In this document: positions 1-64,000 of the stretch, one piece after another
Position numbering within the stretch: the first letter of the stretch is position 1
Layout of the letters: the number at the start of each line of letters is the position of its first letter
Assembly (NCBI RefSeq): GCF_025153525.1
Contig: NZ_JANZNR010000001.1
Span: forward strand, 682,001-746,000
Direction: 5' to 3'
From: Psychroserpens sp. SPM9
Lineage (GTDB): Bacteria; Bacteroidota; Bacteroidia; Flavobacteriales; Flavobacteriaceae
Length of the DNA: 64,000 nt
Notes under the pieces: model-generated
Seen by the model: the letters and a program-made list of their open reading frames with translations, nothing else
Told to the model about the DNA's origin: nothing
Database searches by the model: none
Position numbers and translations under genes: made by a program

Positions 1-511
1 ACAAGCAACTGCCGATGATTTATTAGTACTACCTAGTTCTGCTGTCATTGGAACAGTTAATCAAGATTTCGCAGCATTTTTAGGAACACAAGGACTCCCA
101 CCAACTTTAGCCGCTCAATTTGCTGTTGAAGGTGTATCTTTACCTTTAGCCGATAATTGGGTATTATTACCTACTGAACAAGCTGAGATTGCACAAGCCA
201 CAACAGGGTTTAATGCTACTATTGCTGCTAGTGCCAGTCAGGCTGGTTTAGCTTTTGTAGATGCTAATGCTCTACTAAATCAATTAGATAATGGCGGCAT
301 TCCAACTGGAGAACATATTTTAACGTCTAGCTTAGTCACTGGAGGTGCATTTTCTTTAGATGGTGTTCATCCAACTGCTAGAGGTTATGCACTAATTGCT
401 AACGAATTTATGAGAGCAATTGACGCTACTTATGGCTCTAATTTTGAAGCTTCAGGTAATTTTGTAGATGTTGGTGATTATCCAACAAATTACTCTCCTG
501 CCTTACAATAG
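1..511 (+). CDS. SGNH/GDSL-type hydrolase, C-terminal part (5' end outside window)
   Basis: The window opens inside a reading frame (codons in phase with position 2) that runs open to a TAG at 509-511, about 169 codons. Near its end it carries DGVHPTARGY, which matches block V of SGNH/GDSL esterases, where the Asp and His belong to the catalytic triad. The Ser block must lie upstream of the window. The Ala-rich stretch before it fits the extended Bacteroidota members of the family, which are usually exported or outer-membrane lipases/esterases. The substrate cannot be told. A hairpin terminator follows, so it is transcribed separately from atpD. Confidence 0.7.
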   Translation, partial: QATADDLLVLPSSAVIGTVNQDFAAFLGTQGLPPTLAAQFAVEGVSLPLADNWVLLPTEQAEIAQATTGFNATIAASASQAGLAFVDANALLNQLDNGGIPTGEHILTSSLVTGGAFSLDGVHPTARGYALIANEFMRAIDATYGSNFEASGNFVDVGDYPTNYSPALQ

Positions 512-533
512 AATACCACAAATTAGAAACGAA

Positions 534-573
534 AAACACCTTCAAACTGTACTTCAGAATGAAGGTGTTTTTT
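534..573 (+). terminator. Rho-independent terminator after the SGNH hydrolase gene
   Basis: Arms AAACACCTTCA (534-544) and TGAAGGTGTTT (560-570) pair perfectly around a 15-base loop and run into a T tract. It separates the SGNH gene from the atpD promoter. Confidence 0.8.
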
Positions 574-622
574 TATACACAAAAAAGCATTAAAAATTAC
601 TTTAGTTTTAAATTAAAAGACA

Positions 623-630
623 TATCTTTG
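623..630 (+). promoter_or_regulatory. Promoter -7 box of atpDC
   Basis: TATCTTTG matches the Bacteroidota -7 consensus TAnnTTTG and lies 58 bases before the atpD start. A clear -33 TTTG is not visible. Confidence 0.6.
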
Positions 631-685
631 CAGCGCGAAAAACGAATGTTTTTTCAATCGAAATATCTAAACATTAAACACATAA

Positions 686-2197
<1,512 letters not shown>

Positions 2198-2268
2198 AAC
2201 TAGTAGACAGTTTACAGTCTCAGTTTAAACTGAATACTGCATCCTGAATACGCAATACTGAATAAATT

Positions 2269-2562
2269 ATGTATTTAGAAATTGTATCACCAGAAGCTAC
2301 ATTGTTTAGTAGTGAAGTAGACTCTGTTGTTGTGCCTGGCGTTAACGGCGAGTTTCAAATGTTAAACAATCACGCTCCTATTGTTTCGCTATTATCATCT
2401 GGTACTGTAAAAATTCATACACATACGCAATCGCATTTAGTGTTTGATGAATTACACGCCTCTATTATTCCTCATATTGATGATGATAAGGTTTTGACAG
2501 TGAAAATCAATTCTGGAACTATTGAAATGAAAGATAATAAAGTCATTGTTTTAGCCGACTAA
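2269..2562 (+). CDS. atpC: F1F0 ATP synthase subunit epsilon (short form)
   Basis: Epsilon subunit of the F1 central stalk. At 97 residues it covers only the N-terminal beta-sandwich (MYLEIVSPEATLFSSEVDSV, then GEFQMLNNHAPIVSLL) and lacks the C-terminal helical hairpin that inhibits hydrolysis in E. coli (about 139 residues). Short epsilon subunits are normal in Bacteroidota. It lies 71 bp after atpD, probably in the same transcript, and ends at a shared bidirectional terminator. Confidence 0.93.
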   Translation: MYLEIVSPEATLFSSEVDSVVVPGVNGEFQMLNNHAPIVSLLSSGTVKIHTHTQSHLVFDELHASIIPHIDDDKVLTVKINSGTIEMKDNKVIVLAD

Positions 2563-2583
2563 AGCAAGACTTCAATTAATAAT

Positions 2584-2616
2584 AAAAAACGCCAAACTTA
2601 ATGTTTGGCGTTTTTT
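2584..2616. terminator. Bidirectional terminator between atpC and umuD
   Basis: A perfect hairpin: arms AAAAAACGCCAAAC (2584-2597) and GTTTGGCGTTTTTT (2603-2616) with loop TTAAT. It has a U tract on either strand and lies between convergent genes. Confidence 0.9.
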
Positions 2617-2639
2617 ATTTCTAAAATCACAATAGCGTA

Positions 2640-3080
2640 TTATACCTTTTTAATCACATTCGTTACAATACCCCAAATTAAAAAATTATTGTCTGCTGTT
2701 ATATTGATAATAGGATAGTTGGGATTTTCGGGCTGTAACCACACTTCTCCATCAGACACACGCAAACGCTTTACTGTAAACTCACCATCTAAAAAACATA
2801 CGGCTATTTTATTATTTGAAGGTTCAAGACTTCGATCTATAACCAACAAATCATTATCTTCTAATCCTGCACCAATCATAGATTGCCCACTCACACGTGC
2901 ATAAAATGTAGCTTCTCTGTTTTTAACAAGTTCTTCATCTAATGACAAGCGTTGCTCTTTAAAATCATCTGCTGGAGATGGAAAACCTGCAGAAATTCCT
3001 GCATCAAAAAATCGGGCATCTGCACCTTCGACAGATTCTGGTGTGAAGAAGCTTAGGCTTCCTGAATTTTGTGTGATCAT
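2640..3080 (-). CDS. umuD: UmuD-like S24 autoprotease, DNA polymerase V accessory subunit
   Basis: A LexA/UmuD-family protein (146 aa) that self-cleaves after RecA activation and then partners the Y-family polymerase in SOS mutagenesis. It has an Ala31-Gly32 cleavage site (in SAGFPSP), nucleophile Ser67 (SGQSM) and general base Lys104 (FTVKRL). It has no DNA-binding domain, so it is UmuD rather than LexA. The start ATG is at 3078-3080, nine bases downstream of the umuC stop, so the two are co-transcribed with umuC first. E. coli has the opposite order. Confidence 0.9.
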   Translation of the reverse strand: MITQNSGSLSFFTPESVEGADARFFDAGISAGFPSPADDFKEQRLSLDEELVKNREATFYARVSGQSMIGAGLEDNDLLVIDRSLEPSNNKIAVCFLDGEFTVKRLRVSDGEVWLQPENPNYPIINITADNNFLIWGIVTNVIKKV

Positions 3081-3089
3081 AGTTTTAAT

Positions 3090-4346
3090 TTATTTTACAA
3101 CAATAATATCATTAATATTCGTGGTATATCGTGGTGATAATCGTTCTTGACGCATTTTCCAAGTGCGCTTTAAATCTTGATTAGCTAATTTAATTTTATG
3201 GCTTTTATACTTTCTGTTTAAGGTATCTATAGATTGCATTAAAGGTTGGTGTTTAGGATTTTCGGCATCAAACAAATGCAGTTGATGATTATCGGTTGAC
3301 ACCAAACCCGTAACAATAACACCTGCTCTTTTATACTTAATTCCGCTTTTAAAGATAGCCATTACGGCGTCAACTGCACAATGACTTATAATTAAAGATG
3401 AGTTTGTTGGATACGATAAACTCACACTTTTACTCGCACGATGTTGCTCTAACTCTTTTTTATGCCGATCACTGCTTAACATCACAATAATCATATGGCA
3501 ACTCGAGCCTTGTTTTCGTAGTTTTTCAGCACAGGTTGTTGCAAACGTAGAAATACGTTCTTTAATATTATCGATATCCGAATAGGTGTATTCAAAACTT
3601 CTGGTGGTCGCAATGGCTTTCTTATTTTTAGGTTCGTCTAATAAAATTTTAGACTGCCCTTCTAAATCCTTTTTTAATTTCCATTCGGTAATCGAAAAGG
3701 TTTTGCGAACCCAATCATCAGATAACTGAACAAAATCATAAGCCGTTTTGCAGCCTTTAGCTTTTAGCCGCTTTTGTAAACCACGACCAATACCCCAAAC
3801 GTCTTCAATTTTAATCCATTTTAAAGCTTTGATCCGCTTCTCTTCAGAATTGATCACATAAACACCATTGGTTTCCTTCGGAAATTTTCGTGCCACTTTA
3901 TTAGCCACTTTAGATAAGGCTTTAGTTGGAGCAATCCCAACACAAGTCGGAATGCCTGTCCATTTCAAAATACGCAGTCGCATCTCATTTCCGTAGGCAT
4001 CAAAATTATAACGATCAAAGCCTTTAAACTCCAAAAAAGCCTCATCAATACTGTACACTTCAACGTCTGGTGTAAACTGTCTCAAAATAGTCATCACACG
4101 ACTGCTCATATCGCCATACAAAGGATAGTTTGATGATAGCACAAAAATTCCGTTCGCCTTACAAAAGCCTTCCCATTTAAAAATAGGAGCTCCCATTGGC
4201 AGGTTTAATGCTTTTGCTTCATCGCTACGTGAAATTACACAACCATCATTATTACTAAGAATAGCGACTGGTTGTCCTTGTAAATTAGGATTAAAAACAC
4301 GTTCGCAAGACGCATAAAAATTATTACAATCTACAAGTGCAAACAT
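3090..4346 (-). CDS. umuC: Y-family translesion DNA polymerase UmuC
   Basis: Polymerase subunit of an error-prone translesion polymerase (418 aa, UmuC length). The catalytic acidic residues are visible: Asp6 in ALVDCNNFYASCE, and Asp101/Glu102 in YSIDEAF. The finger/palm sequence NNDGCVISRSDEAK and the thumb helix-hairpin-helix (about residues 180-200, VWGIGRG) are present, followed by the little-finger domain. It is first gene of a two-gene operon with umuD. A 7-bp inverted repeat lies upstream at 4382-4400. Confidence 0.93.
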   Translation of the reverse strand: MFALVDCNNFYASCERVFNPNLQGQPVAILSNNDGCVISRSDEAKALNLPMGAPIFKWEGFCKANGIFVLSSNYPLYGDMSSRVMTILRQFTPDVEVYSIDEAFLEFKGFDRYNFDAYGNEMRLRILKWTGIPTCVGIAPTKALSKVANKVARKFPKETNGVYVINSEEKRIKALKWIKIEDVWGIGRGLQKRLKAKGCKTAYDFVQLSDDWVRKTFSITEWKLKKDLEGQSKILLDEPKNKKAIATTRSFEYTYSDIDNIKERISTFATTCAEKLRKQGSSCHMIIVMLSSDRHKKELEQHRASKSVSLSYPTNSSLIISHCAVDAVMAIFKSGIKYKRAGVIVTGLVSTDNHQLHLFDAENPKHQPLMQSIDTLNRKYKSHKIKLANQDLKRTWKMRQERLSPRYTTNINDIIVVK

Positions 4347-4381
4347 ATGTGTAAATATATAACAAATGTTTGAATTTTAAA

Positions 4382-4400
4382 TTCTAAAACAGCTTTAGAA
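4382..4400. promoter_or_regulatory. Inverted repeat upstream of umuC (possible operator)
   Basis: TTCTAAA-ACAGC-TTTAGAA, 7-bp perfect arms, centred about 45 bases before the umuC start. A weak -7-like AACATTTG (minus strand, 4363-4370) lies between it and the gene. No U tract follows on the minus strand, so an operator fits better than a terminator of the preceding HTH gene. Confidence 0.35.
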
Positions 4401-4410
4401 TACTAAAAAT

Positions 4411-4617
4411 TTAAGCTTCAACATACTCTAATATATCTGCAGGCTGACAGTCTAACGCTTCACAAATGGCTTCCAGCGTCGAAAACCGAATAGCTTTGGC
4501 CTTACCTGTTTTTAAGATTGAAAGGTTTGCAGTAGTAATACCAACAATGTCTGCGAGCTCATTACTTTTCATTTTCCGCTTGGCGAGCATAACGTCAAGA
4601 TTGATAATTATTGGCAT
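4411..4617 (-). CDS. Small HTH (Cro/C1, YozG-like) transcriptional regulator
   Basis: A 68-residue protein that is almost entirely one XRE-family helix-turn-helix: MKSNELADIVGITTANLSIL, then IRFSTLEAICEALDCQPADI. Small HTH proteins of this YozG type usually follow DUF2975 membrane genes. Here it sits 2 bp after the second of two DUF2975 genes, as the last gene of a three-gene operon. It probably binds the paired palindromes at the operon promoter (5674-5721). That link is inferred. Confidence 0.85.
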   Translation of the reverse strand: MPIIINLDVMLAKRKMKSNELADIVGITTANLSILKTGKAKAIRFSTLEAICEALDCQPADILEYVEA

Positions 4618-4619
4618 AC

Positions 4620-5144
4620 TTATATGGTTAGTTCGTTGTCTTCTTCAGCTTGTTTTCCGCGCTTAAAAATTTCAGCTAAAATATAAAAAGCTAATCCTGC
4701 TGGAATTAAAAACGTAAATTCTGTCTTGAGTTCATTAAAAAAGTTAAAGGTAGAGTTCTCAATAGCAGCAAGTAAAAACCTTAATACTAAAACGCTAATT
4801 GTATACTGAATAAAAATATGGCCAATCTTTTCAAAATACTTAATATTCTTGTCACTAAAGTAATGCCCATTTTCTATTTCTTTCAGAATGGATAAAAAAT
4901 AGGAAAACCCATAAATGAGATAGCCTTTCAAAAAAAACAAACCTATACTAATAATATAGTAACTCCATTGAATCACATTTTTTGACGTGAACCAGGATTC
5001 ATTTTTATCTGCCGATTTTGCCCAATTTTGAAATTCCTTGAATTGATTAAAGTCAAATTCACGTAGATCATTCAGTAATATGGATACCGAAGATAACAAG
5101 ACCACCCATGTAATGATGCTTAAAATAGTTGTTTTGTCTTTCAT
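4620..5144 (-). CDS. DUF2975 membrane protein (copy 2)
   Basis: A 174-residue integral membrane protein with about four hydrophobic segments (near residues 8-25, 62-85, 105-128 and 143-160). It ends in the family signature ILAEIFKRGKQAEEDNELTI, a short charged tail. DUF2975 proteins have no established biochemical function and typically pair with a YozG-type HTH protein. It is similar in layout to the gene before it, which suggests tandem duplication. Its start is 2 bp from the neighbour's stop. Confidence 0.8.
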   Translation of the reverse strand: MKDKTTILSIITWVVLLSSVSILLNDLREFDFNQFKEFQNWAKSADKNESWFTSKNVIQWSYYIISIGLFFLKGYLIYGFSYFLSILKEIENGHYFSDKNIKYFEKIGHIFIQYTISVLVLRFLLAAIENSTFNFFNELKTEFTFLIPAGLAFYILAEIFKRGKQAEEDNELTI

Positions 5145-5146
5145 GA

Positions 5147-5668
5147 TTATATTGTTAATTCGTTTTCTGATTGAATTTCGGCAGCACGCTTAAATAATGA
5201 AGCAATAATAAATACAACACCTGCCATAAATAAATAAGCTGCTGTATCTATATTAATTCGTGTAAAGCTCACTTTTGAATTGAGCCATGTGATATACGAA
5301 TTTGCAATAACACCTATCACACCCACACTTATGGCGACATAACTTATCTTAAAAATTAAATCAATTACAACTGTTTTAAAAGGTTTGTTGTAATCTATGA
5401 TTTTAAAAATCTTTATTAATAGGTAAAAAATATAGGCCTTTAAACAGGTAATTACTATCAAAAATAAGATTGTTACTGTATAATGACTTAAACTAAATCT
5501 ATAGAGATTAGAAAAGTCTATTCCCATGTATAAGTTCTCTGTAGCCTTTTGAGTCACAAAAAAACTAAGTAACGATACAATGATGATCGCTCCTACCTTT
5601 ATACAATAACCAATAAACACAATCCACGATATGATGTTCATTGCATTAAAAATTTGTTTTGTTTGCAT
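5147..5668 (-). CDS. DUF2975 membrane protein (copy 1)
   Basis: First gene of the operon, 173 residues, four predicted membrane segments (about 10-35, 60-85, 100-128 and 145-163). It ends in FKRAAEIQSENELTI, the same tail signature as the next gene. Four-helix DUF2975 proteins with a cytoplasmic tail may pass a membrane signal to the HTH partner, but this is speculation. A promoter (-7 box on the minus strand at 5691-5698) lies just upstream between two similar palindromes. Confidence 0.8.
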   Translation of the reverse strand: MQTKQIFNAMNIISWIVFIGYCIKVGAIIIVSLLSFFVTQKATENLYMGIDFSNLYRFSLSHYTVTILFLIVITCLKAYIFYLLIKIFKIIDYNKPFKTVVIDLIFKISYVAISVGVIGVIANSYITWLNSKVSFTRINIDTAAYLFMAGVVFIIASLFKRAAEIQSENELTI

Positions 5669-5673
5669 TTTTA

Positions 5674-5690
5674 TTATTGTTTAACGATAA
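5674..5690. promoter_or_regulatory. Operator-like palindrome O1 of the DUF2975-HTH operon
   Basis: TTATTG-TTTAA-CGATAA, a near-palindrome between the -7 box and the first gene. It has the same half-site pattern as O2 at 5705-5721, centre to centre 31 bp. Confidence 0.5.
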
Positions 5691-5717
5691 CAAATATATA
5701 AAAATTATTGATAAACA
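5691..5717 (-). promoter_or_regulatory. Promoter of the DUF2975-HTH operon
   Basis: On the minus strand the -7 box TATATTTG (plus-strand CAAATATA, 5691-5698) is preceded by TTG (plus-strand CAA, 5715-5717) at a spacing of 16. This fits the Bacteroidota TTG/TTTG-N-TAnnTTTG pattern. Transcription would start near 5685, about 17 bases before the first ATG. Confidence 0.6.
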
Positions 5718-5721
5718 ATAA
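5705..5721. promoter_or_regulatory. Operator-like palindrome O2 of the DUF2975-HTH operon
   Basis: TTATTG-ATAAA-CAATAA, perfect 6-bp arms, overlapping the -33 region. Together with O1 it brackets the -7 box, the layout expected of a repressor site pair. Confidence 0.5.
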
Positions 5722-5786
5722 TTTTTTATCTAAAAAAGATAATTATATTGAGTTTAAAATCGTGATATATTCCATATTTCATTATT

Positions 5787-5794
5787 TATATTTG
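5787..5794 (+). promoter_or_regulatory. Promoter -7 box of the bio gene cluster
   Basis: TATATTTG fits TAnnTTTG exactly and ends five bases before the ATG at 5800. The predicted transcript start therefore coincides with the start codon. Confidence 0.45.
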
Positions 5795-5799
5795 TAACC

Positions 5800-6345
5800 A
5801 TGGATACACCCATTATTGTCTCAGAGCGCGAAAAATCTCTTTGGAAACTAGTATTCGCCGCTTTATGTTTCACCATATCTTTGGCGCTACTAGCCATTTT
5901 TATAATGCAATTTTATAGTGATAATCATCTTATCAAAAAATTAGCTTCTCAAGCATTCTATTTTTTTTACCTAACACCAATAGGCATTTCATTATGCGCA
6001 CAGAAAAAAATTTATGTCGATTTAAAAAACACCAGATTTAAATCTTCATACGAGATTGGACCTTTAAAATTTGGGAAATGGGTGACGATTAAAAATTACG
6101 AATATGTATCGGTTTTCTTTGAGTTACTTTCAAATGGAACTCCTAAATTTAAAGTCAATTTATGGTGTGACAACAATCGTCATTTTAACCTATACAATAG
6201 AGACAATTATTTAGATGCATTTACCGTTGGCTACTATTTATCTGAAGAATTAAGCATAGATTTACTAGATGCTACAGTGCCAAATGATTATAAATGGATT
6301 GATAAAGCAGATTGGAAACGACAAATGAATGCAGATGCTTCCTAA
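5800..6345 (+). CDS. Hypothetical membrane protein upstream of bioF
   Basis: 181 residues, not recognised. Two hydrophobic segments (about residues 15-39 and 50-66) form a hairpin in the membrane. They are followed by a soluble region of about 110 residues rich in aromatic and charged residues. Its end overlaps the bioF start by 17 bases, so it is translated with the biotin genes. Whether it takes part in biotin metabolism or transport is unknown. A TATATTTG box (5787-5794) lies only five bases before the ATG, so the message may be leaderless. Confidence 0.75.
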   Translation: MDTPIIVSEREKSLWKLVFAALCFTISLALLAIFIMQFYSDNHLIKKLASQAFYFFYLTPIGISLCAQKKIYVDLKNTRFKSSYEIGPLKFGKWVTIKNYEYVSVFFELLSNGTPKFKVNLWCDNNRHFNLYNRDNYLDAFTVGYYLSEELSIDLLDATVPNDYKWIDKADWKRQMNADAS

Positions 6346-7492
6346 AAAACTACAACATAAACTCGATACACGAAAGCAGGAAAACGCTTTCAGACAATTA
6401 GGACAACCTAATACGCTCACCGACTTCGCGTCAAATGATTACCTTGGTTTTTCGCAATCTAAAGAGCTATTTGATAAAACACATGCTATTTTAAAGAACT
6501 GTAATAAGGCTCAAAATGGAGCAACTGGATCACGATTATTATCTGGAAACCACAGCTTATTTCAAATTGTAGAACAACAAATAAGCGCCTTTCATAATTC
6601 TGAAACTGCTTTGGTTTTTAATTCTGGTTACGATGCAAACTTAGGTGTTTTCTCATGCGTTCCTCAACGACATGACATTGTATTATATGACGAATATTGC
6701 CACGCTTCTATTCGCGACGGCATAAACATGAGCAATGCCAAAGCCTTTAAGTTTAAACATAACGATGTAACAGCCATCGAGCAGTTAATGCTTCGTCACG
6801 CCCTACCTAATGCTGCATCAAATCAGAATATTTATGTGGTGACAGAGTCTGTCTTCTCAATGGATGGTGATTCTCCAGATTTAAAAACACTGGCACAACT
6901 CTGTAAAAAATACAAGGCCAATCTCATTATTGACGAAGCTCATGCCATTGGTGTTTTTGGAGACCATGGCTGCGGAAAAGTTCAAGAATTAAACCTAGAA
7001 AGTGCTGTTTTTGCACGAATTATAACCTTCGGAAAAGCCTTAGGTTGTCATGGCGCTGCACTACTAAGCCATAACGATCTTAGAGATTATATTATCAATT
7101 TTTCGAGACCCTTTATTTATACGACTGCACTGCCTCCTCATAGCTTAGCCTCTGTAAAAGTGGCTTATGATGAGCTGCTGAATCAAATGAAGCAGAATGT
7201 TAGTAAGCTTCGGCAAAATATTACTGTTTTTTGTTCCGAAATTGAGCGCTTACAACTTCAATCCTTATTCATAACAAGTGATTCGGCAATACACTGTTGT
7301 ACCATTTCGGGAAATGACAAAGTCAAGACTATTTCCGAAGCATTAAAACACAAAGGCTTTGATGTAAAAGCCATTCTCTCTCCTACTGTTCCTAAAGGAA
7401 AAGAACGTTTACGATTTTGTGTTCACAGCTATAATTCTCCAGACGATATAACGAAAGTTTTAGAGTTGTTAGCTACTTTTGTACGCGTATGA
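6329..7492 (+). CDS. bioF: 8-amino-7-oxononanoate synthase
   Basis: PLP enzyme (alpha-oxoamine synthase family) that condenses pimeloyl-ACP/CoA with alanine in the first step of biotin ring assembly. It is 387 residues long, the family length. Visible are the N-terminal substrate region (DFASNDYLGFSQS), NGATGSRLLSGNH, the PLP Asp in IIDEAHAIGVFG and the Schiff-base Lys236 in TFGKALGCHG. It overlaps the preceding gene and, by ATGA, the following DUF2007 gene. bioD and bioA nearby support bioF over the related kbl. Confidence 0.92.
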   Translation: MQMLPKKLQHKLDTRKQENAFRQLGQPNTLTDFASNDYLGFSQSKELFDKTHAILKNCNKAQNGATGSRLLSGNHSLFQIVEQQISAFHNSETALVFNSGYDANLGVFSCVPQRHDIVLYDEYCHASIRDGINMSNAKAFKFKHNDVTAIEQLMLRHALPNAASNQNIYVVTESVFSMDGDSPDLKTLAQLCKKYKANLIIDEAHAIGVFGDHGCGKVQELNLESAVFARIITFGKALGCHGAALLSHNDLRDYIINFSRPFIYTTALPPHSLASVKVAYDELLNQMKQNVSKLRQNITVFCSEIERLQLQSLFITSDSAIHCCTISGNDKVKTISEALKHKGFDVKAILSPTVPKGKERLRFCVHSYNSPDDITKVLELLATFVRV

Positions 7493-7902
7493 GTTCGACA
7501 TTTACTACCATAGCAAGATTTCAATACACTACTGAAGCCCAAATCATAAAAGGGCGTTTAGAATCTGAAGGAATTGACGTCTTTTTAAAAGATCATCTCA
7601 CTATAGACACCGATCCTTTAGTGAGCAATGCAATTGGTGGTGTTAAACTTCAGGTGCTTTCTAAAGACGCATTGAAAGCACAACATATTTTGAGTACAGT
7701 CAAAGCGTACACCATAGATGATGATGGGAATCCGGTTAATTGCCCAGATTGCAATAGCGAACAGATAGAATTATTTTCTACGATAACCGATTTTAAATCG
7801 TTTTTTTCGTTTTTAATTGGCTTTCTATTGGGTATATTTCCGTTTTATACACGCTACAAGTACAAATGTGAAAACTGCCGAAAAGAATTTAAACTAAAAT
7901 GA
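7489..7902 (+). CDS. DUF2007 protein with zinc-ribbon-like tail
   Basis: 137 residues. The N-terminal part (about 5-72) matches DUF2007, a putative signal-transducing fold related to PII (FTTIARFQYTTEAQIIKGRL, then GGVKLQVLSKDALKAQHIL). The C-terminal part has CPDC (about 84-87) and CENC (about 128-131) flanking a short hydrophobic stretch, which suggests a zinc ribbon interrupted by a membrane-seeking loop. It overlaps bioF and bioD by 4 bases each (ATGA), so it is translationally coupled inside the biotin operon. Its role there is unknown. Confidence 0.8.
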   Translation: MSSTFTTIARFQYTTEAQIIKGRLESEGIDVFLKDHLTIDTDPLVSNAIGGVKLQVLSKDALKAQHILSTVKAYTIDDDGNPVNCPDCNSEQIELFSTITDFKSFFSFLIGFLLGIFPFYTRYKYKCENCRKEFKLK

Positions 7903-8510
7903 ACACCTATTTTATCACAGGAATTGGAACAGATGTAGGAAAAACAGTTGCTGCTGCAATAGTTACCGAAGCCTTAAAAGCCGACTATTGGAAACCTATT
8001 CAGGCTGGAGACCTGAAACATTGTGACACCAAAAAAGTAAAACAACTCGTTTCAAATACCACCTCTGTATTTCATAAAAACACTTATGCTTTACACACGC
8101 CTATGAGTCCGCATGCTGCAGCCGATATTGACGGCATCACCATAGATGTAAAAAAAATAAAAGCGCCTCAAACCAAAAACCACTTAGTCGTTGAAGGCGC
8201 TGGTGGCTTGCTCGTTCCTATCAATCACAAGCAGACTATAATCGACATAATACAACCCAATTATAAAGTTATTGTGGTTTCCAGACATTATTTAGGAAGC
8301 ATTAATCATTCCTTATTAACCATTAATTTACTCAAAGACAAAGGCTACAATGTCTCTGTTATTTTTAGTGGAAACGCACATAAAACAACTGAAGACATTA
8401 TCTCAACCATGACCAATGTAAACATTATTGGACGCATCGATGAAGAACCCTATTTTGATAAGAATGTGGTCAAGGAATATGCAGAGAAATTCAGAAAAAA
8501 TTTAAAATAA
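7899..8510 (+). CDS. bioD: Dethiobiotin synthetase
   Basis: ATP-dependent closure of 7,8-diaminopelargonate with CO2 to dethiobiotin. The P-loop GIGTDVGKT is at residues 7-15, WKPIQAG carries the conserved Lys, and VVEGAGGLLVPI is the DTBS motif binding Mg/ATP. At 203 residues it is a normal BioD. It overlaps the DUF2007 gene by 4 bases. A bipartite palindromic repeat fills the gap to bioA. Confidence 0.93.
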   Translation: MNTYFITGIGTDVGKTVAAAIVTEALKADYWKPIQAGDLKHCDTKKVKQLVSNTTSVFHKNTYALHTPMSPHAAADIDGITIDVKKIKAPQTKNHLVVEGAGGLLVPINHKQTIIDIIQPNYKVIVVSRHYLGSINHSLLTINLLKDKGYNVSVIFSGNAHKTTEDIISTMTNVNIIGRIDEEPYFDKNVVKEYAEKFRKNLK

Positions 8511-8511
8511 C

Positions 8512-8576
8512 CGTCACCCTAAACTTGTTTCAGGGTCACACAAATAATGAGATGCTGAAACGAGTTCAGCATGACG
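8512..8576. repeat. Bipartite palindromic intergenic repeat (REP-like), full copy
   Basis: Two adjacent hairpins: an imperfect one, ACCCT...AGGGT (about 8515-8535), and a perfect one, ATGCTGAA-ACGAG-TTCAGCAT (8552-8572). The whole unit is bounded by CGTCA (8512-8516) and TGACG (8572-8576). A degenerate partial copy is at 10015-10040. I recall similar sequences between genes in other Flavobacteriaceae; this needs a genome search. The ATG at 8571 lies inside the repeat, which argues against it being the bioA start. Confidence 0.7.
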
Positions 8577-8600
8577 ACTAAGGCATTACAAACACGCGAT

Positions 8601-9866
8601 ATGACATTAAGAGAACGCGATAAAAAACACCTGTGGCATCCCCTAACACAGCACAAAACACACCCAGATACCATTGCGATTGTAAATGCCAAAGGCTGTG
8701 TGTTAACCGATGAAGATGGCAACAGCTATATTGATGCAATTGCCTCCTGGTATACTTGTATGTATGGCCATTGTAATCCCTATATTACCAAACGTGTTTC
8801 AGACCAGATGCAGCATTTAGATCAGGTCGTGTTTTCAGGATTTACACATGAGCCTGCAATTAAACTTTCTGAAGCCTTAATGGCAATCCTTCCCAAGAAC
8901 CAAAACAAAATTTTCTTTAGCGACAACGGTTCAACAAGTGTCGAAATTGGTATTAAAATGGCACTGCAATACCATTTTAATAAGGCTGATAAACGCAATA
9001 CCTTGCTCGCTTTTGAAGATGGCTTCCACGGCGATACCTTTGGCGCTATGAGTGTGTCTGGCTTATCGGTTTATAACGGTCCGTTTGAAGATTTCTTTTT
9101 AGAGGTTAAACGCATCCCAACACCCAATGGAAAAAACCACGATAGCATTTTAAACCTGCTCCAAGATATCGTATCACAACATAAGGTTGCAGGTTTTGTT
9201 TATGAACCTTTAGTGCAAGGTGCTGCTGCTATGAAAATGCACGACGCTCAAGGCTTAAATAGCATTTTAAAATTCTGCAAAGCCAATAACATCATAACTG
9301 TTGCCGACGAGGTTATGACTGGTTTCGGAAAAACAGGCAGGCATTTCGCCTCAGATCATCTCGAACAAAAACCCGATATCATCTGTTTAAGCAAAGCTCT
9401 AACGGCTGGCTTAGTTCCCATGGCAATTACAAGTTGTTCCCAGGATATTTATGACGCCTTTTATAGTGACGATATGCACAAAGGCTTGTTTCATGGGCAT
9501 ACCTACTCTGCAAATCCCTTAGCTTGTACTGCTGCTTTAGCAGGTATAGAATTACTAACATCTAATGAGATTCAAAACAATATCAAACGTATTATACATT
9601 CGCATCAGGAATTTGGTAAGCAAATTAAAGCCCATCCCAAAGTAGCTTCGATTCGTCAAACCGGAATTATTTTCGCCTTAGATTTAAATCTCAAAATGGA
9701 GCGTTATGGCAATTTGCGCGACAAGCTCTTTAACTATTTTATGAGTCAAGGTGTCTGTTTGAGACCTCTAGGCAATACCATCTACATTTTGGCGCCCTAC
9801 GTCATTACTAAAGAACAACTTCAAAAGGTGTATCAAGTAATTATAGAGGCTTTAGATAATATGTAG
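8601..9866 (+). CDS. bioA: Adenosylmethionine-8-amino-7-oxononanoate aminotransferase
   Basis: Class III PLP aminotransferase that makes 7,8-diaminopelargonate using SAM as amino donor. I place the start at 8601 (MTLRERDKKHLWHPLTQHKT), where the family N-terminus begins. An in-frame ATG at 8571 would add ten residues that fall in the palindromic repeat. Motifs: GSTSVEIGIKMA, DGFHGDTFGAMS, the PLP Asp in ADEVMTGFGKTG and Schiff-base Lys265 (LSKALTAG). Length 421 from this start, normal for BioA. The stop codon touches another repeat element. Confidence 0.93.
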   Translation: MTLRERDKKHLWHPLTQHKTHPDTIAIVNAKGCVLTDEDGNSYIDAIASWYTCMYGHCNPYITKRVSDQMQHLDQVVFSGFTHEPAIKLSEALMAILPKNQNKIFFSDNGSTSVEIGIKMALQYHFNKADKRNTLLAFEDGFHGDTFGAMSVSGLSVYNGPFEDFFLEVKRIPTPNGKNHDSILNLLQDIVSQHKVAGFVYEPLVQGAAAMKMHDAQGLNSILKFCKANNIITVADEVMTGFGKTGRHFASDHLEQKPDIICLSKALTAGLVPMAITSCSQDIYDAFYSDDMHKGLFHGHTYSANPLACTAALAGIELLTSNEIQNNIKRIIHSHQEFGKQIKAHPKVASIRQTGIIFALDLNLKMERYGNLRDKLFNYFMSQGVCLRPLGNTIYILAPYVITKEQLQKVYQVIIEALDNM

Positions 9867-9947
9867 GGCGTTACCACAAGGGTCAGGCTATCCGCTATAT
9901 CTTTTTAATTCAAAAATTAAAAAGGATGCCGCTTCTATCCTTAACGC
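9866..9947. repeat. Flavobacterial-type intergenic repeat with internal hairpin
   Basis: It begins GGGCGTTACC and ends TAACGC, so its ends carry the inverted hexamer GCGTTA/TAACGC. In the middle is a perfect hairpin CTTTTTAATT-CAAA-AATTAAAAAG (9901-9924), flanked by GGTCAGGCTATCCGCT (left) and GGATGCCGCT...ATCC (right). It starts on the last base of the bioA stop codon. From memory this sequence family is scattered through Flavobacteriaceae genomes, but I know of no assigned function. Confidence 0.65.
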
Positions 9948-9955
9948 ATAAGTAG

Positions 9956-9963
9956 TACTTTTG
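9956..9963 (+). promoter_or_regulatory. Possible -7 box of the ketoacyl synthase gene
   Basis: TACTTTTG matches TAnnTTTG, 87 bases before the GTG at 10050. No -33 element is clear. Confidence 0.4.
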
Positions 9964-10014
9964 CTAAACCATCATCTATTTAGATGACATTATTAGATTC
10001 AAATCAAAATGTTA

Positions 10015-10040
10015 TGAGATGCTGAACTCAGTTCAGCAGG
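10015..10040. repeat. Partial copy of the bipartite palindromic repeat
   Basis: ATGAGATGCTGAA (10014-10026) repeats the sequence at 8547-8559 exactly, followed by five different bases and TTCAGCA (10032-10038). Only the right-hand palindrome of the element is kept. Confidence 0.6.
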
Positions 10041-10049
10041 ACCAACACC

Positions 10050-11213
10050 GTGAAACAACCTATTTCAATAACATCTATCGCTTCCATTTCACCTTTAGGA
10101 CTATCAGCCAAAGAGGTATGGAAAAACTACACGAATAAACAGGCCTTTTTTTCTAAAAAAGATAAGGCACTTGTAGCCCAGCTTAATTCAGAATCAAAAT
10201 CAGCGATTGTGCTTTTAAAACAATCCAATCCTAAATATCAGGCCTTAGACAATTCGGTATTATATGCCATACACACAGCAAGGCAGGCCATAAAAAATGC
10301 CAATTGGATGGCTACAGACAACTTCGGAATTAACATTGGTTCATCTCGTGGTGCAACAGCCTTGTTTGAAAATTATCACAAAACATTTCTTCAAAATCAC
10401 AAAGCCGAAACACTAACTTCACCAACCACAACGCTTGGTAATATTTCCTCTTGGGTGGCGCACGATTTACAAACACAAGGTCCCGAAATTTCGCATTCTA
10501 TTACCTGCTCAACAGCACTTCACGCCATGCTCAACGGAATTGCCTGGATCAACTCGGGAATGTGTGATAAATTTTTAGTTGGCGGAAGTGAAGCGCCTTT
10601 AACGCCTTTTACGATTGCGCAAATGCAAGCGCTAAAAATATACGCTAAAACAAGTTCTCATTCAGAGCAAAGTGAAACTTTTCAGTACCCAAACCAGGCT
10701 TTAAACCTCAACAAAACCGAAAATACCATGATTTTGGGTGAAGGTGCTGCAATGGCTTGTCTTGAATCTGGCGAAACATCAAATGCTTTAGCTAAAGTTA
10801 TAGGGATTGGTTATGCTACCGAAATTTTAGAGCACAATGCATCTTTGTCTACGAATGCCATTTGTTTTCAACGCTCTATGGCAATGGCTTTAGGTCATTT
10901 AAACCCAGACCTTGTCGATGTTATCGTCACGCATACACCAGGAACTGTAAAAGGCGATCAAGCCGAAATTAATGCAATTCAAACTATTTTTTGTAACAAA
11001 ATTCCTTCATTAACTACTAATAAGTGGAAGATAGGTCACAGTCTTGGTGCTTCCGGACTTTTAAATATTGAAATGGCGATTATGATGTTACAACATCAAG
11101 CATTCATTTCGGTACCTTACCTAAAAGTCGATACACCTAAGCGCATAAAAACAATCCTTGTAAATGCTGTCGGATTTGGTGGAAATGCGGTGTCTATTTT
11201 GCTTTCAAAATAA
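10050..11213 (+). CDS. Beta-ketoacyl-ACP synthase (FabF-like) in the biotin cluster
   Basis: Thiolase-fold condensing enzyme, 387 residues, from a GTG start placed where the family N-terminus begins (ISITSIASISPLGLS). The Cys-His-His triad is complete: Cys153 in CSTALHA, His295 in THTPGT followed by GDQAE, His330 in GHSLGASG. Its position beside bioF, bioD and bioA suggests that it extends the malonyl/pimeloyl-ACP precursor for BioF. A role in general fatty acid or pigment synthesis is possible. It is about 25 residues shorter than housekeeping FabF. Confidence 0.85.
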   Translation: MKQPISITSIASISPLGLSAKEVWKNYTNKQAFFSKKDKALVAQLNSESKSAIVLLKQSNPKYQALDNSVLYAIHTARQAIKNANWMATDNFGINIGSSRGATALFENYHKTFLQNHKAETLTSPTTTLGNISSWVAHDLQTQGPEISHSITCSTALHAMLNGIAWINSGMCDKFLVGGSEAPLTPFTIAQMQALKIYAKTSSHSEQSETFQYPNQALNLNKTENTMILGEGAAMACLESGETSNALAKVIGIGYATEILEHNASLSTNAICFQRSMAMALGHLNPDLVDVIVTHTPGTVKGDQAEINAIQTIFCNKIPSLTTNKWKIGHSLGASGLLNIEMAIMMLQHQAFISVPYLKVDTPKRIKTILVNAVGFGGNAVSILLSK

Positions 11214-11273
11214 AATTGTAAGACTCTTTTAAAGGTCTTATATTTCAATATTAATTTTTAATACAAACCGATT

Positions 11274-11906
11274 ATGGAATGGTTTTCTGCTTTAGATGGA
11301 TTCTCTCAATTCTTTTGGATTATTGCGCTGATAGGCTCACTGCTTTTCGTCTTTGTAATCATTACAACTTTCGCAGGAATTGATGGTGGCAGCGAAATTG
11401 GTGACGTAGATGCCGATATTGATGCCGACACCGGTATAGGCTTTCAGTTTATTACCTTTAAAAACCTTGTAGGCTTCTTTACTATTTTCGGGTGGACAGG
11501 CATTGCTTGTCTTAATGCCGGATTATCGAAACCGCTTAGCGTTGTTATTGCTGCTGCTTGCGGACTCCTAATGATGGCCATAATGGCTGCCATGTTTTTT
11601 TCGATGCAAAAATTAGCCGATAGCGGAACTCTAGATTATAAAAATGCTGTCGATGCGATTGGCGAAGTCTACCTCACTGTTGGCGCAAATCGTTCAAAAA
11701 TGGGCAAAGTAAGTGTTCGTGTTCAAGGCACTTTAAGAGAACTTGAAGCCCTTTCCGATTCGTTAACCGAACTCAAATCGGGAACCATTATTCAAGTGGT
11801 AGATGTGACCAGCAATGGCATATTAATCGTAGAACAAACCAAAAAACCTATAGAACCAATTAAAACAAAAACCTATGAAATTCCTTCTGACACAACAAGA
11901 CTTTGA
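11274..11906 (+). CDS. NfeD-like membrane protein, flotillin partner
   Basis: 210 residues with three hydrophobic segments (about 12-35, 63-85 and 88-112), then a soluble domain of about 80 residues (AIGEVYLTVGANRSKMGKVS, then GTIIQVVDVTSNGILIVEQ) that looks like the OB fold of NfeD/YqiJ proteins. The Asp-rich loop DVDADIDADTG at about 45-55 is typical. NfeD-type proteins are encoded with flotillins and help form membrane microdomains. The flotillin gene overlaps its end by 32 bases, in keeping with this. Confidence 0.82.
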   Translation: MEWFSALDGFSQFFWIIALIGSLLFVFVIITTFAGIDGGSEIGDVDADIDADTGIGFQFITFKNLVGFFTIFGWTGIACLNAGLSKPLSVVIAAACGLLMMAIMAAMFFSMQKLADSGTLDYKNAVDAIGEVYLTVGANRSKMGKVSVRVQGTLRELEALSDSLTELKSGTIIQVVDVTSNGILIVEQTKKPIEPIKTKTYEIPSDTTRL

Positions 11907-13305
11907 TTTAGGCTTTCCAATAGTTATCGTTATTGCGATACTCATTGTATTTGTCTTTCTAATTATTCTTATTAAACGGTATAAACGCTGTCCTTCAGAC
12001 CGTATTTTAGTGGTCTACGGAAAAGTTGGTGGAGGTCAATCTGCTAAATGTATTCATGGTGGTGCTGCCTTTATTTTTCCAGTAATTCAAGACTACGAAT
12101 TTTTAGATTTAACGCCTATTTCAATAGAAGTTAATCTTGTTAATGCCTTATCAAAACAAAACATTCGTGTTAATGTTCCGTCGCGATTTACCATTGGTGT
12201 TTCTACCGAACCTGGTGTGATGCAAAATGCTGCCGAACGTTTATTAGGACTTGCACAACAAGATGTACAGGAACTGGCGAAAGAAATTATTTTCGGACAA
12301 TTACGTCTCGTTGTTGCTTCTATGGATATTGAAGAAATTAATAGCGACCGAGATAAGTTTTTAACCAATATTTCGCAATCGGTAGAATCTGAATTGAAGA
12401 AGGTCGGACTCAAATTAATCAACGTAAACATCACCGATATTGTTGATGAATCGGGTTATATTGAAGCCTTAGGTAAAGAAGCTGCAGCGCACGCCATTAA
12501 CGCGGCTCGTAAATCGGTTGCCGAAAAAACCAGAGATGGATCTATTGGTGAAGCTAACGCTGTTCAAGATGAACGTACACAAGTTGCTGCTGCAAATGCT
12601 CAGGCTGTTGAAGGGGAAAACACTGCAAAAATAGCCGTTGCCAATTCTGATTCCTTACGTCGTCAACGTGAAGCCGAAGCAGAACGTGTCGCTATCGCTG
12701 CCGAAAAAGTACAAAGTGCAAAAGCCTTAGAAGAATCTTATGCTGCTGAAAAAGATGCCGAAATAGCCAGAGCAGAACGCGAACGCTCATCTCAAATGGC
12801 CGATGTTATCGTTCCTGCTGAAATTGATAAACGCAAAGTTGAAATTGATGCCGAAGCCGAAGCAGAAATGATTCGTCGTAAAGCAAAAGGTGAAGCAGAT
12901 GCTATCTTATTTAAAGCGCAAGCCGAAGCACAGGGTCAGTTTGAAGTCTTAACCAAACAAGCGGCTGGTTTGCAAGAAATCGTTAAAGCAGCCGGAAATA
13001 GTAGTCGTGATGCGGTGTTATTATTAATTGCTGATAAATTACCAGAATTAGTAAAAACTCAGGCCGATGCTATTAAAAATATCAAAATTGATAAAGTGAC
13101 CGTTTGGGAAAATGGTGGCAATGGTGAAGATGGAAAATCGTCTACCGCTAATTTCCTATCTGGAATGTACAAATCTGTACCTCCGCTTCAAGAGATGTTT
13201 AATATGGCTGGTATGGATTTACCGGAATACTTAAAAGGGAAAGACAAAACAAAAACGGAAGACCCAAAAGCACTTCCGAAGCAACCAGATAACAAAGAAA
13301 GTTAA
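11875..13305 (+). CDS. Flotillin-family SPFH protein
   Basis: 476 residues: an N-terminal membrane anchor (about 13-33), an SPFH domain (about 45-210), then a long Ala/Glu-rich coiled coil (about 215-360) with repeats such as EAEAERVAIAAEKVQ, and a C-terminal tail. This is the YqiK/flotillin-like layout. It scaffolds membrane microdomains. The start ATG lies inside the NfeD-like gene, 32 bases before its stop, so translation is coupled. A strong terminator follows. Confidence 0.9.
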   Translation: MKFLLTQQDFDLGFPIVIVIAILIVFVFLIILIKRYKRCPSDRILVVYGKVGGGQSAKCIHGGAAFIFPVIQDYEFLDLTPISIEVNLVNALSKQNIRVNVPSRFTIGVSTEPGVMQNAAERLLGLAQQDVQELAKEIIFGQLRLVVASMDIEEINSDRDKFLTNISQSVESELKKVGLKLINVNITDIVDESGYIEALGKEAAAHAINAARKSVAEKTRDGSIGEANAVQDERTQVAAANAQAVEGENTAKIAVANSDSLRRQREAEAERVAIAAEKVQSAKALEESYAAEKDAEIARAERERSSQMADVIVPAEIDKRKVEIDAEAEAEMIRRKAKGEADAILFKAQAEAQGQFEVLTKQAAGLQEIVKAAGNSSRDAVLLLIADKLPELVKTQADAIKNIKIDKVTVWENGGNGEDGKSSTANFLSGMYKSVPPLQEMFNMAGMDLPEYLKGKDKTKTEDPKALPKQPDNKES

Positions 13306-13317
13306 TTCTTAAAAAAG

Positions 13318-13341
13318 TCCGCTACTAAGCGGATTTTTTTT
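13318..13341 (+). terminator. Terminator after the flotillin gene
   Basis: TCCGCT-ACTA-AGCGGA (13318-13333) followed by eight T residues. Confidence 0.85.
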
Positions 13342-13382
13342 GTTCATTGGTTTATAATTATATTTACAAGAAACATCCAATT

Positions 13383-14348
13383 ATGACATCGTTTATTAAA
13401 ATCTGCCTCGCTTTCGTTGTATTTCAAACCATGGCCTTTGCGCAAACCGATCCAAACATATTTGATAAGTTTGAATCCAAGTTTTATACCATCGATGGCT
13501 ATAAAATCAACGTCGAAGTTTTAGGGGAAGGTGATCCCATTTTCTTTCTGCCTGGAGGTCCTGGAAATTCACATGATTATATGCAAGGCGCTTTTGGTCA
13601 GTATTACAAAACGCATACTGTTGTGTTCTTTGACTGGTTAGGTCGTGGTAAAAGTGATAATGCCAAAGATGTTTCAGAATACAGCGTAGAAAATGATGTC
13701 GAAATGATTGAAAAACTTCGGAAGCTTTTAAAATTTGATAAAATATCACTGGTTGGTCATTCCTACGGAACAGTGCCTGCACAAGCTTATGCCATCAAGT
13801 ACAAAAATAATGTCAAAAATATGATATTGATTAATGGCTTTCATTCGGGTGCTATGTGGCAAGCCAATTGCGATAGCTATAACCATTATGCCAAAACTCA
13901 TTTTCCAGAAAAATGGAAAGTAGTCGACTCCTTACGATCATTAGGTTATGTATCGAGCCAGGAACCTTTAAAAACCGTGTATGGTAATTTTCCGACCAAA
14001 TATATTTACTATCACAATACCAAACTAAAGTCTAAAGCGCCTAAAACCAAACACCGAAGTTGGGCTGGTGATGTATACACGACAATTATTGGTCCAGACG
14101 GTGATTTTGATGTGTCGGGAAGTATGATTAATCAAGATTACAGACAGCATTTAAAAGATGTTAAAGCCAAGACTTTAATCGTTGCAGGCCGTTACGATGG
14201 CGTCTCAACACCAGAATTCGCCGTTCAATATAAAACCTTTATGCCGCAAGCGCAATTTGAAATGTTTGAGCAAAGTGCTCATAATCCATACCTTGAAGAA
14301 CCTGAAAAATTTTATGCGCTTTTTGATAAATTTATGGGTATAAAATAG
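13383..14348 (+). CDS. Secreted alpha/beta hydrolase (proline iminopeptidase-like)
   Basis: 321 residues from the ATG at 13383, which gives a clean signal peptide (MTSFIKICLAFVVFQTMAFA, then QTDP). An in-frame TTG at 13347 would only add a charged leader. The oxyanion motif PGGPGNS and nucleophile elbow GHSYGT are present, with the catalytic Asp in AGRYDGVS and His in SAHNPY, as in S33-type iminopeptidases. Although it sits 31 bp before bioB, export makes it an unlikely BioH (pimeloyl-ACP esterase). Substrate unknown. Confidence 0.82.
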   Translation: MTSFIKICLAFVVFQTMAFAQTDPNIFDKFESKFYTIDGYKINVEVLGEGDPIFFLPGGPGNSHDYMQGAFGQYYKTHTVVFFDWLGRGKSDNAKDVSEYSVENDVEMIEKLRKLLKFDKISLVGHSYGTVPAQAYAIKYKNNVKNMILINGFHSGAMWQANCDSYNHYAKTHFPEKWKVVDSLRSLGYVSSQEPLKTVYGNFPTKYIYYHNTKLKSKAPKTKHRSWAGDVYTTIIGPDGDFDVSGSMINQDYRQHLKDVKAKTLIVAGRYDGVSTPEFAVQYKTFMPQAQFEMFEQSAHNPYLEEPEKFYALFDKFMGIK

Positions 14349-14379
14349 GTATTTTTGAACGCTATAAAGACGAAACAAT

Positions 14380-15474
14380 ATGAGTATAACTAGACATAAT
14401 TGGACGAAAGAAGACATTTTAGAGATTTATAATAAGCCTTTAATGGAGCTATTATATGATGCGGCAACCATTCATCGCGAGCATCACGATCCTAATACTG
14501 TTCAAGTCTCCACATTGCTTTCTATTAAAACGGGTGGCTGTCCTGAAGATTGTGGCTATTGCCCACAAGCGGCACGATACCATACCAATATTGAAGGCAA
14601 CGACCTTATGTCTGTTCAGCAGGTAAAAGCGCAAGCCTTACGTGCAAAATCTTCAGGAAGTTCTCGTGTTTGTATGGGAGCCGCCTGGCGAAATGTAAAG
14701 GATGGTGAAGAATTTGATCAGGTTTTAGAAATGGTAAGAACCATCAATAAACTCGATATGGAAGTGTGCTGCACACTTGGAATGATTACCGAAAATCAGG
14801 CGCAACGTTTAGCCGAAGCAGGCTTATACGCTTACAACCACAACTTAGATTCTTCCGAAGAATATTATAAAGAAGTGATTTCTACGCGTGGTTATGAAGA
14901 CCGTTTAGAAACTATTGATAATGTTAGAAAAACCAATGTAACTGTGTGTTCGGGTGGTATTATTGGAATGGGTGAAAACATCGAAGATCGGGCAGGAATG
15001 CTGGTCGCTTTATCGACTTTAAATCCGCAACCCGAATCGGTACCAATCAATGCCTTAGTAGCTGTTGAAGGGACGCCTCTTGAAGATCAACAACCGGTTT
15101 CTATCTGGGAAATGATTAGAATGGTCGCAACGACAAGAATTGTCATGCCAGAAACCCAAGTACGCTTAAGTGCTGGTCGTACCGAAATGACACGCGAAGG
15201 TCAAGCCATGTGTTTCTTTGCTGGTGCTAATTCAATTTTTGCTGGTGATAAGTTATTAACGACTCCTAATCCTGATGTTGATGCCGATATGGAAATGTTT
15301 AAACTGCTAGGTTTAAATCCGCAAAAACCTTTCATTAAAAAAATGCAACCGCAAACGGTAGAAGCTCAAGATTCGCAATACCAGGCTTTAGGAGAAAAAC
15401 CAAAATGGTCGCGCCCAGAACATACCATTGAGCGCAATGAAGTTGCCAAACAACAAGCCAAAGCATTAAAGTAA
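14380..15474 (+). CDS. bioB: Biotin synthase
   Basis: Radical SAM enzyme that inserts sulfur into dethiobiotin, the last step of biotin synthesis. The CxxxCxxC motif binding the SAM [4Fe-4S] cluster is at Cys54-Cys58-Cys61 (GGCPEDCGYCPQA). The ligands of the second cluster lie in VCMGAAWR, DMEVCCTLGM and TVCSGGIIGMGE, with the Arg in VRLSAGRTEM. The 364 residues include a 20-30 residue Lys/Gln-rich tail common in Bacteroidota. It is separated from bioFDA by unrelated genes. Confidence 0.97.
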   Translation: MSITRHNWTKEDILEIYNKPLMELLYDAATIHREHHDPNTVQVSTLLSIKTGGCPEDCGYCPQAARYHTNIEGNDLMSVQQVKAQALRAKSSGSSRVCMGAAWRNVKDGEEFDQVLEMVRTINKLDMEVCCTLGMITENQAQRLAEAGLYAYNHNLDSSEEYYKEVISTRGYEDRLETIDNVRKTNVTVCSGGIIGMGENIEDRAGMLVALSTLNPQPESVPINALVAVEGTPLEDQQPVSIWEMIRMVATTRIVMPETQVRLSAGRTEMTREGQAMCFFAGANSIFAGDKLLTTPNPDVDADMEMFKLLGLNPQKPFIKKMQPQTVEAQDSQYQALGEKPKWSRPEHTIERNEVAKQQAKALK

Positions 15475-15539
15475 GGTTCTTTTAAGGTGTTCTATTCGAT
15501 ATTTTAACAAACAATTAATTCTGTTTGGTAACGTTTTCT

Positions 15540-15547
15540 TAACTTTG
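15540..15547 (+). promoter_or_regulatory. Possible -7 box of the cupin-like gene
   Basis: TAACTTTG fits TAnnTTTG, 17 bases before the ATG at 15565. Confidence 0.45.
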
Positions 15548-15564
15548 AACACTAATTTTTTTTA

Positions 15565-16428
15565 ATGCCTACACTTAATCTTCAAGATATTCCTCGGGTG
15601 AAGACAATCACAAAAGAGGATTTTATAACACACTACTTTAAACCGCAAAAACCTGTGGTTATTGAGCGCTTTATTGAGGATTGGCCTGCCTATACCAAAT
15701 GGAATCTGGATTATATCAAAGCCATTGCTGGTGATGTGGTCGTCCCACTTTATGATGACAGACCTGTCGATTATGAAGACGGATTTAATGAGCCACATTC
15801 TAAAATGAAAATGAGTGACTATGTCGATTTACTAAAAAGTGAGCCGACCAAGTATCGTATTTTTTTATGGAATATCTTAAAGGAAATTCCGCAATTACAA
15901 AAGGATTTTACCTATCCCGATTTTGGCTTAAAACTTATGAAAAGCCTTCCGATGCTCTTTTTTGGAGGTCAAGATTCGCATACGTTTATGCATTATGATA
16001 TCGATCTGGCCAATATTTTCCATTTTCATTTTCAGGGCAAAAAACTGTGCATCTTATTCGACCAGAAGCAAAATGACTATTTGTATAAAATTCCGCATTC
16101 CTTAATCACACGAGAAGATATCGATTTCTCAAATCCCGACTTCAATAAATGGCCCGCTTTACAACAGGCAAAGGGATGGCAATGTGAATTAAATCACGGT
16201 GAAGTGCTTTATATGCCCGAAGGTTACTGGCATTATATGAAATACCTTACTCCAGGTTTTTCTATGAGTTTAAGAGCTATTGCACGAAATCCTAAAAATT
16301 TAGGAAAAGCCATATACAACGTATTAATAATGCGTCATTTTGATAATTTAATGCGTCGTGTTAAAGGACAAAAATGGATCGATTGGAAAAACGAACAAGC
16401 CATAAGCAGAACACATAAGAGTTTTTAG
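15565..16428 (+). CDS. Cupin-like (JmjC-type) Fe(II)/2-oxoglutarate oxygenase
   Basis: 287 residues of the cupin_8/JmjC-like family. The metal triad is visible as His143 and Asp145 (MHYDID) and His223 (GYWHYMKY), with a 2-oxoglutarate-side Lys nearby (QGKKLCILF). Proteins of this type hydroxylate proteins, tRNA or small molecules, and the target here is unknown. The N-terminal part (KPQKPVVIERFIEDWPAY) is the usual cupin_8 opening. It is apparently a single-gene unit. Confidence 0.83.
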   Translation: MPTLNLQDIPRVKTITKEDFITHYFKPQKPVVIERFIEDWPAYTKWNLDYIKAIAGDVVVPLYDDRPVDYEDGFNEPHSKMKMSDYVDLLKSEPTKYRIFLWNILKEIPQLQKDFTYPDFGLKLMKSLPMLFFGGQDSHTFMHYDIDLANIFHFHFQGKKLCILFDQKQNDYLYKIPHSLITREDIDFSNPDFNKWPALQQAKGWQCELNHGEVLYMPEGYWHYMKYLTPGFSMSLRAIARNPKNLGKAIYNVLIMRHFDNLMRRVKGQKWIDWKNEQAISRTHKSF

Positions 16429-16458
16429 CAAAAACACCTCAGAATTAAAAACTTATAA

Positions 16459-16466
16459 TATATTTG
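16459..16466 (+). promoter_or_regulatory. Promoter -7 box before the small outer-membrane gene
   Basis: TATATTTG, exact TAnnTTTG, 30 bases before the ATG at 16497. Confidence 0.55.
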
Positions 16467-16496
16467 CGTTCTCAAATTTTTTAAAGACAAACAATT

Positions 16497-16988
16497 ATGA
16501 AAAACATCCTTTTAATTTTCGCTTTAATCTCTGTATCCTTTGTAAATGCTCAAGCGTTTGAAGGTAAAGGAGATCAAAAATTTCAAGTTGGTGCGAATAT
16601 TCAAGATGAAGCAACAGGAATCAATGTAAGTTTTGATTATGGATTAGGCGACAATATTTCTGTGGGTATATCTTCGGCTTATGCGTTAGGAATTGACGAC
16701 AGATTAGATGCCGATTTTGGAGATCGTTTTGATTTAAAAGCACGATTTAATGCCAATTTAGGAACTGTCTTAAATATTGATGATAACTTCGATTTATATC
16801 CAGGTTTAAGCTTGAGTTTGAAAAATTTTGGAGGTCATCTTGGTGCGCGTTATTTTTTTAGTGATGGCTTTGGGATATTTACTGAAACTACATTCCCATT
16901 AGCAAAATACAGCAATGACAAATCAGATATAGGCTATTATATCCACAATCAGTTTGCGGTAAATATTGGAGCAACCTTCAATTTATAA
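16497..16988 (+). CDS. Small outer-membrane beta-barrel-like protein
   Basis: 163 residues with a signal peptide (MKNILLIFALISVSFVNAQA). Then come alternating polar/aromatic strands (INVSFDYGLGDNISVGISSA, HLGARYFFSDGFGIFTETTF) ending in NIGATFNL, whose terminal hydrophobic strand suits insertion by the BAM machinery. This looks like an eight-stranded barrel of the kind common in Flavobacteriia (possibly the DUF6646 family, from memory). No function can be assigned. Confidence 0.78.
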   Translation: MKNILLIFALISVSFVNAQAFEGKGDQKFQVGANIQDEATGINVSFDYGLGDNISVGISSAYALGIDDRLDADFGDRFDLKARFNANLGTVLNIDDNFDLYPGLSLSLKNFGGHLGARYFFSDGFGIFTETTFPLAKYSNDKSDIGYYIHNQFAVNIGATFNL

Positions 16989-17007
16989 TAGCAAAAACAT
17001 AAATTTT

Positions 17008-17042
17008 AAAAAAAGCATTTCATCATTGGAGATGCTTTTTTT
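17008..17042. terminator. Terminator between the outer-membrane gene and recX
   Basis: An A tract, then AGCATTTC...GAGATGCT and a T tract. The stem is slightly imperfect but flanked by A and T runs, so it can serve both convergent genes. Confidence 0.65.
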
Positions 17043-17515
17043 TATGGAATCAACTCGCGTATTTTATCATATACCAAATGAGATTCCCAACCGCGATACA
17101 ACAAATAATCGGCTAGCTTTTTTCGTTGCTTCTGAACATTTGTCTCTCTTATCGATGCTAATTTTTTTTCAGCTAAGGCATGAAATGTTTCCAAATACTC
17201 TTGGTCATTCAGTTCTTTAAGTGCTATAGTAATAAGTGTATTATTAATCTCTTTACGCTTTAATTCGAGTTTTAAACGCTGTTTTCCCCATTTTTTTATT
17301 CGGAATTTACCACGCACAAATGCTTTGGAAAAGCGTTCTTCATTTAAGAAATTATGTGCTAATAAATGCACAATAATTTGATCTCTTGCCTCAGGAATCA
17401 TGCGCATATCATATAATTTTTGAGTCACATCTTGATGACATCGCTCTTGATAAGCACAATAATGCTCTAAACGCTTTTGCGCTTCATCGACAGTATATGT
17501 TTTTGACGGATACAT
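17042..17515 (-). CDS. recX: Regulatory protein RecX
   Basis: Modulator of RecA filament activity. I place the start at 17515 (MYPSKTYTVDEAQKRLEHYC), giving 157 residues. The frame is open upstream, but the extra 26 residues are hydrophobic and unlike the family. Helical repeats typical of RecX are visible (QERCHQDVTQKLYDM, NFLNEERFSKAFVRGKF, KWGKQRLKLELKRKEI). It is convergent with the outer-membrane gene. A TATTTTTG box (minus strand, 17520-17527) directly abuts the start. Confidence 0.88.
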   Translation of the reverse strand: MYPSKTYTVDEAQKRLEHYCAYQERCHQDVTQKLYDMRMIPEARDQIIVHLLAHNFLNEERFSKAFVRGKFRIKKWGKQRLKLELKRKEINNTLITIALKELNDQEYLETFHALAEKKLASIRETNVQKQRKKLADYLLYRGWESHLVYDKIRELIP

Positions 17516-17519
17516 TGTG

Positions 17520-17527
17520 CAAAAATA
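17520..17527 (-). promoter_or_regulatory. Promoter -7 box of recX
   Basis: Plus-strand CAAAAATA reads TATTTTTG on the minus strand, five bases before the recX ATG. A leaderless transcript would follow. Confidence 0.4.
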
Positions 17528-17574
17528 TAACAATTTGTTAATAAAACTGTGGCTTTCAACCTTTAACAAAAGAG

Positions 17575-17582
17575 TAATTTTG
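17575..17582 (+). promoter_or_regulatory. Promoter -7 box of the 1639-aa secreted protein gene
   Basis: TAATTTTG fits TAnnTTTG, about 49 bases before the ATG at 17631. Confidence 0.45.
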
Positions 17583-17630
17583 TATATTAGCACGTTTGCT
17601 TTGCGGCAAGCATAAATTTTAATTATCCCT

Positions 17631-20600
17631 ATGAAAAAGAATTACTCTCTAGTCTTCTTAGCAATGCTATGTTTTGTCGTGTCTAGTTATGGGCAAACAG
17701 AAATCTTTAACGTAAATGGAGGTGGGACACTTCCTGCTGATTGGTCAGAGACAAACAACATAACGAATGAACCAATTGACAAATCTACGTATTACATGGT
17801 GCAGCCAGGTAATCCAGGAGATTTTTTAGAAACAGCTGCTTATGATTTAAGTGCATATGCAAATGCAACTTTTGAAGTAGATATGAGATCTTTTGGCAGT
17901 GGTACCCATAGAGCTTTATTAGTTGAAGTGTCTACAGATGGAGGGACAAACTTTACTCAATCCTACTCAACTCCGATTACAACAACTACTTATATAACTA
18001 GGACCGTTAATATTGCTACTGTATCGAATAATACTGTTCTCAGGTTTTCTGCTGACGGGACATCAGGGAGAGGTATAAGAATGAGGAACTTGATATTAAC
18101 AGCAATTCCACCTTCCGGACCTTCAATAACAGCAAACCCTACAACCATTACAGGTTTAGATTATGCCTTTGGCAATGGTCCTTCAGCATCACAAAGTTTT
18201 GATATTGAAGGCACCTTATTAGTCGCTGGAACAACTGTAACATCTAATTCAACCGATTTTGAAGTTTCGCTTTCACCTGGAAGTGGTTATGCAAACTCAG
18301 TAAATGTTCCCGCAGGTACTTTAAATGGCATTACTACTATTTATACACGTTTGGTTGCTGGATTAGCCGTAAACACCTATAGTAGCACAATTTCAATATC
18401 TAATGCAACTCCAGGAATAGGAACAACACCTACCATAAATGTGAGTGGTGAAGTAACACCACCTCCACCTGCTAATGACGATTGTTCTGGTGCTATTAGT
18501 TTAACACCTACACTCACCTGTAGTTATTCAACGTATACCAATTTTAATGCTACAGATAGCAGTAGTGAAACAGCACCTGGGTGTGCTAGTTATAATGGTG
18601 GTGATGTATGGTTTTCGGTACTAGTTCCTGCATCTGGAGAACTAACCATAGACACCAATAATATTGACTTTACCGATGGAGGAATGGCCGTTTACTCTGG
18701 TGCTTGTGGTAGTTTAGCTCTAATAGAATGTGATGATGATGATAGTACTAATGGTAATATGCCTTATATATCTCGTAATGACTTTACACCAGGAACTACA
18801 GTATATATAAGAGTTTGGGAGTATGGCGGTAATGATTCTGGTGATTTTGGTATTTGCGTAACTGCACCAGCACCACCAAATACAACTGTAGATTTTTCAT
18901 CGGCAACCTATACCGTTAACGAAAATGGTGGAAGCATTGACTTATGTGTTGATATTTCGGCACCAAGTGCCAGTGTGAGTACCTTTGTGGATGTTGATTT
19001 AACCTCAACAAACGTACCGCATGTGACCTATACCTTAACAACGCTTGAGTTTACTGCGGGTAGTTCGGCACAGCAATGTGTAACTATTCCAATCACAGAT
19101 AACACGAGTTGTGGTGACAGTAAAAACTATGCATTTGAACTTACAAATGTTACTGGTGGAGATGCTGCTACAGCAGGAAGCCTCGACGCAACTGTATTAA
19201 CGGTTACAGATAATGAAAGTACAGGAGGCACCATTCGCACTTTAGCTTTTGAAACTGGTGATGACTGGACTTATACAGGTGGCGGCACCGTCAATTCTAC
19301 AGCTAATAAATTTAACGGTACTGCTTCGTATCGTTTAAGTAATTCTACAAATATCACAACCTCTGATTTTGATATTTCTGCGTATACCAACGTAAAATTA
19401 TATGTTGCTTTTGCAGCTAATGGCCCTGATTCTAATGAAGATTTATTTTTAGATATTTCTTACGATGGTGGTACGACATGGACAGGCACAGGCTCTATCA
19501 TGTTAGTAGATGGTTTTAGTAATTCACCACTCGATATTGGTGATACCAGTGCTTCAGACCCTACAACAGTGGCTTCAAACCCTTGGGTAGCCTCAATTCC
19601 TGATAGTGAATCTCAAATTAGCGTAAGGCTAAGAACTGCTGGATTAGATGGTGGCGAGTTTTATTTTGTAGATGATATCATCTTAACCGGTGATTATTGT
19701 GCGCCATGTACACCAACACAAACCGTGACCAACTTTACACCAACTTCGGGACCTGCTGGAACCGAAGTAACCATAACAGGAACCAACTTAAGCACTGCTG
19801 TTGTTTATTTTGGTCTTGACTTAGCGACTATAGTCTCGCAAACCAATACCGAAATTGTTGTTGAAGTTCCTGATGGTGCGACAACAGGTGCCATTACTGT
19901 TGAAGAAAGTGGCTGTCCTGTTGATACTGCCGATTTTACAATTATTAGTACATCTGGACCTTGTAATGGTTTAGATGACCTCATCATGACCGAAATCTAT
20001 GATGCCGAATCGGGAAGTTTAGGCTATATAGAAGTGTTTAATGGTACAGGTGCAACGATAGACTTAAGCACCTATTATATTAGACGTTATGGTAATGCGA
20101 CGCGTCTAGCTAGTGATACTTACACAGACTACCTTTTCCCTAGTATTTCAATTACTTCGGGACAGGTTTTATATGGAAAAATAAGTACCGATACAGACAC
20201 CGCTTCACCTGATTTTCAATTTACAGCATCTGGTGGTAGTGCAGGTATTAATGGCGCTGATATTTTTCATTTACGTAATGGCAGTACCGTTATCGATATT
20301 TATGTGGAACCTAATACAGATGCCGAAGGTGACAAAGGTTATGTTGCCAGACGTGATGTTAATACAATGGGGCCAAATAACCCAGATGACCCAGCTGATT
20401 GGTCACACCTTTCTACCGAAAACGAATCTAATTTAGGCACGTTTGCTTTTACAGGTACTGTGGCTAACTTTTTAACTGTTGATACACATCCTAATGATGT
20501 CTCTGGTTGTGGCGATGCTGTGTTTACAACAACGGCAACTCCAGGAAATGCCGGCACCTTAACTTACCAATGGTATTTTAATGATGGTGTTAGCACAGGC

Positions 20601-22550
20601 TGGACTACCGTTACAAGTGGAAATTTACCCTTAGCAACCGTATCGGGAGAAACCAGTAATCAGCTGACGCTCTCAGGAAACTATTTTAGCTATACAGGGT
20701 ATCAGTTTTATTGTTTAGTGACCGAAGATGGCACTTGTGATAATGCTTCAGACGCTGCGCAATTAAAATCTGTAGTAGTAACCTGGTCAAGTGGTCAATG
20801 GAACTGGAGTAATTCGGCTACGAACGTAAATCCTCCAACAATATCAGAAATCGTTATTATTGATGACACCTATGACACGACTGCCAATGGAGATATTGAT
20901 GCTTGCCAGCTGGTTATTAATTCTGGTGTTGGCCGTACATTAAACGTGACCAATTCACACTATGTAAGAGTGGTAAATAACGTTATAAATAATGGAACAC
21001 TAACAGTACAAACTCATGGTGCTTTTGTACAAGACGGACTTGGTCTTGCTGGTACCGGAACTGCAGGTACATTTACCAATAATGGAACCGCTAGTGTTAT
21101 TAAACAAACTGAAATTTTAAATGATTGGTACGAGTATACCTACTGGAGTTCTCCGGTTTTAAATCAGGATTTAAATGCTGCAACGCCTTTTACGCCAGCA
21201 ACAAGACGATTCTATTTTGACACTTCCAACTATTGGGATGAGCATACCGATGGAACCACCAATGGTGTTCCAGATGATATTGATGATGCGCCACCTTATG
21301 ATTGGCAAAACGCTTCAGGTGATACTATGGAAATGGGAAGAGGTTATGCCGCGACATCATCGCCAATGGGCTTATATCCTGGAACAGATCAAGCCACTTT
21401 TGAAGGCGAATTTTTTACAGGTGATTTATTTAAATCGGTCATTAGAAATGGCTTCGCAGGAGATAACGATTGGAACTTTATTGGTAACCCTTATGCCTCT
21501 GCTATTGACTTTGTAGATTTATATACTGAAAACAGTACAATTATTGATGGTGCTGCTTATTTATGGGCGCAATCATTACCACCTTTAGATACCAATCCAG
21601 GTAATGAACCTTTAAATTTCAACCAAGCAGATTATGCTATTATTACAGTTGGTAGTGGTAATACTGCAGGTGCAAACATGGTGACTCCTAACAATTTTAT
21701 TCCGTCTGGTCAAGGTTTCTTTGTAAGTGCTATCAATACTGGCGGAAACTTAAGATTTACCAATGAAATGCGTCGCGCAGACAATACTAGTAACGATCAG
21801 TTTTTTAGATTTAGTGATCCTGAAGACAATGCTATCGCTTATGACACCAATAGATTGTGGGTGAATCTTACTTCAGATAATGGGGTCTTTAATCAAATAT
21901 TAGTAGCTTATGTAGATGGCGCAACTAACGGAGAAGACAGCTGGAGTTATGATGCGCCTAGAAATCTTTCTAGCGGATTAGCTTCAGTAATATATACCTT
22001 TATAGACAATGTAGATACGAGATATGCTATTCAAGGAAAAGCGCCAAGTAGTCTAACTCTTGATGAAGTTATTCCTGTTGGTTTTAAAACCAATATTACT
22101 CAAGCGACCATTTACAAACTATCTATTGCAGACTTAGAAGGTGAATTCTTATCAAATAATACCATTTATTTAAAAGATAAATTACTAAATACTATTCATG
22201 TGCTTTCTGATAGTGACTATACCTTTACTTCAGAAACCGGTGATTTTACCGAACGTTTCGAAATCGTATTCCGTCAAGAATCGCTTTCAGTAACCGAAAA
22301 CGAAGTCTCTCCTAACGATGTATCTATCGTGGAATTAGGTGATGGAGATGTTGAAATTTCAGTCGGTCAAAACTTAGTGATTAAACGTGTGGAAATCATT
22401 GATGTTGTAGGACGCACCATTTACCAATTGCAAGGAAACAGCAGTGTGGAAGTGTATAACTTATCACGCTTAAGCCAAGCTGCTTATATTGCTAGAATTA
22501 CACTATCTAATGGTCAAATTATCACAAAGAAAGCCATAAAAAGAAAATAA
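17631..22550 (+). CDS. Large multidomain T9SS-secreted surface protein
   Basis: 1639 residues. Approximate order: signal peptide (1-21, ending SSYGQ); a jelly-roll-like region (30-160); a choice-of-anchor-type repeat (165-275); a region starting NDDCSGAISL (280-415); a Calx-beta-like domain (418-527, VDFSSATYTVNENGG); another jelly-roll (530-690); an IPT/TIG domain (698-771, NFTPTSGPAGTEVTITG); a lamin-tail-like domain (779-930, IMTEIYDAESG); a long C-terminal region; and a type A T9SS sorting domain (1555-1639, ending QIITKKAIKRK). It is probably exported by the Por system and displayed at the cell surface, perhaps in adhesion. No catalytic motif was seen. Confidence 0.85.
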   Translation: MKKNYSLVFLAMLCFVVSSYGQTEIFNVNGGGTLPADWSETNNITNEPIDKSTYYMVQPGNPGDFLETAAYDLSAYANATFEVDMRSFGSGTHRALLVEVSTDGGTNFTQSYSTPITTTTYITRTVNIATVSNNTVLRFSADGTSGRGIRMRNLILTAIPPSGPSITANPTTITGLDYAFGNGPSASQSFDIEGTLLVAGTTVTSNSTDFEVSLSPGSGYANSVNVPAGTLNGITTIYTRLVAGLAVNTYSSTISISNATPGIGTTPTINVSGEVTPPPPANDDCSGAISLTPTLTCSYSTYTNFNATDSSSETAPGCASYNGGDVWFSVLVPASGELTIDTNNIDFTDGGMAVYSGACGSLALIECDDDDSTNGNMPYISRNDFTPGTTVYIRVWEYGGNDSGDFGICVTAPAPPNTTVDFSSATYTVNENGGSIDLCVDISAPSASVSTFVDVDLTSTNVPHVTYTLTTLEFTAGSSAQQCVTIPITDNTSCGDSKNYAFELTNVTGGDAATAGSLDATVLTVTDNESTGGTIRTLAFETGDDWTYTGGGTVNSTANKFNGTASYRLSNSTNITTSDFDISAYTNVKLYVAFAANGPDSNEDLFLDISYDGGTTWTGTGSIMLVDGFSNSPLDIGDTSASDPTTVASNPWVASIPDSESQISVRLRTAGLDGGEFYFVDDIILTGDYCAPCTPTQTVTNFTPTSGPAGTEVTITGTNLSTAVVYFGLDLATIVSQTNTEIVVEVPDGATTGAITVEESGCPVDTADFTIISTSGPCNGLDDLIMTEIYDAESGSLGYIEVFNGTGATIDLSTYYIRRYGNATRLASDTYTDYLFPSISITSGQVLYGKISTDTDTASPDFQFTASGGSAGINGADIFHLRNGSTVIDIYVEPNTDAEGDKGYVARRDVNTMGPNNPDDPADWSHLSTENESNLGTFAFTGTVANFLTVDTHPNDVSGCGDAVFTTTATPGNAGTLTYQWYFNDGVSTGWTTVTSGNLPLATVSGETSNQLTLSGNYFSYTGYQFYCLVTEDGTCDNASDAAQLKSVVVTWSSGQWNWSNSATNVNPPTISEIVIIDDTYDTTANGDIDACQLVINSGVGRTLNVTNSHYVRVVNNVINNGTLTVQTHGAFVQDGLGLAGTGTAGTFTNNGTASVIKQTEILNDWYEYTYWSSPVLNQDLNAATPFTPATRRFYFDTSNYWDEHTDGTTNGVPDDIDDAPPYDWQNASGDTMEMGRGYAATSSPMGLYPGTDQATFEGEFFTGDLFKSVIRNGFAGDNDWNFIGNPYASAIDFVDLYTENSTIIDGAAYLWAQSLPPLDTNPGNEPLNFNQADYAIITVGSGNTAGANMVTPNNFIPSGQGFFVSAINTGGNLRFTNEMRRADNTSNDQFFRFSDPEDNAIAYDTNRLWVNLTSDNGVFNQILVAYVDGATNGEDSWSYDAPRNLSSGLASVIYTFIDNVDTRYAIQGKAPSSLTLDEVIPVGFKTNITQATIYKLSIADLEGEFLSNNTIYLKDKLLNTIHVLSDSDYTFTSETGDFTERFEIVFRQESLSVTENEVSPNDVSIVELGDGDVEISVGQNLVIKRVEIIDVVGRTIYQLQGNSSVEVYNLSRLSQAAYIARITLSNGQIITKKAIKRK

Positions 22551-22572
22551 ATAGTAAGACAACAAACGTGTC

Positions 22573-22613
22573 TAAAAGGGGTTTTAATTTTAAATTAAAG
22601 CCTCTTTTTTTTA
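22573..22613. terminator. Terminator between the T9SS protein and the TonB receptor
   Basis: AAAAGGGGTTTTAATTT and AAATTAAAGCCTCTTTT form a long stem with one or two mismatches, followed by T residues. The two flanking genes converge on it. Confidence 0.7.
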
Positions 22614-22617
22614 AAGG

Positions 22618-25029
22618 TTATTTTATACTGTACTGAAGTGAGAGAATAAGGTTGCGGCCTGGAGCAGCAATTCCAGAAGAATAGGTTTGATACCTTTGGT
22701 CTGTAATATTTTCTAAAGACGCTATTAATGTTGTTGCTTCAGAAATTTTATACTTCGTTCTTAAGTTAAAAGTATACCAGGAAGGTGCATAGGGATTACC
22801 ATTGCCATCTAAAGCATAAATATAATCTTTAGCCTGTTCTGAAGGCGCTAATTGATTAAAAGATAATTCGTTATTGTATTCGGCAAAAGCATCCACTTGA
22901 AATCTTTCATTTTGCCATACAAAATGTGTATTTCCAAAACTAGGCGCAATATGTCTTACCGGAATTTCAATACCGTTATCATCTTCGGTACCACCAATAA
23001 TATTGTATTGAGACTTAAATTTAAAGTGTTTGGTGAAATTAATTTTTACTCCAGCTTCAAAACCATAAATCCATGCTTTTGATGCATTTTGAATGGCTTG
23101 TACATTACTTAGTTCACCATCATACTCAATTTGAGATTCGCCGTTAAGGGTAAAATCTCTTCGGATTAAAGCATTATCTAAAAACGTATAATAAGTCGCC
23201 ATATCAACAATCACCAGATCATTAAAATTGAGCCTTAAACCCAATTCGCCACCATAAGCATATTCAGGTTTTAAATCTTGATTAGGTACAACCACCGAAC
23301 CCGGTTCTGAGTCAAAAACCTTTCCAATATCATCAATATTTGGTGCTCTAAATGCTGTAGATGCATTGAGTTTCCACTGCATGATGTCATTAGGCATCCA
23401 ACTTATTCCAGCGGTTCCTGTTAAAGCGCCTGCATCTAGTTTTGCCGAATCGAAAGGCAAGTTTAAATACTCATTATTTTCTTTAAAATCGGCATTAGCC
23501 AAAACATGATTGTAACGCAATCCTGATTGAAACACAAACTTTGGATTTGGTTTATATTTAAAGCTGGCATAAGCTGCAATAGACTGCCAGTTGGAGCCAT
23601 CGGGATATCTGGTTACCGTAGCGTTTGAAGTATTAGACGCAATATTATAGACACTTCCTGTAGAATTAACCTGATTGTAAACATATTCTAATCCGTAGAA
23701 AAGTTTACTTTTTGTGCTTACGTCTTTTTCCAAATCGATATTAAGTGAATAGGCATCAACTGATTCTTCTCTTATTGATCGTTCTTCAGATTGAAAATCT
23801 CTGTCCATTCTACTTTCCTGAAAATTCTGGTAAGCCGCTGTAGCTTGAATTTTATCATATAAATTGGAATTACTACTCAATTTAGTAACCTGCAAATTGC
23901 TCATAAACCAACGTTGCGGACCATAATTCCACTCTGCAGAACGCAAATGATCACCTCTGTATCGTATTAATCGGTCATAACGAGAGTAATCTGATGTGCT
24001 AGAATAAAACAAGCCTAAATCGAAGCTTAAATTCTCTTTAGGTTCATAGCGTACTTTTTGCAAAACATTAATCTGGTCATAACCTGTTGGCTTTTGTATA
24101 AGCGGATTTTCATTTTGAACAATCACATCTTCACCATTGATGGTTTCTACATATTCTGGCCTTAAATAGTCATCTGGACCATGTTTCCCCATACGTAAAT
24201 CATCAAAATCAGTATAACTTAAACTGCTTAAAAATGCCCATTTTTTTAAGCCAAAATTAAAATCTAAATGACCTGTTTTTTCCTTATTGGCAGTGGCATA
24301 TCTTAGGCTTGCATTAGCATTAAAGTAAAGTGAATCTTTGTAGGACAATTGCGGTTTTTGAGTATAAAAACTCATCACACCACCAATGGCATCACTTCCG
24401 TAAACAACCGAACCTGCACCTAAGGTAATTTCGGTATTTTGAATGGTAAATGGATCTATAGAAATCACATTTTGTAAATTACCACCTCTAAAAATGGCAT
24501 TGTTCATTCGCACACCATCAACTGTGATTAGTAATCTATTGGTAGAAAACCCTCTAATCATTGGGCTTCCTCCACCTAATTGGCTTTTTTGGATGTAGAC
24601 ATTTCCTGTACTCTCTAGTAAATCGGCACTGGTTTGCGGATTTTCAAACTGAATATCACTAGCGCTAATATTCACAATAGTTTGAGAGATATCTCGTTTG
24701 CTCTGTTCAAATTTTGAGGCTGAGATAATAATTTGATTGAGGTCTTCAATTCGCGGTGTGAGATACACGATAAAATCAACACCTAACTGTTTGATTTTAA
24801 TGGCTTTCTTTTTGTAAAGAATATTTTGAAAGTAAATGACTTCTTCTTGCGTAAATTGTTTGATAGAAGCTTTTCCATCTAAATCGGTAATGACCGATTT
24901 ATCCTTTTTAAAGTTATAAATAGCGACACCAGAAATAGGGGCTTTGGTTCCCTCTTCTAAAACTGTTACCGTTTGAGAATTGCTGAATAAAAAAGAAAAG
25001 ATAAATACAACTGAAAGCGTAAACTTCAT
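22618..25029 (-). CDS. TonB-dependent outer-membrane receptor
   Basis: 803 residues: a signal peptide (MKFTLSVVFIFSFLFSNSQ), a carboxypeptidase-D-like regulatory domain (about 20-95, ISGVAIYNFKKDKSVITDLD), a plug (about 110-225; SPMIRGFSTNRLLITVDGVR, VYGSDAIGGVMSF) and a 22-strand barrel ending GRNLILSLQYSIK. The plug resembles haem/siderophore or vitamin B12-type receptors rather than SusC, and no SusD gene is adjacent. The ligand is not predictable. It starts 5 bp after recO and is probably in one transcript with porZ and recO. Confidence 0.9.
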   Translation of the reverse strand: MKFTLSVVFIFSFLFSNSQTVTVLEEGTKAPISGVAIYNFKKDKSVITDLDGKASIKQFTQEEVIYFQNILYKKKAIKIKQLGVDFIVYLTPRIEDLNQIIISASKFEQSKRDISQTIVNISASDIQFENPQTSADLLESTGNVYIQKSQLGGGSPMIRGFSTNRLLITVDGVRMNNAIFRGGNLQNVISIDPFTIQNTEITLGAGSVVYGSDAIGGVMSFYTQKPQLSYKDSLYFNANASLRYATANKEKTGHLDFNFGLKKWAFLSSLSYTDFDDLRMGKHGPDDYLRPEYVETINGEDVIVQNENPLIQKPTGYDQINVLQKVRYEPKENLSFDLGLFYSSTSDYSRYDRLIRYRGDHLRSAEWNYGPQRWFMSNLQVTKLSSNSNLYDKIQATAAYQNFQESRMDRDFQSEERSIREESVDAYSLNIDLEKDVSTKSKLFYGLEYVYNQVNSTGSVYNIASNTSNATVTRYPDGSNWQSIAAYASFKYKPNPKFVFQSGLRYNHVLANADFKENNEYLNLPFDSAKLDAGALTGTAGISWMPNDIMQWKLNASTAFRAPNIDDIGKVFDSEPGSVVVPNQDLKPEYAYGGELGLRLNFNDLVIVDMATYYTFLDNALIRRDFTLNGESQIEYDGELSNVQAIQNASKAWIYGFEAGVKINFTKHFKFKSQYNIIGGTEDDNGIEIPVRHIAPSFGNTHFVWQNERFQVDAFAEYNNELSFNQLAPSEQAKDYIYALDGNGNPYAPSWYTFNLRTKYKISEATTLIASLENITDQRYQTYSSGIAAPGRNLILSLQYSIK

Positions 25030-25034
25030 AAATC

Positions 25035-25754
25035 TTAATTAAATACCTGATTAAAAACCTGCAAGGATTTTGGTTTTCTAAAACTGCCCAAATGTAATTC
25101 AAAATATAACAAAAGCATCGTTAGAAACGCTTGTCTTTGTTTTGAATTTAATTTCACCTCATTAAGAGTATCAAAATTTGTGCCTAAAAGCTGTTTTAGC
25201 GTCGTTAAATTTTCTCCAGAAACGCTGTAAACATCTTGCTTTTTGGTTTCAAAAAAACCGGTATTCAAATTAAAATAATTGTGATTCATGTCTGACACAT
25301 CCGGATAGAAGCCGAGATGTTTGGTTAAATTCAATAAGAACAGAAGGTGAAAATTAGAAAATTCATCTTCGGCATCGAGCCATCTAAACGCCGTTTCTAA
25401 GTAGTGGTACAATTGCTGATTTTCTTCTTCCTCTCGTAATACAGTTGATAAGACTTCGGCTAAAAACATAACAATAGAACTCTTATAGATATTGGTATGT
25501 AGACTTGTAAAACTGAAATCTATCCGAACCTCTTTGATTGTTTGTAGCGATTGATTTTTTCTGAAGTTCTCTTCAATTTGAAGTTGCGATAATAATTGAT
25601 AATATGCCGCTTTAGAAGCCCCTTTTTTACTGCTTAAAACACCTCTGAGTATATAACTAACCACACCTCGGTGAAGTGTAAAACACTTAACAATAAGATC
25701 ATTATCTCTGTATTTGAGTTTAGAGAGAACAATCACTTTGGTTTTGATAAGCAT
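25035..25754 (-). CDS. recO: DNA repair protein RecO
   Basis: Loads RecA at SSB-coated gaps in the RecFOR pathway. 239 residues with the OB-fold N-terminus (KTKVIVLSKLKYRDNDLIVK, then FTLHRGVVSYILRGV) and the helical C-terminal part. The zinc-binding cysteines of some RecO proteins are absent, as is usual in Bacteroidota. It is 9 bp after porZ and 5 bp before the TonB receptor gene. Confidence 0.92.
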   Translation of the reverse strand: MLIKTKVIVLSKLKYRDNDLIVKCFTLHRGVVSYILRGVLSSKKGASKAAYYQLLSQLQIEENFRKNQSLQTIKEVRIDFSFTSLHTNIYKSSIVMFLAEVLSTVLREEEENQQLYHYLETAFRWLDAEDEFSNFHLLFLLNLTKHLGFYPDVSDMNHNYFNLNTGFFETKKQDVYSVSGENLTTLKQLLGTNFDTLNEVKLNSKQRQAFLTMLLLYFELHLGSFRKPKSLQVFNQVFN

Positions 25755-25763
25755 AGGGTGAAA

Positions 25764-28136
25764 TTAACGTACTATGAGCAGTTTTAAAACTTTGGTTTCA
25801 AAAGAATCTAAATCTGAAATATGAAACAAATAGACGCCAGAAGCTACGATATTACCTCTTAGATTTTTTCCATTCCAAATACCTGTCCCGCCATCAATAG
25901 CAAAATTATAGTTGGCTTTAGATATACGCTGATTTACTCGAGACTGCGCCTCTGCAACTAGGTTGCCTTCGATGTCTGTTATTTTCACATTCACATTTTC
26001 GGTTAATCCCGAAATTTTTACACCATTGTTTATGTCATTCAAATCATCAAACCCCAAAATATTATATTCTGGTCGTACCGGATTTGGATAGACATAAGCT
26101 TCCTCTAAGGTTTCTTTAGGTTTAGAACCTCCAGATAAAAATGCCACTAAGCCTTTGGTGGTTGCAATGTAGACTTTACCAGATTGGGGATCAATAGAAA
26201 TATCGCTAATAGCATTAGAAGGGAGCGGCGAGTTATCTTTGGTAAATTGAAAAATAGTTTCTTGTCCGTCTGGAGAAAAATAAAAGACTCCAGAATCTAA
26301 AGTTCCAACCCATTTATTATCTGAACCATCAACTTTGATGTCGGTGATGTATTGATTTGATAAGAGTTCGGTAGGAATACCATTTTCAAGAATTACTATT
26401 TCGTTCACACTTGGATCTGGATCATCTATAAAGCCAGAGGTATTAAAAAGCACTCTTAATCCTCTTATGGTACCAATCCAAAGTTGATTACGACTATCTA
26501 ATGCAATGGATCTAACGTTATCAGATGGCATGTTTTGTGCTTCAGAAGCCACAAAATTAATTGCACCAGTGTCTGTATTATAACCAATTAATCCATGTTC
26601 AAGGCTCGTTAGCCATTTCATACCTCCAGAACCAATCTCTAAATCAATAAACCCATTTTCATCATTTAATGCATCAGAAATTATATCAGAAAAGCTATAT
26701 CCTTGCCATTGATTTGTAGCTGGATCAAATGATTTAAGGGCGCGATCAACCTTAGAAGTAGCTGTCCAGATAAGGCCATTACTGTCAAACTTGAGAGGTC
26801 CTTGCCGAATGCCTATAAAATTTGGAGCACCAGGGATCACTAAAGATTCCAGACCGCTGTTATCTTGGTTATATAAAACATCGGCAACTTCATTATTTAA
26901 TTCTAAAATACCATCCTTAAAAGAACTGATAAATACCTGACTTGGATTAAAGGGATTTATAGCAATATCACAAAGGTTTCTAGCGGTAAGTAAACTATCG
27001 AAAGGGATATTATTCCAGTGCTCATCTTTTAGCACACTGATACCTCGGCTATGCAACGGGAATGAATTAAGAAACACATCATATTCGCCATAGGTGACCC
27101 ATAATTGATCGTCCCCTGCCTGAATCTTAAAAGCAGCATTACTAGAAGGGCCTTCTGGCAATATCACGTCATACTCTAAAGCGTTATCTGGAATGGTTTT
27201 TAACACACCTGTGTTATGTGTGCCTATGTACATATTATTTTCTAAAAGCGTAGCACAGGTAAAATTAGTATCAAAGTCTTCGTTGGTAGAGGCATTTTGA
27301 ATTGGTACAAAATTTTCCGAATACACAAAAACATTTTCAGATAGCGTCACTATTAAATTGCCATCAACAGCTCTGACATCTGATGGTAAATTGCCATAAG
27401 TAAATAAAGCATTTAAATTGTCGTTAATAATCTCATGTATTACTTTATTAAGCTGAAGTACATAAAGTTTAGCGCCTACATTTGTTATAGCAGTATAATT
27501 ACCATTACTTATGGTGGTCCACTGTTGAAAATCAATTAAATTAGGATTAGATAACGCTGCTTTTTTTATCCCGTTATTGGACCCACAAGCTGCGTATATA
27601 TTGCCATTAAATATGGCGGTTTGGTTCACGGTAATCTGGCTACCGCCATTACCAATAAAATAGGAGTCCCCAAACTGTAAATTGGTGAGATCATAAACCG
27701 ATATCCCATAATCTGTTGAAATATAAAGTAACCCTTCATATTCATAAAGGTGATTAATTTTTTTCAAGGCAGGAGAAATCGTTTCTTTTTCTAGTATATC
27801 TACAACTGATAATATTTCGGATTCGCCATCAAAAATAATTTCTATAAGCCCTGTTTCATAACCAACAATTAATAAATCAAAATCTTCACTATATCGTATG
27901 GTGGCTATAGATTCTCCAGACAACCCATTTATGGTTGTAATGGTTTCTATTTCATTTGAAAACACATCATAACTAAAAATTGCATTTTCTGAAGCTGCAT
28001 AAATTTTATCTTCACTTCTAGTAATATCTCTAATTTCAAAATATGAAAAATAGCCTTCCCAAAGTGTTGAGAAATCTTGAGAAACCCCTTTAAACGAAAC
28101 TAAAATTAAAAGGACAACAAGTATTCTTTTTAACAT
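25764..28136 (-). CDS. porZ: PorZ, T9SS cell-surface attachment protein
   Basis: 790 residues: a signal peptide (ending FKGVSQ), two seven-bladed beta-propellers with the two-component-regulator propeller pattern (blades such as INGLSGESIATI, LWIGTIRGLRVLF and KWVGTLDSGVFYF) and a C-terminal T9SS sorting domain (about 700-790, YVYPNPVRPEY, ending ETKVLKLLIVR). This matches PorZ of Porphyromonas gingivalis (about 776 aa), which works in the attachment complex that anchors T9SS cargo to lipopolysaccharide. The recO neighbour supports the call, since I recall the same linkage in other Bacteroidota. Confidence 0.85.
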   Translation of the reverse strand: MLKRILVVLLILVSFKGVSQDFSTLWEGYFSYFEIRDITRSEDKIYAASENAIFSYDVFSNEIETITTINGLSGESIATIRYSEDFDLLIVGYETGLIEIIFDGESEILSVVDILEKETISPALKKINHLYEYEGLLYISTDYGISVYDLTNLQFGDSYFIGNGGSQITVNQTAIFNGNIYAACGSNNGIKKAALSNPNLIDFQQWTTISNGNYTAITNVGAKLYVLQLNKVIHEIINDNLNALFTYGNLPSDVRAVDGNLIVTLSENVFVYSENFVPIQNASTNEDFDTNFTCATLLENNMYIGTHNTGVLKTIPDNALEYDVILPEGPSSNAAFKIQAGDDQLWVTYGEYDVFLNSFPLHSRGISVLKDEHWNNIPFDSLLTARNLCDIAINPFNPSQVFISSFKDGILELNNEVADVLYNQDNSGLESLVIPGAPNFIGIRQGPLKFDSNGLIWTATSKVDRALKSFDPATNQWQGYSFSDIISDALNDENGFIDLEIGSGGMKWLTSLEHGLIGYNTDTGAINFVASEAQNMPSDNVRSIALDSRNQLWIGTIRGLRVLFNTSGFIDDPDPSVNEIVILENGIPTELLSNQYITDIKVDGSDNKWVGTLDSGVFYFSPDGQETIFQFTKDNSPLPSNAISDISIDPQSGKVYIATTKGLVAFLSGGSKPKETLEEAYVYPNPVRPEYNILGFDDLNDINNGVKISGLTENVNVKITDIEGNLVAEAQSRVNQRISKANYNFAIDGGTGIWNGKNLRGNIVASGVYLFHISDLDSFETKVLKLLIVR

Positions 28137-28207
28137 ATCAAATATTTTTTACCAAATATATTTATATCTAACGACTTTTTCCTCAATATCATATAAGGTA
28201 TCGCAAT

Positions 28208-28240
28208 AAAAAAAGCTTTCAGTATTACCTGAAAGCTCTT
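28208..28240 (-). terminator. Terminator of gdhA
   Basis: AGCTTTCAG (28214-28222), loop TATTAC, CTGAAAGCT (28229-28237). On the minus strand a T tract follows. Spacing from the gdhA stop is 27 bases. Confidence 0.85.
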
Positions 28241-28263
28241 TTCTCTATTATTTTTGAGATGTA

Positions 28264-29607
28264 TTATACGACACCTTGGGCTAGCATGGCATCTGCTATT
28301 TTTACAAATCCAGCAACATTAGCACCTTTTACATAATCTACATATCCATCAGGTCTCGTTCCATAAGTCACACAAGATTCGTGGATATCATCCATAATTC
28401 TGTTTAGTTTTTCATCAACTTCTGCTCTGGTCCAACTTAATCTGAGTGAATTCTGGCTCATTTCTAATCCAGAAGTAGCTACACCTCCAGCATTAGATGC
28501 TTTTCCTGGAGAAAATAACACTTTAGCATTTTGAAAAGCTTCTATGGCTTCTGGTGTTGTTGGCATGTTGGCTCCTTCAGCAACCGCAATCACATTATTA
28601 CTGATAAGTTGCTTAGCTTCGTCACCGTTTAATTCGTTTTGAGTTGCACATGGCAATGCGATATCACAATTTACAGACCATGGACGCTCACCAGCGTGAT
28701 AGGTAGCAGAACTATATTGGTTAACATATTCACTTATTCTACCACGTTTCACATTTTTAAGATTCATAATAAATGCCAATTTATCGGCATCAATACCTTC
28801 AGAATCGTGTATATATCCGCCAGAATCTGACATTGTAACCACTTTAGCTCCTAATTGAGTTGCTTTTTCACAAGCGTATTGTGCGACGTTTCCAGATCCA
28901 GAAATCACTACTGTTTTTCCTTCAAACGAATCACCATTAGTTGCTAACATATTTTTAGCAAAATAAACACAACCATAGCCCGTTGCTTCGGGTCTAATTA
29001 AAGATCCTCCATAAGAAATTCCTTTTCCGGTTAAGACACCAGTAAATTCATTTTGAAGTCTTTTGTATTGGCCAAACATATAACCAATTTCACGAGCACC
29101 AACACCAATATCTCCTGCAGGAACATCGGTATTTGGGCCAATATGTCTATATAACTCGGTCATAAATGACTGACAAAAATGCATCACTTCGGTATCACTT
29201 TTTCCCTTAGGGTTAAAATCAGATCCACCTTTACCACCACCCATTGGCAATGTTGTTAAGGAGTTTTTAAACACTTGTTCAAAACCTAAAAACTTAAGTA
29301 TACTCAAGTTTACAGAAGGATGAAAACGCAAACCACCTTTATAAGGGCCGATAGCAGAGTTAAACTCAACTCTAAATCCGCGATTTACCTGTGTATTTCC
29401 TTGATCATCAATCCAAGGCACTCTAAAAATAATGGTACGCTCAGGCTCAACCATACGCTCTAAAAGCATTTTACCCTGGTACTTTGGATTCTCCTCAATA
29501 AAAGGAATCACAGTTTCTGCAACTTCGTGTACAGCTTGTAAAAATTCAGTTTCATGACTGTTTTTATCTTTTACAAGTTTCAGAAAATCTTCAATTTTAT
29601 CTTTCAT
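28264..29607 (-). CDS. gdhA: NADP-type glutamate dehydrogenase
   Basis: Hexameric enzyme of 447 residues that makes glutamate from 2-oxoglutarate and ammonia. The catalytic Lys126 lies in PMGGGKGGSDF. The substrate region IGPYKGGLRFHPSVN and a dinucleotide fold with VVISGSGNVAQYACEKA are present. The length and NPKGKSDTEVMHFCQSFM sequence fit the biosynthetic NADP(H) class of bacteria. It is monocistronic, with a promoter box at 29647-29654 and its own terminator. Confidence 0.96.
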   Translation of the reverse strand: MKDKIEDFLKLVKDKNSHETEFLQAVHEVAETVIPFIEENPKYQGKMLLERMVEPERTIIFRVPWIDDQGNTQVNRGFRVEFNSAIGPYKGGLRFHPSVNLSILKFLGFEQVFKNSLTTLPMGGGKGGSDFNPKGKSDTEVMHFCQSFMTELYRHIGPNTDVPAGDIGVGAREIGYMFGQYKRLQNEFTGVLTGKGISYGGSLIRPEATGYGCVYFAKNMLATNGDSFEGKTVVISGSGNVAQYACEKATQLGAKVVTMSDSGGYIHDSEGIDADKLAFIMNLKNVKRGRISEYVNQYSSATYHAGERPWSVNCDIALPCATQNELNGDEAKQLISNNVIAVAEGANMPTTPEAIEAFQNAKVLFSPGKASNAGGVATSGLEMSQNSLRLSWTRAEVDEKLNRIMDDIHESCVTYGTRPDGYVDYVKGANVAGFVKIADAMLAQGVV

Positions 29608-29646
29608 TTATTAAAGTATTAATAATGTATGTTGATTTTTACAGCA

Positions 29647-29654
29647 CAAAGATA
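29647..29654 (-). promoter_or_regulatory. Promoter -7 box of gdhA
   Basis: Plus-strand CAAAGATA reads TATCTTTG on the minus strand, 39 bases before the gdhA ATG. Confidence 0.55.
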
Positions 29655-29766
29655 CATTATCTTTAAAATGTATGCTCTTTTTTTTTGATATTCTCAGTCA
29701 TACTTTAACAAAATATTAAATTAATATTATGTCGTTGTTCGGATATATTTACATTTCGTCTAATTA

Positions 29767-29797
29767 TTTGGTAGTTAGTCTAGTTTTTATATATTTG
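29767..29797 (+). promoter_or_regulatory. Complete Bacteroidota promoter before the 271-aa gene
   Basis: TTTG (29767-29770), 19 bases, TATATTTG (29790-29797). This is the full TTTG-N19-TAnnTTTG arrangement, 32 bases before the ATG at 29830. Confidence 0.75.
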
Positions 29798-29829
29798 TTA
29801 ATAAACAAGCCCTCAGTAAAATAAGACCT

Positions 29830-30645
29830 ATGACGCTTAATTTTAAACAATTAACATTTATATTCGTTTTCATACTCGGTATAAACGAATGTTATTCGCA
29901 ACTTGGTTTTTCTCATGAAATTGGTGTCATTGCTGGTCCAGTTGCATTTCAGTCTGACTTTGGTGTTCGAAGAGATTTTGAAACCAATGCAGGAAACACT
30001 GGTATAGGAATTGGTATCGTACACTATATCAATTTTGCTTATCGGGCAGATTGTAACTGTTACTCTACGGATACATTTTTTAACGACCATTTCAAATTGC
30101 GTAATGAAATTTCCTGGAACAAGACCAAATTAAACCATTTTGGTAAATGGGTTGATGCTTCAAGAACGAGTATTAATGCTGAGCGTTTACGACGCCATTC
30201 TGGGATTGCTCAAAATTTTGATATTGGAACTCAAATTGAATTTTTCCCTAAGAGTATTCGGTCGTTTCAGTCTTTTAGCTATTCGTTTGCACCATTTGTA
30301 AGTTTAGGCGTCCATTTTACAGCCTACAATCCTAAAGTTGAAACCACTTATGGTGATGGTAATATCCAAAATATGGATAACTTTTTTTCTGGTTGGGTAA
30401 ATGCTGCAGATCCAAATACCAATGAAGATCCGTTTTTATTTAATGAAAGTGGAACCACCTGGTCTATGGTTGGTAGTGTTGGTACGCGCTATAAATTAAC
30501 GGTGCTTTCCGATTTAATGCTTGATTTAAGATGGCAATATTATTTTAACAATAGAATTGATGGCTTAGATCATAATCTACCATCAAATAAAGCTAACGAC
30601 TGGCTGGTTTGGTTAAATTTTGGTTATATCTATTACTTAGACTAA
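29830..30645 (+). CDS. Conserved flavobacterial exported protein (THC0290_0291-like)
   Basis: 271 residues with a signal peptide (about 1-23, ending NECYSQ) and beta-rich sequence with glycine/aromatic alternation. It ends WLVWLNFGYIYYLD, an outer-membrane-barrel-like terminal strand. From memory it resembles the THC0290_0291 family of uncharacterised flavobacterial proteins. CNC at about 76-78 is the only notable Cys motif. It has its own promoter and terminator. No function is assigned. Confidence 0.72.
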   Translation: MTLNFKQLTFIFVFILGINECYSQLGFSHEIGVIAGPVAFQSDFGVRRDFETNAGNTGIGIGIVHYINFAYRADCNCYSTDTFFNDHFKLRNEISWNKTKLNHFGKWVDASRTSINAERLRRHSGIAQNFDIGTQIEFFPKSIRSFQSFSYSFAPFVSLGVHFTAYNPKVETTYGDGNIQNMDNFFSGWVNAADPNTNEDPFLFNESGTTWSMVGSVGTRYKLTVLSDLMLDLRWQYYFNNRIDGLDHNLPSNKANDWLVWLNFGYIYYLD

Positions 30646-30663
30646 ACATCATAAACATATCAT

Positions 30664-30697
30664 AAAAAAAGACCAAGTAAAAACTTGGTCTTTTTTT
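30664..30697. terminator. Bidirectional terminator before metB
   Basis: AAAAAAAGACCAAGT (30664-30678), loop AAAA, ACTTGGTCTTTTTTT (30683-30697). The symmetrical hairpin serves both converging genes. Confidence 0.9.
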
Positions 30698-30718
30698 GTA
30701 TGAACTCTAAGCTATTCG

Positions 30719-31858
30719 TTAACCAATAGCTTGTTTTAAATCGGCTATAAGATCTTCTTCATCTTCAATACCAACACTTAATCTAATAAGTGAATCGACA
30801 ACACCTGTTTTTTCGCGCTCTTCTTTCGGGATGCTCGCATGTGTCATACTTGCAGGATGACCTGCTAAAGACTCAACACCTCCTAAAGATTCGGCTAAGG
30901 TAAATACCTTAAGGTTTTCAACAATCTTAATAGCTTCTTCGTAATTATTCCCTTTGGTTGTAAACGAAACCATCCCACCAAAATCATTCATTTGAGCTTT
31001 AGCAATATTATGATTTGGATGACTTTCAAACCCAGGCCAATAGACCTTTTCAATTTTTGGATGATTGGCTAAATATTCAGCAACCGCTTTTCCATTCTCA
31101 CAATGACGCTGCATTCTAATGTGTAAGGTTTTAATTCCTCGCAAGGCTAAAAAACTATCCTGAGGACCACAAACTGCGCCACTAGCATTTTGAATAAAAT
31201 ACAAACGATCTGCCAGGTCTTTATCTTTAACGATTAAAGCACCCATGACCAGATCACTATGTCCGCCTAAATATTTTGTAGCAGAATGCATCACAATATC
31301 GGCTCCTAAGTCTAAAGGTTGTTGCAGGTAAGGAGTCGCAAAGGTATTATCTACTGCTAAAAGCACCTTATGTTTTTTTGCAATTTCGGCTGTAGCTTTA
31401 ACGTCAATAATATTCATCATAGGGTTGGTTGGTGTTTCAACCCATATTAATTTTGTATGTTCATTGATATAGCTTTCTATATTTGAAGCATTTTCCATTC
31501 CAATGAAATGGAATTTAATCCCAAATTTTTTAAAGACGCTGGTAAACAATCTGTAAGTTCCGCCATATAAATCATTGGTTGAAATAACTTCATCTCCAGG
31601 TTGTAATAATTTAATTACAGCATCAATCGCAGCTAATCCCGAACCAAATGCTAAACCATGATTTCCATTTTCTATACTGGCAAAAGCATTTTCTAAAGCG
31701 TTCCTAGTAGGATTGTGAGTTCGAGAATACTCGTAACCCTTATGACCTCCAGGTGTAGATTGTGCATAAGTTGATGTTTGATAAATGGGCGGCATAACAC
31801 TTCCGTAAGCTGGATCATGTTGTTGCCCTCCGTGTATTGTTTTTGTGTTGAATTTCAT
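30719..31858 (-). CDS. metB: Cystathionine gamma-synthase family PLP enzyme
   Basis: Cys/Met-metabolism PLP enzyme, 379 residues. The Schiff-base Lys195 is in HSATKYLGGHSD. Other motifs are YEYSRTHNPTRNALE (phosphate/substrate), FGSGLAAIDA and LAVDNTFATPY. It makes cystathionine from an activated homoserine and cysteine. Cystathionine gamma-lyase (metC-type activity) is hard to separate by sequence. The start ATG is at 31858, with a complete promoter at 31936-31966. No riboswitch-like structure was recognised in the 5' region. Confidence 0.88.
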   Translation of the reverse strand: MKFNTKTIHGGQQHDPAYGSVMPPIYQTSTYAQSTPGGHKGYEYSRTHNPTRNALENAFASIENGNHGLAFGSGLAAIDAVIKLLQPGDEVISTNDLYGGTYRLFTSVFKKFGIKFHFIGMENASNIESYINEHTKLIWVETPTNPMMNIIDVKATAEIAKKHKVLLAVDNTFATPYLQQPLDLGADIVMHSATKYLGGHSDLVMGALIVKDKDLADRLYFIQNASGAVCGPQDSFLALRGIKTLHIRMQRHCENGKAVAEYLANHPKIEKVYWPGFESHPNHNIAKAQMNDFGGMVSFTTKGNNYEEAIKIVENLKVFTLAESLGGVESLAGHPASMTHASIPKEEREKTGVVDSLIRLSVGIEDEEDLIADLKQAIG

Positions 31859-31935
31859 TCGTTTCTATCTATTTTATCTGAAAAGTCATCAGTCGTAAAT
31901 CAACCTTCTAAATTTCAATTTCATATGGTAAGCAA

Positions 31936-31966
31936 CAAATTTAAGGTTTAATTCGTTGTATTCAAA
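31936..31966 (-). promoter_or_regulatory. Complete promoter of metB
   Basis: On the minus strand TTTG (31966-31963), 19 bases, TAAATTTG (31943-31936). It matches TTTG-N19-TAnnTTTG. The leader to the ATG is about 70 bases. Confidence 0.75.
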
Positions 31967-31999
31967 TCTAAGTAATACCTTTATTGTTTGTTTAACAAA

Positions 32000-32731
32000 A
32001 TGCCCAACAGTTTGAAAAAAACCTATGCCCTTTTAGTCGTATTAATCACCTTGATTTCTTGTAATAAAGAAACTAAGATTGAGTTTTCTGAAACCCACAT
32101 CGAAACTTCGGAACATGCTGATATATCGATGAATTTTCCTAAAGCTGAAGGCACTGAAGAGATTGCCCGTAAAATCAATACAACACTTGAAACTTACATT
32201 GTAAATCAAACTAATTTAGGAGAAAGTACAGCGTCAGATTTAACCATTCCTGATGCCATAGCAAAATTTAACTATGACTATAATAGTTTCAAAAATGATT
32301 TCCCCGATACCTCTCAAAAATGGGAGGCTTTTATTGATGGCGAAGTAACCCATCGATCACCAGAGCTTATTTGTATTGCGATAAACTCGTATCTGGATAC
32401 GGGAGGCGCTCATGGGAATACGAATGTTCGGTTTTTTAATTTTAATCCGCAGACTGGAAAATTATACCAGACTAAAGATCTTATCGGAAATATTAAAGGC
32501 TTTTCTGAAGTGGTAGAGCAAAAACTAAAGGATGAAATAAATAAAAATTCTGAAGCATCGATGACAGATGAATTCTTCGGAAAGGATTTTCAGCTACCAG
32601 AAACTATAGGTTTTAGCGATGAAGGTGTTATCATTTTATACAATCCTTATGAAATTGCTTCTTATGCTCAAGGCATCTTAGAATTTACAATTCCTTTTGA
32701 AGACTTGAATTCCTTTTTAAACATCTACTAA
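32000..32731 (+). CDS. DUF3298 lipoprotein
   Basis: 243 residues from the ATG at 32000. A TTG at 31988 is in frame but not needed. The signal peptide ends in a lipobox, LISC, with Cys21 as the lipidated residue. The C-terminal half carries the DUF3298 pattern ([20 protein letters not shown], then [20 protein letters not shown]) found in RsiV/PdaC-like proteins. It is probably anchored in the envelope. The ligand is unknown. The last 4 bases overlap the end of the convergent antiporter gene. Confidence 0.83.
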
Positions 32732-33975
32732 TCGGCATCCTTTGTTAAACGTTTGATCACAGGTTCAACAGTGAGCCCTTGACCAATAATGGAGAAAACG
32801 ACGATGATGTAAGTCATTACTAAAAACAACTCACGATGCATATCTTGTGTTAAACTCAAAGCCAATGCTATTGAAATACCACCGCGTAATCCACCCCAAG
32901 TCATTATTAAATTGGTATGTTTTACAAATTGTAATTTTTTATCAAAGAACTTGATCGGCAGCCATAAAGACACATAACGACTCAACAATACTAGTGGCAC
33001 CGCAATTAAACCGGCTAAAATATAGTCCAGACTAAAGGTTAGCACCAGCATTTCCATTCCGATCATGACAAATAAAATCGTGTTAAGCAATACATCTACT
33101 AATTCCCAAAATTTGTCGACATACATTTCAGTAACATGAGACATTGAATTTTTCCGAACCGTATCATTTCCTACGATCAATCCGGCAGTAACCATGGCTA
33201 AAGGTGCAGATAAGTGCCAGTGGTGTGCCAGCAGACTTCCACCCATTACTGTGGCAATGGTGATAATAACTTCAACCTCATAATCATCGATAGACTTTAG
33301 CAATTTATAAGTGATATAACCCAAAACAAGCCCTAAACCTATTCCTCCTAATACTTCTTGCCCAAATAGTTTAGCAATTTCACTAAAAGCAATGGCTTCA
33401 TCAGGTTTAGCAGCAATTGCAAAAATGGTTAGGAATACCACAACGCCAACGCCATCATTAAATAAAGATTCACCCACAATTTTTGTTTCCAGTTTCTTAG
33501 GAGCTCCGGCTTTTTTTAAGATGCCTAAAACAGCTATTGGATCGGTTGGCGAAATCAATGCTCCAAATAACAGACAGTAAATAAACGAAACATCAAGCGA
33601 TAAAAGTTGTAACAAATAGAAGGTTAAGGTTCCTACTAAAAATGTCGAAACCAGCACGCCTAAAGTTGCAAAGACTAAAACTGGCCATCGTTGAATTTTA
33701 AGCTGATTAAAATTGGTATGCAAAGCACCAGCAAAAAGCAAAAAACTTAACATAATATCAAGCAAGACCGTTTTAAAATCTATTTGTGATATAAGTGCTT
33801 TTTCTCGTAATAACAAGGTATCATCAAATTGCCCGATAGCTACAACTATAATAGTAAACACAATAGTAATGAGCATCAAACCAATGGTAATTGGAAGTTT
33901 TAGAAACCTTACATTAATATACCCAAAAAGTGCAGACATTACGATTAAAATCGATGCTATTGCATAATAATCCAT
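32728..33975 (-). CDS. Na+/H+ antiporter (CPA1 family, NhaP-like)
   Basis: 415 residues with about 12 membrane segments. The conserved CPA1 ion-site sequence is present: [14 protein letters not shown] in the fifth helix region, then [16 protein letters not shown] with the Asn-Asp pair, and [16 protein letters not shown] near the end. It exchanges cytoplasmic Na+ (or K+) for protons, useful in a marine setting. No C-terminal regulatory domain is present. It is monocistronic. Confidence 0.9.
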
Positions 33976-34091
33976 AAGCGCTTAAATTTTCGATAAAAGT
34001 AACTAATTTTCTTCTGAAATCAGTTTACTTTGTAACCAGCGAAATAATAAAACATCGTCTTGACCTATTTCAAGATTTGCAAAACCATATC

Positions 34092-34451
34092 ATGAAAAAA
34101 GTTTACCACCTAAAAACATGTAGTACTTGTGTAAGAATTATTAAAGCTTTAGACTTACCCGATGATGTCATATTTCAGGATATAAAAACTGAAGAAATAA
34201 CGGTTAAGCAATTAGAAGAACTCGCCAAATTAGCAGGAAGTTATGAAGCCTTGTTTAGTAAAAGGGCAAAGCTTTACAAAGAAATGGATCTGAAAAATCA
34301 AACACTAACCGAAAAAGATTTCAAACATTACATTTTAGAGCACTATACATTTTTAAGCCGACCTGTTTTGGTTTATAATGATCACATTTTTATTGGTAAC
34401 AGTGCCAAAACAGTAGACGCAGCTAAGACTTTTATACATTCTAATGAATAG
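34092..34451 (+). CDS. ArsC/Spx-family thioredoxin-fold protein
   Basis: 119 residues from the ATG at 34092 (MKKVYHLKTCSTCVRIIKAL). CSTC at Cys10-Cys13 resembles the redox motif of Spx/YffB-like members. The conserved Arg/Pro near the end (FLSRPVLVYNDHIFIG) is kept. Arsenate reduction is not implied, since no ars genes are nearby. A thiol-redox or regulatory role is as likely. It overlaps the following EamA transporter gene by 8 bases. Confidence 0.82.
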   Translation: MKKVYHLKTCSTCVRIIKALDLPDDVIFQDIKTEEITVKQLEELAKLAGSYEALFSKRAKLYKEMDLKNQTLTEKDFKHYILEHYTFLSRPVLVYNDHIFIGNSAKTVDAAKTFIHSNE

Positions 34452-35337
34452 CAGAAAATTTGCAATTATCGCATTGTCACTGGTTCAGCTGCTATATGGT
34501 TTGAACTATACCTTTGCAAAATTCATTATCAATGAAGGGTTCATTAAAACATTCGGATTAACCCTTTGTCGTGTTGGTGGTGCAACACTATTATTCTGGA
34601 TTTTTGGATTCTTTTTTAAAGCCGAAAAGATTGACAAAAAAGATTATTTTACCTTCTTTCTTGGCGCTGTGTTTGGAGTTGCCATAAACATGCTACTTTT
34701 TTTAAAAGGATTAGAACTCACCTCACCTATTCACGCTTCGGTGATTGTTACAACAACACCAATCATCATTTTAGTTTTATCGTCTTTCTTCTTAGCCGAA
34801 AAAGTCACAAAACTTAAAATTTTAGGGGTCTTTCTTGGGTTTTGTGGTGGAATTCTACTCACCGTATTAGGGAAATCTACTCGTATAGGAGATAATGTTC
34901 CCTTAGGAAACCTCTTTATTTTTATCAATGCAATTTCCTATAGTATTTACATCATAATTATTAAAAAATTAACGGCAAAATACCATCCGTTTACATTTAT
35001 CAAGTGGCTGTTTTTGTTTGGGCTCTTTATGGTGATTCCTTTTGGATATACTGAAGCTTCAGAAATTCAATGGCATACCTTCACACCTTATGTTTGGTTT
35101 TCGGTAGCCTTTGTAGTTATTGGAGCAACATTTGCAACCTATGTTTTAAATCCGCTAGCTTTAAGATCACTCAAAGCTTCCACAGTTGGTGTCTTTATTT
35201 ACCTTCAACCTGTAATCGCTGGTGTATTTGCTATCGTAATGGGAGTTGATGCTGTAAGTCCGATAAAAATTATTGCGATGTTACTTATTTTCTCAGGCGT
35301 TTATCTGGTGTCTAAAAAACCCAAAGTATCAGCTTAA
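34444..35337 (+). CDS. EamA/DMT-family transporter
   Basis: 297 residues with ten membrane helices in two EamA repeats (about 5-140 and 152-292). Typical repeat ends are visible (TPIIILVLSSFFLAEKVTKL in the first; YLQPVIAGVFAIVMGVD in the second). It exports or imports small metabolites. The substrate is unknown. It is translationally coupled to the ArsC-like gene. Its 3' end overlaps the convergent thioesterase gene by 9 bases. Confidence 0.87.
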   Translation: MNSRKFAIIALSLVQLLYGLNYTFAKFIINEGFIKTFGLTLCRVGGATLLFWIFGFFFKAEKIDKKDYFTFFLGAVFGVAINMLLFLKGLELTSPIHASVIVTTTPIIILVLSSFFLAEKVTKLKILGVFLGFCGGILLTVLGKSTRIGDNVPLGNLFIFINAISYSIYIIIIKKLTAKYHPFTFIKWLFLFGLFMVIPFGYTEASEIQWHTFTPYVWFSVAFVVIGATFATYVLNPLALRSLKASTVGVFIYLQPVIAGVFAIVMGVDAVSPIKIIAMLLIFSGVYLVSKKPKVSA

Positions 35338-35805
35338 ATTTTTAGGGACTTTTCCTTCTATTCTCGTATCTGCTTTAGTTAGTCTTTTAAAGTTTTTAGT
35401 TCTAGGAAATGCCTCAGATAACTTTAATAGCGCCTCAGGTAAAGTGGTTAGTTTTCGGGTTTTTAAATCAATCCAGGCGCCCAACATATCACTAGATGCT
35501 AAGTGTTCCCCTTGGTCATTATAAAAATTATGCTCAAATTTAAAGAACATCCCATCCTCACTTAATCCAGATAATTCTAAACTTACAGTAATAGGTTTTC
35601 CTATAAATGATTCTTTGTAATAATAGGTATGTTCATAAAATACAACCGGACCAACACCAAATTTAGAAAGTGTTTCCATAGAAAATCCGTAATCTATAAA
35701 AAACCCCATTCTGGTATGACTCATAAAATTAGTATATGCCGAATTGGCCAAATGACCATTAGCATCAATATCGCTCCAGCGTATTTCAAAATCTTTTTTA
35801 TACAT
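35329..35805 (-). CDS. Acyl-CoA thioesterase (hot-dog fold, 4HBT)
   Basis: 158 residues. The signature RWSDIDANGHLANSAYTNF carries the catalytic Asp of the 4-hydroxybenzoyl-CoA thioesterase class, followed by FYEHTYYYKESFIGKPITVS. It hydrolyses an acyl-CoA of unknown chain. It is a single gene. Confidence 0.85.
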   Translation of the reverse strand: MYKKDFEIRWSDIDANGHLANSAYTNFMSHTRMGFFIDYGFSMETLSKFGVGPVVFYEHTYYYKESFIGKPITVSLELSGLSEDGMFFKFEHNFYNDQGEHLASSDMLGAWIDLKTRKLTTLPEALLKLSEAFPRTKNFKRLTKADTRIEGKVPKNLS

Positions 35806-35883
35806 CTCAATAATTTTTTAAGGCTGCAAAGTTATGGTTTTTTGATAATGTCTTACTATGATTCATAACTTTATGATTTTCCT

Positions 35884-35891
35884 TACCTTTG
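35884..35891 (+). promoter_or_regulatory. Promoter -7 box of yicC-gmk-nadD
   Basis: TACCTTTG matches TAnnTTTG, 21 bases before the yicC ATG. Confidence 0.5.
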
Positions 35892-35912
35892 CTCAACTTT
35901 TAAAATTCGTTC

Positions 35913-36770
35913 ATGATACAATCAATGACTGGTTATGGTAAATCTGTTATACAGCTACCAACTAAAAAAATTTCAATTGAAGTCAAATCACTAAATAGTA
36001 AAAACCTTGACCTCAACACACGTATGCCTTCCATGTATCGTGAAAAAGAATTAAGCATTAGGAAACTCATCGCTTCAAAATTGGTGCGAGGTAAAGTAGA
36101 TTTCTCTTTGTACATGGAAATTACAGGTGAAGAAACTTCAACACAAATAAACAAAACGGTTGTGACCCAATACATGAAGCAACTCAAAGAGGTTGTTGAT
36201 GGTGATGCCACCGAATTATTAAAAATGGCGATTCGTCTACCTGATGCTGTAACTACCGAGCGTGACGACATTGATGAAGATGAGTGGAAACAGATTGCTG
36301 AAGCTATAGACAATAGCTTAGAAAAGATTCAAAAGTACCGATTAGATGAAGGTAAAAGTTTGGAAACCGATTTCATCAACCGGGCAACCAATATTTCAAA
36401 ATTACTCGATGAGGTCATCGCTATGGATCCTGATCGTATTGAAGGCGTTCGTGAACGTTTATCAAAAGGCATTGCCGAAATTAAAGAGAAAGTTGACGAA
36501 AACCGTTTTGAACAAGAACTCGTCTATTATATCGAAAAATTTGACATCACCGAAGAAAAAGTGCGTTTAAAAAACCACTTGGATTACTTCCAAAAGGCTT
36601 TAAAATCTGATGATTCTAACGGAAAAAAACTCGGTTTTATTTCTCAGGAAATGGGACGGGAAATCAATACTATAGGTTCAAAATCAAATTATGCACCTAT
36701 GCAAAAGCTGGTGGTTCAAATGAAAGATGAACTCGAAAAAATTAAGGAACAGTTATTGAACGTGCTTTAA
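35913..36770 (+). CDS. yicC: YicC-family endoribonuclease
   Basis: 285 residues with the family opening MIQSMTGYGKS, then IEVKSLNSKNLDLNTRMP, and the conserved C-terminal EMGREINTIGSKSN. The E. coli homologue is an RNase affecting sRNA and stress responses. It lies 25 bp before gmk. The yicC-gmk pairing is widely conserved. Confidence 0.92.
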   Translation: MIQSMTGYGKSVIQLPTKKISIEVKSLNSKNLDLNTRMPSMYREKELSIRKLIASKLVRGKVDFSLYMEITGEETSTQINKTVVTQYMKQLKEVVDGDATELLKMAIRLPDAVTTERDDIDEDEWKQIAEAIDNSLEKIQKYRLDEGKSLETDFINRATNISKLLDEVIAMDPDRIEGVRERLSKGIAEIKEKVDENRFEQELVYYIEKFDITEEKVRLKNHLDYFQKALKSDDSNGKKLGFISQEMGREINTIGSKSNYAPMQKLVVQMKDELEKIKEQLLNVL

Positions 36771-36795
36771 TATAAACGAACTATAAACCATACTT

Positions 36796-37386
36796 GTGTC
36801 AGAAATAAAAAACAAAAAGAGAGGTAAATTAATTGTATTTTCAGCCCCTTCAGGTTCGGGAAAAACAACGATTGTAAGGCATTTGCTAAAACAAGAAGAA
36901 CTCAATTTAGAGTTTTCAATTTCAGCAACATCCAGAGAAAAACGTGGCAATGAAATTCACGGAAAAGATTATTATTTTCTAGACATCAAAGATTTTAAAA
37001 ACCGAATAAAAAATGATGAGTTTTTAGAATGGGAAGAAGTGTATCGCGATAATTTTTACGGCACACTAAAAACGGAAATCGAACGTATCTGGGGAAAGGG
37101 TAAACATGTGATTTTTGATATTGATGTGTCGGGCGGACTTAGAATTAAAAAGAAATTTCCGGAAGAAACCATTGCTATTTTTGTAAAACCACCAGACCTT
37201 AACGAACTTATTATAAGACTTAAAGAACGTGGTGAAGAAAGTGAAGATAAAATCAGCATGCGTGTTGCCAAAGCACCTGCCGAACTCGCTACAGCGCCTT
37301 TATTTGATAAAATTGTGCTCAATAAAGATTTAGATAAAGCATTAGATCAAGCCTATACGTTGGTTTCAGATTTTATTAAACAATAG
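36796..37386 (+). CDS. gmk: Guanylate kinase
   Basis: Phosphorylates GMP to GDP. 196 residues from a GTG start (36796). P-loop SAPSGSGKTT at about residues 16-25, then SATSREKRGNEIHGKDYYF (GMP site) and DIDVSGGLRIKK. Gene order yicC-gmk-nadD with small gaps indicates one operon. Confidence 0.95.
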   Translation: MSEIKNKKRGKLIVFSAPSGSGKTTIVRHLLKQEELNLEFSISATSREKRGNEIHGKDYYFLDIKDFKNRIKNDEFLEWEEVYRDNFYGTLKTEIERIWGKGKHVIFDIDVSGGLRIKKKFPEETIAIFVKPPDLNELIIRLKERGEESEDKISMRVAKAPAELATAPLFDKIVLNKDLDKALDQAYTLVSDFIKQ

Positions 37387-37389
37387 ATT

Positions 37390-37968
37390 ATGAAAATCGG
37401 ACTCTATTTTGGGACGTTTAATCCCATTCATGTTGGTCATTTAACGATTGCAAATCACTTAGCCGAATACAGTGATTTAGACAAAATCTGGTTTGTTGTG
37501 ACACCACACAGCCCTTTTAAAAAGAAAAGTTCATTACTAGATAATCGTCAACGTTATGAAATGGTGTATCGCGCCACCAAAGATTATATCAAACTCGAAC
37601 CAAGCGATATAGAATTTAACTTGCCGCAGCCCAATTACACCATAAATACTTTAACTTACCTTCAGGAAAAATATCCTCAGCATACATTTTCTTTGATTAT
37701 GGGAGAAGATAATTTGAAGAGTTTTCACAAATGGAAAAACTACGAGCTCATTTTAGAACATCACCATATTTATGTGTATCCAAGAATTTCTGAAGGCCTT
37801 ACAGATACTCAGTTTGACAAGCATCCTAAGATTCATCATGTACAAGCACCTATAATGGAATTGTCTTCTACATTCATCCGTAACTCAATTAAAGACGGTA
37901 AAAATGTTCGCCCTATGCTACCAGAACATGTTTGGGAATATGTAGATGAAATGCATTTTTACAGGTAA
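37390..37968 (+). CDS. nadD: Nicotinate-nucleotide adenylyltransferase
   Basis: Forms deamido-NAD from nicotinate mononucleotide and ATP. 192 residues. The nucleotidyltransferase motif GTFNPIHVGHL is at about residues 8-18, with the late SSTFIRNSI matching ISSTxIR. It is 3 bp after gmk, the last gene of its operon. Confidence 0.94.
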   Translation: MKIGLYFGTFNPIHVGHLTIANHLAEYSDLDKIWFVVTPHSPFKKKSSLLDNRQRYEMVYRATKDYIKLEPSDIEFNLPQPNYTINTLTYLQEKYPQHTFSLIMGEDNLKSFHKWKNYELILEHHHIYVYPRISEGLTDTQFDKHPKIHHVQAPIMELSSTFIRNSIKDGKNVRPMLPEHVWEYVDEMHFYR

Positions 37969-38060
37969 GTTTTTGTATAAGCTTAAAACGTTTATACTGA
38001 GTTGTGTATCCATATTGTTTTAAGAATACGGATTCTTCATTGTATTCTGAAGGACAATTA

Positions 38061-38420
38061 TCAAAAATGATAGTAAGCATTTTCAAAGTGCTCTAACGAC
38101 TTTTCCTTTTTATTCCATACTATAGCGATGATATCAAAACGGACTTCAACATCCATGGCGTTTGAAGTAACATAATAATCTACAGCCTTAATGATTCGCT
38201 GAATTTGTTTGGGTTTTAGAAATTGTTGCGGGTCGCCAAAATCAGCACTCGTTCTGGTTTTTACTTCTACAATTGCGAGTATGTTTCCTTTTTGAGCTAT
38301 GATATCGACTTCGGCTTTTTGATACACATAATTACGAGTAAGAATCTCATAACCGTTTTTTAGCAGAAAATCAACTGCCAAGTCCTCACCTTTTTTTCCT
38401 AATTCGTTGTGATTTGCCAA
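38061..38420 (-). CDS. YraN-family (UPF0102) nuclease-like protein
   Basis: 119 residues with the restriction-endonuclease-like pattern GKKGEDLAVDFLLKNGYEIL, then AEVDIIAQKGNILAIVEVKTR (E, D and ExK catalytic positions kept). Family members are thought to act in DNA recombination or repair. It is downstream of the HEAT-repeat gene on the same strand, gap 36 bp. Confidence 0.88.
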   Translation of the reverse strand: MANHNELGKKGEDLAVDFLLKNGYEILTRNYVYQKAEVDIIAQKGNILAIVEVKTRTSADFGDPQQFLKPKQIQRIIKAVDYYVTSNAMDVEVRFDIIAIVWNKKEKSLEHFENAYYHF

Positions 38421-38456
38421 AATTTACGTGATTGGTTGTCAGCGTATAATAACAGT

Positions 38457-39218
38457 CTACGCTTTATAATGTTTGTCAATATACGCAATTGCTTCATCTT
38501 GAGAGTAAACCGCAAATTTTTTATAGCGATGATGTACATCTACAATCTCATCTAAAGCCTTTTCTACAAGCGCTTTATTTTCCCAGGTATTAAGATGTGC
38601 GACAACTGTTTTTAAACATCCGTTTTTGTAGGCAATCTGCCCAAGCACATGTACCAATGTATCTGAAACGCGACGTGTTTCGTCAAATTCCAATTCCTTT
38701 AGCAACGGCAAAATATCCTGCGGATGTGTACGTCCTCGAAGTTCAATCCCATGACAAATCTCTCGTCTAATTTCTTTATCAGGATGATTTAAATAGGTTT
38801 TGCACCAGGCCAGAACAGGAACAGGGTTTTTCTCTCCCATTTTTTTAATTGAACCAATCACTGCATTTCTAACACGATGATGAGCATCAAAAAGTCCGAT
38901 ATCCATAAAGTACTGCACCTTATCAAAATGAAACTTACCAATCTCACCAGCAGCATTCACAACGGTTTGACGTATCAATTCATCATCAGATAACATCAGT
39001 GTTGTTAATACGGAAAGAATATTTGCCTGTAAATGTGTTTGCGAATAAAAGATTTTACCGATGGCTAAATAACCTGCTTTCCGAATATAGGTGTCTTCAT
39101 CTGAAAAATAGGTAGTAATATAATTTGTTTGCCCTTGACTTAAGTTGTTAGTAATGTTTGTATTTATGTGTACAACAAGAGCGTCTCGTTCAGATTTAGA
39201 CAAATCGTAAAATGCCAT
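38457..39218 (-). CDS. HEAT-repeat protein
   Basis: 253 residues made of about six helical HEAT/armadillo-like repeats (YIRKAGYLAIGKIFYS, LIRQTVVNAAGEIGKF, RVRNAVIGSIKKMGE, EIRREICHGIELRGR). No signal peptide, so probably cytoplasmic and a protein-binding scaffold. It resembles DNA alkylation repair-type HEAT proteins only generally. It is 2 bp after the LD-carboxypeptidase gene. Confidence 0.75.
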   Translation of the reverse strand: MAFYDLSKSERDALVVHINTNITNNLSQGQTNYITTYFSDEDTYIRKAGYLAIGKIFYSQTHLQANILSVLTTLMLSDDELIRQTVVNAAGEIGKFHFDKVQYFMDIGLFDAHHRVRNAVIGSIKKMGEKNPVPVLAWCKTYLNHPDKEIRREICHGIELRGRTHPQDILPLLKELEFDETRRVSDTLVHVLGQIAYKNGCLKTVVAHLNTWENKALVEKALDEIVDVHHRYKKFAVYSQDEAIAYIDKHYKA

Positions 39219-39220
39219 AA

Positions 39221-40234
39221 TTAGTGTTCAAAAACAAGAGTTGTATTTTCTTTTTTAACAGTTAATGTCACGGTTTTCCCTAAAACCATAGCGCGATTAT
39301 CTTTTTCATGTCCTGCTGGCATGTTAAACGCAATAGGGAAATCATAATCTGATAAAGCATCTAAAATCAATTGCTCAACTGAAGTGCCCCAAAGTGTTGT
39401 ATTTTTTCTCAATTTACTCATATCACCAACTAAAACACCTGCACAATTATCAAAATAACCAGCGCGCTTCATACTTTGCAACATACGGTCAATATGATAT
39501 TTATACTCGCCAATTTCTTCAATAAATAAAATTTTTCCAGAAGTATTTATACTTGTTTTAGAACCTAACATAGTGTGTAACATCGTCAGGTTTCCCCCTA
39601 CTAATGGTCCGCTAGCCTCGCCAATTCTATTATAAGAAGATCCTTTTAAAGTATAATTCACTGGCATTCCAAAAATGGTCGATCTAAAGGTTTCTACGGT
39701 GGCTTTGATGTCTTCTAAATCTTCGGTTAAACTCACACCCATTAAAGCATGAATGGACTGAAACCCTTCGTTATGCAACTGGCTATGTAAAGCGGTAATA
39801 TCACTATACCCAATCAACCACTTGGGATGTTTTCTGAATTTAGTATAATCTAATTTATCTAAGATTCTAACCGCTCCGTAACCACCTCTAGCACACCAAA
39901 TGGCACTAATAGTAGGATCGTCTAATGCATTTTGAAAATCTTCACAACGCTCGTCATCTGTACCTGCAAAATGGTTAGCCTGTTTAAACACATGCTTTCC
40001 AATAACCGCATGTAAGCCAAAACTATCTAATAGTTTTACAGCACGTTCTACTTCTTCATCTCTGTTTTTAAGAATTCCAGAAGTTGCAACAATAGCAACA
40101 GTATCTCCAGCTTTAAGGTATGGTGGTTGAATCAAAACGGCTTGTTGTTTTTGAATAGACTTATCTTGTGCTTTTACAGTTCCGAAGAAAAAAGAGAAGC
40201 AAATCAAGGCTAAAAAATAATGAATTTTCGACAT
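39221..40234 (-). CDS. LD-carboxypeptidase (peptidase S66)
   Basis: 337 residues from the ATG at 40234 (MSKIHYFLALICFSFFFG, a signal peptide ending TVKAQ). Five codons further upstream are also open, from another ATG. The S66 motifs are present: LIGYSDIT with the nucleophile Ser, and ILFIEEIGE with the catalytic Glu. It cuts the L,D bond of tetrapeptide in murein recycling. The signal peptide suggests a periplasmic enzyme, unlike cytoplasmic E. coli LdcA. Confidence 0.87.
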   Translation of the reverse strand: MSKIHYFLALICFSFFFGTVKAQDKSIQKQQAVLIQPPYLKAGDTVAIVATSGILKNRDEEVERAVKLLDSFGLHAVIGKHVFKQANHFAGTDDERCEDFQNALDDPTISAIWCARGGYGAVRILDKLDYTKFRKHPKWLIGYSDITALHSQLHNEGFQSIHALMGVSLTEDLEDIKATVETFRSTIFGMPVNYTLKGSSYNRIGEASGPLVGGNLTMLHTMLGSKTSINTSGKILFIEEIGEYKYHIDRMLQSMKRAGYFDNCAGVLVGDMSKLRKNTTLWGTSVEQLILDALSDYDFPIAFNMPAGHEKDNRAMVLGKTVTLTVKKENTTLVFEH

Positions 40235-40315
40235 ACTGTAAATGTACATTTTTTCTCATAAAATAAATCCCTAAAATTTGTAAATACTGCGTTTCAAAAT
40301 CCTTTGCAAAATGCG

Positions 40316-40323
40316 TACTTTTG
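40316..40323 (+). promoter_or_regulatory. Promoter -7 box of metG
   Basis: TACTTTTG fits TAnnTTTG. It lies 95 bases before the metG ATG. Confidence 0.5.
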
Positions 40324-40418
40324 TCCCAATTTAAATGAATCCATTGTCATTAAAAATAAAGTGAAAATTCTTGTTTAAGACTTTTCGACTAAGATCGACA
40401 TGACACAATCAAAACGCT

Positions 40419-42470
40419 ATGAATACGCCTAAACGATATACAATTACTGCGGCCTTACCTTATACTAATGGACCAATTCATATTGGTCATTTAGCTGGTG
40501 TTTATGTCCCTGCAGATATTTATGCACGCTATAAAAGATTAACGGGAAATGATGTCGCTTTCATGTGCGGAAGTGACGAACATGGCGTGCCTATTACAAT
40601 TAAAGCTAAAAAAGAAGGCGTTTCGCCTCAGGATATTGTCGATAAATATCATGCGATTATTAAAAAATCTTTTGAAGATTTTGGGATTACCTTTGACAAC
40701 TACTCACGTACATCGGCAAAAATCCATCATGATACAGCATCAGCGTTTTTTAAAACATTATACGATAAGCATGAATTTGTTGAAGAAGTTACTGAGCAAC
40801 TCTACGACGAAGAAGCTAATCAATTTTTAGCCGACAGATTTGTTACTGGAACTTGCCCAAAATGTGGAAACGAAGAGGCTTATGGTGATCAATGTGAAAA
40901 CTGTGGGTCGAGTTTAAATGCTACCGATCTTATCAATCCGAAATCGGCCATCACTGGCAATGTCCCAACCTTAAAAGAAACCAAGCACTGGTTTTTACCT
41001 TTAAATAAGCATGAAGATTTCTTAAAAGAATGGATTTTAAAAGGCCATAAAAAAGACTGGAAGCCTAATGTTTACGGACAAGTAAAATCGTGGATTGATG
41101 ACGGTTTACGACCGCGAGCTGTGACCCGCGATTTAGATTGGGGAATTCCGGTGCCAATCCCTGGTGGCGAAGGTAAAGTGCTTTACGTATGGTTTGATGC
41201 GCCTATTGGTTACATATCGGCAACTAAAGAATGGGCTGAAAAAGAAGGTAAAGACTGGGAACCTTACTGGAAAGACCAAGACACCAAATTGGTTCACTTT
41301 ATTGGTAAAGATAATATTGTATTTCACTGCATTATTTTCCCTTCCATGTTAAAAGCCGAAGGCTCGTATATCTTGCCAGACAATGTTCCTGCCAATGAAT
41401 TTTTAAACTTAGAAGGCAACAAATTATCGACCTCCAAAAACTGGGCAGTCTGGTTACCTGATTATTTAGAGGATTTTCCAAATCAGCAGGACGTATTGCG
41501 GTATGCATTGACGGCTAATGCTCCCGAAAGTAAGGATAACGACTTTACCTGGAAAGATTTTCAGGCGAGAAATAATAATGAATTAGTAGCCATCTTCGGA
41601 AACTTTATCAATCGCGTTGTGGTGCTTACCAATAAATATTACGATGGAATAGTTCCGGAAGCTTCAGAATATACCAAAGTAGACACCGAAACATTAGCTG
41701 CTGTAAAAGCGTATCCGGCTGTCATTGAAAGTTCTATTGAACGCTACCGCTTTAGAGAAGCGAGTCAGGAATTAATGAATTTAGCACGTTTAGGCAACAA
41801 ATATCTAGCCGATGAAGAGCCTTGGAAACTTGTAAAAACAGACGAAGCTCGTACCAAAACCATCATGAATATTGCCTTACAAATTGCCAGTGCTTTAGCA
41901 ACATTATGCGAACCGTTTTTACCATTTACTTCAGAAAAATTAAAAGGAATTTTAAATACTTCTGATAATTCTTGGTCTAGTATTTCAACAAAAGACGTCT
42001 TAATTCCGTCAGGTCACCAAATTGGAAAAGGCGAATTATTATTTTCAAAAATTGAAGATAAAACCATTCAAGAACAACTAGACAAACTGGAAGCCAGCAA
42101 AAAAGCTAATGAAGCGGCAAACAAAGCCGTCGAACCTCAAAAAGACCTGATAACGTTTGATGATTTCACCAAACTGGATATACGCGTTGGGACCATTCTT
42201 GAAGCCGAAAAAATGCCAAAAACAAAAAAACTATTAATTCTAAAAGTTGATACCGGAATTGATATTAGAACCATTGTGTCTGGGATTGCTGAAAGTTTTA
42301 CGCCAGAAGAAGTGATTGGCAAACAAGTTACCGTTCTGGTCAACTTAGCACCAAGAGCCTTACGAGGTGTTGAAAGTGAAGGTATGATTTTAATGACCGA
42401 AACGCCTGAAGGCAAGTTGGTATTTGTAAATCCGGATACGACGGTTAATAGTGGCTTGCAGATAAGCTAA
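40419..42470 (+). CDS. metG: Methionyl-tRNA synthetase
   Basis: Charges tRNA-Met. 683 residues. HIGH at 21-24; a zinc knuckle with CPKC and CENC (about 146-167); KMSKS-loop variant KLSTSK at 335-340; the anticodon-binding helical domain; and a C-terminal tRNA-binding (EMAP-like) domain from about 575 ([20 protein letters not shown]) that promotes dimerisation. The full-length bacterial MetRS1 layout is present. Confidence 0.97.
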
Positions 42471-42515
42471 TTGGCCTGATTCTTGAATTTGTAAAACCAA
42501 CTAAAAACAAACACT

Positions 42516-42959
42516 ATGAAATTATTAACACTAAACGTTTTTGCAATACTTATACTTATCACCAGTTGTGATACTGCAAAAAAAGAAAACACCACAAGTT
42601 CTGAGGCTACAACTCCAAAAACTGAAACGGCTTTAGAAGATACCAAATGGAAATTGGTTACCTTAATGGGTAAAGATGTGAGTGATAAAGATGCTTATAT
42701 CACCTTATCTTCTAAAGATCATAAGGTTTATGGTAATGCGAGTTGTAATAATTTTAATGGAACTTATCAATTAAACGAAGGTTCCAGAATCACATTGTTA
42801 AAAATAGCAGCAACACGTAAAGCTTGTCCGGATATGTCTGTTGAAACACCTTTTTTAGAAATTCTAGAAAAAGCAGATAATTATGCGCTCAACGGAACCA
42901 AATTGACTCTCAACAAAGCTAAAATGGCACCTTATGCTGTTTTTGAAGCGGTCAAATAA
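42516..42959 (+). CDS. META-domain lipoprotein (HslJ-like)
   Basis: 147 residues. The signal peptide ends LITSC with lipidated Cys18, followed by a Thr/Lys-rich linker and a META domain (about 40-146; DTKWKLVTLMGKDV, NASCNNFNGTYQL, TRKACPDMSVE). HslJ of E. coli is linked with novobiocin resistance and heat shock, but most members are uncharacterised. Followed by a terminator. Confidence 0.87.
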   Translation: MKLLTLNVFAILILITSCDTAKKENTTSSEATTPKTETALEDTKWKLVTLMGKDVSDKDAYITLSSKDHKVYGNASCNNFNGTYQLNEGSRITLLKIAATRKACPDMSVETPFLEILEKADNYALNGTKLTLNKAKMAPYAVFEAVK

Positions 42960-42980
42960 TCTTATAACATCTAGTAATCA

Positions 42981-43011
42981 ACCTCGTCGTTTAAATACTG
43001 CGAGGTTTTTT
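42981..43011 (+). terminator. Terminator after the META lipoprotein gene
   Basis: ACCTCG (42981-42986) pairs with CGAGGT (43001-43006) around a 14-base loop, followed by a T run. Confidence 0.65.
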
Positions 43012-43039
43012 ATTACTTTCAAGTTTTCAAAATTGTCCT

Positions 43040-45160
43040 ATGATAGCCTATATCGTTTCCCAAACCAAACTACCCGAATCTTCAGTAAAACAAACTGTTA
43101 ACCTACTCAATCAAGATTGTACAATTCCGTTTATTTCGCGTTATAGAAAGGAAGCTACTGGCAATCTGGATGAAGTACAAATTGGTCAAATTGTTAAGTA
43201 CAAAGAACAATTTGAAACTATAGAAAAACGAAAACTAAGCATCTTAAAAACACTCGAAGAGCAAGGTGTTTTAACTTCAGAATTAGAAGCTAAAGTTAAA
43301 GCATGTACAGAAAGCACAACACTTGAAGACCTCTACCTTCCGTATAAAAAAAGCAGAAAAACTAAAGCTGAAACTGCCCGTAAAAACGGATTAGAACCTT
43401 TGGCAAAAATCATCATGAGTCAAAATGCCAATGATCTGGAATCTATAGCATATCGCTATGTAAAAGGTGTAGTCGCTTCGGTAGAAGAAGCATTTGAAGG
43501 CGCCCGTCATATTATTGCCGAATGGATTAACGAACGATCTGATATTAGAACGAATCTCAGACATCAGTTAGAGCGTCATGCCATGATTTCTACTCAAGTT
43601 GTGAACGCTAAAAAAGCCGATGAAAATGCTCAGAAATTTAAAGATTATTTCGATTGGGAAGAAGCTTTAAGCCGTATTCCATCTCACAGATTATTAGCTA
43701 TTTTAAGAGCAGAAAATGAAGGTTTTATTCGTGTAAAAATCGAGATTGATGACTCACGTGCTCGCGATCGTATAGCCCAAAAAATCATTAGGAGTCAAAA
43801 TGCTTGTGCCGATCAAATAGAGCTTGCTATATCTGATGCCTATAAACGTCTTCTATTACCTTCATTAAGTAACGAAGCACTACAAAAAGCAAAAGATAAA
43901 GCTGATGAAGCTGCCATTTCAATTTTTGCCAAAAACTTAAAACAATTACTACTTGGTTCTCCTTTAGGAGAAAAGCGGGTTTTGGCGATTGATCCCGGAT
44001 TTAGAACTGGCTGCAAAGTGGTTTGCTTGGATGAAAAAGGCGATTTAAAGCATAACGAAACTATCTACCCGCATCCACCCAAAAATGATCAAAAAGGAGC
44101 GATGAAAAAAATTAGTTTTCTAACTGAAGCCCATCATATTGAAGCTATTGCTATTGGAAATGGTACAGCCTCGCGTGAAACCGAAGCTTTGATTAGAAAC
44201 ATAAGATTTAAAAATGATATTCAGGTTTTTGTGGTAAGTGAAGCTGGAGCTAGTATTTATTCGGCATCAAAAATTGCTCGTGAGGAGTTTCCTAATTATG
44301 ATGTTACCGTAAGAGGCTCGGTGTCTATTGGAAGACGCTTACAAGATCCCTTAGCCGAATTGGTAAAAATTGATGCCAAGTCTATTGGTGTTGGACAATA
44401 CCAGCACGATGTTGACCAAAACAAGCTAAAAAAGGAATTGGATGTTGTGGTCGAAAACTGTGTGAATTCGGTGGGTGTTAATATCAATACTGCCAGTGAG
44501 AGTTTACTGAGTTACGTTTCCGGAATTGGTCCTAAATTAGCTAAAAACATTGTAACGTATCGTAGTGAAAATGGTGCTTTCACCAATAGGACCAGCATTA
44601 AAAAAGTCCCTCGATTAGGTGAAAAAGCCTTTGAGCAAGGCGCTGGATTTTTAAGAATTAAAGAAGGTGATAATCCGTTAGATGATTCGGCAGTTCATCC
44701 GGAAAGCTATACTATAGTTAAAAAAATGGCCAAAGATGAGGCTGTTTCGCTTTCAGAATTAATAGGTCATAAGGCCTTACTTCAAAAGATCGATTTGAAA
44801 AAATATTGTACCGAAACCGTTGGATTATTAACGCTTAAAGATATCGTTAAAGAACTTGAAAAACCTGGCTTAGACATTCGGGAACAAGCCAAAGTATTTA
44901 CTTTTAATCAACATATTAAAACCATAACCGATTTAAGAACTGGGCAATTATTACCTGGAATTGTCAATAATATCACCGCTTTTGGATGTTTTGTTGATAT
45001 AGGAATTAAAGAAAGTGGTCTAATTCACGTTTCTAATTTATCTGATAGTTTTGTCAAAGATGTTAACGAGCATGTGCATTTACACCAGCAAATTATTGTT
45101 AAAGTCTTAGATGTTGATGTACCAAGAAAACGTATTCAGCTAAAATTACATCAACATTAA
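43040..45160 (+). CDS. tex: Tex-family RNA-binding protein
   Basis: 706 residues: N-terminal helical region; YqgF/RuvC-like domain (about 310-440, KRVLAIDPGFRTGCKVVCLD); helix-hairpin-helix region (about 475-560, NINTASESLLSYVSGIGPKL); and S1 domain (about 635-705, GIVNNITAFGCFVDIGIKE). Tex binds RNA and affects transcription, including toxin expression in Bordetella. A single gene. Confidence 0.95.
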   Translation: MIAYIVSQTKLPESSVKQTVNLLNQDCTIPFISRYRKEATGNLDEVQIGQIVKYKEQFETIEKRKLSILKTLEEQGVLTSELEAKVKACTESTTLEDLYLPYKKSRKTKAETARKNGLEPLAKIIMSQNANDLESIAYRYVKGVVASVEEAFEGARHIIAEWINERSDIRTNLRHQLERHAMISTQVVNAKKADENAQKFKDYFDWEEALSRIPSHRLLAILRAENEGFIRVKIEIDDSRARDRIAQKIIRSQNACADQIELAISDAYKRLLLPSLSNEALQKAKDKADEAAISIFAKNLKQLLLGSPLGEKRVLAIDPGFRTGCKVVCLDEKGDLKHNETIYPHPPKNDQKGAMKKISFLTEAHHIEAIAIGNGTASRETEALIRNIRFKNDIQVFVVSEAGASIYSASKIAREEFPNYDVTVRGSVSIGRRLQDPLAELVKIDAKSIGVGQYQHDVDQNKLKKELDVVVENCVNSVGVNINTASESLLSYVSGIGPKLAKNIVTYRSENGAFTNRTSIKKVPRLGEKAFEQGAGFLRIKEGDNPLDDSAVHPESYTIVKKMAKDEAVSLSELIGHKALLQKIDLKKYCTETVGLLTLKDIVKELEKPGLDIREQAKVFTFNQHIKTITDLRTGQLLPGIVNNITAFGCFVDIGIKESGLIHVSNLSDSFVKDVNEHVHLHQQIIVKVLDVDVPRKRIQLKLHQH

Positions 45161-45239
45161 ACGCTGTCTTAAGTACCTAATTTTAAATTTTTAAGCCTCA
45201 TTAAATTCATTTAATGTAAATTTAGGTTAAAACACATTT

Positions 45240-47657
45240 ATGAATACAGCATATTTTCACAGCCTGAAACCTAGTCTAATTCTTACATTTATTTTAGTGC
45301 TTTTTGTCAATTTCTCAAGTCTTAAGGCGCAAAATACGACTAAGGACGATAAGGTATTATTAGATCTCTATGAAACTTATAGTGAATCTCCAAGAGAAGT
45401 TGTATACGTGCACTTAAATAAATCCACCTACGTAAATGGAGAAATGTTGGGATTTACAGCTTATATCTTTGATAAATTTGCCAAACAACGATCGGTCGCC
45501 ACCACCAATTTATACTGTACCATATCAGACCTTGACGGAAATGTAATTAAGCAAAAATTAGTGCATGTAAAAGATGGCATTGCTTCTAATGTATTCTACT
45601 TGGATGAAACACTGCTCAGCGGAAGCTTTATGTTTAAAGCCTATACCAACTGGATGTTCAATTTTGAGGAACAAAATCATTTTCAACAGGTATTTAATGT
45701 GCTGGATGCCGATACACAAACTGAAATTGATTCCAAAACAACAGACAACCAACTTGACATTCAGGTGTTAGGTGAAGGCGGACACTTAGTTTTCAACACA
45801 CTTAATACAGCGGGTGTTATTGTTAAAAACAAATCTGGAAAAGGCCTTGCAAATGCGACTGCCGAACTTATTGATGATACCAACCAAGTTATTAGTTCAT
45901 TTCAGTTAAATGCTTTCGGAATTGCTAAAATTATTTTAAATCCAGAGCCAGGTCGTCGTTATTTTATTAAAGTATATCACAATGATCATTTTGAAAAATC
46001 GGAAATAAGCAACATCAAAACCCTAGGGTTTAATATGACTGTTACCGATTTAAAAGATACTTTCTTAGTCACTTTCGCAACCAATACCGCCTCATTAAAA
46101 ACCCTACAAAAAAAACGCTTCAAGCTTGCTGTTCACAATGGAAATGAAATCCTTATTGTGCCTTTTTTTATGACTGAACTTTCTGAAAAACTAATGGTTT
46201 ACAAATCAGATGTATTTACAGGCATTAATATTTTAACCGTTTTTGACGAACAAAACAATCCGCTTCTTGAACGTATGGTGTTTAATCATTCAGGAATGGA
46301 AAGAGGTGCAACCCAATTTGTGTCTTCTATTCCCGATAAAGATTCGTTGCTAATTAAACTTAAAGTAGACCATCATCAACTCAACAGTTTTCATAATGTG
46401 AGTGTTTCGGTATTACCTTCAAGTACAAAAAGTTACAATCACCATCACAATTTAATCTCTCAAATTTATTTACAACCTTACATCAAAACGCCTATTGAGC
46501 ACGCCGATTACTATTTTAAAGATACCAGTAGAAAAACAAAATATCAGTTAGATAATCTTTTACTTACACAAGGCTGGAGTAGTTATAATTGGACCCGTAT
46601 TTTTAATTTTGAAAGTATTTACAAATATCCTTTTGAGCAAGGTATTAGCGTGACCTCAAATATTAACGGTAAAACTAAAGCTGCAACTTATATTAGTTAT
46701 CCTTTAAAATCGACTTCTTCTAAAATTTATACCATTACCGAAAATGATAAGGCCATACTCAGTCAAAATTTAGTTCCGGTTAATGACGAACAGTTTAGAA
46801 TTGGATATCTCAATAGAAAAGGAGAACCACGAGCTCCAACCATTTACCCTCAATTTTACCCTTCTGTATTTCCAAAATTTAGCGCATCGTATGCCTATGT
46901 TCAACCTGAACAATCTGAATTAACCCCAAATATGGTGATTCCAAAAACACCGAGTTCTTGGAGCGATTTAGAGCAACTAGATGAAATTGTTATTAATGCA
47001 AAGAAAAAGAAAACAAAGCTTCAAAAATTACAAGAGAAAAAAACGAAAGGGCGGATTTTTGAAATCAATGACGATCAACGACTCAGAGGAACTCCGCTGT
47101 ATATTTATTTAAATGAAATTGGCTTTGTAGCCAATTACGACCTTCAAAATGGAAAATTTACCGTTACCAATCCTAGAGTACATTGGGGAAATAATAAACC
47201 AATCATCTATTTAGATGACGCCTTTCTTCAAGAAGACAGTATTGACTTTTTGGCCACACTAACTCTTGAAACCATTGATTATATCGATGTGGAATACCAT
47301 GGCTTTGGAGGCGGCATTAGAGGTCAGGCTGGATATATAAAGATTTATACAAGCAGCGAATTCTTTTACAGAAATGATGGTAAAAACAATACCGTATCTA
47401 GTTTTGATTTTCCATTAACTTTTGATGAAGACAAACAATTTTACACGCCTAAATATCAATTTTACAACACGACGTTTTTCAGTGAATATGGCACTATTGA
47501 TTGGAAACCAAATTTAAAAGCAGATCAAGATGGTATGATTCGTTTTAAAGTGAAAAAACTAGAGAACGAAAGCATGAATATATACATCAATGGTATTGTA
47601 AATAATCACCTTCTGCTCTCTGAAATTAAAGTTATAGATACTAGCAATTCTAATTAA
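45240..47657 (+). CDS. Secreted macroglobulin-like (MG2) protein with TonB-plug-like domain
   Basis: 805 residues with a signal peptide (ending SSLKAQ). The N-terminal part resembles MG2/alpha-2-macroglobulin-type beta-sandwiches (REVVYVHLNKSTYVNGEMLG, LLSGSFMFKAYTNWMF). Residues about 575-710 resemble a TonB receptor plug (LDEIVINAKKKKTK, IIYLDDAFLQ, GIRGQAGYIKIYTS), but no barrel follows. Bacteroidota have many such plug-bearing proteins of unknown role, perhaps accessory to TonB transport or envelope scaffolding. Confidence 0.65.
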   Translation: MNTAYFHSLKPSLILTFILVLFVNFSSLKAQNTTKDDKVLLDLYETYSESPREVVYVHLNKSTYVNGEMLGFTAYIFDKFAKQRSVATTNLYCTISDLDGNVIKQKLVHVKDGIASNVFYLDETLLSGSFMFKAYTNWMFNFEEQNHFQQVFNVLDADTQTEIDSKTTDNQLDIQVLGEGGHLVFNTLNTAGVIVKNKSGKGLANATAELIDDTNQVISSFQLNAFGIAKIILNPEPGRRYFIKVYHNDHFEKSEISNIKTLGFNMTVTDLKDTFLVTFATNTASLKTLQKKRFKLAVHNGNEILIVPFFMTELSEKLMVYKSDVFTGINILTVFDEQNNPLLERMVFNHSGMERGATQFVSSIPDKDSLLIKLKVDHHQLNSFHNVSVSVLPSSTKSYNHHHNLISQIYLQPYIKTPIEHADYYFKDTSRKTKYQLDNLLLTQGWSSYNWTRIFNFESIYKYPFEQGISVTSNINGKTKAATYISYPLKSTSSKIYTITENDKAILSQNLVPVNDEQFRIGYLNRKGEPRAPTIYPQFYPSVFPKFSASYAYVQPEQSELTPNMVIPKTPSSWSDLEQLDEIVINAKKKKTKLQKLQEKKTKGRIFEINDDQRLRGTPLYIYLNEIGFVANYDLQNGKFTVTNPRVHWGNNKPIIYLDDAFLQEDSIDFLATLTLETIDYIDVEYHGFGGGIRGQAGYIKIYTSSEFFYRNDGKNNTVSSFDFPLTFDEDKQFYTPKYQFYNTTFFSEYGTIDWKPNLKADQDGMIRFKVKKLENESMNIYINGIVNNHLLLSEIKVIDTSNSN

Positions 47658-47705
47658 TAGTAAAAAATTGTGTAATGTTTTAAAATTAAAAGAGACCATT
47701 GTTAC

Positions 47706-48545
47706 ATGGCAAAAACATTTACAGAATTTTCTACAAACGCGATTTTAAAAGTTGGAAATGAAACTTTACTTCAAGCTTATGACACTTCAAAACCTATAGG
47801 TTTATACACTTTTGTATGGGCTACCAACACGCCTGTAAAAGTTATTGTAGATGGTGTGCCTTTGCATTTAGAACCGCATCAAATTTTATCATTAACAGCC
47901 ATTCAGTATTTTCAATTTGTAGAAGGCAGCGCTGTGATTGTCTATCAATTTAATCGTGAGTTTTATTGTATTAAAGATCATGATAAAGAAGTGGGTTGTG
48001 TTGGTTTGTTATTCTTCGGAAATGAGCACATTCCAATTATTACTTTGCAAAAAGAAGAGCAGCATAAGTTCTCTCTGTTACATGAAATGTTTTTAGACGA
48101 ACTTGAAACAACGGATACTATTCAGGCAGAAATGCTACGTATGCTGATGGCTCGATTTATTATTAAAACGACACGCATACTTAAGTCTGATACCGAAAAT
48201 CATAAAACCTTAAAAGGGAACAATGATTTATTGAGGCATTTTAATCTTTTGGTCGAAACCCATTACAAAAAAGAGCACAGTGTTGCTTTTTACGCCGAAA
48301 AACTGAACAAATCTCCTAAAACCTTATCCAACAATTTTGCCAAGCATCAAAAAAGTCCGTTACAGATTATACACGATCGCATCGTTTTAGAAACCAAACG
48401 GCAATTGTTATATACCGACAAATCTTCAAAAGAAATTGCTTACGACATTGGTTTTGATGACGCCTCTCACTTAAGTCGCTTATTCAAAAAACAAACAGCA
48501 TTAACGCCTTCAGAATTCAAAAAAAGCATCAAACCTTCCAATTAG
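47706..48545 (+). CDS. AraC-family transcriptional regulator
   Basis: 279 residues. The N-terminal sensor part (about 1-165) looks cupin-like and is not assigned to a ligand. The C-terminal AraC DNA-binding domain has both helix-turn-helix units (about 185-275: HSVAFYAEKLNKSPKTLSNN, then SSKEIAYDIGFDDASHLSRL). Two near-identical promoter modules follow directly downstream (48544-48620 and 48814-48890) and are its likely targets, which is inference from position. Confidence 0.9.
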   Translation: MAKTFTEFSTNAILKVGNETLLQAYDTSKPIGLYTFVWATNTPVKVIVDGVPLHLEPHQILSLTAIQYFQFVEGSAVIVYQFNREFYCIKDHDKEVGCVGLLFFGNEHIPIITLQKEEQHKFSLLHEMFLDELETTDTIQAEMLRMLMARFIIKTTRILKSDTENHKTLKGNNDLLRHFNLLVETHYKKEHSVAFYAEKLNKSPKTLSNNFAKHQKSPLQIIHDRIVLETKRQLLYTDKSSKEIAYDIGFDDASHLSRLFKKQTALTPSEFKKSIKPSN

Positions 48546-48620
48546 GGAAAAATTGACAAGTCGCAAGGAAGTCTTTCCATTTTTTAAGATTCTAACCCAT
48601 TGCATCTTTGTACTGTAAAA
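48544..48620 (+). promoter_or_regulatory. Duplicated promoter module P1
   Basis: It contains AGGGAAAAATTGACA (48544-48558), AAGGAA, TCCATTTT and the -7-like CATTGCATCTTTG (48598-48610). P2 carries the same blocks at identical spacing (54 bases from the first to the last). It lies before a 57-codon ORF starting at 48637. Confidence 0.6.
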
Positions 48621-48636
48621 TTAAAACACTATAAAG

Positions 48637-48810
48637 ATGAATTTAAAACACATATCTATTTTCAATTTAATTGAAATATTCAGAAGAAATCACAGCAAAA
48701 TCGCACACACTATCAGTCCGAAAACTCATTGTGAACAAAGTCACATTCACGATTTTTATTGTGATGCAGAAAAACCTTTTATTGGTCATCCTTCCGAAGC
48801 ACAAGCTTAA
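48637..48810 (+). CDS. Small Cys/His-rich ORF of 57 codons
   Basis: ATG 48637 to TAA 48808-48810, encoding MNLKHISIFNLIEIF followed by a His/Cys-rich stretch (His19, His24, His31, Cys32, His36, His38, Cys42, His51). It has its own promoter copy, with the ATG 27 bases after the -7-like box, so it is probably transcribed. I do not recognise the family. The Cys/His content suggests a metal- or redox-related peptide, but it could be a decayed gene fragment. Confidence 0.4.
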   Translation: MNLKHISIFNLIEIFRRNHSKIAHTISPKTHCEQSHIHDFYCDAEKPFIGHPSEAQA

Positions 48811-48813
48811 CAA

Positions 48814-48890
48814 AGGGAAAAATTGACATCTCAAAAGGAAAAAACTCCATTTTAAAACCCTTAACGGCATTGCATCTTTGCAGTGTAAAT
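48814..48890 (+). promoter_or_regulatory. Duplicated promoter module P2
   Basis: AGGGAAAAATTGACA (48814-48828) and CATTGCATCTTTG (48868-48880) repeat P1 exactly, with partial identity between. It lies 38 bases before the ATG of the AhpD-like gene. Confidence 0.6.
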
Positions 48891-48917
48891 TTTTAATAAA
48901 CATTTAAAATAAATATT

Positions 48918-49466
48918 ATGACAACATTTGATATCCCAACAAGAGACAAGGTTAGTGAAAACAATCAAGCCATTTTTGACAACCTCAACAAAGCTTTAGG
49001 TTTTGTTCCAAATCTTTATGCAACCTATGCTAATAGTGACACAGCGTTAGAAAACTATCTCAATTTTGCCAATGCAAAAACCTCGCTATCTGCAAAAGAA
49101 AAAGAAGTTGTAAATCTAGCTGTAAGCCAGGTAAACAATTGTATTTACTGTTTATCTGCTCACACAGCCATAGGAAAAATGAATGGTTTTAATGATGCAC
49201 AAATTTTAGAATTAAGAGCAGGTAAAGCCTCATTTGACAACAAGCTAGATGCTTTAGCCCGATTAGCAAAAAACATTACAGAAAATAGAGGCAACACCGA
49301 TCAGGATGTCTTAGACAATTACTTTGCGGCAGGCTATACCAAAGCAAATTTAATAGACACTATTTCATTGGTAGGTGACAAAACAATTTCAAATTATGTA
49401 CACAGTACCACTAAAGTTCCTGTAGATTTTCCATTAGCGCCATCATTAGAAGACGCCTTAGTATAA
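48918..49466 (+). CDS. Carboxymuconolactone decarboxylase/AhpD-like peroxidase
   Basis: 182 residues of the CMD fold. The AhpD-type redox motif is CIYC with His (Cys75-Cys78-His82 in NNCIYCLSAHTAI), with the upstream Glu relay in KEKEVVNLAVSQ. Such proteins reduce peroxides with a thiol partner. It is likely controlled by the adjacent AraC regulator through module P2. The cupredoxin-like gene follows 30 bp downstream and is probably co-transcribed. Confidence 0.88.
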   Translation: MTTFDIPTRDKVSENNQAIFDNLNKALGFVPNLYATYANSDTALENYLNFANAKTSLSAKEKEVVNLAVSQVNNCIYCLSAHTAIGKMNGFNDAQILELRAGKASFDNKLDALARLAKNITENRGNTDQDVLDNYFAAGYTKANLIDTISLVGDKTISNYVHSTTKVPVDFPLAPSLEDALV

Positions 49467-49496
49467 ACCTAATTAATAACATAAATATATAACAAG

Positions 49497-49886
49497 ATGA
49501 AACAAATAATTTCAATATTCGTAATGGTTTTAGCATTTACCTTAACCTCAAATGCACAAGACAAAATGATGAAAGATGCTGTTGTTAAAACGGTTTCTTT
49601 AGAACAAACTAAAGGTGAATTCACTCAAAAGGAAATCACTTTAAAAGAAGGAGCTTATATTTTTGAGATTTCAAATAATAGTGTAGGTCATGACGTTGGA
49701 TTTGTTCTGGTTAAAAAAGGCAAAGATGCTTCAAACCCAGAAAACCACATCAAATCGGCTTATGTTACAAAAGCTGTTGGTAATAACAAAAAAGAACAAT
49801 CTAACCTCACCAAACTGGAAAAAGGTTCTTATGTTTATTTTTGTCCGTTAAACCCAACACCAGAATATACACTTACAGTCAAGTAA
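49497..49886 (+). CDS. Secreted cupredoxin-like protein with incomplete copper site
   Basis: 129 residues with a signal peptide (ending LTSNAQ). The cupredoxin pattern is visible: a beta-sandwich with SNNSVGHDVGF (His65) and YVYFCPLNPTPEY (Cys116). The second His and the Met normally found a few residues after the Cys are missing (CPLNPTPEYTL). It may bind copper differently or not at all. Expression with the AhpD-like gene suggests a link to oxidative stress. Confidence 0.7.
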   Translation: MKQIISIFVMVLAFTLTSNAQDKMMKDAVVKTVSLEQTKGEFTQKEITLKEGAYIFEISNNSVGHDVGFVLVKKGKDASNPENHIKSAYVTKAVGNNKKEQSNLTKLEKGSYVYFCPLNPTPEYTLTVK

Positions 49887-49907
49887 TTTATTTTTGACCG
49901 ATTATTT

Positions 49908-49937
49908 AAAGGCTTCCAAATTGGAAGCCTTTTTTTA
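49908..49937 (+). terminator. Terminator after the cupredoxin-like gene
   Basis: AAAGGCTTCCA (49908-49918), loop AAT, TGGAAGCCTTT (49922-49932), then T residues. Confidence 0.9.
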
Positions 49938-50036
49938 TTGTACAGCTATTGTAATTTTAATATTTATATTGCGACTCTTATTTACATAAATACTTATTTT
50001 GTAGATTTGGACTCCTAAAAATTAAACTAGAAATTA

Positions 50037-51356
50037 ATGACACACAAAACTACCTACATTCAAAACATTTTCACATCAAGAACTAATAAACGACGCCTAC
50101 TTACCTCTATTTTTACGTTCGCTATATTAACGATTTCAACAGCTCAAGAGTTTCAAATTACCGGAGAAGCCATAGAGGTTGAAGGTCCTGTTTGTGAATA
50201 TTATCCAGCTCCTAACCAAGAACCTTATTCTATTCCTAATACTTTAGTACGTGCCAGACAAGGTGCCGAATCTAATGGAACCGTATGTTCTAATTTTATT
50301 GTCACTTACAATGGTTTTACACCTGAAGCTCAAGCTGCATTTCAGTATGCTGTTGATATTTGGGCCAACACCCTTGAATCTGATCAACCTATTAGAGTTG
50401 ATGCTACTTTTTCTCCTTTAGGGGCTAACGTTCTAGGAAGTGCCGGACCAACGGGTTTTATTCCATTAACAGGACCCGGAATTCCACCTAATACAGCCTA
50501 TGCAAGAGCTTTAGCTGAGCAAATTACTGGAACCGACACTAATGCTGGAGGTCCTGATATTTCTGCTAACTTTAGTAGCACCGCAAACTTTTACTTTGGT
50601 TTAGACGCTAATCCGCCTTTCAATCAAGTTGATTTTGTCTCGGTTGTATTACATGAATTGGGTCACGGACTTGGTTTTTTGGGTTTTGCAACTACAGATG
50701 AGACAAATACTCAAGGTGTATTGAGAAATTCTGGTTTTGTACATAGTTATGATAATTTTGTTGAAACTTTAAATGGGGATTCTATTTTAAGCTTTACAGA
50801 TCCTTCAGCAACCTTATTAAATCAGTATACTGGAGGTAATTTATTTTCTAATAGTCCATTAGCATTAGCTGCAAATGGCGGACTCATACGACCAGAGTTA
50901 TGGGCTCCATCACCATTTAGTCAAGGTTCAAGTTACAGTCACTGGGATGAATTTGTGTTCCCTTCTAACAATGTAAATTCGTTAATGACGCCTTCTATAG
51001 GAAATGGGCAAGCAAACCATAATCCTGGACCTATTACTATTGCCCTTTTTGAAGATATGGGCTGGGCTGTTTGTCCGTCACTTAGTGTTGAAGATATTAC
51101 ACTGGAAAGTTTACAAGTGGCGCCTAATCCGTTTAATGAATCCATCCGAATTACACTTCCTGGAAATTATAACGACAGTGATTTTAATCTATCAATATAT
51201 GATATAAATGGACGTGTTGTTTTTGAAAAAGAAACCTCTAGCGCCAATAGAACAATTGATATTGATTTATCGCCATTAAAAACATCAATGTATTTTATGC
51301 AGTTAGAAGACCAAGCAACTGGTGTAACCATCACCAAAAAAATTGTTAAGCACTAA
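50037..51356 (+). CDS. T9SS-secreted zinc-metalloprotease-like protein
   Basis: 439 residues. An Arg-rich n-region and signal segment end in ISTAQ. The zinc motif HELGHGLGFLGF (His206, Glu207, His210) lies in a metzincin-like setting, but the position of the third ligand (HExxHxxGxxH) is Gly here. Such HELGHGLGF proteins occur elsewhere, so the third ligand may come from another place. The C-terminal 80 residues form a type A T9SS sorting domain (VAPNPFNESIRI, ending TKKIVKH). Probably a secreted protease. Activity is uncertain. Confidence 0.78.
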   Translation: MTHKTTYIQNIFTSRTNKRRLLTSIFTFAILTISTAQEFQITGEAIEVEGPVCEYYPAPNQEPYSIPNTLVRARQGAESNGTVCSNFIVTYNGFTPEAQAAFQYAVDIWANTLESDQPIRVDATFSPLGANVLGSAGPTGFIPLTGPGIPPNTAYARALAEQITGTDTNAGGPDISANFSSTANFYFGLDANPPFNQVDFVSVVLHELGHGLGFLGFATTDETNTQGVLRNSGFVHSYDNFVETLNGDSILSFTDPSATLLNQYTGGNLFSNSPLALAANGGLIRPELWAPSPFSQGSSYSHWDEFVFPSNNVNSLMTPSIGNGQANHNPGPITIALFEDMGWAVCPSLSVEDITLESLQVAPNPFNESIRITLPGNYNDSDFNLSIYDINGRVVFEKETSSANRTIDIDLSPLKTSMYFMQLEDQATGVTITKKIVKH

Positions 51357-51379
51357 TTAAACTGAAAATTATACGTAAA

Positions 51380-51408
51380 ACCCATGAAATCTATTCATGG
51401 GTTTTTTT
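51380..51408 (+). terminator. Terminator after the metalloprotease-like gene
   Basis: ACCCATGAA (51380-51388), loop ATCTA, TTCATGGGT (51394-51402), then a T tract. Confidence 0.9.
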
Positions 51409-51419
51409 GTGTCTAAAAA

Positions 51420-51451
51420 AAGCGTGACACTTTAAAGTTAAGGTCACGCTT
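51420..51451. terminator. Second hairpin in the convergent region
   Basis: AAGCGTGAC (51420-51428) pairs with GTCACGCTT (51443-51451). On the minus strand it is followed by a T tract (the AAAAAA before 51420), so it can stop the opposite TPR-regulator transcript. The stretch from here to 51580 holds nothing I recognise. Confidence 0.6.
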
Positions 51452-51580
51452 ATCTGCTATTCATCAATAGATATTATTAATCATTAATCCCTAAACTAAC
51501 GCTATCTATTGCTGCTTACTTTTGTTGAATATAAGACAGGGACAATAAACGTTAATATACTGATGCCTGCAAAAATTATC

Positions 51581-51599
51581 ATGGACAAATTCATGGACA
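51581..51599 (+). repeat. Tandem TGGACA site A, downstream of the TPR regulator
   Basis: ATGGACAAATTCATGGACA: two ATGGACA units with a 12-bp period. 17 of 19 bases match site B at 53581-53599, exactly 2000 bp away on the other side of the regulator gene. Confidence 0.55.
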
Positions 51600-51614
51600 A
51601 AATTACTTAAACTC

Positions 51615-53465
51615 CTAAGCCTCAACAAAATCGGTGATTGAAGTAGCTCTCGAAATCCCTAATTTCTTTCTTAATCTGTATCGGTTTTTTACAACACTAT
51701 CGGTTGAAACGCCTAAAATGTTTGCAATTTCTGGTGTTTTTAAATTTAGTTTCTCAAGGGCAAGTAATCGTTCTTCAGCATTTGTTATATCACTGTGAGT
51801 CATTCTAACTTTTACAAAAAACTTAGGGTATACATTTTCAAATTTGGATTTAAAGGTTTCCCAGTCTTCGGCAGTTAATATTTTAGACGTGGTTAAATCC
51901 TGAAGTTTATCCAATTTATTTTCTGATTTTTGATCCGCTTTCAAGACTTTTAATTCAGAGGACAGCAATTCATACTCTCGACTTTTGTGTAATAATTCGG
52001 AAGTAAAAATTTCCAGCTCTTTTTTATGATTTGCTATGTTAAGTTTTAACCGTTCGGCGCGTTGTTTGATGAAGTAAATAATTGCAAGCGCTATTAAAAT
52101 AATAACAGAGAGTACAAAAACCCATAGTTTCTTTTTACTTTCTTGTATGGTCTTGTCTTTTTGAAGAAGTTCTATTTTAGCATTTTGCTTTATAATTTCT
52201 TGCTCTTGTTCTTTTGTTTCATAAAGAGTTTGATAATAAGAAAAGGCATTCGTTTTGGTAACGCTATTTATAGAATCATTTAATTGACTATAAGCTCTAA
52301 AATAGTCTAAAGCTTTGGCTTTATTATTTTGAATCAGATGTATGTTTTGTAAAACTTCATACAATTCTAATATAAGGGATACTTCGCCCCATTTTTTAGC
52401 AGATTCTAATGTTTGCTCTGCTAAAAACTTCGCCTGACTGTATTTTTTTTCTGCACTTAAAACATTGATTTTTGAAACATTAAATGCGAGGCCAGCAATG
52501 GTGTTTTTATCTATACCTTCTATTAGATTACTCGCCTTCTTATAGTGTAGATTAGCTTCGGTATTACGATTTGCTTTAAGATATAACTTGGTTAATTCGG
52601 AATGTAGTAAAATCAAATCCAAATTGGACTTCTCATTATAATCATCATAATATTCCAAAGATTTTAATAAGCTGGCTTCCTTAGATTGGTCGTCTTTAAG
52701 TTTTCCATAAATAAGGCCTTGATTAAAATAATCAATAAACAATCCGCTTTTTTGATTTGCTTTTTTTCGTTTTTCAATAAGTGCTTTATTCTCTTGAATA
52801 GCCTTATCATAAAACCCTAAAGAAGTATAAATATTTGCGATACTTGATTTTATATAATAGACATATTCCTGATCTCCTAAATTTTCATAGTATTGAGCAG
52901 CAAGATTATAATCATTAATCGAAGTAGCGAGATTTCCTTTTGAAAAATAAACTTGACCTCTAAAAAAGATAGCATCTGCGATGTAAATTGAATCCTTATC
53001 AGAATAATTATCTATCGCTTTTGAGTAATTTTTAATCGCTTCATCATAATTTTTACCATTAAAATAAGCCCCTCCTTTTTTAAGGTATATTCCTCCTAAC
53101 AAATACGTGTCATCGGTTTTATCCTTCAGCCCTTCAACTTTATTTAAAAGCTTGAGTGCTCTTTCTCTTTGTCCTAAATGCGTGTTGATAGCGTTTGAGG
53201 CTCTTAGGGTTGCTTCAATAGCAGACTCATACTTTTTTTTCTTAATTGCTAAATCAACATAGGTTTCGGTAAAATTTGCCAACTTAACGATATCATCTCT
53301 CCAATTAAAATTAAACAGCAAACTATCTAAAGCATTAAATTTCTCTTGGGCTTCTGTGGTCGTTTCAATAATATGAACATAATACTCAGGAGTCTCTTGG
53401 GCTGTTATAAAAAGCGAATAAAAAGACAGTAAAACAGTAAAAGGAGTCCCTCTTAATCTCAACAT
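51615..53465 (-). CDS. Membrane-bound TPR regulator with LuxR-type HTH
   Basis: 616 residues: a signal/anchor segment (1-22), about eight tetratricopeptide-like repeats (about 60-400; ALLEKRKKANQ-type helices and GGAYFNGKNYDEAIKNYSKA), a membrane helix (about 445-466), a coiled coil (about 468-535) and a C-terminal HTH (about 560-612, ALEKLNLKTPEIANILGVST then SVVKNRYRLRKKL). This class in Bacteroidota senses through periplasmic TPRs and regulates from the membrane. Divergent from the TULIP-prenyl operon and so a likely regulator of it. Confidence 0.85.
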   Translation of the reverse strand: MLRLRGTPFTVLLSFYSLFITAQETPEYYVHIIETTTEAQEKFNALDSLLFNFNWRDDIVKLANFTETYVDLAIKKKKYESAIEATLRASNAINTHLGQRERALKLLNKVEGLKDKTDDTYLLGGIYLKKGGAYFNGKNYDEAIKNYSKAIDNYSDKDSIYIADAIFFRGQVYFSKGNLATSINDYNLAAQYYENLGDQEYVYYIKSSIANIYTSLGFYDKAIQENKALIEKRKKANQKSGLFIDYFNQGLIYGKLKDDQSKEASLLKSLEYYDDYNEKSNLDLILLHSELTKLYLKANRNTEANLHYKKASNLIEGIDKNTIAGLAFNVSKINVLSAEKKYSQAKFLAEQTLESAKKWGEVSLILELYEVLQNIHLIQNNKAKALDYFRAYSQLNDSINSVTKTNAFSYYQTLYETKEQEQEIIKQNAKIELLQKDKTIQESKKKLWVFVLSVIILIALAIIYFIKQRAERLKLNIANHKKELEIFTSELLHKSREYELLSSELKVLKADQKSENKLDKLQDLTTSKILTAEDWETFKSKFENVYPKFFVKVRMTHSDITNAEERLLALEKLNLKTPEIANILGVSTDSVVKNRYRLRKKLGISRATSITDFVEA

Positions 53466-53580
53466 TTGAATGGTTATTTTTAAAGTAAGCAGATGCGTTT
53501 TTATAAACTTGGTGTGGGATATTGACCATACAAGATAGTGCTTAAAGTATCAAATAAAAAGTAATATTCTTAAAAAATAA

Positions 53581-53599
53581 ATGGACAAATAAATGGACA
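53581..53599 (+). repeat. Tandem TGGACA site B, upstream of the TPR regulator
   Basis: ATGGACAAATAAATGGACA, two ATGGACA units with a 12-bp period, in the shared upstream region of the regulator and the six-gene operon. A near copy is site A at 51581. Confidence 0.55.
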
Positions 53600-53685
53600 C
53601 CCAAGCCATAACATCATTAAAACTCTTCACCTATAGATAGCACCATTTAGGTTTAATTCATTGGCTCTCCTCTATTGTTTTATAA

Positions 53686-53714
53686 AATACTGGATTATAT
53701 AATCAGGTAGTATT
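53686..53714. promoter_or_regulatory. Inverted repeat before the TULIP-prenyl operon
   Basis: A perfect 12-bp palindrome GATTATATAATC (53693-53704) within outer arms AATACT (53686-53691) and AGTATT (53709-53714). It ends 71 bases before the first ATG. A candidate operator. Confidence 0.4.
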
Positions 53715-53785
53715 ACTCGATTTTTTACCCTTAAACAGTGCTAAATTGCTGATAATCTTATCACTAACACTAAATTATCGAAGTT

Positions 53786-54616
53786 ATGAGCACTAACTCC
53801 TATCCCATTGGCCCCATATGGCAAGCTGTTTTAAAAAGCATATGGAAGCAATTATTTAATCCCAATAGCTCACTATACCTACCCAACATTATAAAAAATG
53901 GTGACCCAAGTTTAGGCCTTCCATCATATGACCCAGCTACATTTACTGGTAAAAGCAAACCTTTTATAATTAGTGGCGTAGATCCTTCAGTGATTAGCCA
54001 GGCCTGCACAGATACAACATCTCCCATACCTCCAGTAGGAAGTGAACCAACATTAGCCTTAGGAGATGTGCTTTTACATAATTTAAGCAATATGAGTTCT
54101 GGTAATATGACGTTTGCTACTGATGCGCCTAACGTAACTATTGATGTCACCGTAGGAACTGAAGAAACACCTTTCATCTTAGAAGAAGTCAATGCTACCG
54201 ATCCCAATTTCTTTTTTAATGTCAAGTGCTGCGATCCAGAATCTACAGGGTCACAAAAATGCAATAAAAGCTGGTCAACATCTGCTCATGGGCAATTTCA
54301 AGCAAACGTTTCGGCGTTCAACATAACCTTAGAATCTAAGTTAAACACACCTAACGGAGCACCTCCTACAATTACCATATTAAATATAGTTTTAAAGGTA
54401 TTACCTAAAGATATTGATCTCAACTTTAATGTAGCCTCATTACCAAAATGGGCACAAACACTGGCCAAAATCGCAGTACAGCAAGGCGTAAACACTAATG
54501 CGATTGCTGATGTCATTCAAAGTTTTTTAAATCAGCCGAGTGTAGAAGGGCATATAGAGAAACTTATTAATGCTCAACTCGCTAAAATTTGGGGACAGAG
54601 CTCATCACTTGTCTAA
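53786..54616 (+). CDS. TULIP-like (takeout/JHBP-pattern) protein A
   Basis: 276 residues, no signal peptide. I do not recognise it as a named family. The layout resembles single-domain TULIP lipid-binding proteins: an N-terminal amphipathic helix (QAVLKSIWKQLFNP), a LPSYDP element (about 46-51), a strand pair LGDVLLHNLSNMSSGNMTFA (about 94-113), alternating strands (VSAFNITLESKL, ITILNIVLKVLP) and a C-terminal helix (FLNQPSVEGHIEKLINAQLA). Four Cys (a CC pair plus singles) lie in the first two thirds. It shares SSGNMT and the helix ends with the protein at 55722. First gene of the operon. Confidence 0.6.
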   Translation: MSTNSYPIGPIWQAVLKSIWKQLFNPNSSLYLPNIIKNGDPSLGLPSYDPATFTGKSKPFIISGVDPSVISQACTDTTSPIPPVGSEPTLALGDVLLHNLSNMSSGNMTFATDAPNVTIDVTVGTEETPFILEEVNATDPNFFFNVKCCDPESTGSQKCNKSWSTSAHGQFQANVSAFNITLESKLNTPNGAPPTITILNIVLKVLPKDIDLNFNVASLPKWAQTLAKIAVQQGVNTNAIADVIQSFLNQPSVEGHIEKLINAQLAKIWGQSSSLV

Positions 54617-54641
54617 GTAAAATTTAATAATAACTAAATAC

Positions 54642-55691
54642 ATGTCATTACCTAAATCACATCCTTATCACAAGGCGATTGAAATTGTAAAAGATGACTT
54701 TTTAGCCGTAGAAAATTACATGACCAACCTCATTCAAAGTCAGGAAAAATACTTAAATGAGGAAGAACAACTCTTCTACAAGAAAGGCAAAAAGTTAAGA
54801 CCACTACTCTTTTTATTAGCCGCAAAAATAGCATCTCGTAATCCTAACGAAATACTAGCCGAAAAAGTGCATGCAGGTGCCGCCTCCATAGAAATGGTAC
54901 ATGTAGGTAGTTTAATCCATGATGACATTGTAGATAAGGCACCTATACGACGTGGCTTACCAACAATATCAGCATCTAGAGGCTATGAAATAGCTCTTAT
55001 TATTGGTGATCTTCAATGGATTAAAGCCACAAGACTGATGTCCAGTTTTATGGAAACCAAAGAAGATATCCTATTAATGAAACGATTCCTTGAAACAGGA
55101 GAAGAAGTTTGTAAAGGGCAGTTAGATGAAATGCTTAGAGAACCTGAAGAAGATATCAATACCCTTATAAATAGATACTACCGAACTATCGACAGAAAAA
55201 CCGGGCAACTTATTTCTTTCGCTTGTGAAGGTGGTGCTCGGATTGTTAACGGACAACCATCAGTGGTTGGTGCTTTACAAAGATATGGCACTTTAATGGG
55301 TCGTGCATTTCAAGTAATGGATGATGTGTTTGATATCGTAAGACCTAATTCCACTTCAGGAAAAGAGCAATTAATTGATTTAAAACAAGGAAGGTTATCC
55401 TTACCAATTATCTATGCCTTAAGAGCATTGCCAAAAGACCATTTCTTGCAAAACATACTTAAGAACCTTCCTTTAACTGAAGAGCAATTACATGAAGGAA
55501 TCTCTATTATAAAAAATGGAAATGGCTGGATTGAAGCCGCTTCTGAAGCTCGTGGAATCGCTTCAAAAGCAATCAGTCAATTAATGCTTCTCCCTGAAAG
55601 CCCTTACAGAAACATTTTAATTGAACTGGCAGATTTCACTGTGAACCAAGGAATCTTTGATGAACACGAAATAGAAACAAATACCAATTAA
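54642..55691 (+). CDS. Trans-isoprenyl (polyprenyl) diphosphate synthase
   Basis: 349 residues. It has KKLRP (about 50-54), a first Asp-rich motif DDIVD at 94-98 and a second, DDVFD, at 227-231, both complete, with the late GKEQLIDLKQGR. Residues just before the first motif are small (Gly89, Ser90), which usually permits long-chain products. It condenses isopentenyl units onto an allylic diphosphate. It sits inside the operon with gaps of 25 and 30 bp, so the product is probably used by the neighbouring proteins. It is not with terpenoid/quinone genes. Confidence 0.9.
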   Translation: MSLPKSHPYHKAIEIVKDDFLAVENYMTNLIQSQEKYLNEEEQLFYKKGKKLRPLLFLLAAKIASRNPNEILAEKVHAGAASIEMVHVGSLIHDDIVDKAPIRRGLPTISASRGYEIALIIGDLQWIKATRLMSSFMETKEDILLMKRFLETGEEVCKGQLDEMLREPEEDINTLINRYYRTIDRKTGQLISFACEGGARIVNGQPSVVGALQRYGTLMGRAFQVMDDVFDIVRPNSTSGKEQLIDLKQGRLSLPIIYALRALPKDHFLQNILKNLPLTEEQLHEGISIIKNGNGWIEAASEARGIASKAISQLMLLPESPYRNILIELADFTVNQGIFDEHEIETNTN

Positions 55692-55721
55692 ACAACATAT
55701 AAACCTTTAATAAACAATATT

Positions 55722-57170
55722 ATGAAAACTAATCAACTACTAGGAAATGACGATTGTAGCCTCATTGACAGATTATGGAAATTCTTATCAGACCCTGCTT
55801 CAGATAAATACTATATCAAAAACATTATAAATGACGGTTTGAAAGTCCCAAGTTTGGGTATTGACATCGCTCCTTTTGCAACTGTAGATGTTGGAGACAT
55901 CCCAAAACAACAAATGTTTAAGGAACCTGTAATTGGTTATATGAATTTGACAATGACCGATACTGTACTCAGCGGAATTGGCTCTTATTCTAGTGGCAAT
56001 CTTACCTGCAAAGCAATATCTCCAACCGATACGCAAGTCGATCTTAATGTTTTGTTTAGTTCGGTGGCTTTTTCAGGAAAATATGATGTTGGATCAGGTG
56101 GGCTTGCTGGATGCGCCTTAGCCACAGGCGCTGCTCTTACTGGAGGCCATGTACACGGTAGCACTTTGGCTTCTGGAGTGACTCCACCAGATAACAATGT
56201 TGAATTGGCACAGTGGTATCGAGATGTTGCATTGCCGAAATCTGAAAATGGTAAAACCTTAGTTGGCGCTTATTATACACATCAAGACACCATTCAAAAA
56301 GTGCAATTAGCAAACAATAATATGTCGCAGCAATACCGACAAGTATTAGCGCAGTCGCAGCAAGCACAAACCAAAGGCGCGGTCGTAGACGCTACAACGT
56401 TCTATCAAGAAGAACAATCAGGATCAAATCCTCCAGGATCTGCTCCTAAAGTAGGAAATGGAGACCAATATTCTGGTGGTTTTGCAGCTCATATTGCTTT
56501 GGTAAAAGCTACAGCATATATGATGGGGTCTGAAGGCTATACACTTGAAGACAGCAACGATTATAGCGAATTATTAAATGCAATGAGTCAATTTGATGAT
56601 AATATCCTTGCGTTTCAAAAAACCAATCCTACTGAAGTTGATACAACAACTATAATGCAATACGTAGCAACGGCGACACCTGTAAACGCTGATTCTAAAA
56701 TTCCTGTTTTTGAATTTACTCAAGATAAAAACGGTGACATTACGGCAACTCAAGTTGGAGAAAAAGACACATGGCCTTTAAATACAGCTTTATACGATCA
56801 AACATACGCTGCCAGAGTCGAACCTCTAGTAATTAGTCCTGAAGACACCTTCAATATTGATGGTAATTTTAGCGATGCAGCTCAACAATTAAAAATTGGA
56901 GTCACAGTTGATTTTTCTAATGCTACAGGAACTTTAGTAGCTACAGCCAAATCCATAACAATGTCTTTAGGAAGTCTTAAAATCACCATTTCAGACAGCG
57001 GATGGAATGGTCATGAATCCTTATATGACAAAATCGCTTCTTGGATTGCAAACAGTAAGTTTTTCCAGGATATCCTAAAAAGCAAAATGCATAAAGCGCT
57101 TAATAGTCAAAGCACATTAGATAGTTTCTCTAAAGTATTAAACGCAGGTATTAAAAAGCTGGGGCTCTAG
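55722..57170 (+). CDS. TULIP-like protein B with central insertion
   Basis: 482 residues, no signal peptide, not recognised as a known family. Ends resemble protein A: a helical start (SLIDRLWKFLSDP), VPSLGIDIAPF, the strand-loop-strand SGIGSYSSGNLTCKAI (about 85-100), VDLNVLFSSVAFSGKYDV, then beta-strands IGVTVDF and LVATAKSITMSLGSL and a C-terminal helical run (MHKALNSQSTLDSFSKVLNA). Between them lies an insertion of about 230 residues (about 135-365) that is mostly helical and Gln/Thr-rich. Probably a paralogue of A with an added domain. Confidence 0.55.
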   Translation: MKTNQLLGNDDCSLIDRLWKFLSDPASDKYYIKNIINDGLKVPSLGIDIAPFATVDVGDIPKQQMFKEPVIGYMNLTMTDTVLSGIGSYSSGNLTCKAISPTDTQVDLNVLFSSVAFSGKYDVGSGGLAGCALATGAALTGGHVHGSTLASGVTPPDNNVELAQWYRDVALPKSENGKTLVGAYYTHQDTIQKVQLANNNMSQQYRQVLAQSQQAQTKGAVVDATTFYQEEQSGSNPPGSAPKVGNGDQYSGGFAAHIALVKATAYMMGSEGYTLEDSNDYSELLNAMSQFDDNILAFQKTNPTEVDTTTIMQYVATATPVNADSKIPVFEFTQDKNGDITATQVGEKDTWPLNTALYDQTYAARVEPLVISPEDTFNIDGNFSDAAQQLKIGVTVDFSNATGTLVATAKSITMSLGSLKITISDSGWNGHESLYDKIASWIANSKFFQDILKSKMHKALNSQSTLDSFSKVLNAGIKKLGL

Positions 57171-57203
57171 AATAGATTCATAAATAAATTAAAACCAAAG
57201 CAG

Positions 57204-60200
57204 ATGAGTTTTTCTAACCTTACCGAACTATTAAACTTCTTAAAAGGATGTGTGAACAGTAATGGAACTCAGTTTTCCTTAACCATAGGGAAAATTGGTT
57301 CTGAAAGTATTGATCATATTATCAAAAGCTATCTGTCAAGCAATCAAACTGCATTAGTTCTTAAAGACCCAACAACACCTTCAATTTCTGAAAACCATAT
57401 AAGTTTTAGTGGTGTTATAGATACTTTATTAGGACTAACCCCTGCGTTAATTGATCTTGAATTTGGCTTAGATGGTACTCAAAAAGCGACACTTATTGTA
57501 AGTTTAAGTCCTTTAAGTTCAAAACAACCAAACCTTAATAAAAACTGGACATTAGGAACATCGTTTCCTATCTGGGCTACCTTAAAATCACCACTTTCAA
57601 AGTTAGAATTTGCAACTCCAGTATTCTATATCTCTTCGATATCGAGTCCTGCTACATCAACGCACCCAACGCTTTCAGAAGGGTTAAACTTTACGGCTGC
57701 TGAACTTGAATACAAAGGAGTCTTGGCGATATTGAATAATTTTCCAAGTACATTTAAATTTAAACAACTACATGGAGGTTTTAAAAACACCTTAGAAACT
57801 CCTTATGTTACAATCAGTTCAGATCCTATAAGTCCAATACCGATAGCTTATTTGGATATTCCATTTGTTTTTTCGGCGGTTAGTGAAAAATACACTCAAA
57901 GGGGAAAAATACCAACAAATCCTCCTGACATAAGTACGTACCTTCAGCTGTCATCAAGCATTAAAATTGGAAGTGTTGTTATTCCTCTAAAAATGCAGTT
58001 CACTCAGCTTGGAGCTGTAATTGCTTTAGTTGCTGAATTGGAAGGCGTTAGTAATTATGCCCTTTCTGAATTTAAAGCGCTTATTAATAAAGCACCCATT
58101 GGTAATTACTTAAGCCAATATGTTGATATCGGAAACACTGTCGGGCTTAGAGATCTTGGTATAGTTTTAAGCACAAGTCCTTTTGGACTCGCCGCCATTT
58201 ACTTAGATTTAGGCACAACAGCTCCTTTGACGGTTATTAAAAATTATGTAGAAATTCCAGACATATCTGTGAACTTCTGGGTAAATGACCCTCAAAACAC
58301 TAAAGATATTACAGCAACAATCAAAGGTCAATTTAATTTTTTAACTGATGTTCCTGTAGATATTACAGCTGTTTTTCCGCAAATGATTTTTAGTGGAGGC
58401 TTAGAACAAAACAGTAACCTTACCATTAAAAATCTCTTTCAAAAATTTATCCCATCTGTTAAAAACATACCAGATATTACCATTGCCAACCTGTTTGTCA
58501 TGGCTAATTTAAAGGAAGAAAATTACAACTTTAATCTAAACGTTGTCAGTGAATGGAAAATTCCTATAGGTATCGCTGCGTTTCAATTAAAAGAAGCCGA
58601 AGTGGCATTATCGTACCAAAAAGGTGCTAAAGGATTTGGCGGTGAAGTTTCTGCTAATGCTGCACTTTTCAATAGTTCTAATACTGAAATTGCCTCATTC
58701 TATGTAGACTGGAATTTACCTAGTGATTTTCTTATTAAAGGTGAATTTCCTAAAATCAATCTTTCTGATCTTGCAAGCACATTAACAGGAGGATATTTGA
58801 ATGCAACAAATGGTCTCCCAGAAATTGAATTAGAAAACTCAACAGTTTCCATCACAATAGGTGAAGCTGGTGTTTCCAATTATTATGATTCCAATTATTA
58901 TGAAGTAATGGACGCCAATACCACTTATGATTTTTCTCTTAGCACAGAAATCGATGTGGATAAAATAGGCAAAGCAGATTTATATTTTGAAATTAAAAAA
59001 ACATCTGAATTAGGCTTTATAACTGGTCTTGTAGTGCAACCTAATTGGACGCCTGCTTCTATATGGTCTGGACTCAAAGGTGTTTTTGACATCTTGGTTT
59101 TGAAAGAAGCCGGACTTATATTGTCTTCAATTGATGATTCAAATTTTAGTCCGCCAAATTTTGAAAAACTACCTTATAAACCGGACGCCATTCAGCCAGG
59201 AATTACATTCTTTTCAGAATTAGAATTAAAAGGTGACGCGTTATCACTTATTGGAAAATTATTTGATTCTGATATCACACTTCAACTCTATGCTTTTGTA
59301 AATCCGAAAGATCTTAGTACTTCAGAAATTAAAGCTACCTTACCGGGTTCTCAAGGACAAGGCATTATCACCTTTAACGGGCTCACCATTGATATGAAGC
59401 CAGGTGCAGGAGAATTCTCTATTGATGCTTCTGCAATTTTAAGAATTCATGGTGAACAATTAACGGTTATTGGCTCAGGAGTTTTACATATAACTCCGCC
59501 GTCAGCAACATTCTCTCTAGATATTCATTGCTGGAAACACCCTTTTGGTATCAAAGGGCTTACCATAATAGATTTTGGTATTGGTGTTGGGATTAATGAT
59601 ACAGGTGTTACTATGGGGCTTCTTGGAAATTTTTTAATTGGTGAAGCAGGACAGGACCAATTTAAGTTTCTAATAGGTGGAGAGATTATTGATTTTGAAG
59701 CTCCTGGCGCTTTTGTATTTGGTCTTGATGATACAGATCCTAACAATCCATTAAAGATTACAGATTTAATTCAACAATTCACATCATTAAATTTAAGTGA
59801 AGTGCCGCTTCTCAATGGTCTTGCTTTTAAAAATATTGACTTTTATGTAGTCGATGATCCCAATGGCTGGCAGGCTCCTAACGGACATTTCTATAAAACA
59901 GGTATAGGTGTTGATGCCGATATTTTATTCTATACCTATGAACTAAAACTATTGATGGAAGTCAATTTTGATAAAGGAATTATTGCCAATGGGAGTATTA
60001 ATAAACCTATAAGTATCCTAGATATACTCACAATATCAGATGCAACTGGAGATAAAGGTCCAAATGCTTCAATAGATACTACTAATCTAAGCCGGTTAAG
60101 CACTGTAAACGGGCTATTAAATGATGCTTGGGTAACGGCAAAAAATGACGATGATTGTACGGTTTCAAATATGGACCGCCTATTATATCCGGAAACTTTT

Positions 60201-61046
60201 ACATATCCTGAAAACAGCTTGCCTGCAGCCGTTGGTTTTTTACCAATTAATATTTTAAGATCTGATATGGAAGCTGATCCATACTTTAGTTTTTCTGGCG
60301 GAATACAATTTTTAGGACTAACAGAAACATTTTCAGGATCTGCCACAAGTGATGGCTTTGAAGTGAATTTTCATGCTGAATTAGCAGATTTGTTTAGAGC
60401 ACAGTTTATGTGTTCTTATGCCAAAGGTAAAAGCTTTACTGGATCTGCTCAAGGTCATTTTGACCTAAGTTTAGATTTTCCTAACGGTTTATCAATAGAC
60501 GGAATACCTATTTTACCTGCATTTTCAATTCACGGACCCAATGCAAGTTTAGATATTGCTTGTGCTATTAATTTAAGCGACCCTTATCTATCCTTTGATT
60601 TAGATTTTAATTGGGGAAGCTTTCATTTTAATCCCAAGTTTAGAATCGATGCAAAAGCCGTTGTAGATTTACTCTCTAACCTTTGGGAGCATATTAAAAA
60701 TTGGATTAATACCAATTTAAAAACATTCTTTAAAGACCTTTTAAGCGATGTTACAAAATTTGTGGAAGCCATTGCTAACGGTGTACTCAAACTAGGTCAA
60801 GATGCCTTTTTTGTGGCCAGAGCTCTTTATAAATTTTTCAAACAAGAAATAACTGCTGTCGCTAAATTTTTATACCACGAAATAGAGTTTGGATTTACAG
60901 CTGTAGTAGAAGCCTTAGTCAAAGTATTTGATGTAGGGATAGACGAAGTATTGCGAATAATGGAAGCCATCGGAGAACAGTGTGCTGTTGCTTCAGGAGA
61001 CCTTTTAATTGGAAGTGGTGACCCTATAACAGAAAATAACTTTTAA
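57204..61046 (+). CDS. Giant beta-rich protein with helical C-terminal tail
   Basis: 1280 residues, no signal peptide, no family recognised. Residues 1 to about 1150 are long runs of alternating hydrophobic/polar strands in loosely repeated blocks (for example SVNFWVNDPQNTKDITATIK, TTYDFSLSTEIDVDKIGKAD, FTFSGGIQFLGL-type segments), suggesting an elongated beta structure. Residues about 1150-1263 are amphipathic helices (VVDLLSNLWEHIKNWINTNL; FFKDLLSDVTKFVEAIANGV). Such a shape would suit a lipid groove or conduit. This is only inferred from pattern and context. It lies 33 bp after TULIP-like B and 11 bp before the next gene. Confidence 0.7.
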   Translation: MSFSNLTELLNFLKGCVNSNGTQFSLTIGKIGSESIDHIIKSYLSSNQTALVLKDPTTPSISENHISFSGVIDTLLGLTPALIDLEFGLDGTQKATLIVSLSPLSSKQPNLNKNWTLGTSFPIWATLKSPLSKLEFATPVFYISSISSPATSTHPTLSEGLNFTAAELEYKGVLAILNNFPSTFKFKQLHGGFKNTLETPYVTISSDPISPIPIAYLDIPFVFSAVSEKYTQRGKIPTNPPDISTYLQLSSSIKIGSVVIPLKMQFTQLGAVIALVAELEGVSNYALSEFKALINKAPIGNYLSQYVDIGNTVGLRDLGIVLSTSPFGLAAIYLDLGTTAPLTVIKNYVEIPDISVNFWVNDPQNTKDITATIKGQFNFLTDVPVDITAVFPQMIFSGGLEQNSNLTIKNLFQKFIPSVKNIPDITIANLFVMANLKEENYNFNLNVVSEWKIPIGIAAFQLKEAEVALSYQKGAKGFGGEVSANAALFNSSNTEIASFYVDWNLPSDFLIKGEFPKINLSDLASTLTGGYLNATNGLPEIELENSTVSITIGEAGVSNYYDSNYYEVMDANTTYDFSLSTEIDVDKIGKADLYFEIKKTSELGFITGLVVQPNWTPASIWSGLKGVFDILVLKEAGLILSSIDDSNFSPPNFEKLPYKPDAIQPGITFFSELELKGDALSLIGKLFDSDITLQLYAFVNPKDLSTSEIKATLPGSQGQGIITFNGLTIDMKPGAGEFSIDASAILRIHGEQLTVIGSGVLHITPPSATFSLDIHCWKHPFGIKGLTIIDFGIGVGINDTGVTMGLLGNFLIGEAGQDQFKFLIGGEIIDFEAPGAFVFGLDDTDPNNPLKITDLIQQFTSLNLSEVPLLNGLAFKNIDFYVVDDPNGWQAPNGHFYKTGIGVDADILFYTYELKLLMEVNFDKGIIANGSINKPISILDILTISDATGDKGPNASIDTTNLSRLSTVNGLLNDAWVTAKNDDDCTVSNMDRLLYPETFTYPENSLPAAVGFLPINILRSDMEADPYFSFSGGIQFLGLTETFSGSATSDGFEVNFHAELADLFRAQFMCSYAKGKSFTGSAQGHFDLSLDFPNGLSIDGIPILPAFSIHGPNASLDIACAINLSDPYLSFDLDFNWGSFHFNPKFRIDAKAVVDLLSNLWEHIKNWINTNLKTFFKDLLSDVTKFVEAIANGVLKLGQDAFFVARALYKFFKQEITAVAKFLYHEIEFGFTAVVEALVKVFDVGIDEVLRIMEAIGEQCAVASGDLLIGSGDPITENNF

Positions 61047-61057
61047 AAATAAATATT

Positions 61058-62335
61058 ATGGCAAATTTTGATATGGCTGTTGGAATAGACGGCGGAACAA
61101 TGGATCAAGGAAGTAAAATTATTTATGAAAAACTGTATCCAAAACTGTTTACAGGAAGTCAAAAAATTAAATTGGAAGGCATTGATTTTACTGTGGGATG
61201 GAATGTAAAATCGGCACCAACATTCACCCTTTCGGCACCTAGTAATCCCGAAGCATTAATTCGTGCCCATTTAATGGACTGGAATCATCAATATCCTGTT
61301 GAAAAACAAACCATAGTTGAAACCTATTTGAACTCTATGTCTGGCAGTATTTTTCAAATGAACATGAAAGATGTTGAGATGACTGTTTCCAGTACGAGTC
61401 ATTCTGGAACCGATCAGGTAGATGTAACTATTATCGTTGAAGCTAGCAGTACTAACGGAGTTATGACTTTAAACCCAATCAAAGCAACAGGAAAAACAAG
61501 TAACCCATCAGATCAATCATTAATCAATTCTGTTATTCTTCCTCAGGCAATGACAATGGCTAGAACTATTTTAAGCGGTATTAACCTTCCGCCTCTAAAA
61601 TTTGGTGATGTTAAGCTTACGGCTCCTAATTTGATAGTAACTCAAAATCATATTGTAGCTTTAGCTAATCTGGAGGGCAAATCTGTTCCGGCTCCACCAT
61701 TTCCTTCCTCGTGGCCATCAAACCCGTTTTTTGCACTCTTAAGTAGTGATGCTAAAATGGAAATGGCAAAAACATCGACCAGTTATATTAACGGGAAATC
61801 ATTTGGGAAAAGTGGTAAAATTGGTTTTAAAATAGGCGACTTACATTATGGTGCTAAAATAACAATGGGAACATTAAGCATCGCTGACGCTGGTGCAACA
61901 TCCATTAAATTTGAAACTACAGGAACTGGTAATGTAAATGCCGGAATTAAGATTGGATGCACAAATATTGGTATTAATTACGATTTATATGCCAAACCAA
62001 AACTAGCTGGCCAAATAGATCTTAGCATCGAGAATGGTGTAAATATTGTGGCTAAAACCTCAAAAACGGATACCTTCGTACTGGTTTTAAAACCTTCAGG
62101 AAATCCTATAGAATGGATTTTGTCAGCAATAACCGACCCACTATTACAAACGATAACGGCTGCATTTTCACCCTTAATTAGCACGTTATTTAATGGGTAT
62201 TCCTATAATACAGGACCTTTACCTTCGATCCCAATTGCAATAGACGGCATTACACTTACAGCAACTCCAACAGGTGTGACACTAGGCGACTATAATGGTA
62301 TGATGAGTGCCACAGGTAATATTAACATTTCATAA
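61058..62335 (+). CDS. Two-domain TULIP-like protein (BPI/P47-like pattern)
   Basis: 425 residues, no signal peptide. The start (FDMAVGIDGGTMDQGSKIIY) has the short strand then helix that opens BPI-type TULIP domains. A Pro-rich centre (SVPAPPFPSSWPSNPF, about 208-223) separates two halves. The second half ends in PLPSIPIAIDGITLTATPTG, like the C-terminal strand pair of BPI. Clostridial P47 proteins have a comparable layout. Function is inferred as lipid binding. No toxin-complex genes are nearby. Confidence 0.5.
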   Translation: MANFDMAVGIDGGTMDQGSKIIYEKLYPKLFTGSQKIKLEGIDFTVGWNVKSAPTFTLSAPSNPEALIRAHLMDWNHQYPVEKQTIVETYLNSMSGSIFQMNMKDVEMTVSSTSHSGTDQVDVTIIVEASSTNGVMTLNPIKATGKTSNPSDQSLINSVILPQAMTMARTILSGINLPPLKFGDVKLTAPNLIVTQNHIVALANLEGKSVPAPPFPSSWPSNPFFALLSSDAKMEMAKTSTSYINGKSFGKSGKIGFKIGDLHYGAKITMGTLSIADAGATSIKFETTGTGNVNAGIKIGCTNIGINYDLYAKPKLAGQIDLSIENGVNIVAKTSKTDTFVLVLKPSGNPIEWILSAITDPLLQTITAAFSPLISTLFNGYSYNTGPLPSIPIAIDGITLTATPTGVTLGDYNGMMSATGNINIS

Positions 62336-62352
62336 ATTAAAACCACAATATT

Positions 62353-63384
62353 ATGCCACCTACTACAAAATTTATGAGTTCAGGAAGTGTGAGTTCTGCA
62401 AAAGCTATGACAGTCGATTTTATCAACGTTGGGCAAGGAAATGCTGTTCTGGTGAGTTTTCCAAATGGAAAATTTCTATTGGTTGACTGTGGTTCACAAA
62501 AAACTAGTTTAAGTGGAAAGCCATTTACTCATGCAAGAGACTATATTACTAAAGTAACTAATGGCAGTCAAATTGATACCGTAGTTATTACTCATGGAGA
62601 CACAGACCATACTGCTTTTATTCCCTATCTACAGGAAACTAAAAGTCCGGAATATGTATTTTATGGCGGAAAACGATCACATTTAGATGCCGATGTTTTA
62701 AAATGGATTCAAGGTTTGGAAAAAACTAAAAAAAACGTGTTCTACTATAATAAAAATTATTCTTCTTTAGCTCCTGATGCCGAATATGGCTCACCGACCA
62801 ATGATGGTGAACCTGAGGTTTACACCCTATCAGCAAACTTTGATGGAGGTGATCCTAATTCGAACAGTGTTGTTTTATTAATCGTTTATGGAAGTCAAGG
62901 CGTGTTATTAACTGGTGACGCTGATGTATCTACCGAGAATTTTATTATTCAAAATATTCCAAAAGTCATTCTGAAACGATGTACATTGTTTATGCTAGCA
63001 CATCATGGGTCATATTATTCTACGGGTCAAGCTTTTCTAGATATTATTACACCAAATTTTTCTACAGTTTCTGCTAGTGGAACCAATAAAGCGTATGCAC
63101 ACCCAGATTGTATAATTATGGGTATGTTATCTAAAAAAGTTTTGGATGGTGCCATCAATCATGGAGTAATTTGTAGTGATGGTAAAAATTTACCTTATAA
63201 AAAATCGAACACAACCAAAGCTATAATAACAACGGCTACCAATGGAGATATTCGTTATGTAACGGATGGTACTAATTATAAAATTTTAGCTAGTTCTACT
63301 AATACTAATCGTTTTATGATGCCTATGGAAGAACGTGCCATATCAATTAAGGAAAACAAAAAAAGCCCAAACTATCATATCTAG
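62353..63384 (+). CDS. Metallo-beta-lactamase-fold hydrolase (ComEC C-terminal type)
   Basis: 343 residues. Opening VDFINVGQGNAVLVSF, metal motif HGDTDH at 81-86, LLTGDAD (about 189-195) and LAHHG (215-219) match the nuclease-like domain of ComEC/Rec2, here without membrane helices. It may cut nucleic acid or a phosphodiester/phosphate ester. A phosphatase acting on prenyl phosphate is conceivable. Last gene of the operon. The 3' end lies within a hairpin that also terminates ssb. Confidence 0.82.
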   Translation: MPPTTKFMSSGSVSSAKAMTVDFINVGQGNAVLVSFPNGKFLLVDCGSQKTSLSGKPFTHARDYITKVTNGSQIDTVVITHGDTDHTAFIPYLQETKSPEYVFYGGKRSHLDADVLKWIQGLEKTKKNVFYYNKNYSSLAPDAEYGSPTNDGEPEVYTLSANFDGGDPNSNSVVLLIVYGSQGVLLTGDADVSTENFIIQNIPKVILKRCTLFMLAHHGSYYSTGQAFLDIITPNFSTVSASGTNKAYAHPDCIIMGMLSKKVLDGAINHGVICSDGKNLPYKKSNTTKAIITTATNGDIRYVTDGTNYKILASSTNTNRFMMPMEERAISIKENKKSPNYHI

Positions 63385-63393
63385 TTTGGGCTT
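63363..63393 (-). terminator. Terminator of ssb overlapping the end of the MBL gene
   Basis: AAGCCCAAACTA (63363-63374) pairs with TAGTTTGGGCTT (63382-63393). On the minus strand a T-rich tract follows, so it serves ssb. It covers the last codons and the stop of the convergent MBL gene. Confidence 0.75.
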
Positions 63394-63406
63394 ATAAATT
63401 AATTGT

Positions 63407-63739
63407 TTATTTCCCTAACATTAAAAGTTCATTGCAAACAATTTCAGTCACATAACGTTTTTGACCATCTTTATCATCATAGCTTCTTGATGTTAATTTT
63501 CCTTCAATAGCAACCTCTTTTCCTTTGGTTACATATTTCTCAATAATTTCGGCGGTTTTACCCCAAGCGACTACATTGTGCCATTGCGTATCGGTTATCT
63601 TTTCGCCTTCTGCATTTTTATAGCTTTCATTTGTAGCTATTGAAAATTTGGCTAACATTTTTCCTGATTCAAGATTAATGATTTCTGGATCATTTCCTAA
63701 GTTTCCGATTAATTGTACTTTGTTTCTTAACGTATTCAT
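63407..63739 (-). CDS. ssb: Single-stranded DNA-binding protein, short form
   Basis: 110 residues, all OB fold (LRNKVQLIGNLGNDPEIINL, then AKFSIATNESYKNAEGEK, and TQWHNVVAWGKTAEI). The disordered tail and acidic DDIPF-like tip that recruit partners in E. coli SSB are missing, so it is probably an accessory SSB. Short paralogues of this length occur in other Flavobacteriia. Upstream lies a phased repeat (63841-63880). Confidence 0.93.
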   Translation of the reverse strand: MNTLRNKVQLIGNLGNDPEIINLESGKMLAKFSIATNESYKNAEGEKITDTQWHNVVAWGKTAEIIEKYVTKGKEVAIEGKLTSRSYDDKDGQKRYVTEIVCNELLMLGK

Positions 63740-64000
63740 AAGATAAGGTTTTAATTATATTGAATGTCATTTGTTCGATTCAACACTGCAAATATGAAAC
63801 AGCTTGCAAATGTTAGTCGGTAGTTACTTGCTTAAAATCGTTTGTAAATGTTTGTAGTCGTTTGTACATGTTTGTAAGTTTTTGACCCACGGCATCTATA
63901 TACAATTTACCACAAGTTTCTAAAGTTTGATTTATAAGTGAAGATTATCACTTTTTTTGAAGTACGTAATTCATTTAACCCTCTACCGTTTACCGCTAAT
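63740..64000. other. Intergenic region upstream of ssb
   Basis: 261 bp to the window edge with no gene recognised. The only structured element is the phased TTTGTA repeat at 63838-63884. Confidence 0.6.
63838..63884. repeat. Helically phased TTTGTA repeat upstream of ssb
   Basis: TTTGTA at 63841, 63851, 63861 and 63871, with TTTG again at 63881, every 10 bp. Two 20-bp units, TCGTTTGTAAATGTTTGTAG (63838-63857) and TCGTTTGTACATGTTTGTAA (63858-63877), differ at two positions. They start about 100 bp upstream of the ssb ATG. Confidence 0.65.

What the first reader, a model, noticed from the sequence alone, without database searches (positions are those of the whole stretch)
53786..63384. Six-gene TULIP-like/prenyl-synthase operon: possible undescribed prenyl-lipid binding system
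Seen: six same-strand genes separated by 11-33 bp. They encode three proteins whose layout resembles TULIP lipid-binding folds, a complete trans-polyprenyl diphosphate synthase, a 1280-aa beta-rich protein and a ComEC-type MBL enzyme. Known: animal takeout/JHBP proteins of the TULIP superfamily bind hydrophobic ligands including isoprenoids, and prenyl synthases make isoprenoid diphosphates. Inferred: the synthase supplies a prenyl ligand that the TULIP-like proteins bind or move, with the giant protein as a conduit. None has a signal peptide, so the system would be cytoplasmic or exported by an unrecognised route. The fold calls rest on pattern only.
Basis: partly seen in the sequence, partly recalled or inferred. 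Interest (0 to 1): 0.85.

Follow-up and report, generated by a model that had tools for sequence, protein, structure and literature searches.

The report
Prenyl-synthase and lipid-carrier-like operon
Six neighbouring genes in a bacterium pair an enzyme that makes oily isoprenoid chains with proteins that may resemble insect hormone carriers and with a giant protein; the enzyme and the giant are also neighbours in a distant actinomycete, so this looks like a real, undescribed gene system whose job is still unproven.

Summary
In detail: six same-strand genes, gaps 25, 30, 33, 11, 17 bp. Gene 2 is a polyprenyl diphosphate synthase with both DDxxD motifs; gene 6 a ComEC-type MBL-fold enzyme with metal motifs. 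Genes 1-5 and the start of gene 6 recur in order in a Flavobacteriaceae MAG (L003). Synthase and giant are also linked in G036 (with gene 5) and on an actinomycete megaplasmid (L037); gene 1 and gene 3 relatives there are only weakly supported. The four synthases form one clade (100/99), apart from the host's two other copies.

TULIP: partly supported. L003's gene 3 matches JHBP at 0.0028, G036 and L037 operon proteins at 7e-4 to 0.011 (all below cut-off), one G036 protein matches Group 7 allergen above cut-off; G036's only two JHBP matches lie in its operon. The window's own proteins match none; gene 5 has no TULIP support; both structure predictions failed (pLDDT 32, 30). P47 is absent. The giant's family spans several phyla, in some loci beside hydrolases.

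Best reading, inferred: the synthase makes a long prenyl chain held by TULIP-like proteins on a giant scaffold, with an exchangeable enzyme. Function is unproven.

The parts
53786..54616 (+). gene 1: 276-aa protein, possibly TULIP-like, N-terminal part similar to gene 3
   Evidence: ORF; 68% to L003 8046-8897; hhalign with gene 3 31% (window+L003) or 80% (G036 protein added); Pfam only HTH_35 at 0.06, below cut-off
54642..55691 (+). gene 2: trans-polyprenyl diphosphate synthase of an operon-linked clade
   Evidence: PF00348 8.6e-51; DDIVD at 94, DDVFD at 227; clade with three other operon synthases 100/99
55722..57170 (+). gene 3: 482-aa protein, probably TULIP/JHBP-like at its start, with a long middle part
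   Evidence: 70% to L003 9980-11428, which matches JHBP at 0.0028, below cut-off; the window copy itself has no Pfam match; relation to the similarly placed G036 and L037 proteins is weak (E 0.0013 in a small library; no BLAST match)
57204..61046 (+). gene 4: 1280-aa giant protein, fold of the body not shown, amphipathic helix-like tail (about 1150-1260)
   Evidence: 70% to L003; G036 E 4e-7; Streptantibioticus and Priestia; wider family through G036's giant; helical moment 0.32-0.38 over 1101-1280 against 0.13-0.22 before; no Pfam match
61058..62335 (+). gene 5: 425-aa protein of unknown fold
   Evidence: 75% to L003 15345-16622; 23-25% to a G036 440-aa protein, E 5e-11 and 9e-14; one Pfam entry at 0.096, below cut-off
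62353..63384 (+). gene 6: ComEC-type metallo-beta-lactamase-fold enzyme
   Evidence: PF00753 8.3e-13; ComEC-type solved structures from 2.6e-12; HGDTDH at 81, TGD at 187, HHGS at 217; start conserved in L003

Best explanation
A mobile prenyl-lipid carrier operon whose products start out in the cytoplasm. Gene 2 makes a long-chain polyprenyl diphosphate. The TULIP-like proteins (gene 3 probably, gene 1 possibly) hold that chain, or something made from it, in a hydrophobic tube. The giant gene-4 protein is the scaffold or groove on which the complex assembles; gene 5 is a conserved partner of unknown fold; gene 6 is an exchangeable enzyme that acts on the ligand or on a target. Shown: the genes, their conservation, the synthase clade, intact catalytic motifs, the recurrent link of synthase and giant. 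Inferred: TULIP fold in this copy, long chain length (small residue five before the first DDxxD; the rule is recalled), ligand binding, scaffold role, the task of gene 6.
For: Synthase and giant linked in the window, L003, L004 and L037, that is in Bacteroidota and Actinomycetota. The four synthases are one group at 100/99 with G036's sister to Streptantibioticus's (96/94), apart from the host's two other copies, which suggests a module that moved between phyla. JHBP or Group 7 allergen (one arthropod TULIP family by a passage of PMC5507252) is the best Pfam hit of five proteins of these operons, one of them L003's gene 3; in the whole G036 genome the only two JHBP matches at E up to 1 lie in the operon. 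A profile of two TULIP-like proteins from G036 and L037 ranks L003 gene 1 and window gene 3 next after its own family among about 50 proteins (7e-4, 0.0012). Precedent: takeout 1 with bound ubiquinone, seen as a title in reference lists.
Against: None of the window's own proteins matches a TULIP family; 0 JHBP matches in its genome. All JHBP hits are below the cut-off, and 4 of 14 control genomes ring at E up to 1. Profile-profile comparison of genes 1, 3 and 5 with the G036/L037 TULIP-like set: probability 3, 1 and 0.4%. Gene 3 has no BLAST match to the similarly placed G036 and L037 proteins. Both AlphaFold models unusable. No significant solved-structure match for genes 1, 3, 4, 5. 11 of the 14 other giant loci read have no synthase match, so the giant is not tied to prenyl lipids. 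No enzyme acting after the synthase was recognised.
Confidence: 0.37

Rival explanations
1. Payload system: the giant and the TULIP-like proteins package or deliver a variable enzyme (here the MBL), the prenyl lipid helping membrane passage, in the manner considered for orfX-p47 clusters.
For: Enzymes differ: MBL here and, by its start, in L003; PF04488 glycosyltransferase and C39/C70-like peptidase in G036; an Exo_endo_phos-type gene directly before the giant in L032, L034, L036 and L047, and in the same run three ORFs away in L046. orfX-p47 clusters lie beside toxin genes (section 2.4 of PMC7020563). A Chryseobacterium piperi toxin cluster has proteins with an isoprenoid-synthase-like domain of unclear role and no p47/orfX (passage of PMC6367388).
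Against: No P47 match, no signal peptide, no export or immunity gene recognised; no enzyme besides the synthase recognised in the five L037 frames scanned.
Confidence: 0.25
2. Biosynthetic cluster: the synthase supplies a precursor and gene 6 with unknown partners makes a prenyl-derived small molecule; the other proteins are structural or storage proteins.
For: Separate synthase clade; a glycosyltransferase in the G036 version.
Against: No cyclase, UbiA-type transferase or oxidase among the six proteins or the ten G036 proteins scanned.
Confidence: 0.15
3. Anti-phage or anti-plasmid defence with the MBL as effector.
For: Gene 6 matches PADLOC models LmuA 1.2e-18 and RTasMBL 2.7e-16; some giant loci lie near Cmr and SIR2 (L036), SLOG/SLATT (L033) or TIR genes (L038).
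Against: Those matches are to the general MBL fold; genes 1-5 match no PADLOC family at E up to 1.
Confidence: 0.1
4. Loose neighbours without common function.
For: Gene order differs between loci; 11 of 14 other giant loci read have no synthase match.
Against: Tight spacing, conservation in L003, one synthase clade and synthase-giant linkage in two phyla.
Confidence: 0.07

Closest known systems
orfX-p47 gene clusters (PF06597 P47, OrfX2)
   Same: clusters with TULIP-type proteins, often beside varying toxin genes (PMC7020563 section 2.4; PMC6791001 passages)
   Different: no P47 match here; a prenyl synthase and a giant protein are present; the words prenyl, synthase and synthetase do not occur in the main text of PMC7020563
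JHBP / takeout / Group 7 allergen TULIP family of arthropods
   Same: weak profile matches of five operon proteins in L003, G036 and L037; takeout 1 was crystallised with ubiquinone (title seen)
   Different: bacterial, no signal peptide in the window proteins, JHBP scores below cut-off, beside a synthase
long-chain trans-polyprenyl diphosphate synthases (heptaprenyl component II, nonaprenyl, solanesyl)
   Same: PF00348, two DDxxD motifs; best solved-structure matches of gene 2 and of the clade profile
   Different: separate group in the 14-row tree; scores far below the NCBIfam cut-offs
DUF6603 giant proteins (PF20248)
   Same: one relative of the giant (G347, L064) carries DUF6603 at 6e-148, outside the shared stretch
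   Different: gene 4 itself has no DUF6603 match
ComEC/Rec2 metallo-beta-lactamase domain
   Same: best NCBIfam and solved-structure matches of gene 6
   Different: stand-alone, without a membrane part

Membership tests
orfX-p47 cluster | P47 domain PF06597 | tested here: not met
   no match in the own genome, among the six proteins or in 249 family genomes, own included; the control rings in 1 of 14
orfX-p47 cluster | neighbouring toxin gene | tested here: inconclusive
   gene 6 is an MBL-fold enzyme of unknown target; no toxin family among the matches
TULIP superfamily (JHBP/takeout/Group 7 type) | profile match | tested here: inconclusive
   window proteins none; L003 gene 3 JHBP 0.0028; G036 and L037 proteins JHBP 7e-4 to 0.011, all below cut-off; one G036 protein Group 7 allergen 22.0 bits against 21
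TULIP superfamily (JHBP/takeout/Group 7 type) | tubular fold | tested here: inconclusive
   model of gene 1 pLDDT 32; genes 3 and 5 not modelled; no fold search run
TULIP superfamily (JHBP/takeout/Group 7 type) | bound hydrophobic ligand | not testable with these tools
   needs biochemistry
trans-polyprenyl diphosphate synthase | PF00348 and two DDxxD motifs | tested here: met
trans-polyprenyl diphosphate synthase | product chain length | not testable with these tools
   long chain only inferred from residues before the first motif
DUF6603 giant proteins | PF20248 match | tested here: not met
   no match for the giants of the window, L003, G036, L037, L032, L033, L034, L035, L036 and L047
ComEC-type MBL | HxxxDH and further metal-ligand motifs | tested here: met
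   HGDTDH, TGD, HHGS; the motif rule is recalled

The most novel reading that the evidence does not exclude
A previously undescribed, horizontally moving bacterial system in which a dedicated polyprenyl synthase makes the ligand for its own JHBP/takeout-like TULIP proteins, assembled on a giant scaffold of a cross-phylum family with exchangeable enzymes: a bacterial, protein-borne isoprenoid carrier.
Probability: 0.32. Interest if true: 0.85.

Novelty: categorically new. Interest (0 to 1): 0.6.

Why it matters
Three bacterial TULIP families and some predicted ones are named in PMC6791001 (passages). An operon that encodes both putative carriers and the enzyme for their putative ligand makes the ligand question directly testable by co-expression and lipid analysis. 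It also ties a giant protein family without a described function to a testable context. 'Categorically new' is for the gene system as a unit: it fails the P47 test, and I saw no description of such a system in the listings. Those were searches of an open-access library; one search listed 20 of 2,410 papers. The mechanism is not shown.

Tried and rejected
Structure: AlphaFold on gene 1 with one orthologue (pLDDT 32) and on residues 1-1200 of gene 4 (pLDDT 29.6); both unusable, so no fold search was run. Solved-structure searches for genes 1, 3, 4, 5 and for the G036 TULIP-like proteins: nothing significant (gene 3 gave V-ATPase and tamavidin at E 0.24-0.9). Phage origin: no relatives in viral contigs with gene 3, its alignment, or three giants, nor in phage records with gene 4; gene 3 has none in plasmids. 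The gene-5 profile gave 21 other genomes at E up to 0.01, most with one recurring 359-aa frame; the one looked at (L013) looks like chorismate synthase (motif recalled), so I took these as chance. The upstream TPR protein as a marker of the empty site: too many paralogues. Gene 5 in Streptantibioticus: only a weak C-terminal likeness of one piece (E 0.012-0.07), not claimed. only waited.

After the report check I reran comparisons. It showed the start of gene 6 in L003, confirmed the synthase in 3 of 14 loci, and showed that gene 3 and gene 1 are only weakly related to the G036 and Streptantibioticus proteins; for that I lowered the best explanation from 0.40 to 0.37 and the novel case from 0.35 to 0.32, and raised 'loose neighbours' from 0.05 to 0.07.

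Full report
Observation. The window is G000:C11:682001-746000 of a 3.8-Mb genome; that it is a Flavobacteriaceae genome is my inference from its relatives, no call names it. Upstream lies a divergent TPR protein (51615-53465, -), downstream a convergent gene for a protein that looks like single-strand-binding protein (63407-63739, -; recalled).

Families. Gene 2 matches polyprenyl synthetase (8.6e-51), gene 6 the metallo-beta-lactamase fold (8.3e-13; ComEC/Rec2 3.3e-18, below its cut-off). Genes 1, 3, 4 and 5 have no Pfam or NCBIfam match over a cut-off; the entries listed are HTH_35 0.06 for gene 1, Ig_CycH 0.096 for gene 5 and CFI-box 2.4e-4 for gene 3, all below cut-off. Gene 2 has DDIVD and DDVFD; gene 6 HGDTDH, TGD and HHGS. 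No window protein has a hydrophobic N-terminal stretch.

Conservation close by. A scan of genome contigs with gene 3 gave one relative, a Flavobacteriaceae MAG contig (L003), with genes 1-5 in order at 68-79% identity and the first 47 residues of gene 6 (79%) up to the contig end. Codon position 3 differs in 55-61% of codons, position 2 in 10-19%. Of 23 genus genomes only the own one has the giant. A gene-5 search of 199 family genomes gave the own genome and G036.

G036. On one strand it carries a C39/C70-like peptidase, a gene-5 relative (E 9e-14 to L003's), a 469-aa protein in the place of gene 3, a synthase (38-40%), proteins of 548, 231 and 230 aa, a DXD glycosyltransferase, a 1252-aa giant (E 4e-7 to gene 4), a membrane-type and a lipoprotein-like protein. 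The 469-aa protein has no BLAST match to gene 3; its profile with the L037 relative finds gene 3 at 0.0013 in a small library, and the reverse search fails. Calling it gene-3-like is therefore tentative.

Across phyla. G036's giant has relatives in five plasmid records; its 548-aa and 469-aa proteins in Streptantibioticus cattleyicolor; the window's giant in Streptantibioticus and Priestia. Streptantibioticus pSCATT (L037) has in a row a relative of the 469-aa protein (26%), a synthase (54% to G036, 37% to the window), a TULIP-like pair in two frames, and a giant (22-25% to the window and L003 giants). Of the window's genes only 2 and 4 match L037 directly at E up to 0.01.

Synthase clade. The own genome has three PF00348 genes. 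In a tree of 14 synthases the four operon-linked ones form one group (100/99), G036 and Streptantibioticus sisters (96/94), apart from both other host copies; 0 of 500 label shuffles did as well. Three rows were flagged as long branches and the Streptantibioticus row for odd composition; several plasmid rows begin at an internal methionine. The residue five before the first DDxxD is G or A; that small residues there go with long chains is recalled.

TULIP question. Best Pfam hits: G036 469-aa JHBP 7e-4, 231-aa JHBP 0.011, 230-aa Group 7 allergen 1.9e-4 (22.0 bits, cut-off 21); L037 frame JHBP 0.0023; L003 gene 3 JHBP 0.0028. All JHBP hits are below the cut-off of 29.2 bits. Over whole genomes JHBP gave two matches in G036 (9.8e-4, 0.114), both in the operon, and none in G000, G079, G1070 or G985; 4 of 14 controls ring at E up to 1, none over the cut-off. 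Without a TULIP match: window genes 1, 3, 5; L003 genes 1 and 5; G036's 548-aa and gene-5-like proteins; three other L037 frames or pieces. PMC5507252 places Der p 7 with JHBP and takeout (passage). Profile-profile comparison of genes 1, 3 and 5 with the G036/L037 set is weak, while a two-sequence profile of that set ranks L003 gene 1 (7e-4) and window gene 3 (0.0012) next after its own family in a library of about 50 proteins. I call gene 3 probably, gene 1 possibly, gene 5 not shown to be TULIP.

Giant. Relatives were read in 14 other loci: L003, L004, L032-L038, L046-L048, L063, L064. A tblastn match to the synthases was found in 3 of 14 (L003, L004, L037); L048, L063 and L064 are short (3.8, 10.2, 12 kb) and match only by profile or protein search. 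An Exo_endo_phos-type gene lies directly before the giant in L032, L034 (by 31% likeness to L032's), L036 and L047, and three ORFs away in L046; the L036 and L047 Pfam scores are below cut-off. Profile searches found relatives in 3 other of 395 phylum genomes, 3 other of 395 class genomes and 2 other of 397 family genomes (samples overlap, thresholds differ). A helix-like amphipathic stretch follows the body in the six giants profiled; in L032, L033 and L046 it runs on into repeats of about 33 residues, judged by eye, and in Calothrix it is followed by other sequence. One relative, in L064, has DUF6603.

Mechanism. See best explanation. The steps from synthase product to bound ligand and the task of gene 6 are inference. 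P47 membership is rejected; the payload reading stays a live rival because the enzymes beside the giant vary and because of the orfX-p47 precedent (PMC7020563 section 2.4).

Literature seen. PMC7020563: outline with abstract, passages, section 2.4. PMC6791001, PMC5507252, PMC12419801, PMC11009388, PMC6367388: passages. Others: search listings only. The takeout 1-ubiquinone structure was seen as a title in reference lists. 'DUF6603' occurs in 0 papers of the library.

Noticed in passing
51615-53465 (-): TPR protein with a weak LuxR/sigma-type end, divergent to the operon; possible regulator. Matches in 21 of 21 genus genomes, 10 in the own genome.
   Followed up: partly
L006:12162-13124: A DDE-type transposase (IS1595-like by recall) about 1.8 kb beyond the operon, outside the window.
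   Followed up: no
L037:12780-14517: The Streptantibioticus TULIP-like pair is split between two frames; both public records of the strain give two pieces.
   Followed up: partly
   Followed up: partly
L005:321-12282: A second run of same-strand genes in G036 near its operon (peptidase-, lysozyme- and subtilisin-like by recall); two large ones scanned have no Pfam match over a cut-off.
   Followed up: partly
L032, L033, L046 giants: C-terminal tails that look like repeats of about 33 residues (by eye); function unknown.
   Followed up: partly
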